From Pseudoduganella albidiflava (lineage in GTDB: Bacteria; Pseudomonadota; Gammaproteobacteria; Burkholderiales; Burkholderiaceae_D): a stretch of DNA of 64,000 bases. Shown here piece after piece: positions 1 through 64,000 of this stretch. Each line of letters opens with the position of its first letter. Position 1 is the first letter of the stretch. The notes under the pieces were generated by a model. It saw nothing but the letters and a program-made list of their open reading frames with translations. It searched no databases and was not told the DNA's origin. The position numbers and the translations under genes are program-made. The DNA lies in the NCBI RefSeq assembly GCF_004322755.1, contig NZ_CP036401.1:1116001-1180000 (forward strand). Direction: 5' to 3'.

Positions 1-155
1 GAACTATACAGGAAATGTCGGTAACTTCACTACGGATAAGCTTCAATTGCGGTAAAAATGTTTGTTTTTATGCTCTGGCCGCCGTGCGATTTCCGGCGGT
101 CGCGGCGCTCGCGAAGCGAGTCAAAACCACGCCAGGCAGCACGCCCTTGCCCTTC

Positions 156-170
156 TGTAGTAAAATTTCG
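156..170. promoter_or_regulatory. Candidate HexR operator overlapping the edd promoter
   Basis: TGTAGTAAAATTTCG resembles the HexR-type palindrome (TGTAAT-N3-ATTACA): the left half is nearly perfect and the right half degenerate. It contains a TAAAAT -10-like hexamer and lies 24 bases before the edd start. HexR is an established repressor of Entner-Doudoroff genes that responds to KDPG in many proteobacteria. No hexR gene is in the window, so the assignment is inference from the motif and the downstream genes. Confidence 0.4.
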
Positions 171-194
171 GGAATTCATCGATAAGGAAGCATA

Positions 195-2117
195 ATGGCC
201 TTGCACCCAGTCCTCGAACAAGTCACTGCGCGCATCATCAAGCGCAGCCGTCCGTCGCGCGGCGCCTACCTGGCGCATCTCGAAGCCGCCCGCATCAAGG
301 GCCGCCCGCAACGCAGCACGCTTGCCTGCACCAACCTTGCCCACGGTTTCGCCGCCTTCCCGGCCAACGACAAGCTGGTATTGAAAGAGGTGAAGAAGCC
401 CTCGGTGGCGATCGTGTCCGCGTATAACGACATGCTGTCGGCGCACCAGCCATTCGAGCACTTCCCGCCGATCATCAAGGAAGCGGTGCGCGAGGTAGGC
501 GCGGTGGCGCAGTTCGCCGGCGGCGTGCCAGCCATGTGCGACGGCGTGACCCAGGGCCAGCCGGGCATGGAGCTGTCGCTGTTCTCGCGCGATGCGATCG
601 CCATGAGCACGGCGATCGCCATGTCGCACAATATGTTCGACTCGGCCGTGTACCTGGGCGTGTGCGACAAGATCGTGCCGGGCCTGGTGATCGGCGCGCT
701 GCACTTCGGCCACCTGCCGGCCGTGTTCGTACCGGCCGGCCCGATGACGTCCGGCCTGTCGAACAAGGAAAAGGCGGCGATCCGCCAGCGCTATGCGCAA
801 GGCAAGGCCACCCGCGAGGAATTGCTGGAAGGCGAGTCGCAGTCGTACCACGGCCCCGGCACCTGTACTTTCTACGGTACCGCTAACAGCAACCAGATGC
901 TGATGGAAGTGATGGGCCTGCACCTGCCGGGCGCCGCCTTTATCACGCCGTACACGGAACTGCGCGACCAGCTCACCGCCGCGGCGGCGCAGCGCGCGGC
1001 GCAGATCACGGAACTGGGCAACGAGTACATCCCGGTCGGCCACGTGGTCGATGAAAAGTCGATCGTCAACGCGATCGTGGCGCTGCTGGCCACCGGCGGT
1101 TCCACCAACCACACGCTGCACCTGCCGGCGATCGCCCGCGCGGCCGGCATCCTGATCGACTGGGACGATTTCAACGACCTGTCCGCCGTGGTGCCGCTGC
1201 TGGCGCGCATCTACCCGAACGGCGAAGCCGACGTGAACCACTTCCACGCGGCCGGTGGCACCGGTTTCATCATCCGCGAACTGCTCGACGCCGGCCTGCT
1301 GCACGACGACGTCACCACCATCCTCGGCAAGGGCCTGCGCAACCACTGTAAAGAGCCGTTCCTGGCCGAAGGCGGCAAGGGCGTGGTGTTCCGCGATTCG
1401 CCGCTGGTCTCGGGCGACGACAAGGTGGTGCGCACCGCCGCCGAGCCATTCTCGAAGGATGGCGGCATGGTCAAGGTGGAGGGCAACCTGGGCCGCGCGA
1501 TCATGAAGGTGTCGGCCGTGAAGGTCGAGCACCGCACCGTGGAAGCGCCGGCGATCGTGTTCAATTCGCAGGAAGATTTCATGGCCGACTACAAGGCCGG
1601 CAAGCTCGATCGCGACTTCGTGGCCGTGATCCGATTCCAGGGCCCGCGCGCCAACGGCATGCCTGAACTGCACTCGCTGACGCCGGCGCTGGCCAACCTG
1701 CAGGATGCCGGCCGCAAGGTGGCGCTGGTGACCGATGGCCGCATGTCCGGCGCGTCCGGCAAGGTGCCGGCGGCGATCCACGTGTCGCCCGAAGTGCTGG
1801 CCGGCGGCCCGCTGGGCCTGGTGCGCGACGGCGACATCATCACCGTCGACGCGGTCACCGGCACGCTGGAAGCGAACGTGCCCGCCGATGTCTGGCATTC
1901 GCGCGCGCTGGCCCAGGCCGACCTGACGCCGAGCCATATCGGCATGGGTCGCGAACTGTTCGCCATGTTCCGCAACAGCGTGTCGGCCGCGGAGGCGGGC
2001 GCCGCCACGTTCCCGCTGCCGTCGCCGATCGATACCACCGTCGAGCTGCACGGCGGTGACGACGTGGGCAATACCGTGCCCGGTTCCGATGAAGATTTCC
2101 TTGCCAAGAAAGCGTAA
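195..2117 (+). CDS. edd: Phosphogluconate dehydratase (Entner-Doudoroff)
   Basis: A 640-residue protein matching full-length Edd of the IlvD/Edd dehydratase family. It dehydrates 6-phosphogluconate to 2-keto-3-deoxy-6-phosphogluconate in the cytosol. Visible family features are the cysteines expected to bind the Fe-S cluster, in [20 protein letters not shown] and GPGTCTFYG, and the C-terminal [16 protein letters not shown] block that is diagnostic of the family. The ATG at 195 follows GATAAGGAAG, a usable ribosome binding site. The stop is immediately followed by the eda ATG, so the two genes form a translationally linked operon in which the product is passed to the aldolase. Regulation by HexR is suggested by the upstream motif at 156-170. 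Confidence 0.97.
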
Positions 2118-2744
2118 ATGACCATGAACCTGCTCGACATTATGCGTACCTCGGCCGTGATCCCCGTGATCGCGATCGACGATCCCGACCACGCCGTCCC
2201 CCTGGCCAAGGCGCTGGTCGCCGGCGGCATCCGGGTGCTGGAAGTCACGCTGCGCACGCAGCACGGCCTGGCCGCGATCCGCGCCATGAGCGAAGTCGAA
2301 GGCGCGATCGTCGGCGTCGGCACGCTGACGCAGCCGGAAGAATTCGCCGCCGCGCGCGATGCCGGCGCCGTGTTCGGCGTGTCGCCGGGCTTGACCGATG
2401 CGCTGATCGGCGCCGCGAAATCGTCCGGCCTGCCACTGCTGCCGGGCGTGATGACGCCATCCGAAGTGATGAAGGCGCGCGAACAGGGCTTCAGGCAATT
2501 GAAGCTGTTCCCGGCGGTGCCGGCGGGTGGCGTGGGCATGCTGAACGGCATCGGCGGCCCGCTGCCGGACATCACGTTCTGTCCCACCGGCGGCATTTCG
2601 CAGGAAAACGCGCCGGCCTTCCTGGCGCTGAAGAACGTGGCGTGCGTGGGCGGTTCCTGGCTGACGCCGAAGGATGCGATGCAGGCGGGCGACTGGGCCC
2701 ACATCACGGCCCTGGCCAAGGCGGCCAGTGCACTGCGCGGCTGA
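2118..2744 (+). CDS. eda: KDPG aldolase
   Basis: A 208-residue class I aldolase that cleaves 2-keto-3-deoxy-6-phosphogluconate to pyruvate and glyceraldehyde-3-phosphate. The Schiff-base lysine is visible in FRQLKLFPA (about K129) and the catalytic glutamate in VLEVTLRT (about E42); length is typical of the family. The ATG directly abuts the edd stop codon; a second ATG two codons later is an alternative start. There is no separate promoter, so it is co-transcribed with edd, and a strong terminator follows at 2766-2790, closing a two-gene operon. Confidence 0.96.
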   Translation: MTMNLLDIMRTSAVIPVIAIDDPDHAVPLAKALVAGGIRVLEVTLRTQHGLAAIRAMSEVEGAIVGVGTLTQPEEFAAARDAGAVFGVSPGLTDALIGAAKSSGLPLLPGVMTPSEVMKAREQGFRQLKLFPAVPAGGVGMLNGIGGPLPDITFCPTGGISQENAPAFLALKNVACVGGSWLTPKDAMQAGDWAHITALAKAASALRG

Positions 2745-2765
2745 TCGCCACACGATGCGAAAAAC

Positions 2766-2790
2766 AACGGCGCCGGCAGGCGCCGTTTTT
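2766..2790 (+). terminator. Rho-independent terminator of edd-eda
   Basis: AACGGCGCC, a four-base GGCA loop, then GGCGCCGTT followed by a T run. Perfect 9-bp stem located 21 bases after the eda stop. Confidence 0.88.
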
Positions 2791-2861
2791 ACATCTGGCG
2801 TATTGGTACGCCGCCGTGGCACGCTTAGAATCTGCTACAGCCGCTTAACCTGGAGACCTCG

Positions 2862-3317
2862 ATGACCGACCACCGCGACCTGCCCAATCCCGCATTCACT
2901 CCCGGCGGCATTCCCGCTCCCGGCTGGCGTTCCAGCACCGCGTTGCTGGTGGCGGCCGTGGCGGCCGCGGCATTGGTGGTGCTGGCGCTGTTCTTCTGGC
3001 GCCAGCAGTCCGACCCGGCCTTCGCGCCCGGAGCGCTGGGCGTGCGCTACGGCGTGCAGCTGCAGAACGGGCAGATGTTCTATGGCCTGCTGCGCGAAGT
3101 GGGGCCGCGCCACCTCCAGCTCGACGACGTGTATTACGTGCAGACCTTCACGGCACCGGACGGCCGCCAGGGCAACCGGGTGGTGAGCCGCCAGAAGAAC
3201 GACTGGCACGGTCCGCAGTCGATGACGATCCCGCTCGACAAGGTGATGACGATCGAGCAGGTGGGGGGCGCATCGCAGCTGGCGAAACTGATCGAGCAGG
3301 ACAAGGCGGCGCGCTGA
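2862..3317 (+). CDS. Single-pass membrane protein of unknown function
   Basis: A 151-residue protein not assigned to a named family. A short Pro-rich cytoplasmic N-terminus is followed by one hydrophobic segment (about residues 26-47, very Ala/Val/Leu-rich) and a soluble C-terminal domain of about 100 residues with beta-type sequence (YGVQLQNGQMFYGLLREVG, then LDDVYYVQTF) and no cysteines. TGGAGACC is a good ribosome binding site before the ATG. It stands alone between the edd-eda terminator and the PEP-CTERM promoter. The topology suggests a membrane-anchored domain; the role is unknown. Confidence 0.8.
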   Translation: MTDHRDLPNPAFTPGGIPAPGWRSSTALLVAAVAAAALVVLALFFWRQQSDPAFAPGALGVRYGVQLQNGQMFYGLLREVGPRHLQLDDVYYVQTFTAPDGRQGNRVVSRQKNDWHGPQSMTIPLDKVMTIEQVGGASQLAKLIEQDKAAR

Positions 3318-3369
3318 TGCCGCAACCGGAGCGCGAAGCGGCTCCTGTTTTGCAAGTCTTATTATTCAA

Positions 3370-3397
3370 TTGACTATATAAAAAGGCAATGTAGACT
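3370..3397 (+). promoter_or_regulatory. Possible sigma-70 promoter for the first PEP-CTERM gene
   Basis: TTGACT (3370-3375), a 16-base A/T-rich spacer, then TAGACT (3392-3397), in a short AT-rich island about 85 bases before the GTG start. The -35 is good and the -10 weak; no other promoter is evident in this gap. Confidence 0.35.
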
Positions 3398-3482
3398 GGC
3401 GTCGGTCGCCGCTGTGTCCGTCGCGGCGAACCCGCGCCATCGCGCGGCCGCCGTGCGGACAAACTTCCCCGAAAGGACAGTC

Positions 3483-6314
3483 GTGCGCGTTCCTCCCCGT
3501 CTCATTCCCCTCATGCTGGCGCTTGCCGTCAGCCAGGCTTATGCCGCTCCCACCGTGACGGGAGCCGCCGGTGCCGACGGCACGCACGCTTCATTGCCGG
3601 GAACGGCTGGTAGTGCCGCTGGCCATGGCGAGGACGCCACCGCCACCGCCGGCGCGGGCGATCCCGGTGCCGTCGCCACGGGCGGGCAAGGTGGGCGCGG
3701 CGGTGATGGCGCGGCGGGCGCTCCTGGCCAGGCCGGCGGGAAGGGCGGCAACGGCGGCCATGGCGGCCATGCCACGGCAAGTCATGCCGTGCAATCGTCG
3801 GCCGCGCAACTGCTTGCGTCGGCGCTCGCGGCAGCGGGACGGGGCGGCGACCCGGGCATTCCCGGCGAAGGCGGTGCCGGCGCCGCCAGGGGACCGCAAG
3901 GAACCGGCGGACGCGGCGGCAACGCCACGGCCAGCGTCACCGCGACGGGTTCAGGGACGATCACCGCCACGTCGGCCGCCACTGGCGGAACCAGTGGCTA
4001 TCTGGCTCCCATCGGCGCCGGCGAGCGCTTTGGCTCGGCCATCGCCAATACGACCGTCGATGGCGGCAGCAGCGCGACCGTGACGGCTGACGCCGACGCG
4101 ACAGCAGGGGCGCAAGGCGGTGGCAATGCGGCCGCAACGCTGCACGCGACCGGCTATCAGCTCAGTCTCGGCAGCAAGGTGACGGGCGGCAGCGGTGCCT
4201 ATCACAATGGCCTGACAGGCCTGGGCGGCAACGATGGCGGCAGCGCCACCGGCAAGATCAGCGGAACGGCGGGGCTGGGCGGCGCCTCGGCATTGTTGAC
4301 ACTCGAAGGCGGCGCCGGGGGAAGCGGCGCCAACGGCGCCGATGTCGTGGCTCGTAATCCATTCGACGTGACCACCACCGGCCGCCTGAGCCTGTCTCTT
4401 TCCGGGAAAGGCGGCGACGCCGGCTCGGCCAACCCCGGCGCGACGGGCGGGCGAGCCGGCAATGCCGACCTCGAACTGGTGCTCGACGACCCGAGCGCCT
4501 CGTCGCTTGCCATGCGGGTGCGCGCGACGGGCGGCGCAGGTTCCCTTGCTTCGACGACGGATAGCGGCCAGGCCACACGCGGCGGCCACGCGTCGGCAAA
4601 ACTGCAGGGTACGACGAAGGGGGAAATCGAGCTGGTGGCCAACGCCACCGGCGGCGCGGGCGGTGCCTCACGCAGTGGCGCGGCCGGAAACGGTGGCGAT
4701 GCACTGGCTGCCGCTTCCGGCACCACGCACCTTCCGCCACGTTGGGGCAGCAGATACCCGGGCGATGTGTCGGCCGTTGCGGTGGGAGGCGCCGGCGGAA
4801 TCTCCTGGAGCGACGGCGTGCGCGCCGGCGACGGCGGCACCGCGCAAGCATCCGCCTCGGTGCATTCCAGGACAGTCTACGAATTCGACCTCACCGAGGC
4901 GAGGGCGCTGGCGACCGGTGGCGCGGGAGGCAAGGCCACCACCCTGGGCGGCATCGCCGGCAACGGCGGTGCGGTCAGCCTGGTCGACAGCGTCGGCGGC
5001 TCCGCGGCCAGCAGGCTGGAGTTACGGCAGGAAGCGTACGGCGGCGCCGGCGGCCTCCACACGGGCGGGGGTGTCGGCGGCAGCGGCGGCGCCGCGTTGT
5101 CGCAACTGACGCTGGCCGATGCCGTGACGCCTGCCCTGACCGTGGACGTGCTGGCCCACGGCGGCCACGGCGCGGGCGGCAACGGCGGCGGCGCCCAGGC
5201 CATCCTGGAACTGGCATCGACCAGCATTGGCGCGGCCGTACGGGGAAATACGCACGCAAAGGGCGGCGATGCGGGCATGCGGGCGCTGGCCGGAGACGCG
5301 CTGGCACGGTCGACCGTGCGTGCCGCGGGCCAGGCGGAGAGCAGGGCGTACGCGCTGGCGGGGGAGACCTGGAATCCCGGCGCCCAGTCGGCTGCGACGG
5401 CATTCTCCCGCGCGGAAGCCGGCGGGGCCGCCACGGCATTGGCCGACGCTGATGCTGAAACGGAACCAAGCAATCCCGGCATCGCGCGGGCGCGCGCCGA
5501 GTCCATCTCCACCGGCGGATCGAGCACGGCGTTCGCGAAAGGCCGCGGCCGCATCTTCGATATCTCTGCGCATTCGCAGGCAAGCGGCAGCGCCGCCAGC
5601 CGCGCGACAGTGGAAGGGAGCCGGGGTGACGCGACTGCCCTGGCCACCAGTACCTCGACCGGGTCCGGCATGCGGGTGGAGACGACCGCCGGTGCCAAGT
5701 TCGCATCGCGCGGATACTTCGGGTTCGAGGCAAGGACCAGCATCGGCAGCACCGTCGCTGGCCAGGCCTATCACACCGGTTCCTTCGCCAACGCGCTGCC
5801 GGTCGGCGCCGTGATTCCCGCCGGCGCGCCCACCGTTGCCGCTGCGCTGGAGGGGCAGCCGATCGCCGCGGTCGGACGCATGCTCGGCGTCAGCACTTCT
5901 CCCGCCGTGCCGGGCGCGCATCACCTGACGACGGCCAGCTTCCGCTTCGATACCCTCGCACCGGGCGCACTCACGCTGGGCCTGCTCGATTTCCGCAGTG
6001 CCGGCATCGGGTTCACCGAGCTCGAGCTGATCGTCAGCAACCATGGCAGCGAGCTGTTCTCGTGGACGTTCGACAGTCTCGCCGCCGCCCAGGCCTTCTT
6101 CGATGACAACGTGCTCGACCTGGGCATGCTCGGCGCCGGCAGCCAGGACATCCTGATCGCCGCCGATTTCACCTTCGGCGCCTCTGGCAGGTTCGACTTC
6201 GACTACGTGCTCGGCGCCCAAGGCCTGGCACCGGTGCCGGAACCGCAGGTGTGGATGCTGATGCTGCTGGGGTTGACGGTGTTGCTGGTGCGCGCGAGAC
6301 CCGCGCGGCGTTAA
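3483..6314 (+). CDS. Large Gly/Ala-rich PEP-CTERM surface protein (copy A)
   Basis: About 943 residues from a GTG at 3483, preceded by GAAAGGACAG; an upstream ATG at 3414 would put extra residues before the signal peptide and lacks such a site. Order: signal peptide (LIPLMLALAVSQAYA), about 700 residues of Gly/Ala-rich repeats built on GGxGGxG and TGGAGG turns alternating with beta-strand stretches, a more ordinary domain from about residue 770, and a C-terminal PVPEP motif, hydrophobic helix and Arg-rich tail. That tail is the PEP-CTERM signal recognised by exosortase, so surface display or biofilm-matrix association is inferred. No exosortase gene is in the window. A paralog with the same architecture lies convergently at 6915-9755. 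Confidence 0.88.
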   Translation: MRVPPRLIPLMLALAVSQAYAAPTVTGAAGADGTHASLPGTAGSAAGHGEDATATAGAGDPGAVATGGQGGRGGDGAAGAPGQAGGKGGNGGHGGHATASHAVQSSAAQLLASALAAAGRGGDPGIPGEGGAGAARGPQGTGGRGGNATASVTATGSGTITATSAATGGTSGYLAPIGAGERFGSAIANTTVDGGSSATVTADADATAGAQGGGNAAATLHATGYQLSLGSKVTGGSGAYHNGLTGLGGNDGGSATGKISGTAGLGGASALLTLEGGAGGSGANGADVVARNPFDVTTTGRLSLSLSGKGGDAGSANPGATGGRAGNADLELVLDDPSASSLAMRVRATGGAGSLASTTDSGQATRGGHASAKLQGTTKGEIELVANATGGAGGASRSGAAGNGGDALAAASGTTHLPPRWGSRYPGDVSAVAVGGAGGISWSDGVRAGDGGTAQASASVHSRTVYEFDLTEARALATGGAGGKATTLGGIAGNGGAVSLVDSVGGSAASRLELRQEAYGGAGGLHTGGGVGGSGGAALSQLTLADAVTPALTVDVLAHGGHGAGGNGGGAQAILELASTSIGAAVRGNTHAKGGDAGMRALAGDALARSTVRAAGQAESRAYALAGETWNPGAQSAATAFSRAEAGGAATALADADAETEPSNPGIARARAESISTGGSSTAFAKGRGRIFDISAHSQASGSAASRATVEGSRGDATALATSTSTGSGMRVETTAGAKFASRGYFGFEARTSIGSTVAGQAYHTGSFANALPVGAVIPAGAPTVAAALEGQPIAAVGRMLGVSTSPAVPGAHHLTTASFRFDTLAPGALTLGLLDFRSAGIGFTELELIVSNHGSELFSWTFDSLAAAQAFFDDNVLDLGMLGAGSQDILIAADFTFGASGRFDFDYVLGAQGLAPVPEPQVWMLMLLGLTVLLVRARPARR

Positions 6315-6356
6315 GCCCGCCGAGCGCATTGTGGGCGCCGGATAGGTGCGGTGCGG

Positions 6357-6387
6357 TGCTCGATCGGCTGGCCAGGCTGATCGAGCA
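6357..6387 (+). terminator. Hairpin after PEP-CTERM copy A, without a T run
   Basis: TGCTCGATC pairs perfectly with GATCGAGCA across a 13-base interior that contains CTGGCCAG. It lies 42 bases after the stop codon. No T run follows, so termination is uncertain; it could instead be a 3'-end stabiliser. The rest of 6315-6609 shows nothing recognisable. Confidence 0.4.
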
Positions 6388-6609
6388 GCAAGGCCGCGCG
6401 CTGGCTCCGGACCGTTGCAGTCAGGCCGCAATGCCTGTTCCCGGGATAGGTCTTTTCACCTGCGCCATGACGTCACCGTGCGGCAATGAGCGCGTTCCTT
6501 GCGCCCGATCAGAACGCGCTGCGTTTTCACTTCGTACACTCGGGGATCCCAAAATTTCCGTAGGGCATTAGCGCGGCGGCAGCAATGCCGCGCCAGGCCT
6601 GCGGCAACC

Positions 6610-6867
6610 ATGAAAGGTCCCGCCATGCGTTCCCCGCACGATCTGGTCTTACCCTGTACTTCCCGGCGCCTGCTGCGCATTGCGCTGCCACTTCTCGCGC
6701 TGGCGATCGGCCTTGCCTGGGGTGGCGCGGCCTGGGTGCTGGCCTTGCTGGCCATGTTCATGCTCGGGCGCTCCTGCGGCCAGGCCAACACGCGATGGGG
6801 GACGGACAGCACCGCGTATGGCGTCGGTGCGGCGCTGGCCGGATTCAGGCCGGGTGAACGCGGCTGA
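6610..6867 (+). CDS. Small membrane protein between the PEP-CTERM paralogs
   Basis: An 85-residue protein of unknown family. A basic N-terminus is followed by a strongly hydrophobic stretch (about residues 22-52) that could form one long or two short membrane helices, then a hydrophilic Gly-rich tail of about 30 residues. The ATG at 6610 is preceded by a weak ribosome binding site; an ATG five codons later is possible. The strong terminator at 6849-6893 overlaps its last codons, which supports a real transcription unit. A link to the flanking surface proteins is only positional. Confidence 0.5.
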   Translation: MKGPAMRSPHDLVLPCTSRRLLRIALPLLALAIGLAWGGAAWVLALLAMFMLGRSCGQANTRWGTDSTAYGVGAALAGFRPGERG

Positions 6868-6893
6868 CCTGCGCAGCATTCACCCGGCTTTTT
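6849..6893 (+). terminator. Rho-independent terminator overlapping a stop codon
   Basis: GCCGGGTGAA (6849-6858) pairs perfectly with TTCACCCGGC (6879-6888), followed by five T. The left arm is inside the last codons of the small gene ending at 6867. It separates this transcript from the opposing PEP-CTERM gene. Confidence 0.8.
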
Positions 6894-6914
6894 GCATGCT
6901 GCCTGCGCCGCCGG

Positions 6915-9755
6915 TCAGACCCGGCGGCGCTGCCTGATCAGCACCACGGACAAGCCCAGCAGCAACATCGCCCACGTGCCGGGCTCTGGTACAGGCGCGA
7001 GGTTGTCCGCTCCCAGCGCATAGTCAAAATTCGTGTGGCCGTATTCGGCACCATAGACGATATCGGCGGAGATGAAGATGTCCTGGCCGCCGGCGCCGAA
7101 CGTGCCGAGCGATAGCACATTGTCGTGGAAGAACGCACTGGCCGCGGCCAGGCTGTCGAACGTATAGGTGAGGATTTCCACGCCATGGTTCGACACGGTC
7201 AGTTCCAGCTCCTCGAACGCCGCGCCATAAGGGTAGAAATTGAACAGGCCGAGAGTCAGGTCGCCTGCGGCCGTGGTATCGAAATTGAAACGGGCCGTTG
7301 TCACCTGGTGATACAGGCCTGGGGTCACCGCATTGATGCCAGTCAAGCTCATGGAACCAGCGCCGACCAGGCCCGTTTGCGCGAACGCTGCCCCGACCGT
7401 CGGTGCCCTGTCGAACAGGGCGGGATTGAATGGCCGGTAGCTGGCAGTGGAAGCGTTGCCGTTACCGTGCCACTGCATGGTGTCGAGGATGCCGGCGGTG
7501 GCCCTCACTTCAATGGAATGCTCGTGGTACACGGGCGTGCTGACGGTGGTTTCGACGCGCACCCCGTCTGCCGACGTGATGCTGGTTGCCTGGATGGTAC
7601 CAGTCAGGCCGGTACCGCTTGCAACTGCATAGTTACGGATGGCGCCGGTACCTTGGGCAATTGCGGCCACGTCAACATTCCCGCCCCGGCCTTCGGCAAT
7701 GGCCAGACCGTGGGCTCCCGTGCTGACCGATTCGGCGCGGGCCTGCGCCACGGTGCCGGCCATAATGGTGGTTCGCGCATAGGCTCTCGTCTCGATGTCC
7801 ATGGTCGATTCCGAGCGCGCAAACGCGGTGGCGTTGCCGTTTCCGTAGGGGGCATGGAGGTCGGCCCGCCGTGCATCCACCACCGCTGTGTTCCGCACCG
7901 ATCCCAGGGCCGAGACCGTGCTGCGCGCGACCGCGTCGCCGTAGTTGCCGCCGGTCTGGCGGGAAGCGGTGCCGCCGTCCGCGTACACATTGGCGGTAAT
8001 GGCTGCGCCGGCTTTGCGCGAAGTAAGCTCCAGTACCGCCTCGGCACCGCCGCCATTGCCGGAAACGCCCGCTGCGCTGTAGCCGCCCGCGCCGCCGCGG
8101 GCTTCCAGCCTTGCATCGATGCGCGCCGCGGCGCTGTCGATCATTGCCAGCCGCGAGACCGCATTGCCGCCCTGACCACCCGCGCCACCGGCGTAAGAAT
8201 TCCTGCCGCCTGCGCCGCCTTGTGCGACCTGCTGCAGCACCAGGTTGCCGGCAGTGCTGCCGGCCACGCTATTGATTGCCCTGGCGACGCCGCCGTCGCC
8301 ACTTCTGGCGCTGGCACCACCGGTACCGCCTTCGCCACCGATCGTGGTCGAGATGGCGCGTGCCGTGCCGGTGCCGCTGTGTGCCGCGGCACGGGCCAGT
8401 GCCTCCCCGCCGGTGCCGCCGTGCCTCCCCTCGCTGGATATGCTCCCCCCTGCGCCACCCGTGGCGGTAGCGGTACTGGAGGCCTCTGCGCTGCCGTCCG
8501 CGTGGCCGATGACGTTGGCGACCGCCAGTCCGCCAATCCCGGCAACGCCGATACTGCCCCCGCCTCCCTTGCCGCCAACGGCCGCTGCGTTCAATGTCAC
8601 CGGTGCCTTCGCCCGGACCTGCAGGTCGGCCCTGGCTTGCCCGCCATTGCCTGCGACGCCGTCGACACCGCCGAAGTTGTGGTACAGGTTGCCGCCGTAG
8701 CCTCCTGTTGCGCGGACGGTCGACGTCACGCTGGTGGCGGTCTGGTCGTCGAGCAGCAGCGCCAGGTCGGCGTTACCGCCATGGCCTGGATGTTGCACGG
8801 CGCCGTAACCACCGGCAGTGCCCTCGAGCGTCAGCGCCAGGGCGCCGGTGGTCTGCGCGGCGAAAGCGTTGCGGCTGACGACGTCGGTGCCATGTTCCGC
8901 ACCATAGCTGGTGCCTCCGTGCAGTGACAGTTTCGCCTTGATGCCGCCGCTTCCGGCCGTTGCGCGGATCGCGCCAGTGGCCGTACCGCCATTGCCGGCG
9001 AAACCTGAACCGCCCGTGGCCGTGGCGGCCAGGTCGAGGGAGTGGCCACTGGCGGTAATGGCGGACGCTGCATCGCCACCAGCGGGGGTACCGGAGCCAC
9101 CGACAGCATTGGCGCGCGCGAGGACAACTCCCGTGTTGCCACCATCGATGGTCGTTGTCGCGGTGGCTTTGCCAGCCTGGCCGCTGTACCCGGAGTCCGA
9201 CGAACCGCCTTTCGCGGTCGCGGTGCCGCTGATAGTACCGGTCCCGGCGATATCGACGAGTGCTTGCGCGGAGCCGCCATCGCCAGCGGTCCCGAGCGTA
9301 CCGTAGGATGCACCGGCACCTCCTTCGCCAGGCTGGCCGAACCGGCCACCTTCGCCGCCCGATGCCGATGCGCTGCCCGTCAAGGTCGCGGCGGTCGAAC
9401 GGATGATGTGACTTGCGGTGGCCGACCCGCCATTGCCGCCGTTGCCGCTGTTGCCGCCATTCTGGCCAGGTGCGCCCGCGGCGCCATCGCCGCCGCGGCC
9501 ACCGTAGCCGCCGTAGGCGCTCGCTGCATCGTCGGCCGCACCGGCCACGGCGGTGGCGCTCTTGCCGGCACCACCGTGGCCGCCGGATGCGCCCGGTGTC
9601 GTCGCGTGCCTGCCCGGAGTGCCGGATTGACCGCTGACGGTCACGGCATTGGCCTGGCTGACCGCGAGCGCCAGGGCAAGAGGGAGCAGGTGAGGAATCA
9701 GGCGTCGGCTGGGGGGCGGGAGCGGAATATCAAGTACTGGCGAGTTGGTTGGCAT
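6915..9755 (-). CDS. Large Gly/Ala-rich PEP-CTERM surface protein (copy B)
   Basis: A 946-residue paralog of the protein at 3483-6314, on the opposite strand. A signal peptide (LALALAVSQANA) is followed by about 700 residues of GGxGG repeats, a C-terminal non-repetitive domain, then PVPEPGTWAMLLLGL, a hydrophobic helix and an RQRRR tail. The pre-PEP domains of the two copies align well (for example TFDSLAAA, then FFHDNVLSLG here against FFDDNVLDLG), whereas the Gly-rich parts have drifted more. Sorting by an exosortase and display at the envelope are inferred from the family. The long AT-rich gap upstream (9756-10243) should hold its promoter. Confidence 0.88.
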   Translation of the reverse strand: MPTNSPVLDIPLPPPSRRLIPHLLPLALALAVSQANAVTVSGQSGTPGRHATTPGASGGHGGAGKSATAVAGAADDAASAYGGYGGRGGDGAAGAPGQNGGNSGNGGNGGSATASHIIRSTAATLTGSASASGGEGGRFGQPGEGGAGASYGTLGTAGDGGSAQALVDIAGTGTISGTATAKGGSSDSGYSGQAGKATATTTIDGGNTGVVLARANAVGGSGTPAGGDAASAITASGHSLDLAATATGGSGFAGNGGTATGAIRATAGSGGIKAKLSLHGGTSYGAEHGTDVVSRNAFAAQTTGALALTLEGTAGGYGAVQHPGHGGNADLALLLDDQTATSVTSTVRATGGYGGNLYHNFGGVDGVAGNGGQARADLQVRAKAPVTLNAAAVGGKGGGGSIGVAGIGGLAVANVIGHADGSAEASSTATATGGAGGSISSEGRHGGTGGEALARAAAHSGTGTARAISTTIGGEGGTGGASARSGDGGVARAINSVAGSTAGNLVLQQVAQGGAGGRNSYAGGAGGQGGNAVSRLAMIDSAAARIDARLEARGGAGGYSAAGVSGNGGGAEAVLELTSRKAGAAITANVYADGGTASRQTGGNYGDAVARSTVSALGSVRNTAVVDARRADLHAPYGNGNATAFARSESTMDIETRAYARTTIMAGTVAQARAESVSTGAHGLAIAEGRGGNVDVAAIAQGTGAIRNYAVASGTGLTGTIQATSITSADGVRVETTVSTPVYHEHSIEVRATAGILDTMQWHGNGNASTASYRPFNPALFDRAPTVGAAFAQTGLVGAGSMSLTGINAVTPGLYHQVTTARFNFDTTAAGDLTLGLFNFYPYGAAFEELELTVSNHGVEILTYTFDSLAAASAFFHDNVLSLGTFGAGGQDIFISADIVYGAEYGHTNFDYALGADNLAPVPEPGTWAMLLLGLSVVLIRQRRRV

Positions 9756-10243
9756 GCGGTCCTCTTGCGATTATTAGAAGGGGGGATGCCCTGCGACGGC
9801 GTTTTTCTCCGGTAGCTGGGCGGTATGCCGATTCTAATATTGCAATAATAAATATTCAATTTAATAACGTCGATTGCTCCCGTGCTGATCCGGCATGCAT
9901 AAGGCAAGTCACTCCGCTGGCGAAAGCAGGCATTGTAGTAAAAGTCGGGTAATGCTTTTATCTGCACACTGCTTTGGATGTTTATTTCGGCTATATATAC
10001 TGGCAAGGCCGTTCCGGCAGGAAAAAAAATTCAATCGCGACAACACGTTAGCTTCTCTTCAAGCGGTGTCGGTTTTTTGCGACCACCGTCGCCGATTTAT
10101 TCGACGTTGCCTTGCGCTACGGCAATAAACCCTGCAATCATATGTCCGTGCCACAGATTTCACATTCCATGGCACCGAATCAAACCAGCGCGGCAATCGT
10201 TAATTGCCATTTCAACCCTTGCCGACGAGACGAGCGACGCGTG
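9756..10243. other. AT-rich divergent intergenic region
   Basis: This 488-bp gap separates the minus-strand PEP-CTERM gene from the plus-strand chemotaxis block and must hold promoters for both. It is markedly AT-richer than its surroundings at about 9830-10030. TATATATACT at 9990-9999 is a candidate -10 region for the chemotaxis side. No palindromic operator, small RNA or convincing small gene was seen. In-frame ATGs at 10112 and 10142 could extend the first chemoreceptor but precede no hydrophobic segment. Confidence 0.4.
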
Positions 10244-11368
10244 ATGCGCCAACGCCCCCTGCATTCCTGTTATCCCCTGGCCCTGGCCGTCGCGGCCACG
10301 TGCGCCATCGTGCCGCTGGCCGGCTGGCAATGGCATGGTTTCGCCATCGCCGCCGTGCTGCTGGCCGCCGGTGCCTGTGCCTTCTTCTTCCACCCGGGCG
10401 CGGCAGCGCAGGAATCCGGGCTGGCCCGCGAATACCTGTCCAGCCGGCGCGACTTCGCCGAGCAGGTGTCGGGCGTGTGGACCTCGCACATCGACGCGTC
10501 GCGCACGCAGATGGAGCAGGCCGTGGTCGCGCTGGTCGAGCGTTTTTCCGGCATCGTATACAAGCTGGAGCAGGCGCTGGCCACCTCCGGCGCGGCACGC
10601 AACCATGAAGGCGGCAGCATCGTCGAGGTATTCGCCGCCAGCGAGAAGGAATTGCGCTCGCTGCTGGACATGCTGGCCAGCGCCGCGTCCAGCAAGGGCC
10701 AGATGCTGCAGAAGATCGAAGGCCTGCAGCAGATCACCGCCCAGCTGCAGACGATGGCGGCGGACGTCGCCAGCATCGCCTGGCAGACCAACCTGCTGGC
10801 CCTGAACGCCGCCATCGAGGCGGCCCGCGCCGGCGAGGCGGGGCGCGGCTTCGCCGTCGTCGCCAACGAAGTGCGCATGCTGTCGAACCGCTCGGCCGAT
10901 GCCGGCAAGCATATCGCGCAGCAGGTCGGCCAGATCAGCGCGGCGATCAATGCCACCTGTGGCGCGGCGACCGAGTCGATGCGCGCCGAAGGCCAGGCGG
11001 TACAGGCTTCCGAGCAGATGATCGGCAACGTGCTGACCGCGTTCCGCGGCGTTACCGACGCGCTGGTGCAGTCGTCCGACGTGCTGCAGGCGGAGAGCGC
11101 CGGCATCAAGTCCGAAGTGGCCGAGGCGCTGGTGCAGCTGCAGTTCCAGGACCGTGTCAGCCAGATCCTGGCGCACGTGCAGCAGAACATCGCGCGCCTG
11201 CCGTCGTACCTGGATGAACAGGATGCCACGGGCAGGGCGCTGGAGATCGATCCGCGCCCGCTGCTCGCCGAGCTGGAAAGCACGTACGCGATGGCCGAAG
11301 AACACACGCTTCACCTGGGCGGCGCCAAGCCGGCGCCGCAGCAGGACGAAGAAATCACCTTTTTCTAG
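10244..11368 (+). CDS. Short methyl-accepting chemotaxis protein without a periplasmic sensor
   Basis: About 374 residues from ATG 10244. Two closely spaced hydrophobic segments near the N-terminus ([17 protein letters not shown] and [17 protein letters not shown]) leave almost no periplasmic domain and no clear HAMP. The MCP hairpin tip is unmistakable: [20 protein letters not shown] followed by [18 protein letters not shown]. The C-terminal part is shorter and more divergent than in standard receptors, so it probably senses an internal or membrane signal. It is the first gene of the chemotaxis operon, 9 bp before cheY. The start is uncertain. Confidence 0.82.
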
Positions 11369-11377
11369 GAGCTTCAC

Positions 11378-11746
11378 ATGGCAAAAACCATCATGGTCGT
11401 GGACGACTCGGCATCGATCCGCCAGGTTGTCGGCATCGCACTGCGCCAGGCCGGCTACGACGTCATCGAAGGCAGCGACGGCGTCGATGCGCTGGCCAAG
11501 CTGACCGGTCAGAAAGTCAACCTGATCATCAGCGACGTCAACATGCCGAACATGGATGGCATCAGCTTCGTGCGCGAGCTGAAGACCCGTCCCGCGTACA
11601 AGTTCACGCCGGTGATGATGCTGACGACCGAATCGCAGCAGGAAAAAAAGGCGCAGGGCCAGGCGGCCGGCGCGCGTGCCTGGATGGTCAAGCCGTTCAA
11701 GCCCGAAGCGCTGCTGGCGGCCGTCCAGAAGCTGGTCATGCCTTAA
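11378..11746 (+). CDS. cheY: CheY-like response regulator
   Basis: A 122-residue stand-alone receiver domain. Acid pocket D9/D10, phospho-acceptor D53 in LIISDVNMPNMDG, switch Thr in MLTTES (about T83-84) and Lys105 in WMVKPF are all present, so it should be phosphorylated by the CheA encoded two genes later. It lacks an output domain, as expected for a regulator that binds the motor or another target. AGGAGC precedes the ATG. A GC-rich hairpin at 11757-11776 follows it. Confidence 0.92.
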   Translation: MAKTIMVVDDSASIRQVVGIALRQAGYDVIEGSDGVDALAKLTGQKVNLIISDVNMPNMDGISFVRELKTRPAYKFTPVMMLTTESQQEKKAQGQAAGARAWMVKPFKPEALLAAVQKLVMP

Positions 11747-11756
11747 AGCCACTTGC

Positions 11757-11776
11757 CCGCGGCCGTCCGGCCGCGG
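11757..11776. other. Intercistronic GC palindrome after cheY
   Basis: CCGCGGCCG-TC-CGGCCGCGG, a perfect 9-bp stem with a 2-base loop between cheY and the STAS gene. No T run follows, so it is more likely an mRNA-processing or stability hairpin than a terminator. Confidence 0.5.
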
Positions 11777-11798
11777 CAGATTCCCCACGGAGAACCAC

Positions 11799-12131
11799 AT
11801 GAGTATTGGCGAGAGCCAAGGGCCCGCTGCGGCCCTGGCAGTCGAAGGCGAGCTGACGATCTATCGCGCGGCGGAGCTGAAGGACGTGCTGCTGGACGCG
11901 GTGCGGCAGCATGCCGCGCCGGTGTTCGACCTGTCCGCCGTCACCGAATTCGACAGCGCCGGCCTGCAATTGCTGCTGGTGGCGCGGCAGGAAGCCGCGC
12001 GCCTCGGCAAGACGCTGCGCGTGCAGGGCGCCAGCGCCGCCGTGCGCGACGTGTTCGCACTGCTCGGCGTGGCATTCGCCGGTATCCGGGAAACCAGCGA
12101 GGCAAGCAACGTGGAAGGACGCGCCGCATGA
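11799..12131 (+). CDS. STAS-domain protein
   Basis: A 110-residue single STAS domain (anti-anti-sigma-like). The conserved segment FDLSAVTEFDSAGLQLLLVA carries the serine (DSAG) that is phosphorylated in SpoIIAA-type proteins. Such small STAS proteins occur in some betaproteobacterial chemotaxis operons, where the partner is not generally established. CACGGAGAACC is the ribosome binding site. Its stop overlaps the cheA start (ATGA), implying coupled translation and probably a stoichiometric role with CheA. Confidence 0.85.
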   Translation: MSIGESQGPAAALAVEGELTIYRAAELKDVLLDAVRQHAAPVFDLSAVTEFDSAGLQLLLVARQEAARLGKTLRVQGASAAVRDVFALLGVAFAGIRETSEASNVEGRAA

Positions 12132-14260
12132 ATATCGACCAGGTGATGCACACCTTCATCGCCGAGAGCCGCGAGCTGCTCGAACAGATGGAAAACGCGC
12201 TGCTGGCCGTAGCGCACGATGGCCCGGAAGCGGTCAACGCGATCTTCCGCGCCGCGCACACGATCAAGGGTTCGGCCGGCATGTTCGGCCTGGACGCGGT
12301 GGTCGACTTCACCCACGTGGCTGAAAGCGTGCTGGACAAGGTACGCGACGGCGCCGTTGCGGTCGACGACGGGCTGGTGGCGCTGCTGCTGGGCTGCTGC
12401 GACCATATCGGCCACCTGGTCGACGCGGTCGAGGCCGGCACGCTGGACAGCGACACGGCACTGGTCGAGGCCGGTGCGCCGCTGCTGGAAGCCTTGCATG
12501 GCTATCTCGATGGCGCCGGCGCGCCGGCGCCTGCCCGGACCACGGCCACCGCCGCGGCGGCAGCCGGCATTTCCGGGCAGTGGCACATCTCGCTGCGCTT
12601 CGGCCGTGATGTGCTGCGCAACGGCATGGATCCGCTGTCGTTCGTGCGCTACCTGGGCCAGATGGGCACGATCACGGGCATCGCCACGCTGGCCGACGCG
12701 CTGCCGCCGGCCGCCGAATTCGATCCCGAAGCGTGCTACCTGGGTTTCGAGATCGGCTTCCTGAGCAGTGCCGACAAGGCCGCCATCGATGGCGTGTTCG
12801 ACTTCGTGCGCGACGATTGCGAGATCCGCATCCTGCCGCCGGAAAACCGCATCACCGAATACCTGGCCTGGCTCGACGAAGTGCCGGACGAGCGCGAGCG
12901 CCTGGGCGAAATGCTGGTGCGCTGCGGCAGCGTCACGGCGCACGAGCTGGAACAGGCGCTGGCCGTGCAGGCCGCCGGCACCGGCAGCGTGCCGCTGGGC
13001 GAGATCCTGGTCGGCCAGGGCGCCGTGCTGCCCACCGTCGTCGAAGCCGCGCTGGCGAAACAGCGCCAGGCGCCGGAACCGAAGGCGCAGCCGGAAAACC
13101 GCTCGATCCGCGTCGACGCCGACAAGCTGGACCGCCTGATCAACCTGGTCGGCGAACTGATCATCGCCGGCGCGGGCGCCAACCTGATCGCCCGGCGCAC
13201 GCAGATCCCCGACCTGCTCGAATGTACCTCGACCCTGTCCGGCCTGGTCGAGGAAGTGCGCGACAGCGCGCTGCAGCTGCGCATGGTGAAGATCGGCGCC
13301 ACCTTCAACCGTTTCCAGCGCGTGGTGCACGACGTGTCGCGCGAGATCGGCAAGGATATCCGCCTGCAGGTCTCCGGCGAGGACGCGGAACTGGACAAGA
13401 CGGTGGTCGAGAAGATCGGCGACCCGCTGACCCACCTGGTACGCAACGCGATGGACCACGGCATCGAACCGGCCGACGTGCGCGTCGCCCGCGGCAAGCC
13501 GGCCCAGGGCACGGTGGCGCTGAACGCCTACCACGACTCGGGCAGCATCGTGATCGAAGTCTCCGACGACGGCGGTGGGCTCAAGCGCGACCGCATCCTG
13601 GCCAAGGCCATCGAACGGGGCCTGGTGGAGCCGGGCCGCGTGCTGTCGGACAAGGAAATCTTCGGCCTGATCTTCGAGCCGGGCTTCTCCACCGCCGAGC
13701 AGGTGACCAACCTGTCCGGCCGCGGCGTGGGCATGGATGTCGTCAAGCGCAACATCGTGGCGCTGCGCGGCAGCGTGGAAATCGCCAGCACGGAAGGGGC
13801 GGGTACCACGGTGACCGTGCGCCTGCCGCTGACGCTGGCGATCATCAACGGCTTCCAGGTCGGCGTCGGCAAGTCCGTGTTCGTGATCCCGATGGACATG
13901 GTGGAAGAATGCGTGGAGTTCCGCGACGATGCGGAAGGTGCGCACGCTTCCGACTACATCGACCTGCGCGGCTCGCCGATGCCGTTCGTGCGGCTGCGCG
14001 AACGCTTCGCGCTCGCCGGCGCGCCGGCACGGCGCCAGAGCATCGTGGTGGTGCGCTACGGCAGCAGCCGGGCCGGCCTCGTCGTCGATTCGCTGCTGGG
14101 CGAGTTCCAGACCGTGATCAAGCCGCTCGGCAAGGTGTTCGCCGGCGCGCGCTTCCTGTCCGGCTCGTCGATCCTCGGCAATGGCGACGTGGCACTGATC
14201 CTCGACATGGCGGCGCTGCTGTCCGGCGTCGAGAGCGAACGCCATGCGGTCGCCGAATGA
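12128..14260 (+). CDS. cheA: Chemotaxis histidine kinase CheA
   Basis: A 710-residue kinase starting at the ATGA overlap with the STAS gene. The HPt domain carries the phospho-accepting His44 in RAAHTIKGSAGMFG. A middle segment of about 200 residues with low similarity to known CheA parts replaces a clear P2 domain. The dimerisation helix begins near DADKLDRLINLVGEL, the ATPase has HLVRNAMDHGIE, VSDDGGGL and GRGVGMDVVKRN, and the CheW-like regulatory domain ends the protein. It reads receptor state through CheW and phosphorylates CheY and CheB, both encoded in this cluster. Confidence 0.95.
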   Translation: MNIDQVMHTFIAESRELLEQMENALLAVAHDGPEAVNAIFRAAHTIKGSAGMFGLDAVVDFTHVAESVLDKVRDGAVAVDDGLVALLLGCCDHIGHLVDAVEAGTLDSDTALVEAGAPLLEALHGYLDGAGAPAPARTTATAAAAAGISGQWHISLRFGRDVLRNGMDPLSFVRYLGQMGTITGIATLADALPPAAEFDPEACYLGFEIGFLSSADKAAIDGVFDFVRDDCEIRILPPENRITEYLAWLDEVPDERERLGEMLVRCGSVTAHELEQALAVQAAGTGSVPLGEILVGQGAVLPTVVEAALAKQRQAPEPKAQPENRSIRVDADKLDRLINLVGELIIAGAGANLIARRTQIPDLLECTSTLSGLVEEVRDSALQLRMVKIGATFNRFQRVVHDVSREIGKDIRLQVSGEDAELDKTVVEKIGDPLTHLVRNAMDHGIEPADVRVARGKPAQGTVALNAYHDSGSIVIEVSDDGGGLKRDRILAKAIERGLVEPGRVLSDKEIFGLIFEPGFSTAEQVTNLSGRGVGMDVVKRNIVALRGSVEIASTEGAGTTVTVRLPLTLAIINGFQVGVGKSVFVIPMDMVEECVEFRDDAEGAHASDYIDLRGSPMPFVRLRERFALAGAPARRQSIVVVRYGSSRAGLVVDSLLGEFQTVIKPLGKVFAGARFLSGSSILGNGDVALILDMAALLSGVESERHAVAE

Positions 14261-14304
14261 CTTCCAACAACCTTATTGTTTTTTACTGATCCTGGAGAGC
14301 CATC

Positions 14305-15930
14305 GTGCTTAAGAACTTGAAAATCGGCGTTCGCCTGGGGCTGGGCTTCGGCGTGCTGTTGCTGCTGTTGCTGGGCGTCGCGTTCCTGGCCATTACCCGC
14401 ATGGCGGACATGGACAAGGTGACCGACGAGATCACCGGCGAGGCCTATCCCAAGGTGATCGCCGCGCAGGACATGGTGCGCGACGCGATCGATGCCGGGC
14501 GCCACATGCGCGGCATGCTGCTGACCAGCAGCGAGAGCGAGATCGAGCGCCACCGCAAGGCCATCGAGGGCATGCGTGCCGATACGGTGCGCCGCATCGC
14601 CGAGATGGAAAAAGTGGTGTTCTCCGAGCGCGGCAAGGAACTGCTGCGCGCCGTATCCGAGAAGCGCGTGGCGCTGGACGTCAAGTACGACAAGTTCTAT
14701 GCCCTGATGCGCGCCGACCGCCAGCAAGGCGCCGATTTCATCAGCAATGACTACGCGCCCGCCAACCGGGAGCTGATCCAGGCTCTGGACGCGCTGATCA
14801 AGCACCAGGGCAAGCTGATGCAGGATCTGACCGAGACCGCCAAGCATACCTACGAGGATACCCGCGCCACCGTGATGCTGATGACCGGCGGCGCGCTGCT
14901 GGTGGCGATCATCATCGGCGCGTCGATCACGCTGTCCGTTACCGGCGCGCTACGCAAGGCGGTCAATGCCGCGAACAGCCTCGCCGAAGGCGACCTGACC
15001 GTGCGCATCGAGAGCGATTCGCGCGACGAGACGGGCCAGCTGCTGCATGCGATGAACCAGATGATCGTGAAGCTGACGCAGGTGGTCAGCGATGTCAACG
15101 CCGGCGCGCAGTCGCTGGCCTCGGCCTCCGAGGAAGTGTCGGCCACGGCGCAGTCGCTGTCGCAGGCCGCCTCCGAGCAGGCCGCCAGCGTCGAGGAAAC
15201 TTCGGCATCGCTGGAGCAGATGACGGCGTCGATCTCGCAGAACACCGAGAATGCCCGCGTCACGGACAGCATGGCCACCCAGGTGGCGCGCGAGGCGGCC
15301 GAAGGTGGCGAAGCCGTCAAGGCCACCGCGACGGCGATGAAGCAGATCGCCAAGCAGATCGGCATCATCGACGATATCGCTTACCAGACCAACCTGCTGG
15401 CGCTGAACGCGGCCATCGAGGCGGCCCGTGCCGGCGAACATGGCAAGGGCTTCGCCGTGGTGGCGGCCGAAGTGCGCAAGCTGGCCGAACGCAGCCAGGT
15501 GGCGGCGCAGGAAATCGGCGAAGTGGCCACGTCCAGCGTGGAACTGGCCGAACGGGCCGGTGCGCTGCTGGACCAGATGGTGCCGAACATCCGCAAGACC
15601 TCCGACCTGGTGCAGGAAATCACCGCCGCGTCCGAAGAACAGTCGGCCGGCGTGGGCCAGATCAACGCGGCCGTGGGCCAGATGAGCCAGGGCACGCAGC
15701 AGAACGCGTCGAGCTCCGAGGAGCTGGCCGCCACCGCCGAGGAAATGAGCGGCCAGGCCGAGCAGCTGCAGGCCGCGATGGGCTTCTTCAAACTCGAGAG
15801 CGGTTCGTCGGTGCGCAAGCCGGCTGGCCGCGTGCCGCGCGCGGCCGCCGTGCCGAAGCGCCAGAACATCGCGCTGCAACCGGCCTTTGCCGAGGCAGGG
15901 CTGGACGAAGCCAGCTTTACCCGCTTCTGA
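14305..15930 (+). CDS. Methyl-accepting chemotaxis protein, 4HB sensor type
   Basis: 541 residues from a GTG preceded by CTGGAGAG. Transmembrane helix 1 ([19 protein letters not shown]), a periplasmic helical domain of about 150 residues resembling the four-helix-bundle MCP sensor, transmembrane helix 2 ([19 protein letters not shown]), HAMP ([11 protein letters not shown]) and a full signalling hairpin with [20 protein letters not shown]. The protein ends SFTRF, which fits the aromatic-x-x-aromatic pattern of C-terminal CheR/CheB tethering pentapeptides. Its signalling module is almost identical to that of the next gene, implying recent duplication or gene conversion. Confidence 0.93.
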
Positions 15931-15979
15931 GCGCCGTTGCAAGACCGCTTCAATCCGTTAAAAAACCCGCAAACAACCC

Positions 15980-15994
15980 GCGGCCGGTGGCCGC
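15980..15994. other. Hairpin abutting the ribosome binding site of the second MCP
   Basis: GCGGCC-GGT-GGCCGC is followed directly by AAGGAG (15995-16000) and a TTG start at 16007. Placed against the Shine-Dalgarno sequence, it may tune translation of the second receptor relative to the first. Confidence 0.4.
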
Positions 15995-16006
15995 AAGGAG
16001 ACAATC

Positions 16007-17920
16007 TTGTTCCGTAATCTGAAAGTAAGCGCCCGCCTGGCCCTGGGCTTCGGCGTCGTCGGCATCCTGCTGGCGGCCAGCATCCTGCTGGGTATCCGCA
16101 GCCTGGCCGGCGTCAGCGACAACGTCAACGAACTGGTCGCCGACAAGTACCCGAAGGTCACCATGGCCCACGACCTGATCGGCAACATCACCACGATCGC
16201 CATCGCGATGCGCAATGTCGTGATCTTCGACGATGCGGCGGTGGCACGCCGCGAGCTGGCGACGATCGAGGCGGAACGCGCCAAGCTGCGCGAGACGCTC
16301 GAGAAGCTGAAGAAGGTCGTCGCCTCGCCGGAAGGCAAGGAAGTGCTCCAGGCCGTGGTGGAAACGCGCGAGCAATACCGCGTGATCCAGGAAGAGTTCC
16401 TGCGCCTGGTCGCCGCCGGCCAGCGCGCCGAGGCGCGCGACCTGCTGGTCAACAAGCTCGAAGGCATCCAGACGACCTATATCGCCACGATCCGCAAGCT
16501 GATCGCACACCAGGATGACTCGATGGCGAAATCCGGCCAGGAAGCCACCGAGGCGTATGTCAGCGCCCGCAACCAGCAGGTGATGCTGGGCACGCTGGCC
16601 GTGCTGATGGGCATCGGCATGGCGTTCTGGATCACCCTCAGCCTGACGCGCACGCTCGGCGGCGAACCGGCCTACGCGGCCGCACTGCTGACGCGCATTG
16701 CCGACGGCGACCTGTCCGGCGAAGTCGCCGTCCGCAAGGGCGACAACCACAGCATGCTGTTCGCCGTGGCGCAGATGGTGGGCAAGCTGCGCCTGGTGAT
16801 CGCCGGCCAGCGCGCCGTGATCGAGGCCGCCAACCGCGGCAACTTCGAGGCGCGCGTCGACACGGCGGGCATGCAGGGCTTCCAGAAGGAGATGGGCGAT
16901 GGCCTGAACCAGCTGGTGGCGACGACCGGCGCCAGCATCGACGACGTGGTGCGCGTGATGTCGGCACTGGCCGAAGGCGACCTGACTTCGCGCATCGACA
17001 AGGAATACCACGGCGCGTTCGGCAAGCTGAAGGAATACTCGAACGGCACGATGGACAAGCTGGCGCAGGTGGTCGGCGATGTCAACGCCAGTGCGCAGTC
17101 GCTGGCCTCGGCCTCCGAGGAAGTGTCGGCCACGGCGCAGTCGCTGTCGCAGGCCGCTTCCGAGCAGGCCGCCAGCGTCGAGGAAACCTCGGCATCGCTG
17201 GAGCAGATGACGGCGTCGATCTCGCAGAACACAGAGAATGCCCGCGTCACGGATGGCATGGCCACCCAGGCGGCACGCGAGGCGGCCGAAGGCGGCGAAG
17301 CCGTCAAGGCCACCGCGACGGCGATGAAGCAGATCGCGAAACAGATCGGCATCATCGACGATATCGCCTACCAGACCAACCTGCTGGCGCTGAACGCGGC
17401 CATCGAGGCGGCCCGCGCCGGCGAACATGGCAAGGGCTTCGCGGTGGTGGCGGCCGAAGTGCGCAAGCTGGCCGAGCGCAGCCAGGTGGCGGCGCAGGAA
17501 ATCGGCGAAGTGGCCACGTCCAGCGTGGAACTGGCCGAACGGGCCGGTGCGCTGCTGGACCAGATGGTGCCGAACATCCGCAAGACGTCCGACCTGGTGC
17601 AGGAAATCACCGCCGCCTCCGAGGAACAGTCGGCCGGCGTGGGCCAGATCAACTCGGCCGTGGGCCAGATGAGCCAGGGCACGCAGCAGAACGCGTCGAG
17701 CTCCGAGGAGCTGGCCGCCACCGCCGAGGAAATGAGCGGCCAGGCCGAGCAGCTGCAGCAGGCGATGAGCTTCTTCCACCTGGCCGGCAACCATGGCGCG
17801 CGGGTCGTGGCCAAGGTGCGCACCGGCAGCGCCCGGCCGGCACGGCGTGGCGTCAACCTGCGCCCGGCCGACGATTTCACGCACGGCGAGCTGGATGAAA
17901 AGAGCTTCACCAACTTCTGA
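16007..17920 (+). CDS. Methyl-accepting chemotaxis protein with tandem HAMP domains
   Basis: 637 residues from TTG 16007 with AAGGAG at the right distance. Transmembrane helix 1, a helical periplasmic domain of about 150 residues, transmembrane helix 2 ([20 protein letters not shown]), then about 130 residues with repeated HAMP-like blocks ([32 protein letters not shown]) before the signalling hairpin. The extra HAMP units account for its length over the preceding receptor, with which it shares a nearly identical C-terminal module. It ends SFTNF, again a candidate tethering pentapeptide. It probably shares CheA and CheW with the neighbouring receptors. Confidence 0.93.
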
Positions 17921-17930
17921 TGGACCGATC

Positions 17931-18443
17931 ATGAAACACACCAAGCAAGACAGCGGCGCGGCGGCAAGCGAGTCCGCGCAATACCTGACCTTCATGCTGG
18001 GCGGCGAAGCGTTCGGCATCGGCATCATGGCCGTGAAGGAAATCATCGAGTTCTCCGGCATCACCGAAGTGCCGATGATGCCGGAATCGATCCGCGGCGT
18101 GATCAACCTGCGCGGCGCCGTGGTGCCCGTGATGGACCTGGCGGCCCGCTTCGGCCGCCCGCTGGCGGTGCCGGGCAAGCGCACCTGCATCGTCATCGTC
18201 GAACTGGAAGCCGATGGCGAACGGCAGGTGACGGGCGTGGTGGTCGACGCCGTCAGCGCGGTGCTCGACATCGCGCTGGCCGAGATCGAGCCGGCGCCGT
18301 CGTTCGGCACGCGCATCCGCGGCGACTTCATCGGCGGAATGGCCAAGGTGAACGGCAAGTTCGTGATCCTGCTGAACGTTGCGCACGTGCTGGCGCTGGA
18401 CGGGCTGGCCACGCTGGTCGACAGCGAAGCCCAGGCGGCATGA
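17931..18443 (+). CDS. cheW: Chemotaxis adaptor CheW
   Basis: A 170-residue single CheW domain: YLTFMLGGEAFGIGIMAVKE, ITEVPMMPESIRGVINLRG and VVPVMDLAARF are the classic blocks. It couples receptors to CheA. ATG at 17931, 10 bp after the second receptor gene; the last codons overlap the cheR start (ATGA). Start preferred because the CheW domain begins soon after it. Confidence 0.95.
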   Translation: MKHTKQDSGAAASESAQYLTFMLGGEAFGIGIMAVKEIIEFSGITEVPMMPESIRGVINLRGAVVPVMDLAARFGRPLAVPGKRTCIVIVELEADGERQVTGVVVDAVSAVLDIALAEIEPAPSFGTRIRGDFIGGMAKVNGKFVILLNVAHVLALDGLATLVDSEAQAA

Positions 18444-19285
18444 GCGCGATCGCGATCAACGAGCGCGAATTCGCGCGCTTCCAGCGCTTCATCCTCGACA
18501 TCGCCGGCATCACGATGTCCGATGCCAAGAAGGCGCTGGTCAGCGGCCGGCTTGCCAAGCGGCTGCACCACTTCGGGCTGGACAGCTATGACGCGTATTT
18601 CGAGCTGCTGGCCGACGGGCGGCATCCGGAGGAGGCCCAGGTCGCGGTCGACCTGCTGACCACCAACGAAACCTACTTCTTCCGCGAGGCGCGCCATTTC
18701 GACCTGCTGCGCGAAGCGGCCACGGCGCACGGCAGCGCCGGCACCACGCCGTTCCGCGTGTGGAGCGCGGCCTGTTCGTCCGGCGAGGAGCCGTACAGCA
18801 TCGCGATGGTGCTGGCCGACGTGCTGGGTAACGCGCCGTGGGAAGTGGTGGCGTCCGACATCAGCACGCGCGTGCTGCAGCGCGCCCGCGTCGCGCACTA
18901 TCCGATGGAGCGGGCCTCGCATGTGCCGCCCGGCTACCTGAAGCGCTTTTGCCTGAAAGGCATCGGCGAGCAGCAGGGCACGCTGCTGGTCGACCGGGCG
19001 CTGCGCCAGCGTGTGCAGTTCCGGCAGGTGAACCTGAACACCCAGCTGCCCAATGAACTCGGCATGTTCGACGTGGTCTTCCTGCGCAACGTGATGATCT
19101 ACTTTAATGCCGAGACCAAGCGGCAGGTGGTGGCGCGTGTGACGTCGCGCCTGAAGCCGGGTGGCCAGTTTTTCATCGGCCATTCGGAAAGCCTGCAGGA
19201 CATCAGCAACGCGGTGCAGCCCGTGGTACCGTCGGTGTACCGCAAGGCCGCGGCGGGGCAGGCGCGCGATCGCCAGGCCGCATGA
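18440..19285 (+). CDS. cheR: Chemotaxis protein methyltransferase CheR
   Basis: 281 residues; transfers methyl groups from S-adenosylmethionine to receptor glutamates. An N-terminal helical domain (FARFQRFILDIAGI) is followed by TTNETYFFRE and the SAM-binding VWSAACSSGEEPYSIAM, then FDVVFLRNVMIYF. Length is typical. The start overlaps the cheW stop. With CheB it forms the adaptation pair. The F-x-x-F tails on both upstream receptors may recruit it. Confidence 0.95.
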   Translation: MSAIAINEREFARFQRFILDIAGITMSDAKKALVSGRLAKRLHHFGLDSYDAYFELLADGRHPEEAQVAVDLLTTNETYFFREARHFDLLREAATAHGSAGTTPFRVWSAACSSGEEPYSIAMVLADVLGNAPWEVVASDISTRVLQRARVAHYPMERASHVPPGYLKRFCLKGIGEQQGTLLVDRALRQRVQFRQVNLNTQLPNELGMFDVVFLRNVMIYFNAETKRQVVARVTSRLKPGGQFFIGHSESLQDISNAVQPVVPSVYRKAAAGQARDRQAA

Positions 19286-19459
19286 CGGCCAAGGTGCATG
19301 GCCGCAAGGTACCTGAGCGGCAAGGCGCATGATCGGCAAGGTGCGCCTGGACGAACCCCGTGACGGAGCGCGGCGCGTGGCCTGGCCATGCCGCCCCTGC
19401 GCCGTGCGGGCGCGTCGTTCGCGGGCGTTGCCGCATCCATGGAAGGGTCGTGGGAATTG

Positions 19460-20533
19460 ATGAAGCCTGTGAATGTGATGGTCGTCGACGATTCGGCCGT
19501 GGTACGCAAGATCGTCGGTGAAATGCTGGCGGCGGCGCCCGGCATCCGCCTGCTGCACGCCGTATCGGACCCGCTGCTGGCGATCGAACGGATGAAGCAG
19601 GCATGGCCGGACGTGATCGTGCTGGACGTGGAGATGCCGCGCATGGATGGCATCACCTTCCTGAAGAAGATCATGGCCGAGCGCCCGACACCGGTGATCA
19701 TCTGCTCGACGCTGACGGAGAAGGGTGCCCAGACCACGATGGCGGCGATGGCGGCCGGCGCGGTGGCCGTGATCGCCAAGCCGAAACTGGGCTTGCGGGA
19801 CTTCCTCAACGACAGTTCCGCCGAGCTGGTGAGCGCGGTCCGCGCCGCCGCGCAGGTCAACGTGCGCCGGCTCGCCGCCCGCGCGGCCGCGCCCGCCCAG
19901 GCGCCCGCCAAGCTGACCGCCGATGCGATCCTGCCGCCGGCGGCAGAGGCCCGCACGCCGCTGCAGACCACCGAGCGGGTGGTGGCCATCGGCACGTCGA
20001 CCGGCGGCACCCTGGCGCTCGAGGAAGTGCTGACGGCGCTGCCGCGCGTGACGCCGGGCATCGTGATCGTGCAGCACATGCCGGAGAAGTTCACGGCTGC
20101 TTTTGCCGACCGCCTCGACAAGCTGTGCCAGATCGAAGTACGCGAAGCGCGGCACAATGACCGCGTGCTGCCGGGCCGCGCGCTGATCGCGCCCGGCGGC
20201 AAGCACATGCTGCTGCGCCGCGATGGCGCGCGCTATTGCGTCGACGTGATCGACGGCCCGCTGGTGAACCGGCACCGGCCCTCGGTGGACGTGCTGTTCC
20301 GCTCCGTGGCCCGGCACGCGGGCGCCAATGCGCTGGGCATCATCATGACGGGCATGGGCGACGACGGCGCCGCCGGCCTGCTGGAAATGCGCAAGGCCGG
20401 CGCCCGCACCGTGGCGCAGGACGAGGAAAGCTGCGTGGTCTACGGCATGCCGAAGGAAGCCGTGAAGCGCGGCGGCGTGGAAAAGAGCGTGCCGTTGAAG
20501 GCGATCGACCGCGAGATCCTGCAGCAGCGGTAG
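19460..20533 (+). CDS. cheB: Chemotaxis response regulator methylesterase CheB
   Basis: 357 residues. Receiver domain with D10/D11 and phospho-acceptor D56 in [13 protein letters not shown]; linker rich in Ala/Arg/Pro (about 140-190); methylesterase domain with IGTSTGG (Ser), QHMPEKFT (His) and [10 protein letters not shown] (Asp). It demethylates, and may deamidate, receptor glutamates. The ATG at 19460 is chosen because the receiver begins there. The 174-bp gap after cheR holds repeated GGCAAGGTGC-like words but no gene, so no cheD is present. Confidence 0.95.
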
Positions 20534-20560
20534 CCGTGGCGATGGCCGGCTGCGCCGGTC

Positions 20561-20630
20561 GCGAGCGCGTCACAGCGCGTCACAGCGCGTCACATCACGT
20601 GACGCCACATCGCATCACATTACATCACGT
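20561..20630. repeat. Degenerate 10-bp tandem repeat between convergent genes
   Basis: About seven consecutive decamers, best conserved as CACAGCGCGT (20571-20590) and decaying into CACATCACGT-like words. It fills the space between cheB and the oppositely oriented diguanylate cyclase gene. No clear terminator is present there. Confidence 0.6.
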
Positions 20631-20639
20631 TCCTGTACT

Positions 20640-21626
20640 TTACGGTGCCTGGCCGCCGGGCGCCTGTTCGGGCAGTGCCGAGACGATGCGGTTGCGGCCC
20701 TGGCGCTTGGCGGCATACAGCGCGCCGTCGGCGGCGCCGATCAGGGCGGCCGGCGTGGCCGTCTGGCCCGCCTGCAGCGTGGCCACGCCGATGCTGACGG
20801 TGACCTGCTGTTCCGGCCCGCCGTACTCGTGCGGGATCGCCAGCTGCAGCACGCGTTCGTGCAGCGTTTCGGCCATGCGCAGCGCCTGGCGCGGATCGTT
20901 GTCCGGCAGGATCACGGCGAATTCCTCGCCGCCGTAGCGGGCCAGCATGTCCACCGAGCGCTGCAGCAAAGCCTGCAGGGCGGCCGACACCTGGATCAGG
21001 CACCAGTCGCCTTTCTGGTGGCCATAATGGTCGTTGTAGGGCTTGAAATGGTCGATGTCGATCATCAGCAGCGACAGCATGCCGCCGTTGCGCTTGGCGC
21101 GCCGCACTTCGCGGTCGATCGCGGCGTCGAAGGCGCGGCGGTTGGCAACGCCGGTCAGGCCGTCCGAGAAGGTCTGCATGCGCAGCAGTTCGGTCTGTTC
21201 GCGCAGCAGCTTTTCGCGCGCGGCGGCCATGCTGACGTCGTTCAGCTGGATCAGGCAGTGGGAACCGCCCTGGCCGTCGGGGAACGCCAGCGGCGTGACG
21301 GCGATGGCCTGCTGCATGCGGTCGCTGCGCGCGATCGCGGCCGGGTTCGAATACAGCGGAAACGGTGCGCGGTTCAGGGTGGGGGACAGCAGCGAGGAAA
21401 AATGGTTCGTCAGGGCCTGCGTGACGGCGGCTTCCACGCGGCCGCCGCGCAGCTCGGGCATCAGCTCGAACAGGTCCATGCCGAGCGCCTTGTGGGCGGC
21501 GCAGCCGGTATGGCGGCTCATCCATTTATTCCACAGCACGATGCGGCGGTCCTGGTCGACGACGACGATGCCGGCGCTGACCGCTTCCAGCACGCTTTCC
21601 AGCAATGGCAGGCGGGACGGGTGCAT
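20640..21626 (-). CDS. PAS-GGDEF diguanylate cyclase
   Basis: 328 residues. An N-terminal PAS-like domain (GIVVVDQDRRIVLWNKWM) is joined by a helical linker to a GGDEF domain with DGLTGVANRRAFD, the signature YGGEEFAV (GGEEF, an active variant) and IGVATLQAGQ. It should make cyclic di-GMP from two GTP. No transmembrane segment is visible, so it is cytosolic. It ends a three-gene minus-strand unit (response regulator, CheC, cyclase; spacing 1-2 bp) facing the chemotaxis operon, which ties c-di-GMP output to that pathway. No obvious RxxD inhibitory site was confirmed. Confidence 0.92.
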   Translation of the reverse strand: MHPSRLPLLESVLEAVSAGIVVVDQDRRIVLWNKWMSRHTGCAAHKALGMDLFELMPELRGGRVEAAVTQALTNHFSSLLSPTLNRAPFPLYSNPAAIARSDRMQQAIAVTPLAFPDGQGGSHCLIQLNDVSMAAAREKLLREQTELLRMQTFSDGLTGVANRRAFDAAIDREVRRAKRNGGMLSLLMIDIDHFKPYNDHYGHQKGDWCLIQVSAALQALLQRSVDMLARYGGEEFAVILPDNDPRQALRMAETLHERVLQLAIPHEYGGPEQQVTVSIGVATLQAGQTATPAALIGAADGALYAAKRQGRNRIVSALPEQAPGGQAP

Positions 21627-21628
21627 CC

Positions 21629-22294
21629 TTATTGAAGTCCCATCGCGCGTTGCAGGTAGCGGTCGATCTGTTCCTTCAGGTCGGTGAGGGCGGTCACGTC
21701 GAGGATGAAGGCGACGTAGCCGTGGATCTGGTGCTTTTCCAGGATGAAGTCGATGTGCAGCATCATCACCACGGTATCGGCGCGGGTGCCGGTGGCGTCG
21801 AGGATCTCGTCGCTGGAACCCACGTGGTAGACCGGCAGCGAACCGTGCAGTTCCTGCTGGAAGATGTTGGCCAGCGTGCCGACGCAGGAATTGAGGATGA
21901 TGTTGCCGATCTCGCTCATCGCTTCCTGTTCCATGCCGGACAGCTCGGCCAGCGGCACCGCCTCGCCCACCATCAGGCGCACGATTTCCAGGCTTTTGTC
22001 CTCGGGAAACATCAGCAGCGCTTCGGTCGAGAACGCGCCTTCGTAATGCTGGCTGACGCCGCAGATGCGTTCGTTGCTGCTGTTATCGGGCGAACCCTGG
22101 TTGTTCCGGTGCGCCTCCTCGAGCAGCTGGGCCGCTTCGCTGCGGCTGAGGAAGGTGATCGACGGCACGGACATCGTGACTTCCTCGCCGACGATGCCGC
22201 TCATCGCCGCGGCGGCCTGGCCCACGCCGATGTTGAAGATCTCGACCAGCGCGTCGTGTTCCAGCTCGGTCAGCGCGACCATGGCGGCGACCAT
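21629..22294 (-). CDS. cheC: CheC-type CheY-P phosphatase
   Basis: 221 residues of the CheC/CheX/FliY phosphatase family. The first active-site helix shows the D-x3-E-x2-N pattern (DALVEIFNIGVGQAA); the second has AMSEIGNIILNSCVG, with the catalytic Glu and Asn retained but Glu at the leading Asp/Ser position. The start overlaps the end of the response regulator region almost directly; ATG 22282 is an alternative. No cheZ is in the window, so this protein may remove phosphate from the cluster CheY or from the neighbouring receiver protein. Confidence 0.87.
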   Translation of the reverse strand: MVAAMVALTELEHDALVEIFNIGVGQAAAAMSGIVGEEVTMSVPSITFLSRSEAAQLLEEAHRNNQGSPDNSSNERICGVSQHYEGAFSTEALLMFPEDKSLEIVRLMVGEAVPLAELSGMEQEAMSEIGNIILNSCVGTLANIFQQELHGSLPVYHVGSSDEILDATGTRADTVVMMLHIDFILEKHQIHGYVAFILDVTALTDLKEQIDRYLQRAMGLQ

Positions 22295-22295
22295 G

Positions 22296-22709
22296 TCAAT
22301 GCCCCAGCAGGGCGGTCAGGCGGGCGATGCGTTCCGGCGTGATCGGCTTTTCCATGAAGCCGACGCCGATTTCGCTGGCGCGGTTGCGGGTGGCGTCCTG
22401 CACATTGGCCGTCAGCAGCGAGATGTGCGCATCGGGCAGCAGCGCACGCAGCTTCTCGGCGCAGGCGATGCCACCCATGCCGGGCATGTTCACGTCCATC
22501 AGCACCAGTTGCGGCTGCACTTCCGGCGCCCTGGCAAGCGCTTCCTCGCCGGTTGCCGCTTCCACCACGGTCCAGTCGGCGTGCAGCGCGAGGATGTATT
22601 GCCGCGCCACCAGGCGGGAAACGCGGCTGTCGTCGACGATCAGGACCGTGGGCGCGGTGGTGGGCGCGGCGGGGGACGAGTCGGTGGGGGCGGTGGGCGT
22701 GGATGTCAT
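22296..22709 (-). CDS. Stand-alone response regulator
   Basis: 137 residues from ATG 22709: a Thr/Pro/Ala-rich leader of about 18 residues, then a receiver domain with TVLIVDDSRVSR, phospho-acceptor Asp in LVLMDVNMPGMGG, LLTANVQ and the conserved Lys in GFMEKPIT. There is no output domain. It is first in the minus-strand unit with cheC and the diguanylate cyclase, suggesting a receiver-phosphatase-cyclase module. It is divergent from rpiA with a 104-bp shared promoter region. Confidence 0.9.
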   Translation of the reverse strand: MTSTPTAPTDSSPAAPTTAPTVLIVDDSRVSRLVARQYILALHADWTVVEAATGEEALARAPEVQPQLVLMDVNMPGMGGIACAEKLRALLPDAHISLLTANVQDATRNRASEIGVGFMEKPITPERIARLTALLGH

Positions 22710-22813
22710 GTTCTGTTGGGCTGACCTATGGAGATTGGCTATTTTCCCACAAAGGCCGCCCGGTGCGCTGTTAAAATGGCGGCCCTCGAATCCGTAATCC
22801 CCTATCCTCAATC

Positions 22814-23491
22814 ATGACTCAAGACGAACTGAAACAGGCCGTGGCGCGCGCCGCCATCGGCTACGTGGTCGACGGCGAAATCATCGGCGTCGGCACCGGC
22901 TCGACCGCCAATTTCTTCATCGACGAACTGGCCGCCATCAAGCACCGCATCAAGGGCACCGTGGCTTCGTCCGAAGCCACCGCGGCGCGCCTGCAAGGCC
23001 ACGGCATTCCCGTGTTCGACCTGAACGAGGTGGACTCGATCGCCGTCTACATCGACGGTGCCGACGAGATCGACGCTTCCGGCGCGATGATCAAGGGCGG
23101 CGGCGCGGCGCTGACGCGCGAGAAGATCGTGGCATCGGTGTCGAAATCGTTCGTCTGCATCGCCGACGGCTCGAAGCTGGTCGGCACGCTGGGCAAGTTC
23201 GCACTGCCGGTCGAAGTGATCCCGATGGCGCGCAATGCCGTGTTCCGCCAGCTGGCGGCGCTGGGCGGCCAGCCGAAGGTGCGCGTCAAGCCGGGTACCG
23301 ATGAGCCGTTCGTCACCGACAACGGCGGCCACCTGATCGACGTGGCCGGCCTGTCGATCACCGATCCGGTCGGGCTGGAAAACACCATCAACGGGATCAC
23401 CGGCGTGATCGCCGTGGGCCTGTTCGCCGCGCGCGGCGCCAATGTGTGCCTGCTGGGTACCGCCGAGGGTGTGAAGACGCTGAGCTGGTAA
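22814..23491 (+). CDS. rpiA: Ribose-5-phosphate isomerase A
   Basis: 225 residues; interconverts ribose-5-phosphate and ribulose-5-phosphate. Family blocks [35 protein letters not shown] and [14 protein letters not shown] are intact, including the catalytic Glu/Lys region. TTAAAAT at 22771-22777 is a plausible -10 region. The last codons (GAGCTGGTAA) are part of a duplicated segment: a near copy recurs 48 bp downstream inside the repeat region 23479-23619. Confidence 0.97.
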
Positions 23492-23619
23492 GCGCGGCAA
23501 CTGCCGGGGTCAGACCCGCAGGGTTTGTTGAGCTGGCAAGCGGCGGCAACTGCCGGGGTCAGACCCCCGATACCGCTGGCGGCAAGCCCGGTCGTTTGCG
23601 GTGACGGGGGTCTGACCCC
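23479..23619. repeat. Direct duplication of the rpiA 3' end with GGGGTCAGACCCC palindromes
   Basis: A segment running from the rpiA stop region to GGGGTCAGACCC (about 23479-23517) is repeated at about 23527-23566. Cores are at 23506-23518, 23555-23568 and, in inverted sense, GGGGGTCTGACCCC at 23606-23619. The same palindrome family recurs at 29636, 55834 and 55872. These look like members of a dispersed repeat family; mobilisation by a REP-type transposase is inference. Confidence 0.8.
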
Positions 23620-23665
23620 AGGTTTGCGCCTGGGTTCAAACGAGGCCGACAGCGCCTTGAAATGA

Positions 23666-23691
23666 AAAACGGCACCCGCGGGTGCCGTTTT
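23666..23691. terminator. Bidirectional terminator between rpiA and yggX
   Basis: AAAACGGCACCC-GC-GGGTGCCGTTTT: an 8-bp GC stem extended by A/T pairs, with T runs in both directions, between convergent genes. Confidence 0.9.
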
Positions 23692-23707
23692 GCTGAGGGA
23701 GCAGTGC

Positions 23708-23980
23708 TTACGCCGTCGGCGGCACGTAACCCTGGGCTTCGTCGGCGCCTTCGCCGAAGAAATGCTTTTCCATCTGCGCGGCCAGGTACTTGCGGGCGCG
23801 CACGTCGGCCAGGTTCAGGCGGTTTTCGTTGACCAGCATGGTCTGGTGCTTCAGCCAGGCCGCCCAGGCCTCTTTCGACACGGATTCATAGATCTTCTTG
23901 CCCAGTTCGCCTGGATACGGCGGGAAGTCCAGGCCTTCGGCTTCCTTGTTCAGTTTGATGCATTGGACGGTACGGGCCAT
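23708..23980 (-). CDS. yggX: Fe(2+)-trafficking / oxidative damage protection protein YggX
   Basis: A 90-residue full-length YggX family protein. It begins [10 protein letters not shown] with the single conserved cysteine and has [17 protein letters not shown], and [15 protein letters not shown]. The family is linked to protection of Fe-S proteins from oxidation and to labile iron; the biochemical mechanism is not settled. It lies 59 bp downstream of argA on the same strand and may be co-transcribed. Confidence 0.96.
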
Positions 23981-24039
23981 CTCGGGTGCTCCTCAGTGTG
24001 CAGAAACGTGCATTGTAAAGCTTCTCGGGCAAACGCCGC

Positions 24040-25350
24040 TCACAGCGTTTTGACCAGCACCTGCGACTTGCGCTGGTAGTTGTACATGCGCTGGCGGTCC
24101 TTCGGCAGCGCATCCACGGTGGCCGGCACGAAGCCGCGCTTGATGAACCAGTGCGCCGTGCGGGTGGTGAGCACGAACAGCCTGGTGATGCCGGAGGCGC
24201 GCGCGCGGTTTTCCATGTGCTTCAGGATCCGCTCGCCATCGCCTTGCGCCTGCACTTCGGGGTTGACCGTCAGGCATGCCATTTCGGCCATCTTCTCTTC
24301 CGGGAACGGGTACAGCGCGGCGCAGCCGAAGATCACGCCATCGTGTTCGATGACGGAAAAATAATTGATTTCCCGTTCGATCAGCTCGCGGCCGCGCTTG
24401 ACCAGCGTGCCGTCCGCTTCCAGCGGTTCGATCAGCTTGATAATCCCGCCAACGTCCTCAATTGTGGCGGGGCGCAGGCTTTCCAGGTTCTCGTGGCTGA
24501 TCATGGTGCCCACGCCATCGTGCGTGAACAGTTCCAGCATGGCCGAACCGTCCATCGCGAACGGCACGATGTGCGAACGTTCCACGCCGCTGTTGCAGGC
24601 CTTGACGCAGTGGCGCAGGTAGAACGCGCTTTCCGGCGACAGGAAATTCGCCTGCAGCACGGCTTCGGCCATGTGCGACGACAGTTCGCGGATTTCCGTG
24701 CCGGCCAGGTCGCGCAGCATCTCGGTCTCGGTGATGAAGATCAGCTTGTCCGCATGCAGCGCCACGGCGGCCGAGACGGCCACGTCTTCCATCGTCAGGT
24801 TGAACGCTTCGCCGGTGGGCGAGAAACCCAGCGGCGACAGCAGGATCACGCCGCCGGCGGCCAGGATCGAGTGGATCGTTTCGGCATCGACCTTGCGCGT
24901 CACGCCGGTCAGTTCCAGGTCGACGCCGTCGATGACGCCGAGCGGACGGGCCGTGACGAAGTTGCCGGAAATGACACGGATCGCCGCGTTCGACATCGGC
25001 GTGTTCGGCAAGCCCTGGCTGAACGCGGCTTCGATATCGAGGCGCAGTTCGCCGGCGGCTTCCTTGGCGCATTCCATCGCCGCGGTATCGGTGACGCGGA
25101 TGCCGTTGTGGAAACGGCCCTCGACGTTTCGCAGCGCCAGCTGTTCGGCGACCTGGGGCCGCGAGCCGTACACGACAACGACCTTGATGCCGAGCGCGTG
25201 CAGCAGCGACAGGTCGTGCGCCAGCACCGGCAGGGCGCCGGCCGCCACCAGTTCACCGGGGAAGGCCACCACGAACGTCTTGCCGCGGAAGGCGTGGATA
25301 TAAGGCGCGACGGAACGCAGCCACTGGACGAATTCGACGGGATTTTCCAT
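24040..25350 (-). CDS. argA: Amino-acid N-acetyltransferase (N-acetylglutamate synthase)
   Basis: 436 residues. An N-terminal amino-acid-kinase-like regulatory domain (about 1-290: VEFVQWLRSVAPYIHAFRGK, VVVYGSRPQV) precedes a C-terminal GNAT domain (FGCAALYPFPEEKMAEMACL, with GDGERILKHMENRA as the acetyl-CoA loop). It catalyses the first step of arginine synthesis. Start at 25350 is preferred because family proteins begin ENPxxFVxWLR; ATG 25359 is an alternative. Divergent from hrpA. Confidence 0.95.
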   Translation of the reverse strand: MENPVEFVQWLRSVAPYIHAFRGKTFVVAFPGELVAAGALPVLAHDLSLLHALGIKVVVVYGSRPQVAEQLALRNVEGRFHNGIRVTDTAAMECAKEAAGELRLDIEAAFSQGLPNTPMSNAAIRVISGNFVTARPLGVIDGVDLELTGVTRKVDAETIHSILAAGGVILLSPLGFSPTGEAFNLTMEDVAVSAAVALHADKLIFITETEMLRDLAGTEIRELSSHMAEAVLQANFLSPESAFYLRHCVKACNSGVERSHIVPFAMDGSAMLELFTHDGVGTMISHENLESLRPATIEDVGGIIKLIEPLEADGTLVKRGRELIEREINYFSVIEHDGVIFGCAALYPFPEEKMAEMACLTVNPEVQAQGDGERILKHMENRARASGITRLFVLTTRTAHWFIKRGFVPATVDALPKDRQRMYNYQRKSQVLVKTL

Positions 25351-25415
25351 GCGCCGCATTATAATTCGCTGCGCGGCATTCGTCGTAAAACTCGCAGCAA
25401 AACCTCGTAAAAACA

Positions 25416-28400
25416 ATGTCTGAAGCCATCAAGCAGTCCCCTTCCTCTTCTTCCCCGAAAACGAACGAAGCGCGTACCCCGCGCCGCGATGACGGCCGCC
25501 GCGGCGGCGCGCCACGGGAAAAAGCAACGCCGGAGCAGGGTGCCGCGGGCGAAAAGCGCGCGCCGAGGCAGGGTGGCGCGCGCGAAAAACCAACGCCCGA
25601 GCAGCTTGCCGCGCGCGAGGCCGAACGGCTGTTCCGCAATCCGCTGCCGCCCATCACGTTCCCGGAAGACTTGCCGGTGTCGGGCCGGCGGGGCGAGATT
25701 GCCGAGGCATTGTCGAAGCACCAGGTCGTGATCGTCTCGGGCGAGACCGGTTCCGGCAAGACCACGCAGCTGCCGAAGATCTGCCTGGAGCTGGGCCGCG
25801 GGCAAAAGGGCCTGATCGGCCACACCCAGCCGCGCCGCATCGCCGCTTCCTCGACCGCCAAGCGGATCGCCCAGGAACTGGGCTCGCCGCTGGGCGAGCA
25901 CGTGGGCTACAAGGTGCGCTTCAACGATACCCTGCACAAGGGCGCGTACGTGAAGCTGATGACGGACGGTATCCTGCTGGCCGAAACCCAGACAGACCCG
26001 CTGCTCAAGGGCTACGACACGATCATCATCGACGAGGCGCACGAACGCAGCCTGAACATCGACTTCCTGCTGGGCTACCTGAAGCAGCTGCTGCCGCGCC
26101 GGCCGGACCTGAAGGTGATCATCACGTCCGCCACTATCGATGCCGAGCGTTTCGCCCGCCATTTCAGCCAGCACGGCAAGCCGCCGGTGCCGGTGATCGA
26201 GGTCTCCGGGCGCCTGTATGCCGTGGAAGTGCGCTACCGGCCGGTGGAGCGCGAGCCGGTCAGGTTGCCGGAAGGGGCAAACGCGGCGAAACCGCAAATG
26301 CGCACGGCCGCCGCCGCAAAGGAAAAGCGAGACCTGATGGATGCCATCCTCGACGGCGTCGACGAGGTATGCCGCATCGGCCCCGGCGATGTGCTGGTGT
26401 TCCTGCCCGGCGAGCGGGAGATCCGCGATGCGGCCGAGGCGCTGCGCAAGCACCATCCGCCGCACGTGGAAATCCTGCCGCTGTTCGCCCGCCTGTCGGT
26501 GGAGGAGCAGGACCGCGTGTTCCGCACCACGAACCAGCGCAGGATCGTCCTCGCCACCAACGTGGCCGAGACGTCGCTGACGGTGCCGGGCATCCGCTAC
26601 GTGGTCGATGCCGGCCTGGCGCGCGTGAAGCGCTACAGCTACCGCAACAAGGTCGAGCAGCTACAGGTCGAACCGGTGGCGCAGTCCGCGGCCAACCAGC
26701 GCGCCGGCCGTTGCGGCCGCGTGGCCGATGGCGTGTGCATCCGGCTGTACGACGAAGAGGATTACAACAAGCGGCCGAAGTTTACCGATCCGGAAATCCT
26801 GCGCTCGTCGCTGGCATCGGTCATCCTGCGGATGAAGTCCCTGCACCTGGCGGACGTGGAGACGTTCCCGTTCATCGAACCGCCGCTGGCGCGCGCGATC
26901 GCCGACGGCTACCAGCTGCTGCAGGAACTGGGCGCCGTCGATGACGACAACCGGCTGACGAACCTGGGCCGCAAGCTGGCCAAGCTGCCGCTCGATCCGC
27001 GCGTGGGGCGCATGATCCTGGCCGCGCAGGACTTCACCTGCCTGACCGAAGTGCTGATCGTGGCGGCCGCGCTGTCGGTGCAGGACCCGCGCGACCGGCC
27101 GATCGAGCACCAGCAGGCGGCCGACCAGGCGCACCAGAAGTTCGCCGATGAAAAGTCCGAATTCCTTTCCTACATCAAGATCTGGCGCTGGTTCGAGGAA
27201 GCCATCGAGCACAAGAAGACCAATCGCCAGCTGCAGGACAACTGCCGTGCCAACTTCCTGTCGCAGGTGCGGCTGCGCGAGTGGCGCGACGTGCATTCCC
27301 AGCTGCTCACGCTGGTCAAGGAGCAGGGCTGGCGCATGAACGAAACGCCGGCCACCTACGAGCAGGTGCACATGGCGCTGCTCACGGGCCTGCTGGGCAA
27401 CGTCGGCTTCAAGATGGAAGACGATCCCGGCTACCTGGGCGCGCGCGGCATCAAGTTCAATATCTGGCCCGGTTCCTCGCTGGGCAAGAAGGCCGGCAAG
27501 TGGGTGATGGCAGCCGAACTGGTGGAGACCACGCGGCTCTACGCGCGCACCATCGCGAAGATCGAGCCGGAGTGGCTGGAAAAGATCGGCGCGCACCTGC
27601 TGAGGAAATCGTGGGGCGAACCGCGCTGGGAAAAGCGCCCGGCACAGGTGACGGCGGCCGAGAAGGCCACCCTGTACGGCCTGACGATCTACAGCCAGCG
27701 CCGCATCAACTATGCGCTGCACAATCCGGCCGAGGCACGCGAGATCTTCATCCGCGACGCGCTGGTGGCCGGCGACTATGACACGCGCGCGCCGTTCTTC
27801 GCCCACAACCACCGGCTGGTGAAGGAAATCGAGAACCTGGAACACAAGTCGCGCCGGCAGGACGTGCTGGTGGACGACCAGCTGATCGAGGCGTTCTACG
27901 ACAAGCTGATCCCGCACGACGTGGTCAACGGTGCCGGTTTCGAAGCCTGGTACAAGAAGGCCGCGCAGGCCGAGCCGAAGATCCTGTACCTCGTCAAGGA
28001 AGACCTGATGCGGCACGAGGCGGCCGGCGTGACGACCGAGCTGTTCCCGAAGAAGCTGTTGGCCGCCGGCGTGGAGATGGCGCTCACGTATCACTTCGAG
28101 CCGGGCACGGTGCGCGACGGCGTTACGCTGCACGTGCCGCTGTATGCGCTGAACCAGCTGTCGCGCGAGCGCTGCGAATGGCTGGTGCCGGGCATGCTGA
28201 AGGAAAAGGTGCACCTGCTGCTGAAATCGCTGCCGCAAAAACTGCGCCGGCACATGGTGCCGCTGCCCGAGTATGCGCAGAAGTTCTGCGACCGCATCCA
28301 CGAGAAGCAGGCGTTCGGCCGCGGCGACCTGGTCGACGCGATCATCGCCGACATCCGCGAGCAGATCACGATCACGGTGCTGACCTCCGACTTCAAGCCG

Positions 28401-29576
28401 GAACAGCTGCCGGCGCACCATTTCATGAACTTCAAGGTGATCGACGAGCATGGCCGCCAGCTGGACATGGGCCGCAACCTGGCCACCCTGCAGGCGGAAT
28501 ACGGCATCCAGGCGCGGCAGAGTTTCCAGAGGATGGCGGAAAACGCGCCGCCCGCATCCGCCGCTTCGCTGGCGCAGCTGGGCGGAGGACGGGCGGAGAA
28601 GGGACAGGACAAGGGGCCGGACAGGGGCGCAAAGCACGGCGGTATCGCGGGCGAGGTGAAGGCGGGTGGCATGCCGGGTGCGGCCGTGCCGGCACCGGCA
28701 GCCACCGCCCCGGCACCGGCCGCCGCGCATACGAACATCACGTCATGGTCGTTCGGCGAACTGCCCGAACTGCTGGAGATCGTGCAGGGCAAGCTGACCC
28801 TGATCGGCTTCCCGGCGCTGGTGGACAAGGGCACGCACTGCGACCTGGAAGTGTTCGACGATCCGAACGTGGCCGCGCGCACGCACCGCATCGGCCTGCG
28901 CCGCCTGTTCGCGCTGCAGATGAAGGACCAGATCAAGTTCGTCGAGAAAAGCATCCCGAACCTGCAGCAGATGGGCATGCAGTTCATGAGCATGGGCACG
29001 CAGGAGGAACTGCGCGACCAGATCATCGCCAAGGCGATCGACATCGCCTGCCTGCAGGATCCGCTGCCGCTCGATGCGGCCGCGTTCAACAAGCGCAAGG
29101 ACGAAGGCAAGTCGCGGCTGGTGCTGCTGGTGAACGAGATCGCCCGGCTGGTGTCGCAGGTGCTGACCGAGTTCCACGGCTTGCCGAAGCGGCTGCAGGG
29201 CATCAACCCGCAGGCCGCGGCCGACATGCAGGAGCAGCTGAAAGGGCTGGTGCACAAGCGCTTCCTGCTCGATACCGAATTCGCGCAGCTGGCGCATTTC
29301 CCGCGCTACCTGAAGGCGATGAACGTGCGGCTGGAAAAGCTGCGCACCGATCCGGCACGCGATGCGAAATCGATGGCCGACTGGCACCAGGCGGCGCAGC
29401 CTTACCTGCGCGTGATGCGCGAGAAATCGGCCGGCAAGAATACCGATCCAAAACTGGTGGAGTATCGCTGGATGCTGGAGGAATTGCGCGTTTCGCTGTT
29501 CGCGCAGGAGTTGCGCACGCCGATGCCGGTGTCGGTCAAGCGCTTGTTTAAAGTGTGGGAGTCGATGCAGAGGTAG
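25416..29576 (+). CDS. hrpA: ATP-dependent RNA helicase HrpA (DEAH box)
   Basis: 1386 residues, the long HrpA type. A charged, repetitive N-terminal leader (about 70 residues, Arg/Lys/Gly/Glu-rich) is followed by Walker A GETGSGKTTQLPK, DEAH in IIIDEAHERSLN, SAT in ITSATIDAERF, and motif VI QRAGRCGRVADG, then the HA2/OB region and the long C-terminal DUF3418-type extension. A low-complexity insert at about residues 1045-1105 (Gly/Ala/Pro with GQDKGPDRGAKHGG) may be a flexible linker. It is implicated in mRNA processing and ribosome-associated remodelling in other bacteria. Confidence 0.95.
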   Translation: MSEAIKQSPSSSSPKTNEARTPRRDDGRRGGAPREKATPEQGAAGEKRAPRQGGAREKPTPEQLAAREAERLFRNPLPPITFPEDLPVSGRRGEIAEALSKHQVVIVSGETGSGKTTQLPKICLELGRGQKGLIGHTQPRRIAASSTAKRIAQELGSPLGEHVGYKVRFNDTLHKGAYVKLMTDGILLAETQTDPLLKGYDTIIIDEAHERSLNIDFLLGYLKQLLPRRPDLKVIITSATIDAERFARHFSQHGKPPVPVIEVSGRLYAVEVRYRPVEREPVRLPEGANAAKPQMRTAAAAKEKRDLMDAILDGVDEVCRIGPGDVLVFLPGEREIRDAAEALRKHHPPHVEILPLFARLSVEEQDRVFRTTNQRRIVLATNVAETSLTVPGIRYVVDAGLARVKRYSYRNKVEQLQVEPVAQSAANQRAGRCGRVADGVCIRLYDEEDYNKRPKFTDPEILRSSLASVILRMKSLHLADVETFPFIEPPLARAIADGYQLLQELGAVDDDNRLTNLGRKLAKLPLDPRVGRMILAAQDFTCLTEVLIVAAALSVQDPRDRPIEHQQAADQAHQKFADEKSEFLSYIKIWRWFEEAIEHKKTNRQLQDNCRANFLSQVRLREWRDVHSQLLTLVKEQGWRMNETPATYEQVHMALLTGLLGNVGFKMEDDPGYLGARGIKFNIWPGSSLGKKAGKWVMAAELVETTRLYARTIAKIEPEWLEKIGAHLLRKSWGEPRWEKRPAQVTAAEKATLYGLTIYSQRRINYALHNPAEAREIFIRDALVAGDYDTRAPFFAHNHRLVKEIENLEHKSRRQDVLVDDQLIEAFYDKLIPHDVVNGAGFEAWYKKAAQAEPKILYLVKEDLMRHEAAGVTTELFPKKLLAAGVEMALTYHFEPGTVRDGVTLHVPLYALNQLSRERCEWLVPGMLKEKVHLLLKSLPQKLRRHMVPLPEYAQKFCDRIHEKQAFGRGDLVDAIIADIREQITITVLTSDFKPEQLPAHHFMNFKVIDEHGRQLDMGRNLATLQAEYGIQARQSFQRMAENAPPASAASLAQLGGGRAEKGQDKGPDRGAKHGGIAGEVKAGGMPGAAVPAPAATAPAPAAAHTNITSWSFGELPELLEIVQGKLTLIGFPALVDKGTHCDLEVFDDPNVAARTHRIGLRRLFALQMKDQIKFVEKSIPNLQQMGMQFMSMGTQEELRDQIIAKAIDIACLQDPLPLDAAAFNKRKDEGKSRLVLLVNEIARLVSQVLTEFHGLPKRLQGINPQAAADMQEQLKGLVHKRFLLDTEFAQLAHFPRYLKAMNVRLEKLRTDPARDAKSMADWHQAAQPYLRVMREKSAGKNTDPKLVEYRWMLEELRVSLFAQELRTPMPVSVKRLFKVWESMQR

Positions 29577-29599
29577 TCAAAAGCCGCGCGGAGCGGTAA

Positions 29600-29728
29600 T
29601 GCCGTTCTGTTAAGTCCACCCCAAGTGCAAATTCCGGGATCAGACCCGGCGGGTCTGATCCCAGCCCTTCGCTGTTGGGGTGGATGCATGCGCTTCCAAT
29701 GTGCCGGATTACGCTTAACTTAACGGCA
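29600..29728. repeat. Compact copy of a dispersed palindromic element after hrpA
   Basis: Nested inverted repeats: outer 15-bp arms (29600-29614 with 29714-29728, 13 of 15 matching), inner CACCCCAA/TTGGGGTG (29617-29624 with 29675-29682), and a central perfect 12-bp hairpin GGGATCAGACCC-GGC-GGGTCTGATCCC (29636-29662). Its ends, 29616-29634 (19 bases identical) and 29655-29695 (37 of 41 identical), match the inverted copy at 45781-46003. No gene lies between 29577 and 29746. Confidence 0.85.
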
Positions 29729-29746
29729 CTACGGCGGCCAGGCCTG

Positions 29747-30460
29747 TCAGTACTTCTTGTTCGGGTCGATGCTGGTGTTCTGGTTCGACAGCCCGCCGGC
29801 CTGGTTGACGTTCTTGTCGGTCAGGTCGGAGTCGCCGCGCCCCAGGTCCAGTGCATCGCTGCCCAGGCCGGTGCCGCTGCCCAGGCTGCCGCTCTGGCTG
29901 GACAGGCCGCTGCTGCTGCCCATGCTGCCGCTGCCCATGCTGCTGCCCGAACCGCCGGACAGGTTGCCCGACTGGCTCTGGCCAAAGCTCGAGCCGCTCT
30001 GCATGGTGCTGCTGCCGCTGCTCATCACGCTGCCGGTGGAGGTCATCTGGCCAGGCATCGCCTGCGCGGCGCCGCCCCAGAAGCTGCTGATCTGGCTGCC
30101 GAATTCGGCGCTCGCCATGTCGGGCCAGCGGTCCTTGTCGAAGCCGGGGGCGTTTTCCAGGCGTTCTTTCGCCACGTCCAGGATGAAGCGCTTGTTGACG
30201 GTATCGAGTTGCAGCGCCTGCCATGGCACGGCGAACAGCTTGTCGCCCATACCCAGGATGCCGCCGAACGACAGCACGGCATAGGCGATTTTGCCGGACT
30301 GCATGTCGATCATGATTTCTTTAATGTCGCCCAGGTCTTCTTCCTGGCGGTTGTACACGTCTTCGCCCATCAGCGTGTCGGCACCCATCAGGTGCGGGCC
30401 GGGGCCATCGTTGTCGCGGTCACGGTAAATGCCAAACGGGTCTCGGTCGAGATAGCTCAT
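29747..30460 (-). CDS. PRC-barrel domain protein with a Ser/Gly-rich tail
   Basis: 237 residues starting MSYLDRDPFG after AGGAGACC. A PRC-barrel-like domain (about 30-110: LMGADTLMGEDVYNRQEEDLG, KEIMIDMQSGKIAYAVLSFGG, LFAVPWQALQLDT) is followed by FDKDRWPDMA and then about 110 residues rich in Ser, Gly, Met and Gln, predicted disordered. Proteins of this type are often stress or desiccation-associated, but no function is established here. A shorter paralog at 63279-63758 lacks most of the tail. Confidence 0.85.
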   Translation of the reverse strand: MSYLDRDPFGIYRDRDNDGPGPHLMGADTLMGEDVYNRQEEDLGDIKEIMIDMQSGKIAYAVLSFGGILGMGDKLFAVPWQALQLDTVNKRFILDVAKERLENAPGFDKDRWPDMASAEFGSQISSFWGGAAQAMPGQMTSTGSVMSSGSSTMQSGSSFGQSQSGNLSGGSGSSMGSGSMGSSSGLSSQSGSLGSGTGLGSDALDLGRGDSDLTDKNVNQAGGLSNQNTSIDPNKKY

Positions 30461-30615
30461 GTTGGTCTCCTGTGATGCAGTTTGTGGAAAGGCCGCCGCG
30501 CGTGGCCCGGCGGTGCGCATGCCAGAATAGCGCAAGCGGATTTTTCGCGTCCTTACCGGAATTCAATAGTGTGGCCGGGCTCCGTGGCACGGAGGCCCGG
30601 CAAAACGGAGGAATC

Positions 30616-31677
30616 ATGGTCAAGCGAAATGCCGGCGCGCGCCTGGTGCGCTCGTTGATGAAGGCGGGAACCGCCCAGCAGAAGGCGGCGGTGAAGATGG
30701 TCGGGTCCATGCTGGCGTTGCCGAAGAGCAGCGTGCGCAAGCGGCCCGCGAAGAAGGCCGCGGTGGCGGCGCCCCGCGCGCGCACGCCGCCGGCCACGCC
30801 GGTGGCGCCCGGACGCTGGCTGGCCGGCCATCACCTGGCGGGGGCCCAGCAGATGCAGTACTGGCTGTACCTGCCGCAGGGCGAAGTGCCCCGCGATGGC
30901 TGGCCGCTGCTGCTGATGCTGCATGGCTGCCAGCAGACCGCCACCCAGTTCGCGCAGGGCACGCGGATGAACACGGTGGCGGAAAAGAAGGGCTATGCGG
31001 TGCTCTATCCGCAGCAATCCGTCACCGTGCATGCGCAGCGCTGCTGGCGCTGGTTCGACCGCGCCACGCAGCAGGGCGGCGGCGACGTGCAGCCGGTGGC
31101 GGCCATCCTCGGCAAGGTGCTGGCGCAGTACCCGATCGACCGGCGCCGCATCTACGTGTGCGGCATCTCGGCCGGTGCCGGCCTGGCCAATATCCTGGCG
31201 CTCAATTTCCCCGACCTGTTCGCGGCGGTCGGCCTGCATTCCGGGCCCGTGTTCGGCGCCGGCCACGGTACCGTCGGCGCGCTGGGCGTGATGCGCCATG
31301 GCGGTGGCTTGCGGACCGAGCCGGCCATCCGCGAAGTGCTGGCGCGGCGTGCCAATTTCCCGCTGATGCCCGCCATCCTGTTCCAGGGCGATGCCGATAC
31401 CGTGGTGCACGCGGTGAACCAGCAGCAGCTCGTGCGACAGAGTTTGCTGTTGAACGGCGTGCCGGCCGATACACCGGTCAAGGTCACGCGGCGCGGCACC
31501 CGCAGCGGGCATGAGATCCGCGATTACCAGGTCGGCAGCAAGGTGGTGCTGCGGGTGGTGCGGGTCGATACGCTGGACCATGCGTGGAGCGGCGGCGACA
31601 CGATGATCGCCTTCCACGGGAAAGGGCCGGATGCCAGCAGGATGATGCTGGAGTTTTTCGGCAAGCACCGGCGGTAG
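30616..31677 (+). CDS. PHB depolymerase family esterase
   Basis: 353 residues from ATG 30616 (ACGGAGGAATC ribosome site). A basic, Ala/Lys-rich N-terminus without a clear signal peptide leads to an alpha/beta-hydrolase domain: LMLHGCQQTATQFAQGT (oxyanion region), the nucleophile elbow CGISAGAGLAN (G-x-S-x-G), Asp in FQGDADTVVH and His in LDHAWSGGD. It fits the LpqC/poly(3-hydroxybutyrate) depolymerase-like esterases. The substrate may be polyhydroxyalkanoate or another ester; absence of a signal peptide argues for an intracellular enzyme. Divergent from the PRC-barrel gene. Confidence 0.88.
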   Translation: MVKRNAGARLVRSLMKAGTAQQKAAVKMVGSMLALPKSSVRKRPAKKAAVAAPRARTPPATPVAPGRWLAGHHLAGAQQMQYWLYLPQGEVPRDGWPLLLMLHGCQQTATQFAQGTRMNTVAEKKGYAVLYPQQSVTVHAQRCWRWFDRATQQGGGDVQPVAAILGKVLAQYPIDRRRIYVCGISAGAGLANILALNFPDLFAAVGLHSGPVFGAGHGTVGALGVMRHGGGLRTEPAIREVLARRANFPLMPAILFQGDADTVVHAVNQQQLVRQSLLLNGVPADTPVKVTRRGTRSGHEIRDYQVGSKVVLRVVRVDTLDHAWSGGDTMIAFHGKGPDASRMMLEFFGKHRR

Positions 31678-31774
31678 GAGCAGCCATCGCCATGGTGCCT
31701 TGGCACGCCCTCGAGCCGGGTTGGCGCCACACGATTGCCAGAATGTCATTGTCAAAACGGCCCATCGATAGTAC

Positions 31775-31790
31775 TGTATATGCATACAGT
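31775..31790. promoter_or_regulatory. LexA (SOS) box upstream of imuA
   Basis: CTGTATATGCATACAG is a full match to the CTGT-N8-ACAG LexA palindrome, extended by TA on both sides, 21 bases before the imuA ATG. A second box of the same form precedes dnaE2 (58569-58584). DNA-damage control of both loci follows. Confidence 0.92.
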
Positions 31791-31810
31791 ATTTCTTTGA
31801 ATCATCACCC

Positions 31811-32518
31811 ATGGCCCAACTTGCTCCGCTCGCGGCGCCGGAAGCCTTGCATCCCTCACTCTGGCTTGCATCGCAACTGGCGCAATCGCACGATCGCTGC
31901 GTCGACACCGGACACCCGGTCCTGTCGGCCCAGTTGCCGGGCGGCGGCTGGCCGACGGGAACGCTGGTGGAATTGCTGCTGCAGCAGCCGGGGATCGGCG
32001 AAATGCGCCTTCTGCAACCGGCACTGGGGGCCTTGAAACGGCCCATCGTGCTGGTGCAGCCGCCGTATGCCCCGCAGGCGCTGGCGCTCGATGCGCTGGG
32101 CATTTCCCCCACCCAGCTGGTATGGATCCGCAACACTGGCAAGAGCGCCGATGCGCTGTGGGCCGCCGAACAGATCCTGCGCAGCGGCTGCTGCGGCGCA
32201 TTGCTGCTGTGGCAGCAGCACGTGCGCAGCGAAGCGCTGCGCCGCCTGCACCTGGCGGCGCAAAGCGGCGAAACGCTGTTCTGCCTGATGCGGCCGCTGG
32301 CGGCCGCGCAGGATGCGTCGCCGGCGCCGTTGCGGCTGGCATTGCGGCCCGCCGCCGGGGGACTGCAGATCGATTTTGTAAAACGCCGGGGGCCGCAACG
32401 CGATGCGCCATTGTTCCTGCCCTTGACCCCTTCTTTACTGCAACGACATGCGCCTCTGGATCGGCCTGCACCTGCCCCGGCTCCCGCTCGAAGTATTTTG
32501 CCCGAGCTGGTCGGCTGA
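31811..32518 (+). CDS. imuA: ImuA-like SOS mutagenesis protein
   Basis: 235 residues; a RecA/SulA-like ATPase-fold relative that acts with ImuB and DnaE2 in translesion synthesis. Visible: LPGGGWPTGTLVELLLQQPG (weak P-loop-like region), RPIVLVQPPYAPQALALDALG, and LLLWQQHVRSEALRRLHLAAQ. The C-terminal 25 residues are Pro/Ala-rich. It is preceded by a LexA box and overlaps imuB by 71 bp in another frame, so the pair is translationally coupled. Consistent with an SOS-induced cassette, but dnaE2 is not adjacent. Confidence 0.88.
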   Translation: MAQLAPLAAPEALHPSLWLASQLAQSHDRCVDTGHPVLSAQLPGGGWPTGTLVELLLQQPGIGEMRLLQPALGALKRPIVLVQPPYAPQALALDALGISPTQLVWIRNTGKSADALWAAEQILRSGCCGALLLWQQHVRSEALRRLHLAAQSGETLFCLMRPLAAAQDASPAPLRLALRPAAGGLQIDFVKRRGPQRDAPLFLPLTPSLLQRHAPLDRPAPAPAPARSILPELVG

Positions 32519-33923
32519 CGCGCTCACCGCGGTGCTGGACCACGACGCGGTGCTGGCCGTGTCGGACGATGCACGCCGCGCCGGGATCGTGCCGGGCATG
32601 CGCCGCGGCGGCGCGCTGATGATGGCGCCGGAAGCGCAGTTGCACGAACGCGCGCCGGAACGGGAAAGCGAAGCGCTGCACGCGGTGGCGATGGCGATGC
32701 TGCAATTCACGCCGCAGGTGGCCGAAGCCGAGGAAGCCACGCTGCTGATGGACGTGGGCGCCAGCCTGCGCCTGTTCGGTGGCATCCGCCGCCTGTGCGC
32801 ATTGGTGCGCGCCAGCCTGCGCAAGCTGGGTTTCACCGCCGTGCTGGGCGTGGCGCCCACGGCACGCGGCGCCTGGCTGCTGGCGCGCGGCGGCGGTAGC
32901 CGGGCGATCCGGCTGGAGAAAATGACGGCGCGGCTGCACCGGCTGCCGGCCAGCCTGCTGCCGCCGGCGCGGCCCTACATGACATGGCTGGAAGGTATCG
33001 GCTGCCTGTCGGTGGGCGACGTGGCGCGCCTGCCGCGGCCGGGCCTGCAGCGGCGCTGTGGGCGCGCGCTGCTCGACGTGCTCGATGCGGCGCTGGGCCA
33101 CGCGGCCGAGATGTTCCACTGGATCGAGGCGCCCACCACGTTCCATGCCAGGCTGGAGCTGTTCGGCCGGATCGAGAATACGGACCTGCTGCTGGCCGGC
33201 GCCTGCCGCCTGCTGCAGCAGATGACGGGCTGGCTGAACGCCCGCCAGCTGGCCGTCGAGCGCATCACGCTGCTGCTGGAGCACGAGCGGGGCAAGGTGG
33301 CGCGGCCGCCCACGCCCGTGGAGATCGTGCTGGCCGAAGCGGTCTGGCGCGACGACCACCTGGTGCGCCTGCTGAAGGAACGGCTCGCCAAGCTGGAACT
33401 CGAAGCGCCCGTGATCGGGCTGGTGCTGGAAGCGCCGCATGTCAAGCCGATGGCGCCGCTGTCGGATTCGCTGTTCCCCGAACCGGGCGGCAGCAGCGAA
33501 GACCGGCAGCGCCTGTTCGAGGTGCTGGTGGCGCGCCTGGGGGCGGACAACGTGCTGCAGGCGGCGCCGAAAGCCGATTACCGGCCCGAGCACGCGAATG
33601 CGTGGGTGCCCGTGCAGCAAAAGATCCGCCCGCAGGACGTGGCGGCCTGCCTGCCGCCCGGCGGCCTGCCGCGCCCCACGTGGCTGCTGCCGAAGCCGAT
33701 CGCGCTGCTGGTGCGCGATCACCGGCCTTTCTACTGCTCGCCGCTGCGCATGGTGTCGGCCGCCGAACGCATCGAGGCGGGCTGGTGGAGCGATACGCAG
33801 ACGCGCGATTACTTCATTGCCCAGGGCGAGGACAACGCGCATTATTGGGTGTATCGCGAACGGCTGCCGGGGGCGGACGAGGAGGCTGAACCGCGGTGGT
33901 ATCTGCATGGGCTGTTCGGGTGA
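32448..33923 (+). CDS. imuB: ImuB, Y-family polymerase-like protein
   Basis: 491 residues; a Y-family polymerase homolog. It begins MRLWIGLHLPRLPLEVF, where the metal-binding DxD seen in active Y polymerases is absent (LHLPRLPLE), as is usual for ImuB, which is thought to be catalytically dead and to bridge DnaE2 to the beta clamp. AEEATLLMDVGASLRLFGG and LGVAPTARGAWLLARGG are family blocks. An obvious clamp-binding motif was not located. It starts inside imuA and is under the same LexA box. Confidence 0.92.
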   Translation: MRLWIGLHLPRLPLEVFCPSWSADALTAVLDHDAVLAVSDDARRAGIVPGMRRGGALMMAPEAQLHERAPERESEALHAVAMAMLQFTPQVAEAEEATLLMDVGASLRLFGGIRRLCALVRASLRKLGFTAVLGVAPTARGAWLLARGGGSRAIRLEKMTARLHRLPASLLPPARPYMTWLEGIGCLSVGDVARLPRPGLQRRCGRALLDVLDAALGHAAEMFHWIEAPTTFHARLELFGRIENTDLLLAGACRLLQQMTGWLNARQLAVERITLLLEHERGKVARPPTPVEIVLAEAVWRDDHLVRLLKERLAKLELEAPVIGLVLEAPHVKPMAPLSDSLFPEPGGSSEDRQRLFEVLVARLGADNVLQAAPKADYRPEHANAWVPVQQKIRPQDVAACLPPGGLPRPTWLLPKPIALLVRDHRPFYCSPLRMVSAAERIEAGWWSDTQTRDYFIAQGEDNAHYWVYRERLPGADEEAEPRWYLHGLFG

Positions 33924-34081
33924 TGTCGACTTAACGGAAGGCATCGGGAACATGCCTTGGCAGCGGCTCAAATGGCTGAGTACGACAACCAGGCTCCTCT
34001 ACAGTAATTGTCAAGGAAACTTGCTCGCCAACACAGCCAGGCGAAGACGGTGTTCATTTCATTATTCTGAAAGGGAATGTC

Positions 34082-34393
34082 ATGGAATTCATCGATGCGC
34101 AGACTTTTGGCTTGGACTGGAAGGAGAAACACATACGCCTCGGGGTGGGCACTACCGGACGCAACGACAACACCGGCAAACGGATGTCATTGCCCAGGGG
34201 CGCCATCGGCTACGTCATCAGCGCTACCCCTCGCACGATCCTTGTGTTGTTTGGAAAGGAGTTACTCAAGCCACCGCCACCAACATCGAATGGCAGTTGG
34301 GCGGTCGGCACCAGCCTGGGCCGGCTGTATTCCTATGTAACGACATTTGACTGGAACGACTGGACCAATCTCGATATTCGCCGGGAAAAGTAA
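34082..34393 (+). CDS. Small protein of unknown function
   Basis: 103 residues, not recognised. AAAGGGAATGTC gives a ribosome binding site. It is soluble, with a central beta-type stretch (AIGYVISATPRTILVLFGKEL) and an aromatic C-terminal part (YSYVTTFDWNDWTNLD). The region is less GC-rich than its flanks, which would fit acquired DNA. It stands alone between imuB and a PEP-CTERM gene. Nothing in context suggests a function. Confidence 0.6.
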   Translation: MEFIDAQTFGLDWKEKHIRLGVGTTGRNDNTGKRMSLPRGAIGYVISATPRTILVLFGKELLKPPPPTSNGSWAVGTSLGRLYSYVTTFDWNDWTNLDIRREK

Positions 34394-34512
34394 CGCAGCA
34401 AAAACCGTAATTGCCGACGAATGGTTATGAGTTTAGTGTCATGCAATAGCGCCCAGTACAACGGGCGCCATTCACCGGCTACCGAATCGTGGCCGGGTCG
34501 TCACCGCTGCCG

Positions 34513-35247
34513 TCAGTGGCGCCGGCGGCGGGCGAGGGCGGCGATGCCGGCCAGGCCGGTCAGCAGCAGTAGGCCTTGCGCCGGCTCGGGTACCGGGCTG
34601 ATCGAGATGTTGTCGACGGCGACGTCGAAATAGGTGTAGCCGAACATCATGCCCGGTACATAGGTAGTGAACGCCACTTCATCGACACCGGCCAGCACGC
34701 TGGCGAAAGTACGGTTCGACGGCAGGTAGGGCATGCCGGTGCTGTCTTCCGCCCCGTAGCCGCCCCAGCCGGCTGGCAGCGCGGTGGCCGATGTATCGTC
34801 GATGGTGACCGACAGGTGCTGCCAGCCGGGCTTGCTGGCATCGAGCGTGCCGACCTTGACCCAGACGCTCGTGTAGGGCAGGCCGTTGGTCATGTTGTCG
34901 TAGTCGCGCAGTTCCAGCACCAGGTCGCGCGTGACTTCGCGGTTGAAGAAGAAGACGCTCTGGGCCGATACGTCGATGCCGAAGGTAACACCGCCCATCT
35001 GGGTGTAGTCGCGCACGAAGTCCGTGTTGTCGCGCGTGCTCCAGGCCACGCCGAAGTTTTCCATCCGGGTGCGCAGCGACGGGGCATCGTTGCCGAGCGA
35101 GTGATCGATCGAGGAACCGCCATTGCCGTCCAGCGGTTGCAGGCCATGCCAGCCTTCCTGGCCGTTCGAAAAAGTCACCGTGCTGCCGGCGGCAGTGGCG
35201 GTAGCCTGCAATGTAGCCAACAACAACATCGTCAAAGTCTTCTTCAT
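34513..35247 (-). CDS. PEP-CTERM sorting domain protein
   Basis: 244 residues. Signal peptide (MKKTLTMLLLATLQATATAA), a beta-rich extracellular domain of about 190 residues with FSNGQEGWHGLQPL and a central VWVKVGTLDASKPGWQHL segment (resembling carbohydrate-binding-like jelly rolls, unproven), then PVPEP, a hydrophobic helix and RRRRH. It is an exosortase substrate by family criteria. Unlike the pair at 3.5-9.8 kb it is not Gly-repeat-rich. The domain type was not identified. Confidence 0.88.
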   Translation of the reverse strand: MKKTLTMLLLATLQATATAAGSTVTFSNGQEGWHGLQPLDGNGGSSIDHSLGNDAPSLRTRMENFGVAWSTRDNTDFVRDYTQMGGVTFGIDVSAQSVFFFNREVTRDLVLELRDYDNMTNGLPYTSVWVKVGTLDASKPGWQHLSVTIDDTSATALPAGWGGYGAEDSTGMPYLPSNRTFASVLAGVDEVAFTTYVPGMMFGYTYFDVAVDNISISPVPEPAQGLLLLTGLAGIAALARRRRH

Positions 35248-35363
35248 AGTCGTCCTTGTGTGTTGAATGACCTCGTATCGCCGCGCCGCCGCAGGGTAAG
35301 CGGGGCCAGCCAGCGCTCGGGCAAGGCGCTGACACTTAATTTTTACTTAAGGGATACACGGCC

Positions 35364-35392
35364 ATTCTCGACGGCGACTTACGCCATGTCAA
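35364..35392 (-). promoter_or_regulatory. Possible promoter of the PEP-CTERM gene
   Basis: On the minus strand TTGACA (35387-35392) and GAGAAT (35364-35369) are separated by 17 bases, 117 bases before the start codon. The -35 is perfect and the -10 weak. Confidence 0.35.
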
Positions 35393-35451
35393 AGACGTTT
35401 GATGACTGTTTTGTAACAAAGTGCTGTGTGGAACTTGGACATTCCACCAGG

Positions 35452-35556
35452 GTAGAAGGCCAATTCGCCGCCACACATTTCTCATTGAACGTGGAAGACC
35501 TGCTGGGCACTGCCGCCTGCCCGCGCGAGCACCGCCCGGCGCCCGCCTGCTGATCA
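35452..35556 (+). pseudogene. Decayed fragment of the alpha/beta hydrolase at 36989-37750
   Basis: Translation of this stretch gives VEGQFAATHFSLNVEDLL and PREHRPAPAC before a stop, matching [18 protein letters not shown] and [11 protein letters not shown] of the intact gene 1.75 kb away. GAACGTGGAAGACCTGCTGG is identical in both. A small indel near 35515 breaks the frame, and flanking DNA bears no further homology that I can see. This is best read as a residue of a duplication. The rest of the 35248-35620 gap shows nothing else. Confidence 0.75.
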
Positions 35557-35620
35557 TGCGGGGCCGGCTTGATACTTCAACCGCGCACTTTTTCGGCCAC
35601 TGGTTCTGCTGCATGCATGC

Positions 35621-36214
35621 TTATTTGCTGCGGTTGGCAATCTCGTTGCCGGCATAGCCGCCGCCGATGATACCGGCCAGGGTCGCCAGCTTCTTGCCAT
35701 TGCCGTCGCCGATCTGGTTGCCGATCAGGCCGCCGACCACGGCGCCGGTACCGATGGCCACATAGTTCGGCTTGCTTTCCTGCGCAACCGGGGCAGCGGC
35801 GTACACCGGCTGCTGCTGCGGTGCCTCGCTGCGGACCGGCGCCTTGTGCACGACCTTGCGCGGTGCGGGTTCGCGGTACACGATTTCCCGCACGACCACG
35901 CGTTCCGGCGCGGCCGGCTGGCGTACAGCAGGCGCCGGCTCCGGTGCGAGTGCCGGCTGCTGCAGCGCTTGCGGCGCGAGCTGCTGCGCGGCCGGCTGTG
36001 CCGCTGCCAGCTGCTGCGCTCCGACAGCCTGGGGGGCGCCGATGGCTTGCTGCGCCGCCAGGCCCGCTGGAAGGATTTGCGCGGCCGGTTCGGCTTTGCT
36101 CGATGGCAGGACGCCGGTCAGGGCGGCGATACCCGTGGCGCTCAAGGCGATCACCGAGACGGCTGCGGCGGCAAACAGTGGGTGGATACGGCTTGCGGTA
36201 GCGATTTTTTCCAT
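35621..36214 (-). CDS. Glycine-zipper 2TM domain protein
   Basis: 197 residues. One N-terminal hydrophobic segment (LFAAAAVSVIALSATGIAALTG), a Gln/Ala/Pro-rich linker of about 90 residues, then a C-terminal glycine-zipper block (AIGTGAVVGGLIGNQIGDGNGKKL, with ATLAGIIGGGYAGNEIAN) typical of Rickettsia 17-kDa-type outer-membrane-associated proteins. The N-terminal segment may be an uncleaved anchor. The role is probably envelope-related; no partner is evident. Confidence 0.85.
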   Translation of the reverse strand: MEKIATASRIHPLFAAAAVSVIALSATGIAALTGVLPSSKAEPAAQILPAGLAAQQAIGAPQAVGAQQLAAAQPAAQQLAPQALQQPALAPEPAPAVRQPAAPERVVVREIVYREPAPRKVVHKAPVRSEAPQQQPVYAAAPVAQESKPNYVAIGTGAVVGGLIGNQIGDGNGKKLATLAGIIGGGYAGNEIANRSK

Positions 36215-36554
36215 GATCTTTTCTCCTCATGGCCATTGATTGGCCGGCAGAGGTAGATTAAGGGCTGAGGCGGGTACAGGCTACATCGTGACCTGTATCA
36301 CTCGTTACCACTTGTAAGGCAGAGCTGGATCAAGGCACTTCTGCGGCAGTGAAAATGGCAATGCCAAATCATCCCGGCGGCAGTCAAGCCAGCGGGTTGC
36401 GCCGCGAGATCATCGCTTGAAAAGGCACATCCCGGCCACGCCTGGCGAAAGGTCTGGCGTGCCAGCGACCTGCTATGCTGGGCCGAACGGGGCAGGCCAG
36501 GCCTGCGACAGTCATTGGCGTGGAGTACCGCGCACCCAGAAACGGAGAGAGTGA
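36215..36554. other. Intergenic region, no recognisable feature
   Basis: 340 bp between the minus-strand glycine-zipper gene and the small plus-strand gene at 36555. No repeat, terminator or operator was recognised; promoters for both flanking genes must lie here. Confidence 0.5.
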
Positions 36555-36794
36555 ATGAGTGCTACAGAAAAAAACATGGTTGCCGAGCTGGTGTTCGAGC
36601 TTGGCAAGGTCACAAGGCATGCAATCGATCGCCTGGGCGTCAGCCAGCAGCCGATCGAGCTGACAAAGATCGCAAACGACTTGCTGGAAGCAGGGCACGA
36701 GAAAGTTGCCAGCGACTTGCTCCTGCTATTTGTAGCGGGGTTCGAGGAGGGCGATCCTCCTGAACGACGGACCGATCCGGAAAATCGCTTGTAG
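36555..36794 (+). CDS. Small alpha-helical protein of unknown function
   Basis: 79 residues, soluble, probably all-helical ([19 protein letters not shown], then [21 protein letters not shown]), with no cysteine and an acidic C-terminus. ACGGAGAGAGTGA is a strong ribosome binding site. No family was recognised. Confidence 0.6.
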
Positions 36795-36988
36795 GCGGAT
36801 CACGGGTTCCCTGCTTCCGCCATCGCTGCGGAAGCAGGCGTCCATGAGGTATCAACCGCATCACCACATCCGCCGCACCAGCTGTGTCCCTCACGGCCGC
36901 CGCCATCGCGGCTCTGCCAAAAGTACACTGTCTCCATCCACCTTTTCGATGCACAGTGGCGCATCATCAACCGTCAACGGAGACCCTC

Positions 36989-37750
36989 ATGCGGGCACAA
37001 CGACTCGACTTCATGGGCGCGCACGGCACCAGCCTGGCCGCGCGCCTCGACGCGCCGGATGGCCCGGCGCGGGCGTATGCCCTGTTCGCCCACTGCTTCA
37101 CGTGCGGCAAGGATGTGTTTGCCGCCAGCCGCATCGCCCAGGCCCTGACCGACCATGGCATCGCCGTGCTGCGCTTCGACTTCACGGGGCTGGGCGCCAG
37201 CGAAGGCGAATTCGCCAACACCAATTTCTCGTCGAACGTGGAAGACCTGCTGGCCGCGGCTGGCTACCTGCGCGAGCACTTCGCGGCGCCGCGCCTGCTG
37301 ATCGGCCACAGCCTGGGCGGTGCCGCCACGCTGGCGGTGGCCGGGCTCGTGCCGGAAGCGCAGGCCGTGGTGACGATCGCCGCGCCCAGCGATCCCTCGC
37401 ATGTCACGCACCTGTTCCGCGACCAGATCGACACCATCACCGCGGAAGGGGAGGCCGAGGTGCAGCTGGCGGGGCGGCCGTTCCGCATCCGCAAGCAGTT
37501 CCTCGACGACGTGGCCGAGCACAAGCTGAAGGAAAGGATCGGCGCGCTGAGGAAGGCTTTGCTGGTGATGCATGCGCCGAACGACACGACGGTCGGCATC
37601 GAGAATGCGATGAACATCTTCGTCGCGGCCAAGCACCCGAAGAGCTACATCTCGCTCGACACGGCCGACCACCTGCTGACGAAGCGCGACGATGCAACCT
37701 ACGTGGCGAACCTGATCGCCGCGTGGAGCGAACGTTATCTGAAAGAGTGA
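36989..37750 (+). CDS. Alpha/beta hydrolase
   Basis: 253 residues from ATG 36989 (CAACGGAGACC ribosome site). The hydrolase fold has HCFTCGKD (oxyanion region), [13 protein letters not shown], the nucleophile elbow GHSLGGAA, Asp in [10 protein letters not shown] and His in DTADHLL. It matches the hydrolase half of proteins that are often fused to an OsmC domain; here the gene ends without one. The substrate is unknown. A decayed partial copy lies at 35452-35556. Confidence 0.88.
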
Positions 37751-37821
37751 ACCTTCACGAGGTGTGTCGTATCGGAAGGTAAAGCATTTTGCGCGGGCGT
37801 CGTCGATCGCTGCGGAAAACC

Positions 37822-37855
37822 GGTGTCCGACACCAAAGAGCCGGTGTCCGACACC
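37822..37855. repeat. Doublet of GGTGTCCGACACC palindromes
   Basis: Two perfect 13-base palindromes (37822-37834, 37843-37855) as direct repeats of a 21-bp unit. Their form (GGTGTC-N-GACACC) parallels the GGGGTC-A-GACCCC elements elsewhere in the window. They lie between convergent genes. Confidence 0.75.
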
Positions 37856-37904
37856 AAAGGCGCAAGCGCTACTGAAGCATCCTCCGCCGGTTACTGATCG
37901 AGGA

Positions 37905-38555
37905 TCAGCCGCGCGGCTTCCAGCGCATGCCTTTCTGCACGGCCGGCCGGGCACCGACGAGCGCCAGCCAGCGCTGGATGTTCGGCTTGCCCAGCGCGTC
38001 CGCCAGCGGCTCCTGCAGGCGCTCGCTGGCCGCCATGACCCACGTGTAGCAGGCGATATCGGCGATAGTGTAGGCGTCACCGGCCACATAGTCGGCCTTC
38101 CCCAGCTGCGTGTCGAGTACCGTCAGCAGGCGCCCGCCTTCCGTGACGAAGCGCTCCAGCGCGAATGCATCGTCCTGCTTCGAGAAAAATCCCAGCTGGC
38201 CCAGCATCGGGCCCAGCCCGCCGATCTGCCAGTGCAGCCACTGCATGGCCTGCCAGCGCGCCGCGCCGGAGGGCGCCAGGAACTTGCCGTGCTTGTCCGC
38301 CAGGTAGGTGAGGATGGCACCGCTCTCGAACAGCGACAGCGGGCCGCCACCGGCTTCGTCGTCCGCATTGTCGTCCGCATTGTCGTCAACCATTGCCGGG
38401 ATCTTGTTGTTCGGCGACAGCTTGAGGAATTCGGACTGGAACTGCTCGCCGTTGCCGATGTCGACGGGCACGGTGTCATAAGGCACGCCCAGTTCTTCCA
38501 GCAGGATGATGGGCTTGCGGCCGTTCGGGGTGGTCCAGGTATGCAGTGTGATCAT
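37905..38555 (-). CDS. Glutathione S-transferase family protein
   Basis: 216 residues starting MITLHTWTTPNGRKP, with the thioredoxin-like N-terminal domain (NNKIPAMVDD, the cis-Pro block) and the helical C-terminal domain (ADYVAGDAYTIADIACYTWV, the N-capping box). It resembles YghU/YfcG-type GSTs that act on disulfides, where TxPNGxK follows the first strand. An acidic insertion DDNADDNADD, encoded by a duplicated 12-bp unit (GTCGTCCGCATT), separates the IPA motif from the rest of the domain. Confidence 0.9.
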   Translation of the reverse strand: MITLHTWTTPNGRKPIILLEELGVPYDTVPVDIGNGEQFQSEFLKLSPNNKIPAMVDDNADDNADDEAGGGPLSLFESGAILTYLADKHGKFLAPSGAARWQAMQWLHWQIGGLGPMLGQLGFFSKQDDAFALERFVTEGGRLLTVLDTQLGKADYVAGDAYTIADIACYTWVMAASERLQEPLADALGKPNIQRWLALVGARPAVQKGMRWKPRG

Positions 38556-38590
38556 CGTGGTCTCCAGGTCGGCACACTCTAGCGTGAACG

Positions 38591-38631
38591 AAAAAAAGCG
38601 GGCGCACATCCCGCGAAGGAGGTGCGCCCGC
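38591..38631 (-). terminator. Terminator of the M61 peptidase gene
   Basis: On the minus strand GCGGGCGCAC pairs with GTGCGCCCGC (38622-38631 with 38598-38607) and is followed by seven T. Perfect 10-bp stem, 31 bases after the stop codon at 38662. Confidence 0.88.
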
Positions 38632-38661
38632 CGGCCAGCTGGCGACAGGCTTACTTTACGA

Positions 38662-40608
38662 TCACTTGCGCGGCTGCAAAATCGATTGCAGGCGGTCCGG
38701 CGTGCCTTCGATGCGCTCCAGGCGCGGGTACTTCAGGCCGCCGTGGTAGTCGAGCGGCACGGTGCGGTAATCGTTGCCGCGCTTGACCAGCAGCTCGATC
38801 GGCTTGCTGTCCTTGGTGGCCGCGGTCACGGCGGCGCGCAGCAGTTCGGGCTTGTAGGCGCGCCCGTTGACGGCCACCAGCGTGGTGTTGCCGGACAGGC
38901 CGGCCTTGAAGCCCGGGCCATCCCACACGATGGCGGCGATCTTGCCGTCGCTGGCCACCGAGAAGCCCAGCGAGTACTGGAAGTTCGCGGTCTTGCTCAT
39001 GTCTTCCACGCCCTTCAGGAAGTCGGTCTGCTTGTCGGCGTAGACCAGCTTCCAGCCGGCGCGCGCCAGGCCGTCCAGCGGCGCCGGGCCGGTTTCCTCG
39101 ACGCGTTTTTTCAGGAACGGCGCCCAGTCGAACGCCTGCACGCCGTTCAGGGCTTTCACCACGTCATCGAAGGTGTAGTGTTTTGCCTGGATCACGCCAT
39201 TGTCGACGCCGAAGAACACGCGGGCGAAGTCGTCCAGCGAGCGCTTGTCGCCCGACAGTTCGCGGATCTTCGTGTCGACGTCCAGCCAGATCAGCGCGCC
39301 CTCGGAGTAGTAATCTTCGCTGCGCTGCCAGTTCGGCCAGACCTGCGGGCGGCGCTGGCTGATGATCGGGTCGTTCGTGGTGTCCACCACCGGACGCCAC
39401 GTGCGGCCCTGCACGTTGGCATACGTGGCCGCCATGTTGGCGATCATGTCGCGCACGCTGGCCTGCTGCGCCAGGCCGGAACGGGCGGTGAGCACCTGGC
39501 CCCAGTACTGGGTCTGGCCTTCGTAGACCCACAGCAGGTTGTTGTCCAGCGGGGTGTTGAAGTTCGGCACGTCCTGGCCTTTCGGGCGGCGGAACTTGCC
39601 GTTCCACGAGTGCGTGAATTCATGCGGCAGCAGGGTGCGCACGGCTTCCGTCTTGTTCCATTCGGTGAAGTAGTTGGCCTTCACGCCGTTCTCGCTGGAC
39701 TGGTGGTGCTCGCGGCCCACGCCGCCGAATTCATCGGACAGCGCGAACAGGAAATCGTAGTGCGCGTAGTGCTGCGAATCGAACAGCTTGTAGGCCTGCT
39801 TCACCATCTCGCGGTGCGCCGCGATCTGCTCGGGTTTCGCTTCCAGCGCTTCCGGCGTGTCCGCCACGATGTTCAGGCGCACCGGCAGCTTCGCGCCCGG
39901 ATCGAGGTCGATCTGCTTGAAGTGGCGCCCGGCGAACAGCGGCGAATCGATGAAGGTTTCCAGGTCGGTGGTCTTGAATTTCACCTCGTCGCCCTGGCGC
40001 GACGCGGTTTCCAGCGCGGTGCCGTACTGCCAGCCGGCGGGCAGGGTCAGCGTGGTCTGGATCGGGATGCGGCGCACGTGGTAGCCGGCCGGGTACATCG
40101 TCATCGATTGCCACTGGATGCCGAGGATGTCCGGCGTCATCGCGATGCGGCCCTGGCCGGTTTCATTCGGCGACAGGTGCTGGTACTCCACCTCGAGGTT
40201 TTTCGCGCCCTGCGGCACGTCCACCTGGAACGCGAACACGTTCAGCGGATCGCGCTTCCATGCCACCGGCTTGCCGTTCGCCGATACCTTCAGGCCGGCC
40301 AGCTGGTGCAGCGCGCCCGTCGGGCCGTGCTGGGCCGTGACCCATTGCGGATACAGCAGGGTGAGCTTGCCCGCCTTCACGGGGATCGACTGCTGGATGC
40401 GGAAGATGTTGCGGGCCGTATCGGACGCATCGATCTTCATCTGGATCGTGCCGGGATAGGGCTGGTCCACCGAAGGGGGCAGCGGGTCGGCGCTGGCGGA
40501 CTTGACGAGGACGGCGGAAGCAAAAGTGGTCGCTACGAGCGCTGGCAGGATCGCTGCGCGCAGGGGCAAAGGCAGGGTCATCGGCGATAGGGTCGGGGTT
40601 GGGATCAT
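38662..40608 (-). CDS. M61 family metallopeptidase (glycyl aminopeptidase type)
   Basis: About 648 residues (start at 40608; ATG 40581 is an alternative). Signal peptide, N-terminal beta-domain, zinc site HEFTHSWNGKFRRP (HExxH) with the downstream Glu in LLWVYEGQTQYWG, and a C-terminal PDZ-like domain (LGFSVASDGKIAAIVWDGPG). M61 enzymes release N-terminal Gly/Ala from peptides; periplasmic location is inferred from the signal peptide. Upstream is the divergent hsp20 heat-shock promoter region. Confidence 0.92.
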   Translation of the reverse strand: MIPTPTLSPMTLPLPLRAAILPALVATTFASAVLVKSASADPLPPSVDQPYPGTIQMKIDASDTARNIFRIQQSIPVKAGKLTLLYPQWVTAQHGPTGALHQLAGLKVSANGKPVAWKRDPLNVFAFQVDVPQGAKNLEVEYQHLSPNETGQGRIAMTPDILGIQWQSMTMYPAGYHVRRIPIQTTLTLPAGWQYGTALETASRQGDEVKFKTTDLETFIDSPLFAGRHFKQIDLDPGAKLPVRLNIVADTPEALEAKPEQIAAHREMVKQAYKLFDSQHYAHYDFLFALSDEFGGVGREHHQSSENGVKANYFTEWNKTEAVRTLLPHEFTHSWNGKFRRPKGQDVPNFNTPLDNNLLWVYEGQTQYWGQVLTARSGLAQQASVRDMIANMAATYANVQGRTWRPVVDTTNDPIISQRRPQVWPNWQRSEDYYSEGALIWLDVDTKIRELSGDKRSLDDFARVFFGVDNGVIQAKHYTFDDVVKALNGVQAFDWAPFLKKRVEETGPAPLDGLARAGWKLVYADKQTDFLKGVEDMSKTANFQYSLGFSVASDGKIAAIVWDGPGFKAGLSGNTTLVAVNGRAYKPELLRAAVTAATKDSKPIELLVKRGNDYRTVPLDYHGGLKYPRLERIEGTPDRLQSILQPRK

Positions 40609-40692
40609 GGTTGATGCGAGCGGGCGAGTGTAGCACGCAGGCAACGCGAAAATGTTTCAGAAAGTAAAACGAAAAATTTTCAAAAAGTGCCC

Positions 40693-40720
40693 CTTGAAAC
40701 CTTTTTGACCCGCCGTATAT
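40693..40720 (+). promoter_or_regulatory. Candidate sigma-32 promoter of the first hsp20 gene
   Basis: CTTGAAA (40693-40699), 13-base spacer, CCGTATAT (40713-40720) resembles the heat-shock consensus CTTGAAA-N13-CCCATnT. It lies about 90 bases before the hsp20 start. Confidence 0.5.
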
Positions 40721-40778
40721 TGGGTACATCGGTTGCCCAGCAGGGGGCCGACAGTGAGCCGAACCAGAACCACGGCTC

Positions 40779-40812
40779 GATATCGCTTAACTTTGAAAGG
40801 ATATCCATCATG
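40779..40812 (+). promoter_or_regulatory. Candidate RNA-thermometer hairpin at hsp20-1 ribosome site
   Basis: GATATC at 40779-40784 can pair fully with GATATC at 40800-40805, which overlaps the Shine-Dalgarno AAGGA; the ATG follows at 40810. The loop is the 15-base GCTTAACTTTGAAAG. A similar pair precedes hsp20-2. Masking of the ribosome site until heating is a known device for small heat-shock genes; here it is inference from pairing. Confidence 0.45.
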
Positions 40813-41265
40813 CGTACTTTTGACCTGACTCCGCTGTACCGTACCGCCATCGGCTTCGACCGCCTGGCCCAGATGCTGAACAGCGCCGAATCCCAGCCCA
40901 GCTATCCGCCGTACAACATCGAACTCGTTTCCGAAGACCAGTACCGCATCGTGATGGCGCTGGCCGGTTTCGACCGGTCGGAAATCGACATCACCAGCGA
41001 GCGCGATACGCTGCACATCACCGGCCGCAAGCAGAAGGACACGACGGAACGCACCTTCCTGCACCGCGGCATCGCGGCACGTGACTTCGAACAGCGCTTC
41101 CAGCTGGCCAACCACGTGAAGGTCACCGGCGCCTCGTTCCAGAACGGCATGCTGACGATCGACCTGGTGCGTGAAGTGCCCGAGGCCCTGAAGCCCCGCA
41201 AGATCGAGATCGGCAGCAGCGCGGACAGCGCTCCCGCGATCGAGCAATCGCGCGCCGCGGCCTGA
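40810..41265 (+). CDS. Hsp20 family small heat-shock chaperone 1
   Basis: 151 residues, IbpA-like: MRTFDLTPLYRTAIGFDRL at the N-terminus, an alpha-crystallin domain (YRIVMALAGFDRSEIDI, through to GMLTIDLVREVPEAL) and a C-terminal tail containing KIEIG (I-x-I motif). ATP-independent holdase that keeps unfolding proteins soluble. It forms a tandem pair with the next gene (about 80% identical core). A sigma-32-like promoter and a pairing leader precede it. Confidence 0.95.
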   Translation: MRTFDLTPLYRTAIGFDRLAQMLNSAESQPSYPPYNIELVSEDQYRIVMALAGFDRSEIDITSERDTLHITGRKQKDTTERTFLHRGIAARDFEQRFQLANHVKVTGASFQNGMLTIDLVREVPEALKPRKIEIGSSADSAPAIEQSRAAA

Positions 41266-41386
41266 GCCGCAGCCTGAAGCCTGGGCGGCCCGTCACCCGG
41301 CGGGCCTGGCGGGCCGCGTGCCCGCCCTGAAAAAATTCGTTGGAAACCACCTTGTACCCGCGGTTGCCCGCATGGGGGCCGCACCC

Positions 41387-41416
41387 GATATCGCTTAATG
41401 AAAGGATATGATCATG
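41387..41416 (+). promoter_or_regulatory. Candidate RNA-thermometer hairpin at hsp20-2 ribosome site
   Basis: GATATC at 41387-41392 can pair with GATAT in the Shine-Dalgarno region GGATATGATC before ATG 41414. The leader GATATCGCTTAA and AAAGGATAT are shared with hsp20-1, so leader and gene were duplicated together. Stem weaker than in copy 1. Confidence 0.4.
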
Positions 41417-41878
41417 CGTACTTTTGACCTGACTCCCCTGTACCGTACCGCCATCGGCATCGACCGCCTGGCCAGCCAGCTGAACGCCGCCGAAGCGCCC
41501 ACCTATCCGCCGTACAACGTGGAACTGGTGGCAGAAGACAAATACCGCATCGTGATGGCGCTGGCCGGCTTCGACCGTTCCGAGCTGGACATCAACACCG
41601 AGCGCGATTCGCTGGTGATCACCGGCCGCAAGCAGAAGGATGCGGTGGAACGCACCTTCCTGCACCGCGGCATCGCCGCCCGCGACTTCGAGCAGCGCTT
41701 CCAGCTGGCCGATCACGTGAAGGTCACCGGCGCCGCGTTCGACAACGGCATGCTGACGATCGACCTGGTGCGCGAAGTGCCCGAAGCCTTCCGGCCGCGC
41801 AAGATCGCCATCGACGGCGTCACCAATGAAGCCGCCAGCAACGTGACCGCGCTGGAACAGAAGCGCAACGCCGCATAA
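41414..41878 (+). CDS. Hsp20 family small heat-shock chaperone 2
   Basis: 154 residues, tandem paralog of the preceding gene with the same N-terminus (MRTFDLTPLYRTAIGIDRL) and alpha-crystallin core (YRIVMALAGFDRSELDI), differing mainly in the last 20 residues. ATG 41414 is preferred over ATG 41408 by alignment with copy 1. Functions as a holdase; hetero-oligomers of the two paralogs are possible, as with IbpA/IbpB. The terminator at 41914-41940 follows. Confidence 0.95.
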   Translation: MRTFDLTPLYRTAIGIDRLASQLNAAEAPTYPPYNVELVAEDKYRIVMALAGFDRSELDINTERDSLVITGRKQKDAVERTFLHRGIAARDFEQRFQLADHVKVTGAAFDNGMLTIDLVREVPEAFRPRKIAIDGVTNEAASNVTALEQKRNAA

Positions 41879-41913
41879 AATCCGAAGGCTTCGGCCTGCG
41901 TCGAGGTAATACG

Positions 41914-41940
41914 AAAGGCCGGGGCAACCCGGCCTTTTTT
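41914..41940 (+). terminator. Rho-independent terminator of the hsp20 pair
   Basis: AAAGGCCGGG and CCCGGCCTTT flank a GCAA tetraloop, followed by a T run. Perfect 10-bp stem, 36 bases after the hsp20-2 stop. Confidence 0.9.
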
Positions 41941-41970
41941 GCGTTCCAGGCAGTTTCCACGGCCATGGTC

Positions 41971-42074
41971 GCCAGGCCACCAGGAGCGCCCAGGGCAAGG
42001 CGTGGCGTCGCAGACAGTGCTTCAGCACGGCAAGACGCCGCAACGCAGCCATGAGCGGCTCCTGGTGGCCTGGC
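41971..42074. repeat. 104-bp nested stem-loop element
   Basis: A 17-bp perfect inverted repeat (GCCAGGCCACCAGGAGC at 41971-41987, GCTCCTGGTGGCCTGGC at 42058-42074) encloses GGCGTC/GACGCC (42004-42009, 42034-42039) and the tight hairpin GTGC-TTCA-GCAC (42017-42028). It could be transcribed as a structured RNA or be a dispersed repeat. It lies in the 279-bp gap between hsp20-2 and the HtrA gene. Confidence 0.7.
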
Positions 42075-42157
42075 CTCCTGGTGGCATGGTTAAGGAGCGT
42101 ATAAGCTGTTGACCTCATATTGCTACCATCGAATTTGATCCAATGGGGAGTACAGAA

Positions 42158-43672
42158 ATGAGCAAGGACAAGGTCTTGAACATGAAACGCCTGGTCCTGG
42201 CCCTGTGCGCGGTGGGCGTACTGGGCGCAGGCGCGGCGATCGCCGTGCAGGGAACCCACGATGCGCCGGCCGCCGGTGCGCAGGTCGCAGCCACGCCGGC
42301 ACCCGGCGTGCCGGCCAATGCCGCCGCGGGCGCCCCGGCGCCAACGCCGGCGCCGATGATCGCGCTGCCGGACTTTTCCGTGGTCGCCTCCCGCAATGGC
42401 CCCGCCGTGGTCAACATCAGCACCACCGGCAGCGTGAAGACCAGCTACGACAACCGCGGCGAGCCGTTCGCGGACGATCCGTTCTTTGAATTCTTCCGCC
42501 GCTTCCAGGGCCCGCAAGGCCCGCAACGGGGCGGCCAGGCACCCAGCCACGGCGTCGGTTCCGGCTTCATCGTCAGTGCCGATGGCCTGATCATGACCAA
42601 TGCCCACGTGGTGCGTGATGCCAGCGAAGTCACCGTGAAGCTGACGGACCGCCGCGAGTTCCGCGCCAAGGTGCTCGGTTCCGACCCGCGGACCGACGTC
42701 GCCGTGCTGAAGATCGATGCGAAGAACCTGCCCGTGGTGCCGCTGGGCCGGTCGATGGACGTGAAAGTGGGCGAATGGGTGCTGGCCATCGGTTCGCCGT
42801 TCGGCCTGGAAAACACCGTGACGGCCGGCGTGGTCAGCGCCAAGGGCCGCGCGCTGGACGATGGCAGCGTGCCGTTCATCCAGACCGACGTGGCGGTCAA
42901 CCCCGGCAACTCGGGCGGCCCGCTGTTCAACACGAAGGGCGAAGTGGTCGGCATCAATTCGCAGATCTACAGCCAGACCGGCGGCTACCAGGGCCTGTCG
43001 TTCGCGATCCCGATCGACGTGGCGCAGCGCATCCGCGACCAGATCGTGGCCACCGGCAAGGTGGTGCATGCCAAGCTGGGCGTGCTGGCGCAGGAAGTGG
43101 ACCAGAGCTTTGCCGATTCGTTCGACCTGCCGTCGCCGGAAGGCGCGCTGATCGTCAACGTGGAGAAGGGCAGCGCCGCCGAGCAGAGCGGCCTGAAGCC
43201 GGGCGATGTGGTGCGCGCCATCAATGGCCAGAAGATCGTCGCGTCCGGCGACCTGTCGTCCTACGTGGCGCTGGCCAAGCCGGGCGACAAGGTGACGCTG
43301 GATGTCTGGCGCCAGGGCAAGGCCGTGTCGCTGGCCGGCAAGCTGGGCAATGCTACCGAGCGCACGCTGGCCAATGCCGGCGGCGACGACGACAGCCCGG
43401 TCGCCAAGTCGCGCCTGGGCCTGGCCCTGCGCCCGCTCGACCCGCTGGAAAAACAGGCGGTCGGCCTGGCTTCCGGGCTCGTCATCGAGCGTGCCGGCGG
43501 CGCGGCCGCCAGCGCCGGGCTGCAGCCGGGCGACGTGCTGCTGTCGGTGAACGGCCGGCCCGTCAACTCGGTCGAACAGGTGCGCGACGTGGTGTCGAAA
43601 TCGTCGAAATCGGTGGCGCTGCTGATCCAGCGCGGCGAGGAACGCATTTTTATTCCCGTGCGATTGGGATAA
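42158..43672 (+). CDS. HtrA/Deg family serine protease with two PDZ domains
   Basis: 504 residues (TGGGGAG before ATG 42158). A signal-anchor/signal peptide (LVLALCAVGVLGAGAAIAV) and an Ala/Pro linker precede the trypsin-like domain with catalytic His150 (TNAHVV), Asp180 (RTDVAVLKID) and Ser252 (NPGNSGGPLF). Two C-terminal PDZ domains (GALIVNVEKGSAAEQSGLKP, and LVIERAGGAAASAGLQPG) follow. Periplasmic quality-control protease/chaperone of the DegP/DegQ/MucD class. It is followed by a two-component pair 60 bp on, likely one operon. Confidence 0.95.
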   Translation: MSKDKVLNMKRLVLALCAVGVLGAGAAIAVQGTHDAPAAGAQVAATPAPGVPANAAAGAPAPTPAPMIALPDFSVVASRNGPAVVNISTTGSVKTSYDNRGEPFADDPFFEFFRRFQGPQGPQRGGQAPSHGVGSGFIVSADGLIMTNAHVVRDASEVTVKLTDRREFRAKVLGSDPRTDVAVLKIDAKNLPVVPLGRSMDVKVGEWVLAIGSPFGLENTVTAGVVSAKGRALDDGSVPFIQTDVAVNPGNSGGPLFNTKGEVVGINSQIYSQTGGYQGLSFAIPIDVAQRIRDQIVATGKVVHAKLGVLAQEVDQSFADSFDLPSPEGALIVNVEKGSAAEQSGLKPGDVVRAINGQKIVASGDLSSYVALAKPGDKVTLDVWRQGKAVSLAGKLGNATERTLANAGGDDDSPVAKSRLGLALRPLDPLEKQAVGLASGLVIERAGGAAASAGLQPGDVLLSVNGRPVNSVEQVRDVVSKSSKSVALLIQRGEERIFIPVRLG

Positions 43673-43689
43673 ACTGCGCCGCTGGAAGA

Positions 43690-43709
43690 CGGGCCGCCGC
43701 GGCGGCCCG
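43690..43709. other. Perfect 20-bp intercistronic palindrome
   Basis: CGGGCCGCCGCGGCGGCCCG lies between the protease and the response regulator. There is no T run; it may be a processing or attenuation hairpin, or a binding site of the downstream regulator. Confidence 0.6.
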
Positions 43710-43732
43710 CGAACATGAAAGGACAATAAAAA

Positions 43733-44392
43733 ATGCGGCTGCTGCTGGTGGAAGATGATGTGATGATCGGTGAAGTGGTGCTCGACCTGCTGCGCGCCGA
43801 GCACTATGCCGTGGACTGGGTAAAGGATGGCGCGATGGCCGACACGGCCTTGCAGACCCAGACCTACGACCTGGTGCTGCTCGACCTGGGCCTGCCGCGC
43901 AAGGATGGCCTGGAAGTGCTGCGCTCCATGCGCGCGCGCAAGGAGCTGACGCCGGTGCTGGTCGCCACGGCGCGCGACGCCGTCGAGCAGCGTATCGCCG
44001 GCCTCGATGCCGGTGCCGACGACTATGTGCTCAAGCCGTACGACCTGGATGAGATGCTGGCCCGCATCCGCGCGCTGCTGCGCCGCTCGGCGGGGCGCGC
44101 CGAACCGGTGTTCGAGCACAAGGGCGTGTCGATCAACCCGCAAACGCGCGAGGTGATCGCCAACGGCGTGCAGGTCAACCTGTCGGCGCGCGAATGGGCC
44201 GTGCTGGAAGCGCTGATCGCGCGCCCCGGCATCGTGCTGTCGCGCGCCCAGCTGGAAGAAAAGCTGTACAGCTGGAAGGATGAAGTGAACAGCAATGCCG
44301 TCGAGGTGTATATCCATGGCCTGCGCAAGAAGCTGGGCGCGGAACTGATCCAGAACGTGCGCGGCCTCGGCTACATGGTGCCGAAAGCATGA
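43733..44392 (+). CDS. OmpR-family response regulator
   Basis: 219 residues: receiver with E7/D8/D9 region (LLVEDDVMIGE), phospho-acceptor D51 (LVLLDLGLPRKDG) and Lys in DYVLKPYDLDE, then a winged-helix DNA-binding domain (LSAREWAVLEALIARPG, with SNAVEVYIHGLRKKLG). It is QseB/PmrA-like. It sits between the HtrA protease and its kinase (ATGA overlap with the kinase gene), pointing to an envelope-stress or protease-control circuit. Confidence 0.94.
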   Translation: MRLLLVEDDVMIGEVVLDLLRAEHYAVDWVKDGAMADTALQTQTYDLVLLDLGLPRKDGLEVLRSMRARKELTPVLVATARDAVEQRIAGLDAGADDYVLKPYDLDEMLARIRALLRRSAGRAEPVFEHKGVSINPQTREVIANGVQVNLSAREWAVLEALIARPGIVLSRAQLEEKLYSWKDEVNSNAVEVYIHGLRKKLGAELIQNVRGLGYMVPKA

Positions 44393-45780
44393 AGGTGCCG
44401 GGGGTCTCCCGCATGAAGGTCAACACGCACTCGCTGCGTGGCCGGCTGCTGTGGTTCCTGCTGGCGGCGATCACCATGGCGGCGCTGGCGCAGGCGATGA
44501 TCGCCTACCGCAGCGCGCTGCACGATGCGGACCAGATCTTCGACTACCACATGCAGCAGATGGCGCTGGCGCTGCGCTCCGGTGCGCCGCTGGCGAACGC
44601 CCACCATGGCCCCAGCGCCGATCCGGGCAACGACGACATGGTGGTGCAGGTCTGGACGCCGGACGGTATCCAGGTGTTCCGCTCGATTTCCCGCGCCGAG
44701 CTGCCGCAGCGCGCGGTGCTCGGCTTTTCCAACGTGAAGGCCAAGGGCACGGTCTACCGGGTGTACTCGGTGCAGACCAGTAACCAGACGGTGCAGATCG
44801 CCCAGGACATGTCGGTGCGCAAGCGCATGGCCGGCGCGCTGGCGCTGCGCACCGTCGGGCCGATCGCGCTGATGGCGCCGATGCTGATGCTGGTGGTGTG
44901 GTGGGTCGTCAGCGGCTCGCTGGCACCGGTGGCCCGGGTGCGGCGACAGGTCGCCTCGCGCCAGGCGGAGGACCTGTCGCCCGTGTCCGAAGCCGACCTG
45001 CCGGACGAGGTGAAGCCGCTGGTGCACGAACTGAACCTGCTGTTCGGCCGCGTGCGCACGGCGTTCGACGCCCAGCAGCACTTCGTGGCCGATGCCGCCC
45101 ACGAGCTGCGCTCGCCGCTGGCGGCACTCAAGCTGCAGGTACTGAGCCTGGACCGCGCCGAGGATGCCGATGCCCGCAAGCTGGCCATCGCGCGGCTGAC
45201 GGCGGGCATCGAACGGGCCACCCGGCTGGTCGAGCAGCTGCTGGTGCTGGCGCGGCAGGAGGCGGCCGAGCCGAAGATGGACCCGGTCAACCTGGCCGAG
45301 CTGGCGCGGCGCACGCTGGGCGACATGGTGGGCGCCGCGCAGGCACGCGAGATCGACCTGGGCATCCACGAAGTGGCCGAAGCCACCGTGCAGGGCCAGG
45401 CCGACGCGCTGCGCGTGCTGCTGCGTAACCTGGTCGACAACGCCATCAAGTACACGCCTTCCGGCGGCACCGTCGACGTGTCGGTGCGGCATGCGGATGG
45501 CAGCGGCGCCGCCGAGCTGGTCGTCGAGGACAGCGGTCCCGGCATCTCGCCGGAAGAGCGCGAGCGCGTCTTCAGCCGCTTCTACCGCGTGCCCGGCACG
45601 ACCGCGACGGGCAGCGGCCTGGGCCTGGCCATCATCAAGGCGATCGCCGAGCGCCATGGCGCCACGCTGTCGCTGGACGCTTCCGAACGGCTGGGCGGCC
45701 TGCTGGTGCGCGTGACGTTCCCCGGCGCGAAGGCCGCCACCAGCAAGGTCCCCCTGGCCAAGAGCGCGACGACATATTGA
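44389..45780 (+). CDS. Membrane sensor histidine kinase
   Basis: 463 residues. Transmembrane helix 1 (LLWFLLAAITMAALAQAMI), a periplasmic sensor of about 110 residues, transmembrane helix 2 (PIALMAPMLMLVVWWVV), HAMP, HisKA with the phospho-accepting His in FVADAAHELRSPLAA, and HATPase with LRNLVDNAIKYTP, EDSGPGIS and GSGLGLAII. The start overlaps the regulator gene; Met codon 9 (44413) is an alternative start. QseC/PmrB-like architecture. The stop codon is immediately followed by the repeat element at 45781. Confidence 0.94.
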   Translation: MKVPGVSRMKVNTHSLRGRLLWFLLAAITMAALAQAMIAYRSALHDADQIFDYHMQQMALALRSGAPLANAHHGPSADPGNDDMVVQVWTPDGIQVFRSISRAELPQRAVLGFSNVKAKGTVYRVYSVQTSNQTVQIAQDMSVRKRMAGALALRTVGPIALMAPMLMLVVWWVVSGSLAPVARVRRQVASRQAEDLSPVSEADLPDEVKPLVHELNLLFGRVRTAFDAQQHFVADAAHELRSPLAALKLQVLSLDRAEDADARKLAIARLTAGIERATRLVEQLLVLARQEAAEPKMDPVNLAELARRTLGDMVGAAQAREIDLGIHEVAEATVQGQADALRVLLRNLVDNAIKYTPSGGTVDVSVRHADGSGAAELVVEDSGPGISPEERERVFSRFYRVPGTTATGSGLGLAIIKAIAERHGATLSLDASERLGGLLVRVTFPGAKAATSKVPLAKSATTY

Positions 45781-46003
45781 AAGCGCATGCATTCACCCCA
45801 ACGGCAAAGGGCTGGGGTCAGGGAGGAATGCTGGCATGCATGCCAGCATCGTTCCGCAGGCGCGAAGCAGGCTTCGCGAAACCCCTGCTTCACCCCGCCG
45901 GGGCGTAGCCGGGGTTTCAAGGAGCATCGCTCCTTGCCGGCGTAGCGGTACTGGCCTGCAGGCCAGTACTCCTCCCTGACCCCCGAATTTGCACTTGGGG
46001 TGG
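45781..46003. repeat. Long copy of the dispersed element with a hairpin array
   Basis: Ends match the 29.6-kb copy in inverse orientation (41-bp block 45781-45821; 19-bp block 45985-46003). Nested terminal repeats: CACCCCAA/TTGGGGTG and a perfect 14-bp pair GGGGTCAGGGAGGA (45814-45827) with TCCTCCCTGACCCC (45970-45983). Inside are two perfect 22-bp palindromes (45828-45849, 45948-45969), CGCGAAGC/GCTTCGCG (45861-45878), GAAACCCC/GGGGTTTC (45878-45918) and CAAGGAGC/GCTCCTTG (45918-45936). It begins one base after the kinase stop codon and occupies most of the 324-bp gap. Confidence 0.85.
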
Positions 46004-46104
46004 GCTTATACAGGCGGCATCGACCTGTCACCGGTTTTTTGAAGCGGTTGTCCCTGGTGCTGGGCTAGAATGCCCGTATTGACAGACAGCCAACAGGGCG
46101 GCGC

Positions 46105-47226
46105 ATGAAAAGAATCGGTTTCTCGGGCACGCTGGACCCGATCACCAATGGCCACATGTGGGTGATCGGCGAAGCCCGTTCGATCGCGGATGAAGTGATC
46201 GTCTTCCTGTCGCAGAATTCCACCAAGCAGCCCCGTTTCTCGGCCGAGGAACGGCGCGCGATCGTGCTGGAAAGCTGCGCCGAACGCCAGTGGGACAACG
46301 TGCAGGTGTTGATCGTGAAGAGCGACTATACGGCGCGCGTGGCGCGCAAGCATGGCGTCGACTACCTGATCCGCGGCATCCGCACCACGGCCGATTTCGA
46401 TTACGAAAACCTGATCCAGCAGACCAACGTGGAAGTGATCGGCGGCGCCAAGACGCTGTTCGTGATGCCGCCGCGCGACCTGGGCTCGGTCAGCTCCAGC
46501 TTCGTCAAGGCGCTGGAAGGCCCGGTGGGCTGGAACTGGACGACCAAGAAATTCGTGCCGGCGCCGGCCTACCGCGCCTGGATCCTCAGCTGGCTGCACA
46601 AGGAATGGCAGGCGCTGTTCCAGGGCGACGCGGCGCCAGGCTGGTTCGCCCGGCTGACCGGCGCCGACGCCTACGGCGGCGCCACGCGCCATTATCACAA
46701 CCTCGACCACCTGGTGCACGGCCTGGCCGAGATCCGCGCCTGGGCCGCCAACACGGGCGCGACCGCGGCCGACGCGGACCTGGTGCGCGCCGCGTTCTGG
46801 TTCCACGACGCGTACTACGGCCACGGGCCGGGGGCCGTGTCGAACGAGGAAGCCAGCGCGCAGTTGTGGCTCGGCAGCGGCCTGGAACCGGATGCCGGCC
46901 GGGCCGGCGAAGTGGCGACGCTGATCCGCGCCACCGACCACCTGCAGGGCGGCCACGTGGCCCATCCGCTCAAGGAAATCCTGCTGGGCGTGGACCTGGC
47001 GATCCTGGGGCAGGACGAGGAAGTGTACGCCCACTACGCGCGCGGCATCCGCGCCGAATATGGCCACGTGCCCGAGGAGCGCTACGGCAGCCAGCGCGCC
47101 GCCGTGCTCGAACACCTGCGCGGCAAGGCTTATGCCGGCACGCTGTATGCCGACCCATGGTTTGCCGAGCAGTACAACGAACCGGCCATCGTCAACATGA
47201 CGCGCGAGCTGGCGCAGCTGGCCTGA
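46105..47226 (+). CDS. CoaD-like nucleotidyltransferase fused to an HD phosphohydrolase
   Basis: 373 residues, two domains. Residues 1 to about 155 align with phosphopantetheine adenylyltransferase: SGTLDPITNGHMWVI (nucleotide site), STKQPRFSAEERRAI, LIRGIRTTADFDYE (substrate arginines), SVSSSFVKAL. Residues about 170-373 match the predicted metal-dependent HD hydrolases of COG4339: HYHNLDHLVHGL, AAFWFHDAYY, LGVDLAILGQDEEVY. The N-terminal half should transfer AMP to phosphopantetheine (dephospho-CoA synthesis) or act on a related substrate; the HD half has no known substrate. The fusion is unusual, as CoaD is normally a single-domain protein of about 160 residues. Confidence 0.82.
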   Translation: MKRIGFSGTLDPITNGHMWVIGEARSIADEVIVFLSQNSTKQPRFSAEERRAIVLESCAERQWDNVQVLIVKSDYTARVARKHGVDYLIRGIRTTADFDYENLIQQTNVEVIGGAKTLFVMPPRDLGSVSSSFVKALEGPVGWNWTTKKFVPAPAYRAWILSWLHKEWQALFQGDAAPGWFARLTGADAYGGATRHYHNLDHLVHGLAEIRAWAANTGATAADADLVRAAFWFHDAYYGHGPGAVSNEEASAQLWLGSGLEPDAGRAGEVATLIRATDHLQGGHVAHPLKEILLGVDLAILGQDEEVYAHYARGIRAEYGHVPEERYGSQRAAVLEHLRGKAYAGTLYADPWFAEQYNEPAIVNMTRELAQLA

Positions 47227-47230
47227 CACC

Positions 47231-48103
47231 ATGTTCAGCGTGCTCCGGGCAGCCTCCGGGCCGCTGGCGGAAGCGGTGCGCGGATTCGTCGCCGTCTCCA
47301 TGCTGGACCAGCCGTGGCCGCCGCGTGGCGCACCAATCAACCGTTTCCCGGCGATGGTCTACTGCGGTGTCACGATGATCACCGATGGCGAGGTCGCGCT
47401 GCTGGACGATGGCGGATGCCCTGGCCGGATCGCTCCGCACTGGACCGTGTCCGGCCCGCGCACCCGCCCGGTGGCATCGCTGACCCTGGCGCCGCTGCGC
47501 TGCGTCACCGCCATCCTGTATCCGGATGCCTTCCGGCTGTTGACGGGGTGCGAGCCGGCGCGGCTGAAGGACCGCAACGATGCCGGCCAGGCCTGGCTGC
47601 CGGACGAATGGAACGAGTGGCCGGCGGCGCTGCAGGCGCGGGCCAGCCAGCCGGATGCGCAGATCGCGTGGATGGAACAATGGCTGCTGTGCCGCTGGCT
47701 GCCGGTGCGGCCGCGCTGGGACAGGAATATCGGTACCCTGGTGCGGGCGCCCGCCGTGCGCAAGCCGGCGGACGCGGCGCGCGCCATCGGTGTCAGCCAC
47801 CGCCAGTTGCAGCGCCAGGCATTGGCGGCAATCGGCCTGCCGCCCGCCAGGGTGCATCGCCTGCAACGGGCGGAGCAAGCGCTGGGCAGGCTCGCCGGCC
47901 CGCGCGGCGAAGGCGCTCCCTTGCCGCTGGCACGGCTGGCGGCCGACCTGGGTTTCGCCGACCAGCCCCACCTGACCCGCGACATCTGCGACCTGACCGG
48001 CCTGCCGCCGGCGCGGCTGGCCGCGGCGGTCGCGCACGATCCCGACTACTGGGTGTATCGCCTGGATGGCGGCGCTGTCGCTTTTCTTCAAGACACCGGC
48101 TAG
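47231..48103 (+). CDS. AraC family transcriptional regulator
   Basis: 290 residues. The C-terminal AraC-type DNA-binding domain carries two helix-turn-helix motifs (DAARAIGVSHRQLQRQALAA, and RLAADLGFADQPHLTRDICD). The N-terminal part (about 170 residues, with ALLDDGGCPGRIAPHWTVSG) resembles cupin-like sensor domains of DUF6597 type. It starts 4 bp after the CoaD-HD stop and is followed by a glycosyltransferase gene 60 bp on, which may be a target. Confidence 0.88.
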   Translation: MFSVLRAASGPLAEAVRGFVAVSMLDQPWPPRGAPINRFPAMVYCGVTMITDGEVALLDDGGCPGRIAPHWTVSGPRTRPVASLTLAPLRCVTAILYPDAFRLLTGCEPARLKDRNDAGQAWLPDEWNEWPAALQARASQPDAQIAWMEQWLLCRWLPVRPRWDRNIGTLVRAPAVRKPADAARAIGVSHRQLQRQALAAIGLPPARVHRLQRAEQALGRLAGPRGEGAPLPLARLAADLGFADQPHLTRDICDLTGLPPARLAAAVAHDPDYWVYRLDGGAVAFLQDTG

Positions 48104-48163
48104 CAGGAGCGTGGAGGATGTCGTCCGCCCGCACCGGGCGGATGACAGCAATGAGGACCACGC

Positions 48164-49411
48164 ATGAAATTCACCTTCCTGACTTACGGCACCGAGGGCG
48201 ACACCCGGCCGCTGGTGGCGCTCGCGCAGGCGCTGGCCGCGCACGGGCACCAGGTGCACCTGCTGGCCGATCGCTCGGCCGGCGCCAGCGCCCAGGCCCG
48301 CGGCATCGGCTTCACGCCTCTGGCGGGCGATATCCGGCAAGCCCTGGCGCCGCATGGCTCGCTGGGCCGCGTGGTGCGGCAGGGGGCCAATCTCGACAAG
48401 ATCACGCGGGCCTTCGCCGCCATCGCCAGCGGCCATACGGTCGAATGGATGCGCGCCGCGCGCGAGGCGGCCGAAGGCAGCGATGCGCTGGTGTTTTCCG
48501 GCCTGGCCAGCTATGCCGGCCTGGCCGTGGCCGAGGGACTCGACCTGCCTTGTGTCGGCGCCGGGCTGTGGCCGATGACACCCACCGGCGACTTCCCGTC
48601 CGTGTTCCTGCGCCAGCGGCGCTGGCCTCGCTGGGCCAACCGGGCTTCCCACCGCCTGTTCGCGGGACTGGCCTGGTCATCCTTCCGGGACAATATCAAC
48701 CATGGCAGGCACGCCGTGTTCGGCCAGCCGCCCGTGACGAGGATGTGGAGCGGTTATCCGGTCCTGTACGGCTGCTCGCCGACGCTGCTGCCGGAACCAG
48801 CCGACTGGCCGGGCGAAGTGGAAGTGTGCGGCGCCTGGCATGCCGCCGACCGCGCATGGCGCCCGCCGCCAGCGCTGGCCGCGTTCCTGGAGCAGGGCGA
48901 GCCGCCGGCCTATATCGGCTTCGGCAGCATGGCGGGGTTCGACACGCGCACGCTCCGCCACGCCATCGTCGAGGCGGTGGGCGGGCGCCGCGCGCTGTTC
49001 TATCCTGGCTGGAGCGGCATCGACGCGGCCGGATTGCCAGCCAATTTCCACGTGCTGGACGATACCCCGCACGACTGGCTGTTCCCGCGTACCTCGGTCA
49101 TCGTGCACCACGGCGGCGCTGGTACAAGCCACGCCGCCGCGCGCTCCGGCGTGCCTTCCGTGGTCGTGCCGTTTGCCGGCGACCAGTTCTTCTGGGCCGA
49201 CCGGCTGGCCCGCCTCGGCATCGCCGGCGTCTGCCCGGCGCCGCGCAAGCTCGACAGCGCCATGCTGCGCGGCCTGATGGACCGGGCCGCCGGCCTGCGC
49301 GACAACGCGCGCGTGGTCGCGGCCCGGATGGCTGTCGAGGACGGCGTGCGCGCGGCCCGGCACCGCCTGCTGGGCGGGGTGGCGAAACACCTCGCGCCGG
49401 CGGAAAGATGA
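48164..49411 (+). CDS. UDP-glycosyltransferase-like protein (GT1/GT28 type)
   Basis: 415 residues. N-terminal Rossmann half begins FTFLTYGTEGDTRPLVALAQ with HQVHLLADRS; C-terminal half has the donor-binding signature HHGGAGTSHAAARSGVPSVV and PFAGDQFFWADRL. It resembles MurG/UGT and sterol- or macrolide-type glucosyltransferases that glycosylate lipids or small molecules. No signal peptide. The acceptor is unknown; it may be regulated by the adjacent AraC protein. Confidence 0.88.
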   Translation: MKFTFLTYGTEGDTRPLVALAQALAAHGHQVHLLADRSAGASAQARGIGFTPLAGDIRQALAPHGSLGRVVRQGANLDKITRAFAAIASGHTVEWMRAAREAAEGSDALVFSGLASYAGLAVAEGLDLPCVGAGLWPMTPTGDFPSVFLRQRRWPRWANRASHRLFAGLAWSSFRDNINHGRHAVFGQPPVTRMWSGYPVLYGCSPTLLPEPADWPGEVEVCGAWHAADRAWRPPPALAAFLEQGEPPAYIGFGSMAGFDTRTLRHAIVEAVGGRRALFYPGWSGIDAAGLPANFHVLDDTPHDWLFPRTSVIVHHGGAGTSHAAARSGVPSVVVPFAGDQFFWADRLARLGIAGVCPAPRKLDSAMLRGLMDRAAGLRDNARVVAARMAVEDGVRAARHRLLGGVAKHLAPAER

Positions 49412-49490
49412 CCTTGCACAGCCGGGCCGTGCGGCTTGCCCAGCGCACCGGCGCGTGCCGTGGCCGCCGGCGCTGGCGCGATGCCGGGTC

Positions 49491-50339
49491 TTACCCCTGC
49501 GGCACCGGGCGCACGGCCTCTACCCATTTCTCGGGCGTGCAGCTCGACCAGAGCGTGTTGGGAGCATAGAACATCGCCGGCCTGGCGCGCGCGATCTGCA
49601 GGAAGGAGGGCTGCTGCAGGGCCTGGATCTTGCCGTCATTGACGAGGAATTCCACCGAATACTTGGGATACGCCATGACGATCCCTTGCTCGAGGAACGT
49701 CAGGTCCTGTGGCCGCAACACATCGGCCAGGCGCTGTTCGGAATCGCCCGGCACCAGTTCGCCAAGTTCTTCGAGCATGTCTTCGTCGAACTCGCGCTGC
49801 CGGTGATCGCTGCGCGCCTTGGACAATACCTTGACGACCTTGAACGGATTGGTGCCCATTTCAACCAGTGCCTTGACCTGGCCGATGGCCGGGTTCTCCA
49901 GCACGGCCTTGATGCTCTTCATCGTGGACTGTCCACTGAATTGCAGTGCGACGTCCGGCGCGGGCTGCGCCGCCCGAACCAGCGACTCGGCCCATCGGCC
50001 CGCTTCCTGGGCCCAGTAATGATGCCGCGCCGTGGCGTAACCCCGGCAGGAATAGAACGCTTCCGCCTGCGCACGGGTCAGCGTGCCGTACAGCTTGCCG
50101 TCCTTGAAGACCACGCCGCCGGTCGGCCCGTCCGTCAGGCCCACGTAGCTGACCGTGCCGCCGTTCGAAGTCAGCACTTCGAAACGCTCCGTGGCGGCTT
50201 CCTCGGGAATACTGCGAATGACCGTGCGCGCGTCGCTCAGGGCGGTGATGTGCAGCGACCCCGGCCGGCTTTCCGGTTCTTCGGCCCGCACAGCGGTGGT
50301 GGCAAGCAGGAATAATGTGATGGCGGTGACTGTACGCAT
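49491..50339 (-). CDS. Secreted protein of unknown function
   Basis: 282 residues, not recognised. A clear signal peptide (MRTVTAITLFLLATTAVRA) and a soluble domain with three cysteines (YSCRGY, SSCTPEK), several aromatic-rich strands and a helical middle section (VKALVEMGTNPFKVVKVLSK). It probably acts in the periplasm or outside. Convergent with the glycosyltransferase; its upstream region contains the 14-bp tandem repeat at 50370-50411. Confidence 0.75.
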   Translation of the reverse strand: MRTVTAITLFLLATTAVRAEEPESRPGSLHITALSDARTVIRSIPEEAATERFEVLTSNGGTVSYVGLTDGPTGGVVFKDGKLYGTLTRAQAEAFYSCRGYATARHHYWAQEAGRWAESLVRAAQPAPDVALQFSGQSTMKSIKAVLENPAIGQVKALVEMGTNPFKVVKVLSKARSDHRQREFDEDMLEELGELVPGDSEQRLADVLRPQDLTFLEQGIVMAYPKYSVEFLVNDGKIQALQQPSFLQIARARPAMFYAPNTLWSSCTPEKWVEAVRPVPQG

Positions 50340-50369
50340 GGAATTCTTTTCGGGAAAAGCCGTGATTGT

Positions 50370-50411
50370 AAAACTATTACATTAAAACTATTGCATTAAA
50401 ACCATTACTTT
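50370..50411. repeat. Three tandem 14-bp AT-rich repeats in a divergent promoter region
   Basis: Units AAAACTATTACATT (50370), AAAACTATTGCATT (50384) and AAAACCATTACTTT (50398). They lie 31 bases upstream of the minus-strand secreted protein start and 130 bases before the LprI gene. Regular spacing suggests a multimeric operator or an expanding repeat. Confidence 0.7.
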
Positions 50412-50541
50412 CGGAAGAGATCGACGCGGATGACTTCCTGCTCCCGGTTTGCCAAACAGTTTTCATTATGATAATTTCCCGCCCTTGCGCGGGTCCGCAG
50501 CGCCGGTGGCGGCGCAGGGCCCGCCGCATGCCGAGGAAAAC

Positions 50542-50913
50542 ATGAAACGCTTATTACTTGCTGTCCTGCTGTCCGCATCGGGCGCCGCCCTGGCCAATTC
50601 CGCCTGCGACAAGCCGAAAAACGATTTCGATGGCCTGTACTGCCTGAACAAGGTGTACCAGGAAGCCGACCGCGAACTGAACGACAACTACCAGAAGCTC
50701 TCCGGCAAGCTTGATGCCGATGGCAAGAAGGCTCTGAAGAAAGGCCAGCTCGCATGGATCCGTTCCCGCAACGAATCCTGCTCCAAGCTGGAACCCGGCC
50801 ACTTCTTCGTCGACCTGCAATGCGCCACCGATACCACGATTTCGCGCGCCCAGTTCCTGCAGGACCGCGTGCGCGAATGCGTCAGCTCGGGCTGCCAGAA
50901 CAGCAAGCTGTAA
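50542..50913 (+). CDS. Lysozyme inhibitor LprI / DUF1311 family protein
   Basis: 123 residues. Signal peptide (MKRLLLAVLLSASGAALA) and a small disulfide-rich helical domain (CDKPKNDFDGLYCLNKVYQE, KGQLAWIRSRNESCS) with six cysteines, as in DUF1311 proteins, some of which inhibit lysozyme. GCCGAGGAAAAC is the ribosome binding site. Periplasmic location inferred. Confidence 0.85.
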   Translation: MKRLLLAVLLSASGAALANSACDKPKNDFDGLYCLNKVYQEADRELNDNYQKLSGKLDADGKKALKKGQLAWIRSRNESCSKLEPGHFFVDLQCATDTTISRAQFLQDRVRECVSSGCQNSKL

Positions 50914-50949
50914 GGCACCGCCTGGGTGGCCCCACCTTTCCCGGGCCGC

Positions 50950-51720
50950 TCATGCGGGTTCCAGGCACACCAGCTTGCACTCCTGCTGCGCGGCGACCAG
51001 CAGCGTGGTTTGCAGGAAGCGCAGCACGCCGCGCTCGGGGTGGTGGAATACCCGCTGCCCGCCTTCGCGATGCAGCACCGCCTGCTCCTTCCAATGGCGC
51101 GCGAAGAGCTCGCTTTTCATCGACAGTTCGTCGATCAATTCCAGGAACACCGCATCGTGCGGACAACGGCTGTAGTCGGCACGGAACTCGGCGACCAGTC
51201 GCCGGGACCGTTCCGGCCAGTCCGCGATCAGGTCCTGGGCAAGCGGCGAGAGAAACACGAACCGCATCAGGTTGCGGTCAGCCGTCCCGTCATCCAGCCA
51301 GCCGCTGAACAGCCCGGCGGCCGGGACATTCCAGGCCCTGGCCGTCCAGGTCCGGTCGAGGAGGTAGGCCGGGACGGTGACCAGCGATGGCAGGGTCAGC
51401 AGGCTGCCGGGCAGGTCGGCGTGGGCGGTGGCCGGGGCGGGATCGCGCTTTTGCGCCAGGTCGAACATCGAGGCGCGCTCGGCCGAGGTCAGCCGCAACG
51501 CATCGGCCAGGCGGGCCAGTGCGGCGGCGGATGCCGCGACATCGCGCCCCTGTTCCAACCACGTGATCCAGGTAACGCTGACGCCGGCCGCATCGGCCAG
51601 TTCCTCGCGCCGCAGGCCGGGCGTGCGGCGCCGGCCGAATGCCTTGGCCGGTGGGGGCAGGCGCTCGCGGTGGGCGCGGATGAAGGTACCGAGCAGGTGG
51701 CGGGGATCGGGCTGGGTCAT
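50950..51720 (-). CDS. XRE-type regulator with a MmyB-like ligand domain
   Basis: 256 residues. N-terminal helix-turn-helix (GLRREELADAAGVSVTWITW) then the MmyB-like domain (TAERASMFDLAQ, VPAYLLDRTWTARAWN, NLMRFVFL), a PAS-like fold that binds small molecules such as fatty acids in studied members. Such regulators usually control a neighbouring gene; here a methyltransferase is divergent, with starts 177 bp apart. Confidence 0.9.
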   Translation of the reverse strand: MTQPDPRHLLGTFIRAHRERLPPPAKAFGRRRTPGLRREELADAAGVSVTWITWLEQGRDVAASAAALARLADALRLTSAERASMFDLAQKRDPAPATAHADLPGSLLTLPSLVTVPAYLLDRTWTARAWNVPAAGLFSGWLDDGTADRNLMRFVFLSPLAQDLIADWPERSRRLVAEFRADYSRCPHDAVFLELIDELSMKSELFARHWKEQAVLHREGGQRVFHHPERGVLRFLQTTLLVAAQQECKLVCLEPA

Positions 51721-51897
51721 GGGGAAGGGGGCGTGGCGGGCTGGTTCATGGGAGGATGGCGAATGGGGGCATGGTGCACGGGAGGCTGGTCAACGGGACT
51801 ATTGTTCGTGGGACCATTTATACCAGGATAAATTGCCATCTTGTACCAGTTAAAGGACGTGGACACAATGGTCTTCCCACTGACCCAGGAGTCCATC

Positions 51898-52671
51898 ATG
51901 AACGCCCCCAGCCACAACGATATCGTCGACAGCCAGTTCAGCCCGCAGGCGCATGCCTATCTCACCAGCGCGGTCCATGCCAGCGGCGCGGACCTGGAGC
52001 GGATGGCCAGCCTGGTGGGCCTGCGTCCGGAAGCGGTCGCGCTGGACATGGGGTGCGGCGGCGGCCATGCCACGTTCCACCTGGCGCCGCTGGTGGGCAA
52101 GGTGGTCGCCTGCGATCTCTCCGAGCCGATGCTGCGTGTGGTGGCCGGGGAGGCCGACCGCCGCGGGTTCGGCAATGTCGTCACCAAGCGCAGCGCCGCG
52201 GAGTCGCTGCCATGTCCTTCTGCATCCTTCGATGTGGCGGTGACCCGGTACAGCGCACACCACTGGCGCGACGTGCCCGCCGGCCTCGCGCAGATGCGCC
52301 GCGCACTGAAGCCGGGCGGCATGGCCATCTTCATGGACGTCGTCACGCCCGGCATGCCGCTGCTCGACACGTGGCTGCAAAGCCTGGAACTGCTGCGCGA
52401 CCCTTCGCACGTGCGCAACGCCTCGCTGGATGAATGGCGCACGGCCCTGGCCGCCGCCGGCTTCGCTGTCGGCGAGGTGACGACCTTCCGGCTGCGCCTG
52501 GAGTTCGCGTCATGGGTGGAGCGGATGAAGACGCCGGAAGCGCACGTCGCTGCCATCCGTTCGCTGCAGCGGCGCGCCGGGACGGAGGTGCGGGAGTATT
52601 TCGCCATCGAGGAGGATGGCAGCTTCACGGTGGATACGATGCTGATCGTCGGGCATGCCGAAAACCGGTGA
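51898..52671 (+). CDS. Class I SAM-dependent methyltransferase
   Basis: 257 residues from ATG 51898, chosen because AGGAGTCCATC precedes it; ATG 51868 would add ten residues. SAM-binding motif I VALDMGCGGGHAT, acidic motif II ACDLSEPML and the ALKPGGMAIFMD segment identify the UbiE/COQ5-like class. The substrate is unknown. Probable target of the divergent MmyB-type regulator. The last codons and stop lie inside a repeat element (52661 onward). Confidence 0.9.
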   Translation: MNAPSHNDIVDSQFSPQAHAYLTSAVHASGADLERMASLVGLRPEAVALDMGCGGGHATFHLAPLVGKVVACDLSEPMLRVVAGEADRRGFGNVVTKRSAAESLPCPSASFDVAVTRYSAHHWRDVPAGLAQMRRALKPGGMAIFMDVVTPGMPLLDTWLQSLELLRDPSHVRNASLDEWRTALAAAGFAVGEVTTFRLRLEFASWVERMKTPEAHVAAIRSLQRRAGTEVREYFAIEEDGSFTVDTMLIVGHAENR

Positions 52672-52760
52672 CAGGCTCCAATTTCCAAAAAACGGTGACA
52701 GGCTCCAATTTCCGGGAAATATTTCCCAATAAATGGTGACTGTCACCGTTTTTCGTTTTT
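52661..52760. repeat. Composite GTGACAGGCTCC repeat overlapping a gene end
   Basis: GGTGACAGGCTCCAATTTCC occurs twice (52667-52686 and 52694-52713, 27 bp apart), followed by GGGAAATATTTCCC (52714-52727), a perfect palindrome, and GGTGACTGTCACC (52735-52747). The first copy supplies the stop codon of the methyltransferase. The GGAAATATTTCC spacer recurs in the elements at 55751-55917. Confidence 0.8.
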
Positions 52761-52787
52761 CACTGCTGCCGGTACCCGCGTGGCAAG

Positions 52788-53564
52788 CTAGAAGCGATTC
52801 CAGTTGTTGCGCCGGTGTTCGGTGGCTTCCTTCATCAGGTGGCTGGCGCGCTGCGGGTCGTCGACCGTCAGCGCCAGTTCCTGCAGCGCCGGCGGATACT
52901 CCCGCTCGGCGGCTTCTTCCAGCAAGGAGCGGGCTTTCTGCGGGTCGGCGGCCACGCCGTCGCCATTGCGGTAGGCATACGACAGCAGGAACATCGCATG
53001 CGCGTTGCCCAGGTCGCTGGCCAGTTGCAGCCAGCGCGCGGCGGTGGCCGCGTCGCGGGGCACGCCGTCGCCGTTGCGCGCCATCATGCCCAGCTTCAGC
53101 GCGGCCCTGGCCTGGCCCCCCTCGGCGGCGCGCTGGTACCACGCCCACGCGGCGGGCGGGCCGGCGGGATTTCCCTCGGCAGTGCGATACAGCTCGCCGA
53201 GGTGGAACGCGGCCTGGGCATCGTTCGCCAGGGCGGCGCGGCGCAGCAGCGCCATCGCTTCGGCGCGCCGCTCCGGGCGCGAGCGGTACAGGATGCCCAG
53301 TTCCCGCTCGGCCACCGCATTGCCGTGTTCGGCCAGGCGGAGCAGCTCGCGCTCGGCCGCGCCATCGTTGCGCTGCGCCGCGGCCATCGACAGCGCCTCG
53401 ATCCGCGCCGCATCGGGTGGCGGTTCGTGGCTGCAAGCGGCCAGCACGGCCACCAGCACCGCCGCCAGCATCGACCTCGGCACCGTTTTCGGCACCGCTT
53501 TTGGCACCGCTTTTGGCACCATTGTTGGCAATCCCTGCCGCATCGACCGGAAGGCGCGGCTCAT
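52788..53564 (-). CDS. Sel1/TPR-repeat lipoprotein
   Basis: 258 residues. An N-terminal stretch with VPKAVPKAVPKTVPR (a repeated codon block) precedes a lipoprotein-type signal (LAAVLVAVLAAC, lipobox Cys44). The remainder is Sel1-like repeats of about 36 residues (AFHLGELYRTAEGNPAG, ALKLGMMARNGDGVPRD, LLSYAYRNGDGVAADP). Likely a protein-interaction scaffold on the outer membrane or periplasmic face. The start overlaps the stop of the preceding phosphodiesterase gene (ATGA), so they are co-translated. Confidence 0.85.
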   Translation of the reverse strand: MSRAFRSMRQGLPTMVPKAVPKAVPKTVPRSMLAAVLVAVLAACSHEPPPDAARIEALSMAAAQRNDGAAERELLRLAEHGNAVAERELGILYRSRPERRAEAMALLRRAALANDAQAAFHLGELYRTAEGNPAGPPAAWAWYQRAAEGGQARAALKLGMMARNGDGVPRDAATAARWLQLASDLGNAHAMFLLSYAYRNGDGVAADPQKARSLLEEAAEREYPPALQELALTVDDPQRASHLMKEATEHRRNNWNRF

Positions 53565-55684
53565 TTCGACAGGTCGATGGTGTACTTGCCGAAGCCGCTG
53601 GCATCGAGGCCGCTTTCGCCAGTCACGACGGCGATGCCGTTGGCGCGCGCGATGGCCAGGTGGCCCGGCGCGGAACGCAGGATCACCGGCCCGGCCGTCT
53701 TCACCTTCGCGAACGACCAGCTGCGCGCACTGCCGTTGGCGGCCAGCGTGACCTTGCCGCCGCCCGCCTTGCCGATGCCTTGCAGGTAGCTGGAAACCAC
53801 CGCCTGGTTCGCATCCGGCGACTTGATGATCGTCTTGCTGCCGTCGATGCCCGGCACGCCGCCACCGCCGCCGGCGCGGTAATCGTTGGTGGCCACGATG
53901 AAGTCGTCGCCATCCGCCACCGGCTTGCCCTGGTAGACGAGGTTGACGATGCGGCTGCCTGCCGGCTGCGTCACGTCGATCTGGTAGGTCAGCGCATTGT
54001 CCTCGGCATAGAACACGTCGTAGTTGTAGATCGTGCCGTAGCTGGGCACCAGGTCCTGCTCGGCCGTGCTGGCCGGGTCGATGCGGCCGAACTGTTTCGC
54101 GGAAGCTTCCAGCCAGGCCTTCAGGTCCGAACCCTTGATCTTCACGGCTTGCAGGTTGTTGTTGCCGTACAGGTAAAGGTCGCCCGGGTTGCGGATCTGC
54201 AGGCCGACCGGCGCGGCCGCGGTGGCGCCCGGCGCCACGTCGGTGAAGTCCGAAGGGCCGTTGCGGCCCGCCTTGAACGGCGCGCTGCACGAGATCACGG
54301 GGATGTTCTTGTAACTGGCCAGCGTCGCATCGGTCGACGTGGCGATGAAGTTCTTCACGTAGGCGATCTGCGCCTGGTTCACCAGCTGGATCGCGGTCAC
54401 GTCGCCCACCAGCGAGAAATACGACGACATCTCGAAGTCGGTCGTCACGCCCAGCGGTTCCTTGGCGTAGGCGATGGTGGCGGCATGCTCGTCGGCGATC
54501 AGCGCGGCGATCGCGGGATCGGCCTTCACGGTGGTCACCCCGTCGGTGTACTTGAAGCCGCGCGACTCGACGGTGGTTTTGGCCGGCTGCGTGACCCATT
54601 TGCCGCCCTGGTACACCATCGTCATCCGGATGATGCCGAGGCGCCGGCCCCAGCTCTGCGCCATCACCGCCGGCACGCCGTTGACGAAGCCGTTGACCGC
54701 ATCGACGTTGGCGCTGGCCGGCAGCGCCGCCAGCGAAGGATCGAGCGCGGCGGCGCCGCTTTCCTTCCCCTTCGGGAAGATCAGGTGCGAGTGGCCGATC
54801 ATCAGCGCATCGATGCCGGTGCCGGCCAGGTGGTAGCTCTGGTTTTCCATCTTCGGGCTGTAGGCGCCTACATCGAGGCCGCCGTGCGACAGGGCCACGA
54901 TCACGTGCGCGCCCTTGCCGCGCAACTCGGGAATATACTGCGCCGCCGCTTCCTTCGAACCCGAAACGGCGACCTTGCCGGCCAGGTTCTTCTGGTCCCA
55001 CTCCAGGATCTGCGGCGGCACGAAACTCATGATGCCGATGTTGATGACGACGTTGATATCGCTGCCATCCGGCGCCTTGCCGACGAAGGCGCGCGGCAGT
55101 ACCGCGTAGGGCTGGAACAGCGGCTTGCCGCTGGCCACGCCGGTCACGTTGGTCAGCACCAGCGGGAACGCGGGCGCGCCGCAGTTGCCGGCGGGTTTCG
55201 TCACGCCGGGAATGTTCAGGTCCGTGTTCGTTACCTGCGACAGGAACGGCAGGCCGTAGTTGAATTCATGGTTGCCGAAGCCGCCGCCGTCGTACTTCAG
55301 CGCGTTCATGGCCTTGTGCACGGCCAGCGTGGCGGTGCAGGGGATCGGTTTCGTGACCGCCTGCAGGTCGGACAGCAGCGTGCCCTGGATCACGTCGCCA
55401 TCGTCGAGCAGCACGTTGTTCGGGTTTTCCGCGCGCGCGGCGGCGATCAGCGTGGCGGTGCGGTCCATGCCCAGGCTCGCATCGTCGGCCAGCGCATAGT
55501 AGTTGTAGCCGAGGACATTCGAGTGCAGGTCGGTGGTTTCCATCAGCGCGAACGTGACGGTGGTGCCTTCCGGGATGCCGCCGGCCGCCGGTGCCGTCAC
55601 GCCGCCCGGGTCGTCGCTATCGCTGCCGCAACCCACCACGCCAGCCGCGATCAGTGCCGCCAGCATCGCCATATTCGTTTTCAT
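53561..55684 (-). CDS. 2',3'-cyclic-nucleotide phosphodiesterase / 5'-nucleotidase lipoprotein
   Basis: 707 residues. Lipobox signal peptide (LAALIAAGVVGCG), then the metallophosphatase domain with ETTDLHSNVLG, LLDDGDVIQG, FGNHEFNYG, LSHGG and IGHSHLIFP (the five metal-binding blocks) and the C-terminal 5'-nucleotidase domain (about 420-700). It is CpdB/UshA-like and probably scavenges nucleotides outside the cytosol. Start 55684 gives proper spacing from GGGGACA; ATG 55690 is too close. It overlaps the Sel1 gene by 4 bases. Confidence 0.9.
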   Translation of the reverse strand: MKTNMAMLAALIAAGVVGCGSDSDDPGGVTAPAAGGIPEGTTVTFALMETTDLHSNVLGYNYYALADDASLGMDRTATLIAAARAENPNNVLLDDGDVIQGTLLSDLQAVTKPIPCTATLAVHKAMNALKYDGGGFGNHEFNYGLPFLSQVTNTDLNIPGVTKPAGNCGAPAFPLVLTNVTGVASGKPLFQPYAVLPRAFVGKAPDGSDINVVINIGIMSFVPPQILEWDQKNLAGKVAVSGSKEAAAQYIPELRGKGAHVIVALSHGGLDVGAYSPKMENQSYHLAGTGIDALMIGHSHLIFPKGKESGAAALDPSLAALPASANVDAVNGFVNGVPAVMAQSWGRRLGIIRMTMVYQGGKWVTQPAKTTVESRGFKYTDGVTTVKADPAIAALIADEHAATIAYAKEPLGVTTDFEMSSYFSLVGDVTAIQLVNQAQIAYVKNFIATSTDATLASYKNIPVISCSAPFKAGRNGPSDFTDVAPGATAAAPVGLQIRNPGDLYLYGNNNLQAVKIKGSDLKAWLEASAKQFGRIDPASTAEQDLVPSYGTIYNYDVFYAEDNALTYQIDVTQPAGSRIVNLVYQGKPVADGDDFIVATNDYRAGGGGGVPGIDGSKTIIKSPDANQAVVSSYLQGIGKAGGGKVTLAANGSARSWSFAKVKTAGPVILRSAPGHLAIARANGIAVVTGESGLDASGFGKYTIDLSK

Positions 55685-55750
55685 GTTCATTGTCCCCGGC
55701 AAAAATAAAACGCGACTGTAGCGGCGCGATGTGACGCGAAGATGACACAT

Positions 55751-55917
55751 AAAAATGGGACAGGCTCCGATTTTCTGGAAATGTTTCTCGAAAATCGGAG
55801 CCTGTCCCCATTTTTTAAGAGTTGCCCAAAACCGGGGTCAGACCCCGATTCCTGGAAATATTTCTTCAAACCGGGGTCAGACCCCGGTTTTTGGAAACAT
55901 TTCCCGGAAAATGGGGT
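55751..55917. repeat. Array of composite palindromes between two minus-strand genes
   Basis: A 19-bp perfect inverted repeat (GGGACAGGCTCCGATTTTC, 55757-55775, with its complement 55790-55808; loop contains GGAAATGTTTC) is flanked by A and T runs and could terminate transcripts from both sides. Two GGGGTCAGACCCC units follow (55834 and 55872), each followed by a GGAAATATTTC or GGAAACATTTCC word. The whole 276-bp gap between genes is filled by this array. Confidence 0.85.
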
Positions 55918-55960
55918 ACGTCGGATCGCCGAACCGCCCCATTTTCAAGCAACGTTGACG

Positions 55961-58375
<2,415 letters not shown>

Positions 58376-58568
58376 GGGGGTCTCCCGGCGGGTAAAGCGG
58401 GAATTTTATCGGCCTGTCAACGTTTGACCTAGGGAGCAAATTGCCAAGTGTGACTATTTTACAAATAGCGCAGCTTTCCTCCGCGCGCCCGTGAAATTCT
58501 GGTATGGAAACCGCTGCCCGGCACGGATGACGAAAACGCGGATCGAACGGGTTCCGCCACGTATAATA

Positions 58569-58584
58569 CTGTATGTTTATACAG
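58569..58584. promoter_or_regulatory. LexA (SOS) box upstream of dnaE2
   Basis: CTGTATGTTTATACAG fits CTGT-N8-ACAG, again extended by TA on both sides, 20 bases before the dnaE2 start. TATAAT overlaps at 58562. It is the same design as the imuA box. Confidence 0.92.
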
Positions 58585-58603
58585 TATCAAGTGCCATCCG
58601 ATC

Positions 58604-61600
58604 ATGTCCGCCGCCACGCCACCCTTCAGCCTGCCGCCTTATGCGGAGCTGTTCTGCATGACGAATTTTTCCTTCCTGCAGGGCGCTTCGCATGCCGAGG
58701 AACTGGTGGCCCGCGCCATGCAGCTCGACTACACGGCGCTGGCCATCACCGACGAGTGCTCGCTGGCCGGCGTGGTGCGGGCACATGGCGAGGCCAAGGC
58801 GTCGAAGTGGCATGGCGAGGATCACCAGCGCCTGCTGATCGGCAGCTGGTTCCGGCTGACCAGGCCGGATGGCGGCGAAGCCCTGTCGCTGCTCGCCATC
58901 GCGAAGAACCGCAACGGCTACGGCAACCTGTCGGAAATGATCACGCTGGGCCGCACCCGCGCCGCCAAGGGCGAATACCTGCTGCAGCCCGATGATTTCG
59001 CGGCACCGCCGCCCGAGCGCGCGCACTTGCGCGGCATGCCCGATTGCCTGCTGGTGCTGCTGCCCACGTATCCCGTGTGGGAAGCGGCGGACGTGGACCG
59101 GCTGCATGCGCAGGCGGCGTGGATGGCCGCCACCTTCGGCGGGCGCGCCTGGCTCGGCCTCACGCTGCTGCAGCGCGCCTTCGACGAAGGCCACCGGCAA
59201 AGCATCGAGGAAGTGGCGGCCCAGCACAAGCTGCCGGTCGTGGCGGCGGGGCAGGTCTGCATGCACGTGCGCTCGCGCAAGCCGCTGCACGACACGCTGT
59301 CGGCGATCCGACTCGGCAAGCCGGTGGCCGAATGCGGCTACGCGCTGGCGCAGAACGCCGAGCAGCACCTGCGCTCGCGCGTGCGGCTCGCCAATGTCTA
59401 CCCGCGCGAGGCGCTGGCGGAAACCGTGCGCGTCGCCGCGCAGTGCACGTTCTCGCTGGACGAGCTGCGCTACGAATACCCGAGCGAGCTGATACCGGCG
59501 GGGCACACGCCGGCCTCCTACCTGCGGCAGGAAACCTATGCGGGCGCGCTGGTGCGCTACCCCGACGGCATTCCCGCCAAGGTGCAGCGGCAGGTCGAGG
59601 AAGAACTGGAACTGGTCGCCGAACTGAAGTACGAATACTTCTTCCTCACCGTATACGACATCGTGCGCTTCGCCCGCCAGCAGGAAATCCTGTGCCAGGG
59701 CCGCGGTTCGGCGGCCAACTCCGCCGTATGCTACTGCCTCGGCATCACCGAGGTCAATCCGGCCGAGAGCACGCTGCTGATGGGGCGCTTCATTTCGCGC
59801 GAGCGCGACGAACCACCCGACATCGACGTCGACTTCGAGCACCAGCGGCGCGAGGAAGTGATCCAGTACATCTACGCGAAATACGGACGCCACCGCGCCG
59901 CGCTGGCCGCCACCGTGATCTGCTACCGGCCGAAAAGCGCGCTGCGCGATGCCGGCAAGGCGCTCGGCGTGGACCTGGCCATCGTGGAAAAAGTGGCCAA
60001 GTCGCACCACTGGTTCGACAGCAAGCACGAGCTGCTGAACCGCTTCGCCGAATGCGGGCTCGATCCGGAAACCCCGCTGGCCAACCAGTGGGCCAGCCTG
60101 GCGCAGAAGATGCTGGGCTTTCCGCGCCACCTGTCGCAGCACGTGGGCGGCTTCGTCATCGCCCAGGACAAGCTGTCGCGCCTGGTGCCGATCGAGAACG
60201 CCACGATGAAGGACCGCAGCGTGATCCAGTGGGACAAGGACGACCTGGAAGAACTGGGCCTGCTGAAGGTGGATGTGCTGGCGCTGGGTATGCTGTCGGC
60301 CCTGCGGCGCGCGCTGAACCTGGTCAGCGTGCGCCGCGGCGAGGAGTTTCGCATGCAGGACGTGCCGCGCGACGATGCCGCCACCTACGACATGATGTGC
60401 GAAGCCGATACGGTGGGCGTGTTCCAGATCGAGTCGCGCGCGCAGATGACGATGCTGCCGCGGCTGCGCCCGCGCCGCTTCTACGACCTGGTGATCGAGG
60501 TGGCGCTGGTGCGGCCCGGCCCGATCCAGGGCGGCATGGTGCACCCCTACCTGCAGCGCCGCCTCGACCCCACGCTGATCGATTACCCGGAAGGCCTGAA
60601 GCCGGCGCTGGAGCGCACGCTGGGCGTGCCGATCTTCCAGGAGCAGGTGATGCAGGTGGCCATGATCGCCGCCGGCTTCTCGCAGGGCGAGGCGGACCAG
60701 CTGCGCCGCGCGATGGCGGCCTGGAAGCGCAAGGGCGGCATGGACAAATATCGGGGCCGCATCATCGAAGGCATGACGGCAAAGGGCTACGATATCGAGT
60801 TCGCGCACCGCATCTGCGAACAGATCCAGGGCTTCGGCGAATACGGCTTTCCCGAATCGCACGCGGCCAGCTTTGCCTTGCTGACCTACGTGAGCTCGTG
60901 GATCAAGTGCCACGAGCCGGCCGCGTTCCTGTGCGCGCTGCTGAACAGCCAGCCGATGGGGTTCTACGGGCCGTCCCAGCTGGTGCAGGATGCCAGGCGG
61001 CATGGCGTGGAAGTGCGCCCCGTCGACATCACGGTGAGCGGCTGGGATTCGGCGCTGGAAGAAAAGGACGATGGTGGCCAGCCGGCGGTCCATGATGGGA
61101 GAGCGCACGGCGAGCAGCCTTCCGTGCATGATGGGAGGGCGCACGGCGAGCAGCCTGCCGTGCATGATGGGAGAGCGCACGGCGAGCAGCCTGCCGTGCA
61201 TGATGGGAAGGTGCACGGCGAACAGCCTGCCGTGCGGTTAGGCATGTCGCTGCTGCGCGGCATGCGGCTCGAGGCGGCGGAGCGGATCGAGCAGACCCGC
61301 GCGCTGCGGCCGTTCGCCGACGTGGCCGACCTGGCACGCCGCGCGCAGCTGGACCGCCACGACCTGCAGGTGCTGGCCGGCGCCAATGCGCTGGCCAGCC
61401 TGGCCGGCAACCGCCGCCAGGCGTTGTGGGAAGCGGTGGGCGCGGTGCCGGACAAGGACTTGCTGCGCCCCACCCAGCCGGTCGAGGAAACCCCGCTCCT
61501 GCGCGCGCCCAGCGAAGGCGACGACATCGTCGGCGACTACCGTTCGCATGGGTTGACGCTGGGCCGGCATCCGCTGGCGCTGCTGCGCCCGCAACTGCTG

Positions 61601-61930
61601 CAGAAGCGCTTCCTGCCGGCCGACGTGCTGAACACCTTCGCCGACGGCCAGCTGGCGCGCGGCGCCGGCATCGTCACCGTGCGCCAGCGGCCCGGCACCG
61701 CGAAGGGCGTGCTGTTCATCACGATCGAAGATGAAACGGGCAATGTCAACGTGATCGTCTGGCCCGACCTGGTCGACCGGTTCCGGCGCGAGGTACTGGG
61801 CGCCTCGCTGCTGGGCGTGTATGGTGTATGGCAGCAGGAAGGCATCGTGCGGCACCTGGTCGCCAAGCGGCTGGTCGACCTGTCGCCGATGCTGGGCAGC
61901 CTGCCTACCTCGAGCCGGGATTTTTGCTGA
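58604..61930 (+). CDS. dnaE2: Error-prone DNA polymerase III alpha subunit DnaE2
   Basis: 1108 residues. PHP domain (AELFCMTNFSFLQGASHAEE), catalytic polymerase region with RGSAANSAVCYCLGITEV, PPDIDVDFEHQRREEVI (metal-binding Asp), FPESHAASFALL, and a C-terminal OB fold (GVLFITIEDETGNVNVIVWP). Acts with ImuA and ImuB in damage-induced mutagenesis. A LexA box precedes it. Residues about 829-876 are four in-frame 12-residue repeats, absent from the family pattern, placed after the polymerase core. In most relatives this gene follows imuA-imuB; here it is 25 kb away. Confidence 0.95.
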   Translation: MSAATPPFSLPPYAELFCMTNFSFLQGASHAEELVARAMQLDYTALAITDECSLAGVVRAHGEAKASKWHGEDHQRLLIGSWFRLTRPDGGEALSLLAIAKNRNGYGNLSEMITLGRTRAAKGEYLLQPDDFAAPPPERAHLRGMPDCLLVLLPTYPVWEAADVDRLHAQAAWMAATFGGRAWLGLTLLQRAFDEGHRQSIEEVAAQHKLPVVAAGQVCMHVRSRKPLHDTLSAIRLGKPVAECGYALAQNAEQHLRSRVRLANVYPREALAETVRVAAQCTFSLDELRYEYPSELIPAGHTPASYLRQETYAGALVRYPDGIPAKVQRQVEEELELVAELKYEYFFLTVYDIVRFARQQEILCQGRGSAANSAVCYCLGITEVNPAESTLLMGRFISRERDEPPDIDVDFEHQRREEVIQYIYAKYGRHRAALAATVICYRPKSALRDAGKALGVDLAIVEKVAKSHHWFDSKHELLNRFAECGLDPETPLANQWASLAQKMLGFPRHLSQHVGGFVIAQDKLSRLVPIENATMKDRSVIQWDKDDLEELGLLKVDVLALGMLSALRRALNLVSVRRGEEFRMQDVPRDDAATYDMMCEADTVGVFQIESRAQMTMLPRLRPRRFYDLVIEVALVRPGPIQGGMVHPYLQRRLDPTLIDYPEGLKPALERTLGVPIFQEQVMQVAMIAAGFSQGEADQLRRAMAAWKRKGGMDKYRGRIIEGMTAKGYDIEFAHRICEQIQGFGEYGFPESHAASFALLTYVSSWIKCHEPAAFLCALLNSQPMGFYGPSQLVQDARRHGVEVRPVDITVSGWDSALEEKDDGGQPAVHDGRAHGEQPSVHDGRAHGEQPAVHDGRAHGEQPAVHDGKVHGEQPAVRLGMSLLRGMRLEAAERIEQTRALRPFADVADLARRAQLDRHDLQVLAGANALASLAGNRRQALWEAVGAVPDKDLLRPTQPVEETPLLRAPSEGDDIVGDYRSHGLTLGRHPLALLRPQLLQKRFLPADVLNTFADGQLARGAGIVTVRQRPGTAKGVLFITIEDETGNVNVIVWPDLVDRFRREVLGASLLGVYGVWQQEGIVRHLVAKRLVDLSPMLGSLPTSSRDFC
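61088..61231 (+). repeat. Four tandem 36-bp repeats inside dnaE2
   Basis: Units at 61088, 61124, 61160 and 61196 differ by a few bases and encode VHDGRAHGEQPS, VHDGRAHGEQPA (twice) and VHDGKVHGEQPA. Because 36 is a multiple of 3, copy number can change without frameshift. A preceding GGQPA looks like a partial unit. Confidence 0.92.
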
Positions 61931-61990
61931 GCGCCAATCCGCGGCGCATCCGGGGTAGCATGGCGGGATGACCGATATCACCAGCGTCCC

Positions 61991-62063
61991 AACCTCACCA
62001 ACCTCACCAACCTCACCAGTCTCACCAGCCTCACCCATCCCACCAACCCTTACCAACCTCACT
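61991..62063 (+). repeat. 9-bp tandem repeat upstream of the 62083 gene
   Basis: AACCTCACC occurs three times perfectly, then as AGTCTCACC, AGCCTCACC and further degenerate units up to about 62063. It lies just before the AAGGAGAATGCC ribosome site of the next gene, so length changes would alter its leader. Nothing else was seen in the 152-bp gap after dnaE2. Confidence 0.85.
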
Positions 62064-62082
62064 CATCATCAAGGAGAATGCC

Positions 62083-62526
62083 ATGAACCAGCCATTGCAG
62101 GATGAACGCATCGCCACCTCGCTGCGGATCGAAGTCCAGCTGTCTTCGGCCGATGCCTGGCCGGTGCAGTTCACGATGCTGGACAGTAACGGCGAAGCGC
62201 TGCCGGCGGCGGTCACCTTGCGCGACGGCGAACTGGAAAACCTGCACGATGTGCTGGCCAAGATCGCCGCCCATGCCGCACCGGCCGCCGGCGGGCTGCC
62301 GTTCGGCGGCCCCGACGAAACGCGCGTCATCCTCGGTTTCGATGACTACGTCACGCCGCATTTCAATTTCTACTGCACGTTCGCGTACCCGTCTGCCGAG
62401 GGGGGCTACCATCCCGTGACCGGGCGCGCGCTCGTCACCGATGCCTCGCTGGCGCGGCTGGTCGACGGCCTGCGCGAAGTGAAGGACGCCGGGCAGGGCG
62501 TGGTCGACTGGGTGATCGCCGACTGA
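62083..62526 (+). CDS. Protein of unknown function
   Basis: 147 residues, soluble, not recognised. Pattern suggests a beta-rich domain (SLRIEVQLSSADAWPVQFTM, TRVILGFDDYVTPHFNFYCTF) with an acidic C-terminus. No signal peptide. AAGGAGAATGCC precedes the ATG. The 9-bp repeat in its leader is the only contextual clue. Confidence 0.7.
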   Translation: MNQPLQDERIATSLRIEVQLSSADAWPVQFTMLDSNGEALPAAVTLRDGELENLHDVLAKIAAHAAPAAGGLPFGGPDETRVILGFDDYVTPHFNFYCTFAYPSAEGGYHPVTGRALVTDASLARLVDGLREVKDAGQGVVDWVIAD

Positions 62527-62569
62527 ACCGCGTATTCCCGCCATCGGCCTTTGCTGGCAAAATAGGCCG

Positions 62570-63058
62570 ATGGACAATTTGACAATACGACCCGCCACCG
62601 TTGCCGATGCGTCCGCCATCGGCTCCCTGATCCTGGACCTGCTGCCGTACCTGACCGTGCACCCGCAAGGGCTGGGCGCGGAAAAGTTCGTCGCCAATGT
62701 CGGCATCGATGCCCAGCGGCGCTACCTGGGCCAGGACATTTTCCGCTACCACGTCGCGCTGCAGGGCGAGCACCTGCTGGGCGTCGTCGCCGTGCGCGAC
62801 AATACCCATCTGTTCCACCTGTTCATCCGGGAAGCGCATCACGGCAAGGGATTGGGCCGGCGCCTGTGGGAGGTGGCGCGCGACGACGCCATGGCAAGGG
62901 GCAACCCGGGCCGCTTCACGGTCAACTCGGCGCGGCGCGCCACCGGGCTGTACCTGCGCTTGGGCTTCGTGCAGGCGGGCGGGCCGGTCGAGCACGATGG
63001 CATCGTCGACGTGCCGATGCGGTGGGAAAAACCGGAGGACAGGGAAAACGCCCACTGA
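62570..63058 (+). CDS. GNAT family N-acetyltransferase
   Basis: 162 residues. Begins LTIRPATVADASAIGSL, with the acetyl-CoA loop HHGKGLGRRLWEVA and the terminal ATGLYLRLGFVQAG strand, as in GNAT enzymes. The acceptor is unknown. Located 43 bp after the preceding gene. The start has no strong ribosome binding site. Confidence 0.88.
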   Translation: MDNLTIRPATVADASAIGSLILDLLPYLTVHPQGLGAEKFVANVGIDAQRRYLGQDIFRYHVALQGEHLLGVVAVRDNTHLFHLFIREAHHGKGLGRRLWEVARDDAMARGNPGRFTVNSARRATGLYLRLGFVQAGGPVEHDGIVDVPMRWEKPEDRENAH

Positions 63059-63070
63059 GGACATCCGCCG

Positions 63071-63131
63071 CAGGGCAGAGCGGACTCAGGGCAGGGCAGA
63101 CTCAGGGCAGGGCAGGGCAGGGCAGGGCAGG
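63071..63131. repeat. GGGCA pentamer microsatellite
   Basis: CAGGGCAGGGCAG-type repeats with two interruptions (ACTCA) in the space after the GNAT gene. Likely slippage-generated; no function evident. Confidence 0.7.
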
Positions 63132-63157
63132 CTGCCAGGAAAGCGGAACCGGAGGCT

Positions 63158-63188
63158 GAAAAAGACGCACCCTCCGTAGAGGGTGCGT
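63158..63188 (-). terminator. Terminator of the second PRC-barrel gene
   Basis: Read on the minus strand, ACGCACCCTC-TACG-GAGGGTGCGT followed by CTTTTT. Perfect 10-bp stem (63165-63174 with 63179-63188). No T run on the plus strand. Confidence 0.85.
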
Positions 63189-63278
63189 TGCGGCCGGGTT
63201 ATGGCCGAAGCCGGCGGCCCGCGCAGGACGCAACCGGCAAGGGAGATGACGGGTCAGTACAGCCGGCCCGTCATGCCA

Positions 63279-63758
63279 TCACAATACGCGGCCCGAATCG
63301 TGCCCGAGCGGCGAACTGGTGGAACCTGCAGAACTCGTGGAACTGGTCGCGGCACGGCTGGTGCCGCCGCTGGTGCCATAATAACTGTGTATTTCATCGG
63401 CCCACGCACGGTTGGCCATGTCGGGCCAGCGGTCCTTGTCGAAGCCGGGGGCGTTCTCGATGCGCTCCTTGTCGATGTTCAGGCGCAACTGGTGATTGGC
63501 CGTATCCAGCGCCAGCGCTTCCCACGGGATCGCGAACAGCTTTTCGCCGATCGTCAGCACGCCGCCCGATGCCATCACCACGTAGGCCACCTGGCCGCTC
63601 TGCATGTCGAGCATGATTTCCTTCACGGTGCCCAGGTGCTCGTCCTGCATGTTGTGCACGTGGTCGCCGATCAGCGTATCGGCGCCCATCAGGCGCGGTC
63701 CCGGGCCCTGGTGCCCCTGGTCGACATAGTTGCCGTATCCATCGCGTTCGAAACTCAT
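63279..63758 (-). CDS. PRC-barrel domain protein (short paralog)
   Basis: 159 residues from ATG 63758 (CAGGAGGCGACC before it). Aligns over its first 130 residues with the protein at 29747-30460: LMGADTLIGDHVHNMQDEHLG, KEIMLDMQSGQVAYVVMASGG, LFAIPWEALALDT and APGFDKDRWPDMA are shared. The tail is a short Ser/Thr/Gly stretch. Function unknown; two copies 33 kb apart suggest a family with overlapping or conditional roles. Confidence 0.87.
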   Translation of the reverse strand: MSFERDGYGNYVDQGHQGPGPRLMGADTLIGDHVHNMQDEHLGTVKEIMLDMQSGQVAYVVMASGGVLTIGEKLFAIPWEALALDTANHQLRLNIDKERIENAPGFDKDRWPDMANRAWADEIHSYYGTSGGTSRAATSSTSSAGSTSSPLGHDSGRVL

Positions 63759-63889
63759 GGTCGCCTCCTGTTGAAATAAAGATATTTTCCGTCCGGGCAG
63801 CCGCGCGGTCTGTTCGTTCGCGCACAATTACGCCGCCTCGACAGGGGTGGGAGACGGGGGCGGCGGATGATCCGGCTGGCGAATTAAGC

Positions 63890-63895
63890 TATAAT
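63890..63895 (+). promoter_or_regulatory. -10 element upstream of pyrG
   Basis: A perfect TATAAT lies 43 bases before the pyrG start. No good -35 hexamer is evident at 17 bases. The 179-bp gap holds nothing else recognisable. Confidence 0.45.
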
Positions 63896-63937
63896 TTCAA
63901 TTTCCCGCATCGCGCCTTTCCGGCGCCCGATCTCGCA

Positions 63938-64000
63938 ATGACCAAATTTGTCTTCGTCACTGGTGGCGTTGTGTCGTCCCTTGGTAAGGGGATTGCCGCC
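63938..64000 (+). CDS. pyrG: CTP synthase, N-terminal 21 codons (cut by the window edge)
   Basis: Translation from ATG 63938 gives MTKFVFVTGGVVSSLGKGIA, the invariant N-terminus of CTP synthase, including the P-loop-like GGVVSSLGKG that binds ATP. The rest lies outside the window. The enzyme aminates UTP to CTP using glutamine. Confidence 0.95.
   Translation, partial: MTKFVFVTGGVVSSLGKGIAA

What the first reader, a model, noticed from the sequence alone, without database searches (positions are those of the whole stretch)
45781..46003. Long version of the same element packed with five to six hairpins
Within the conserved ends lies a 14-bp perfect terminal inverted repeat enclosing two perfect 22-bp palindromes and three further hairpins, almost end to end. 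The design looks like a cassette carrier: constant ends, variable hairpin cargo. It begins one base after a stop codon. I do not recognise it as a named element.
Basis: partly seen in the sequence, partly recalled or inferred. Interest (0 to 1): 0.75.

Follow-up and report, generated by a model that had tools for sequence, protein, structure and literature searches.

The report
Jumping DNA nested inside jumping DNA
This is one of about 200 copies of a small parasitic DNA element with the ends of an IS4-type transposon, whose central hairpin serves as a landing site for a second, still smaller hairpin element in one or both of its arms.

Summary
The hairpins are real; the stated boundaries are not. 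45781-46003 is the inner part of a MITE with IS4-type ends; this copy spans 45770-46022 and lacks the left terminal repeat. The left-end 20-mer occurs 205 times in the 7.44-Mb genome. Copies with both ends have ~18-bp terminal repeats (TAATGCCGYTNAGTTAAG) and, in 28 of 63, recognisable 11-bp target duplications of a REP-like palindrome. A same-genus genome holds 1,419-bp IS4-family insertion sequences with such ends; the window's own genome has no match to their transposase. The "variable cargo" is a separate 72-73-nt double-hairpin module, M. It also occurs outside the MITE at other palindromic sites and sits at mirror positions in the core hairpin GGGGTCAG|ACCC. Each arm is empty or filled, giving ~78-, ~149- and ~221-bp cores; the window copy holds M1 and M2. 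All 27 doubly filled MITEs compared pair unlike modules (61-76% identical), though 75% of random pairs of single modules are >=85% alike: long perfect palindromes may be eliminated. The IS4-MITE identity is firm; mobility of M is well supported; its enzyme (Y1/HUH) is inferred only.

The parts
45770..46022 (+). the MITE copy: homology to the family from CGACATATTGAAAGCG to the right terminal repeat; the left ~25 bp with the left terminal repeat are missing
   Evidence: comparison with complete copies
45778..45780 (+). TGA that ends the sensor-kinase ORF (44389-45780) and lies within the repeat
45814..45821 (+). left half-site GGGGTCAG of the core hairpin, directly before module M1
45822..45893 (+). 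module M1 (72 nt): hairpin 1 at 45828-45849, hairpin 2 at 45861-45878, outer stem closed by ..TTCAC
45894..45902 (.). centre of the core hairpin, CCC-GCC-GGG
45903..45975 (-). module M2 (73 nt), inverted: hairpin 1 at 45948-45969, hairpin 2 at 45918-45936
45976..45983 (-). right half-site (GGGGTCAG on the minus strand)
46005..46022 (-). right terminal inverted repeat, diverged (CTTATACAGGCGGCATCG)
46023..46040 (.). right half of a REP-like target palindrome (ACCTGTCACCGGTTTTTT)
   Evidence: compare the reconstructed targets; letters
29597..29731 (-). the unfilled (short, 135-bp) MITE copy of the window with both terminal repeats

Best explanation
A two-layer nested mobile element. Outer layer: a MITE with IS4-type ends, formerly mobilised in trans by an IS4-family transposase and inserted, with 11-12-bp duplication, into the centre of REP-like palindromes (consensus about AAAACCGGKGTCWGACMCCGGTTTT), mostly behind genes. 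Its core is a hairpin made of two inverted copies of nearly the same motif (GGGGTCAGACCC-GNC-GGGTCTGACCCC). Inner layer: a 72-73-nt double-hairpin module M that inserts beside such a motif (GGGGTCAG|ACCC) without target duplication. Because the core is palindromic both strands offer a site, so a copy holds zero, one or two modules facing each other. Two like modules would form a near-perfect inverted repeat with ~83-bp arms; such pairs were not seen. Shown: IS4-type ends, target duplications, the full-length IS in relatives, M outside the MITE, 0/1/2 occupancy, unlike pairs only. Inferred: past mobilisation in trans; movement of M by a Y1/HUH enzyme on single strands; loss of like pairs through palindrome instability. 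No host function is claimed; a strongly folded region between the kinase gene and coaD is the likely side effect.
For: Ends and duplications: 63 of 130 sites have both terminal repeats; at 11 bp 22 of 63 flank pairs are >=80% identical against 2.4% for mispaired flanks; 28 of 63 reach 8 of 11. Parent: G028 IS copies with such ends; two of three fetched are 1,419 bp with exact 12-bp duplications, the third 1,612 bp with 11 of 12; ORF Nterm_IS4 4e-29, DDE_Tnp_1 5.4e-26, NF033592 264.9 bits over cut-off 115; nine full-length copies in G028. Absence from the kinase-coaD gap: in 13 of 15 related loci with both genes the gap to the CoaD motif is 50-165 bp against 342 here, and none of 26 loci has the element there by blastn. 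Module: outside the MITE in L037, L118, L119, L120 and in relatives such as L244; its three helices covary in 105 copies. Occupancy 63/40/27; unlike pairs 27 of 27; a double outside the MITE, L153, has arms 71% identical.
Against: The window copy has no left terminal repeat and no duplication of its own. 35 of 63 two-ended copies do not reach 8 of 11 at 11 bp (12-bp duplications and decay explain some). No IS4-type transposase in this genome. Joining M to its target leaves one base unaccounted for (A of ACCC lost), and the left neighbour varies (TCAG, ACAG, ACTG, CCTG), unlike a strict Y1 target. The Y1 gene beside one M copy has that neighbour in only 1 of 30 orthologous loci and lacks the first HUH histidine. 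Like-pair avoidance rests on related copies, so the cases are not independent; in four of the eight M2-left doubles the M2 arm is only 82-85% like M2.
Confidence: 0.8

Rival explanations
1. M is not mobile: empty, one-module and two-module cores are made from one another by recombination, gene conversion or template switching between MITE copies, and transposition of the MITE spreads the products.
For: Modules sit at one exact site in the cores; some duplications flank filled copies, so filled MITEs can have moved as units (L013, L126, L065).
Against: M occurs without MITE ends at other palindromes in this genome and in a genome with no match to the MITE (G003).
Confidence: 0.2
2. The element is a host-selected structured RNA (terminator, attenuator or mRNA stabiliser) and its mobility is incidental.
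For: Strong RNA fold; of 29 long copies 0 have their centre in a predicted gene, 15 lie between convergent, 13 between co-directional and 0 between divergent genes, 1 unknown; covarying helices in M.
Against: Only 5 of 33 window gaps are divergent, so 0 of 28 is weak; the target palindromes lie in such gaps anyway; no Rfam match; the only terminator-like hit is a 5-pair stem across the right end, with 0.4 expected; relatives lack it at this locus.
Confidence: 0.12
3. It is a REP/REPIN or BIME array of a RAYT, with no DDE transposon involved.
For: Palindromic half-sites and M hairpins resemble REPs; five Y1_Tnp genes in the genome, three flanked by GGGGTCAG-type motifs.
Against: IS4-type terminal repeats, 11-12-bp duplications and the full-length IS; M lacks GTAG/GTGG at the hairpin foot (criterion from PMC6006769 passages).
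Confidence: 0.05
4. Cassette carrier or integration site (integron-like).
For: Constant ends, variable interior.
Against: No gene cargo; one module family at one site; end structure and duplications of a DDE transposon.
Confidence: 0.03

Closest known systems
IS4 family, subgroup IS4 (PMC2266710, passages seen)
   Same: ends fit -AATR--------WTW----; parent 1,419 bp within 1400-1650; duplication 11-12 bp within 10-13; YREK spacing read by eye in the ORF
   Different: the window element is gene-less and its transposase is not in this genome
ISRm22 and other insertion sequences that target REPs (PMC1525189, passages)
   Same: an IS4-family element inserting into REP palindromes
   Different: there a full IS; here a MITE that carries a like motif in its own core
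BOX elements of pneumococcus (PMC3049150, passages)
   Same: constant end modules with a variable number of inner modules
   Different: boxB modules are in tandem; M sits in mirror-image arms, at most one per arm
QMITE2 with IS1111 (PMC10969869, passages)
   Same: a palindrome inside a MITE used as target by another mobile element
   Different: there a full IS; here a 72-nt gene-less module
REPs/RAYTs and IS200/IS605 ends (PMC6006769, PMC2817692, passages)
   Same: short hairpins, no duplication, high copy number
   Different: no GTAG/GTGG foot; no enzyme tied to M

Membership tests
IS4-family MITE | terminal repeats shared with a full IS4-family element | tested here: met
   full element in same-genus G028, not in G000
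IS4-family MITE | 10-13-bp target duplication | tested here: met
   for the family: peak at 11 bp, 22 of 63 at >=80% against 2.4%; not testable for the window copy, whose left end is missing
IS4-family MITE | short and without transposase gene | tested here: met
   about 135, 206 and 277 bp end to end
IS4-family MITE | transposase able to act in trans in the same genome | tested here: not met
   0 matches in G000; taken as later loss, so the MITE is orphaned
RAYT-type REP (for M) | GTAG or GTGG at the hairpin foot | tested here: not met
   GGAGGA in the consensus
RAYT-type REP (for M) | copies beside the RAYT gene | tested here: inconclusive
   1 of 30 orthologous loci
IS200/IS605-derived element (for M) | hairpin near each end, no target duplication | tested here: met
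IS200/IS605-derived element (for M) | insertion 3' to one fixed tetra- or pentanucleotide | tested here: inconclusive
   TCAG, ACAG, ACTG and CCTG seen
IS200/IS605-derived element (for M) | a Y1 transposase gene between the same ends elsewhere | not tested
   no search for a full-length element with M's ends was made
Integron cassette system | integrase, attC sites and gene cassettes | not tested
   no gene cargo in the cores read; no integrase search made

The most novel reading that the evidence does not exclude
M is a new kind of minimal single-strand mobile unit (two unlike hairpins, 72-73 nt) that homes to palindromic REP-like motifs. It uses the palindromic core of a MITE as a two-sided dock and obeys an exclusion rule: a second module is kept only if it differs enough from the first. 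The population of copies would then be a natural record of how long a perfect palindrome a bacterial chromosome tolerates.
Probability: 0.3. Interest if true: 0.65.

Novelty: new variant of a known kind. Interest (0 to 1): 0.45.

Why it matters
Two kinds of gene-less mobile DNA share one palindromic address, and a simple rule (two strands, two docks) explains the size classes of a repeat family. The lack of like-with-like pairs, if it holds in strain comparisons, makes palindrome instability readable from sequence. It also warns that a strongly folded intergenic region in these bacteria need not be a regulatory RNA.

Tried and rejected
Integron or cassette carrier: no gene cargo; one module family. 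Rfam: 0 matches at gathering threshold over the window. The genome's two PF01609 hits as parent: the terminal repeat is not within ~1.5 kb of either. The Y1 gene beside an M copy as M's enzyme: not supported across relatives. Promoter scan: 0; terminator scan: one weak hit across the right end. Species: not named by any tool; the kinase is 78-81% identical to those of Pseudoduganella, Janthinobacterium and Massilia sp. Root351, so Oxalobacteraceae is inferred. A 26-base left-end pattern had 0 exact matches in genome contigs, where the own or very near genomes may be left out.

Literature: no paper held {MITE, IS4 family, REP-associated tyrosine transposase}, {Massilia, miniature inverted-repeat} or {Oxalobacteraceae, MITE, insertion sequence}; two held {IS4, MITE, palindrom, repetitive extragenic, target site duplication}, one looked into by passages (PMC2817692), the other (PMC3852290) seen as listing only; one search listed five papers, none on this by title and abstract start. 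Only open-licence papers are in that library.

Sampling and dropped rows: L001-L029 were found with the long copy as query and so favour doubles; L038-L117 were taken by the left end alone; L118-L149 mostly by M's right end. One search counts 205 places but lists only part; three listed places were not read. In one search one locus (L136) is counted in both orientations and L088's module may be a neighbour's; both were dropped. Rows from L121, L236 and L240 were dropped. In one search the row L092_short was cut from a wrong stretch and is ignored. One search printed wrong frames for several loci; one search replaces it.

Full report
What is there. The strand folds far better than shuffled versions (DNA; RNA). 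It is a dispersed repeat: the 223 bp give 78 listed matches in the own genome, both orientations and fragments included, with only 40 of 305 candidates scored. The conserved left-end 20-mer occurs 205 times at up to three mismatches, reversed control 0. The short copy in the window is 29597-29731, minus strand.

True ends. Of 130 sites, 63 have both repeats at <=5 of 17 mismatches. The bases just outside show an excess of identity at 11 bp: 22 of 63 at least 80% identical, against 2.4% when flanks of different copies are paired; a few are 12 bp. 28 of 63 reach 8 of 11; 35 do not. The 28 joined empty sites read about AAAACCGGKGTCWGACMCCGGTTTT, with 4.7 of 8 positions complementary about the centre against 2.1 when shuffled. 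A near-identical palindrome flanks one of the genome's Y1 transposase genes (L035). End-to-end lengths cluster near 135, 206 and 277 bp.

The window copy. Homology runs 45770-46022. The left repeat is missing, the right one is diverged, and half of a target-like palindrome follows. The TGA ending the kinase ORF lies within the repeat. I looked at 26 related loci from named genomes. In 15 the CoaD motif follows the kinase gene; in 13 of these the gap is 50-165 bp (84 in L247, 83 in L288, 165 in L246), in two 473 and 501 bp, against 342 bp here. None of the 26 carries the element in that gap; the only blastn match in them is 28 bp elsewhere in L250.

The parent. In same-genus genome G028, inverted pairs of the terminal repeat lie 1,419 bp apart at many places. 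Three were fetched: two are 1,419 bp with exact 12-bp duplications (CCGCCCGCGCGG, inside a terminator-like palindrome, and CGGCGCGAGGCC); the third is 1,612 bp with 11 of 12. The 442-aa ORF matches Nterm_IS4, DDE_Tnp_1 and NF033592 and holds Y-x2-R-x3-E-x6-K (read by eye), the spacing given in PMC2266710 (passages). Of 60 genomes (own, same genus, same order) 13 match at E<=0.001; near-full-length matches of at least 55% identity are in four (G028, G029, G031, G021), the rest are fragments or weak; the own genome has none. So the MITE is orphaned here. Other same-genus genomes carry elements with these ends and other palindrome-rich interiors. A match to the short copy is found in 7 of 60 genomes, the own included.

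The core and the module. Unfilled copies have a 78-bp core with GGGGTCAGACCC-GNC-GGGTCTGACCCC. Cores of about 149 bp have one arm as GGGGTCAG-M-CCC, those of about 221 bp both. M is 72-73 nt: GGAGGA, hairpin 1, a linker, then hairpin 2 within an outer stem with a conserved GAAACC on one side. In 105 M copies from this and related genomes the three helices keep pairing while both sides change (up to 38, 42 and 33 double changes at one pair); among the diagonals listed only these three have two or more pairs with at least ten double changes. M is not confined to the MITE: L037, L118, L119 and L120 have it at GGGGACAG, GGGGACTG and GTGCCTG sites without MITE ends, and for L120 the empty form stands in tandem repeats beside L033. 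The same is seen in L244 from G003, a genome without a match. M matches 12 of 60 genomes, the own included. Cores without recognisable outer ends also exist (L129, L130, L133, L134). Joining M to the target leaves one base, the A of ACCC, unaccounted for; M1 and M2 differ there, so it seems replaced rather than kept.

Occupancy. Of 130 sites 63 have no module, 40 one (35 M1, 5 M2) and 27 two: 19 M1-left/M2-right, 8 M2-left/M1-right. The set favours doubles; among sites taken by the left end alone 60 are empty and 16 single (L038-L117), and 13 further listed places fall on known doubles. Within the 27 doubles the arms are 61-76% identical, none reaching 85%; 74.7% of pairs among 38 single modules do. 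For 17 of 19 M1-M2 doubles the closest other M1 arm is in a single, so the doubles need not be one founder copied, though M1 arms differ little. A doubly filled core outside the MITE, L153, also has unlike arms (71%). This is what the known instability of long perfect palindromes (SbcCD; recalled, not from a call) would give; it is an inference.

Who moves M. No duplication, two end hairpins and a short left neighbour point to a Y1/HUH enzyme. The genome has five Y1_Tnp genes. One lies beside an M copy; its relatives are found in all 36 same-genus genomes, but M is beside it in 1 of 30 loci. In 9 of 30 loci, including those of the four genomes richest in M (G000, G003, G020, G028), the first histidine of the HUH motif is replaced; 18 are intact and 3 were not read by the pattern (one of these, L351, reads intact). 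So the enzyme is open.

Place and effect. Of 29 long copies none has its centre in a predicted gene, against 294 of 400 random window positions; 15 lie between convergent genes, 13 between co-directional, 0 between divergent, 1 unknown (crude gene finder). Window gaps are 8, 20 and 5, so the lack of divergent gaps is only suggestive. It fits insertion into palindromes behind genes. A regulatory role is possible and untested.

Verdict. An IS4-type MITE family with a palindromic core that is colonised by an independent double-hairpin module. The IS4-MITE identity is well supported; the nesting in mirror-image arms and the unlike-pairs rule are the new points. Seven papers were seen as passages; none was read whole.

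Noticed in passing
L069 (G000:C1:4829846-4830641): One MITE copy lies inside the core of another, at GGGTCTGACCC, with a duplication: the MITE also targets its own core motif.
   Followed up: partly
L072 and L110 (own genome): In two copies the core is interrupted right after GGGGTCAGACTGAGATGTCCCGGG.. by the same longer sequence, apparently an insertion sequence end.
   Followed up: no
L037 and L324-L353: A Y1 transposase gene of the RAYT type is present in all 36 same-genus genomes searched; in 9 of 30 loci read, the first HUH histidine is replaced, among them the four M-rich genomes.
   Followed up: partly
L033 (G000:C1:771914-772240 with flanks): Tandem repeats with GTGCCTGACCCC and GTGACACGG arms on both sides of a Y1 transposase gene; a like repeat elsewhere (L120) holds M.
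   Followed up: no
L190, L191 (G028): The full IS4-type elements sit in the middle of terminator-like palindromes (AAAAGCC..GGCTTTTT), suggesting a taste for terminator hairpins.
   Followed up: no
L193-L204 (G028, G001, G020, G034): Elements with the same ends but other palindrome-rich interiors in other genomes of the genus.
   Followed up: partly
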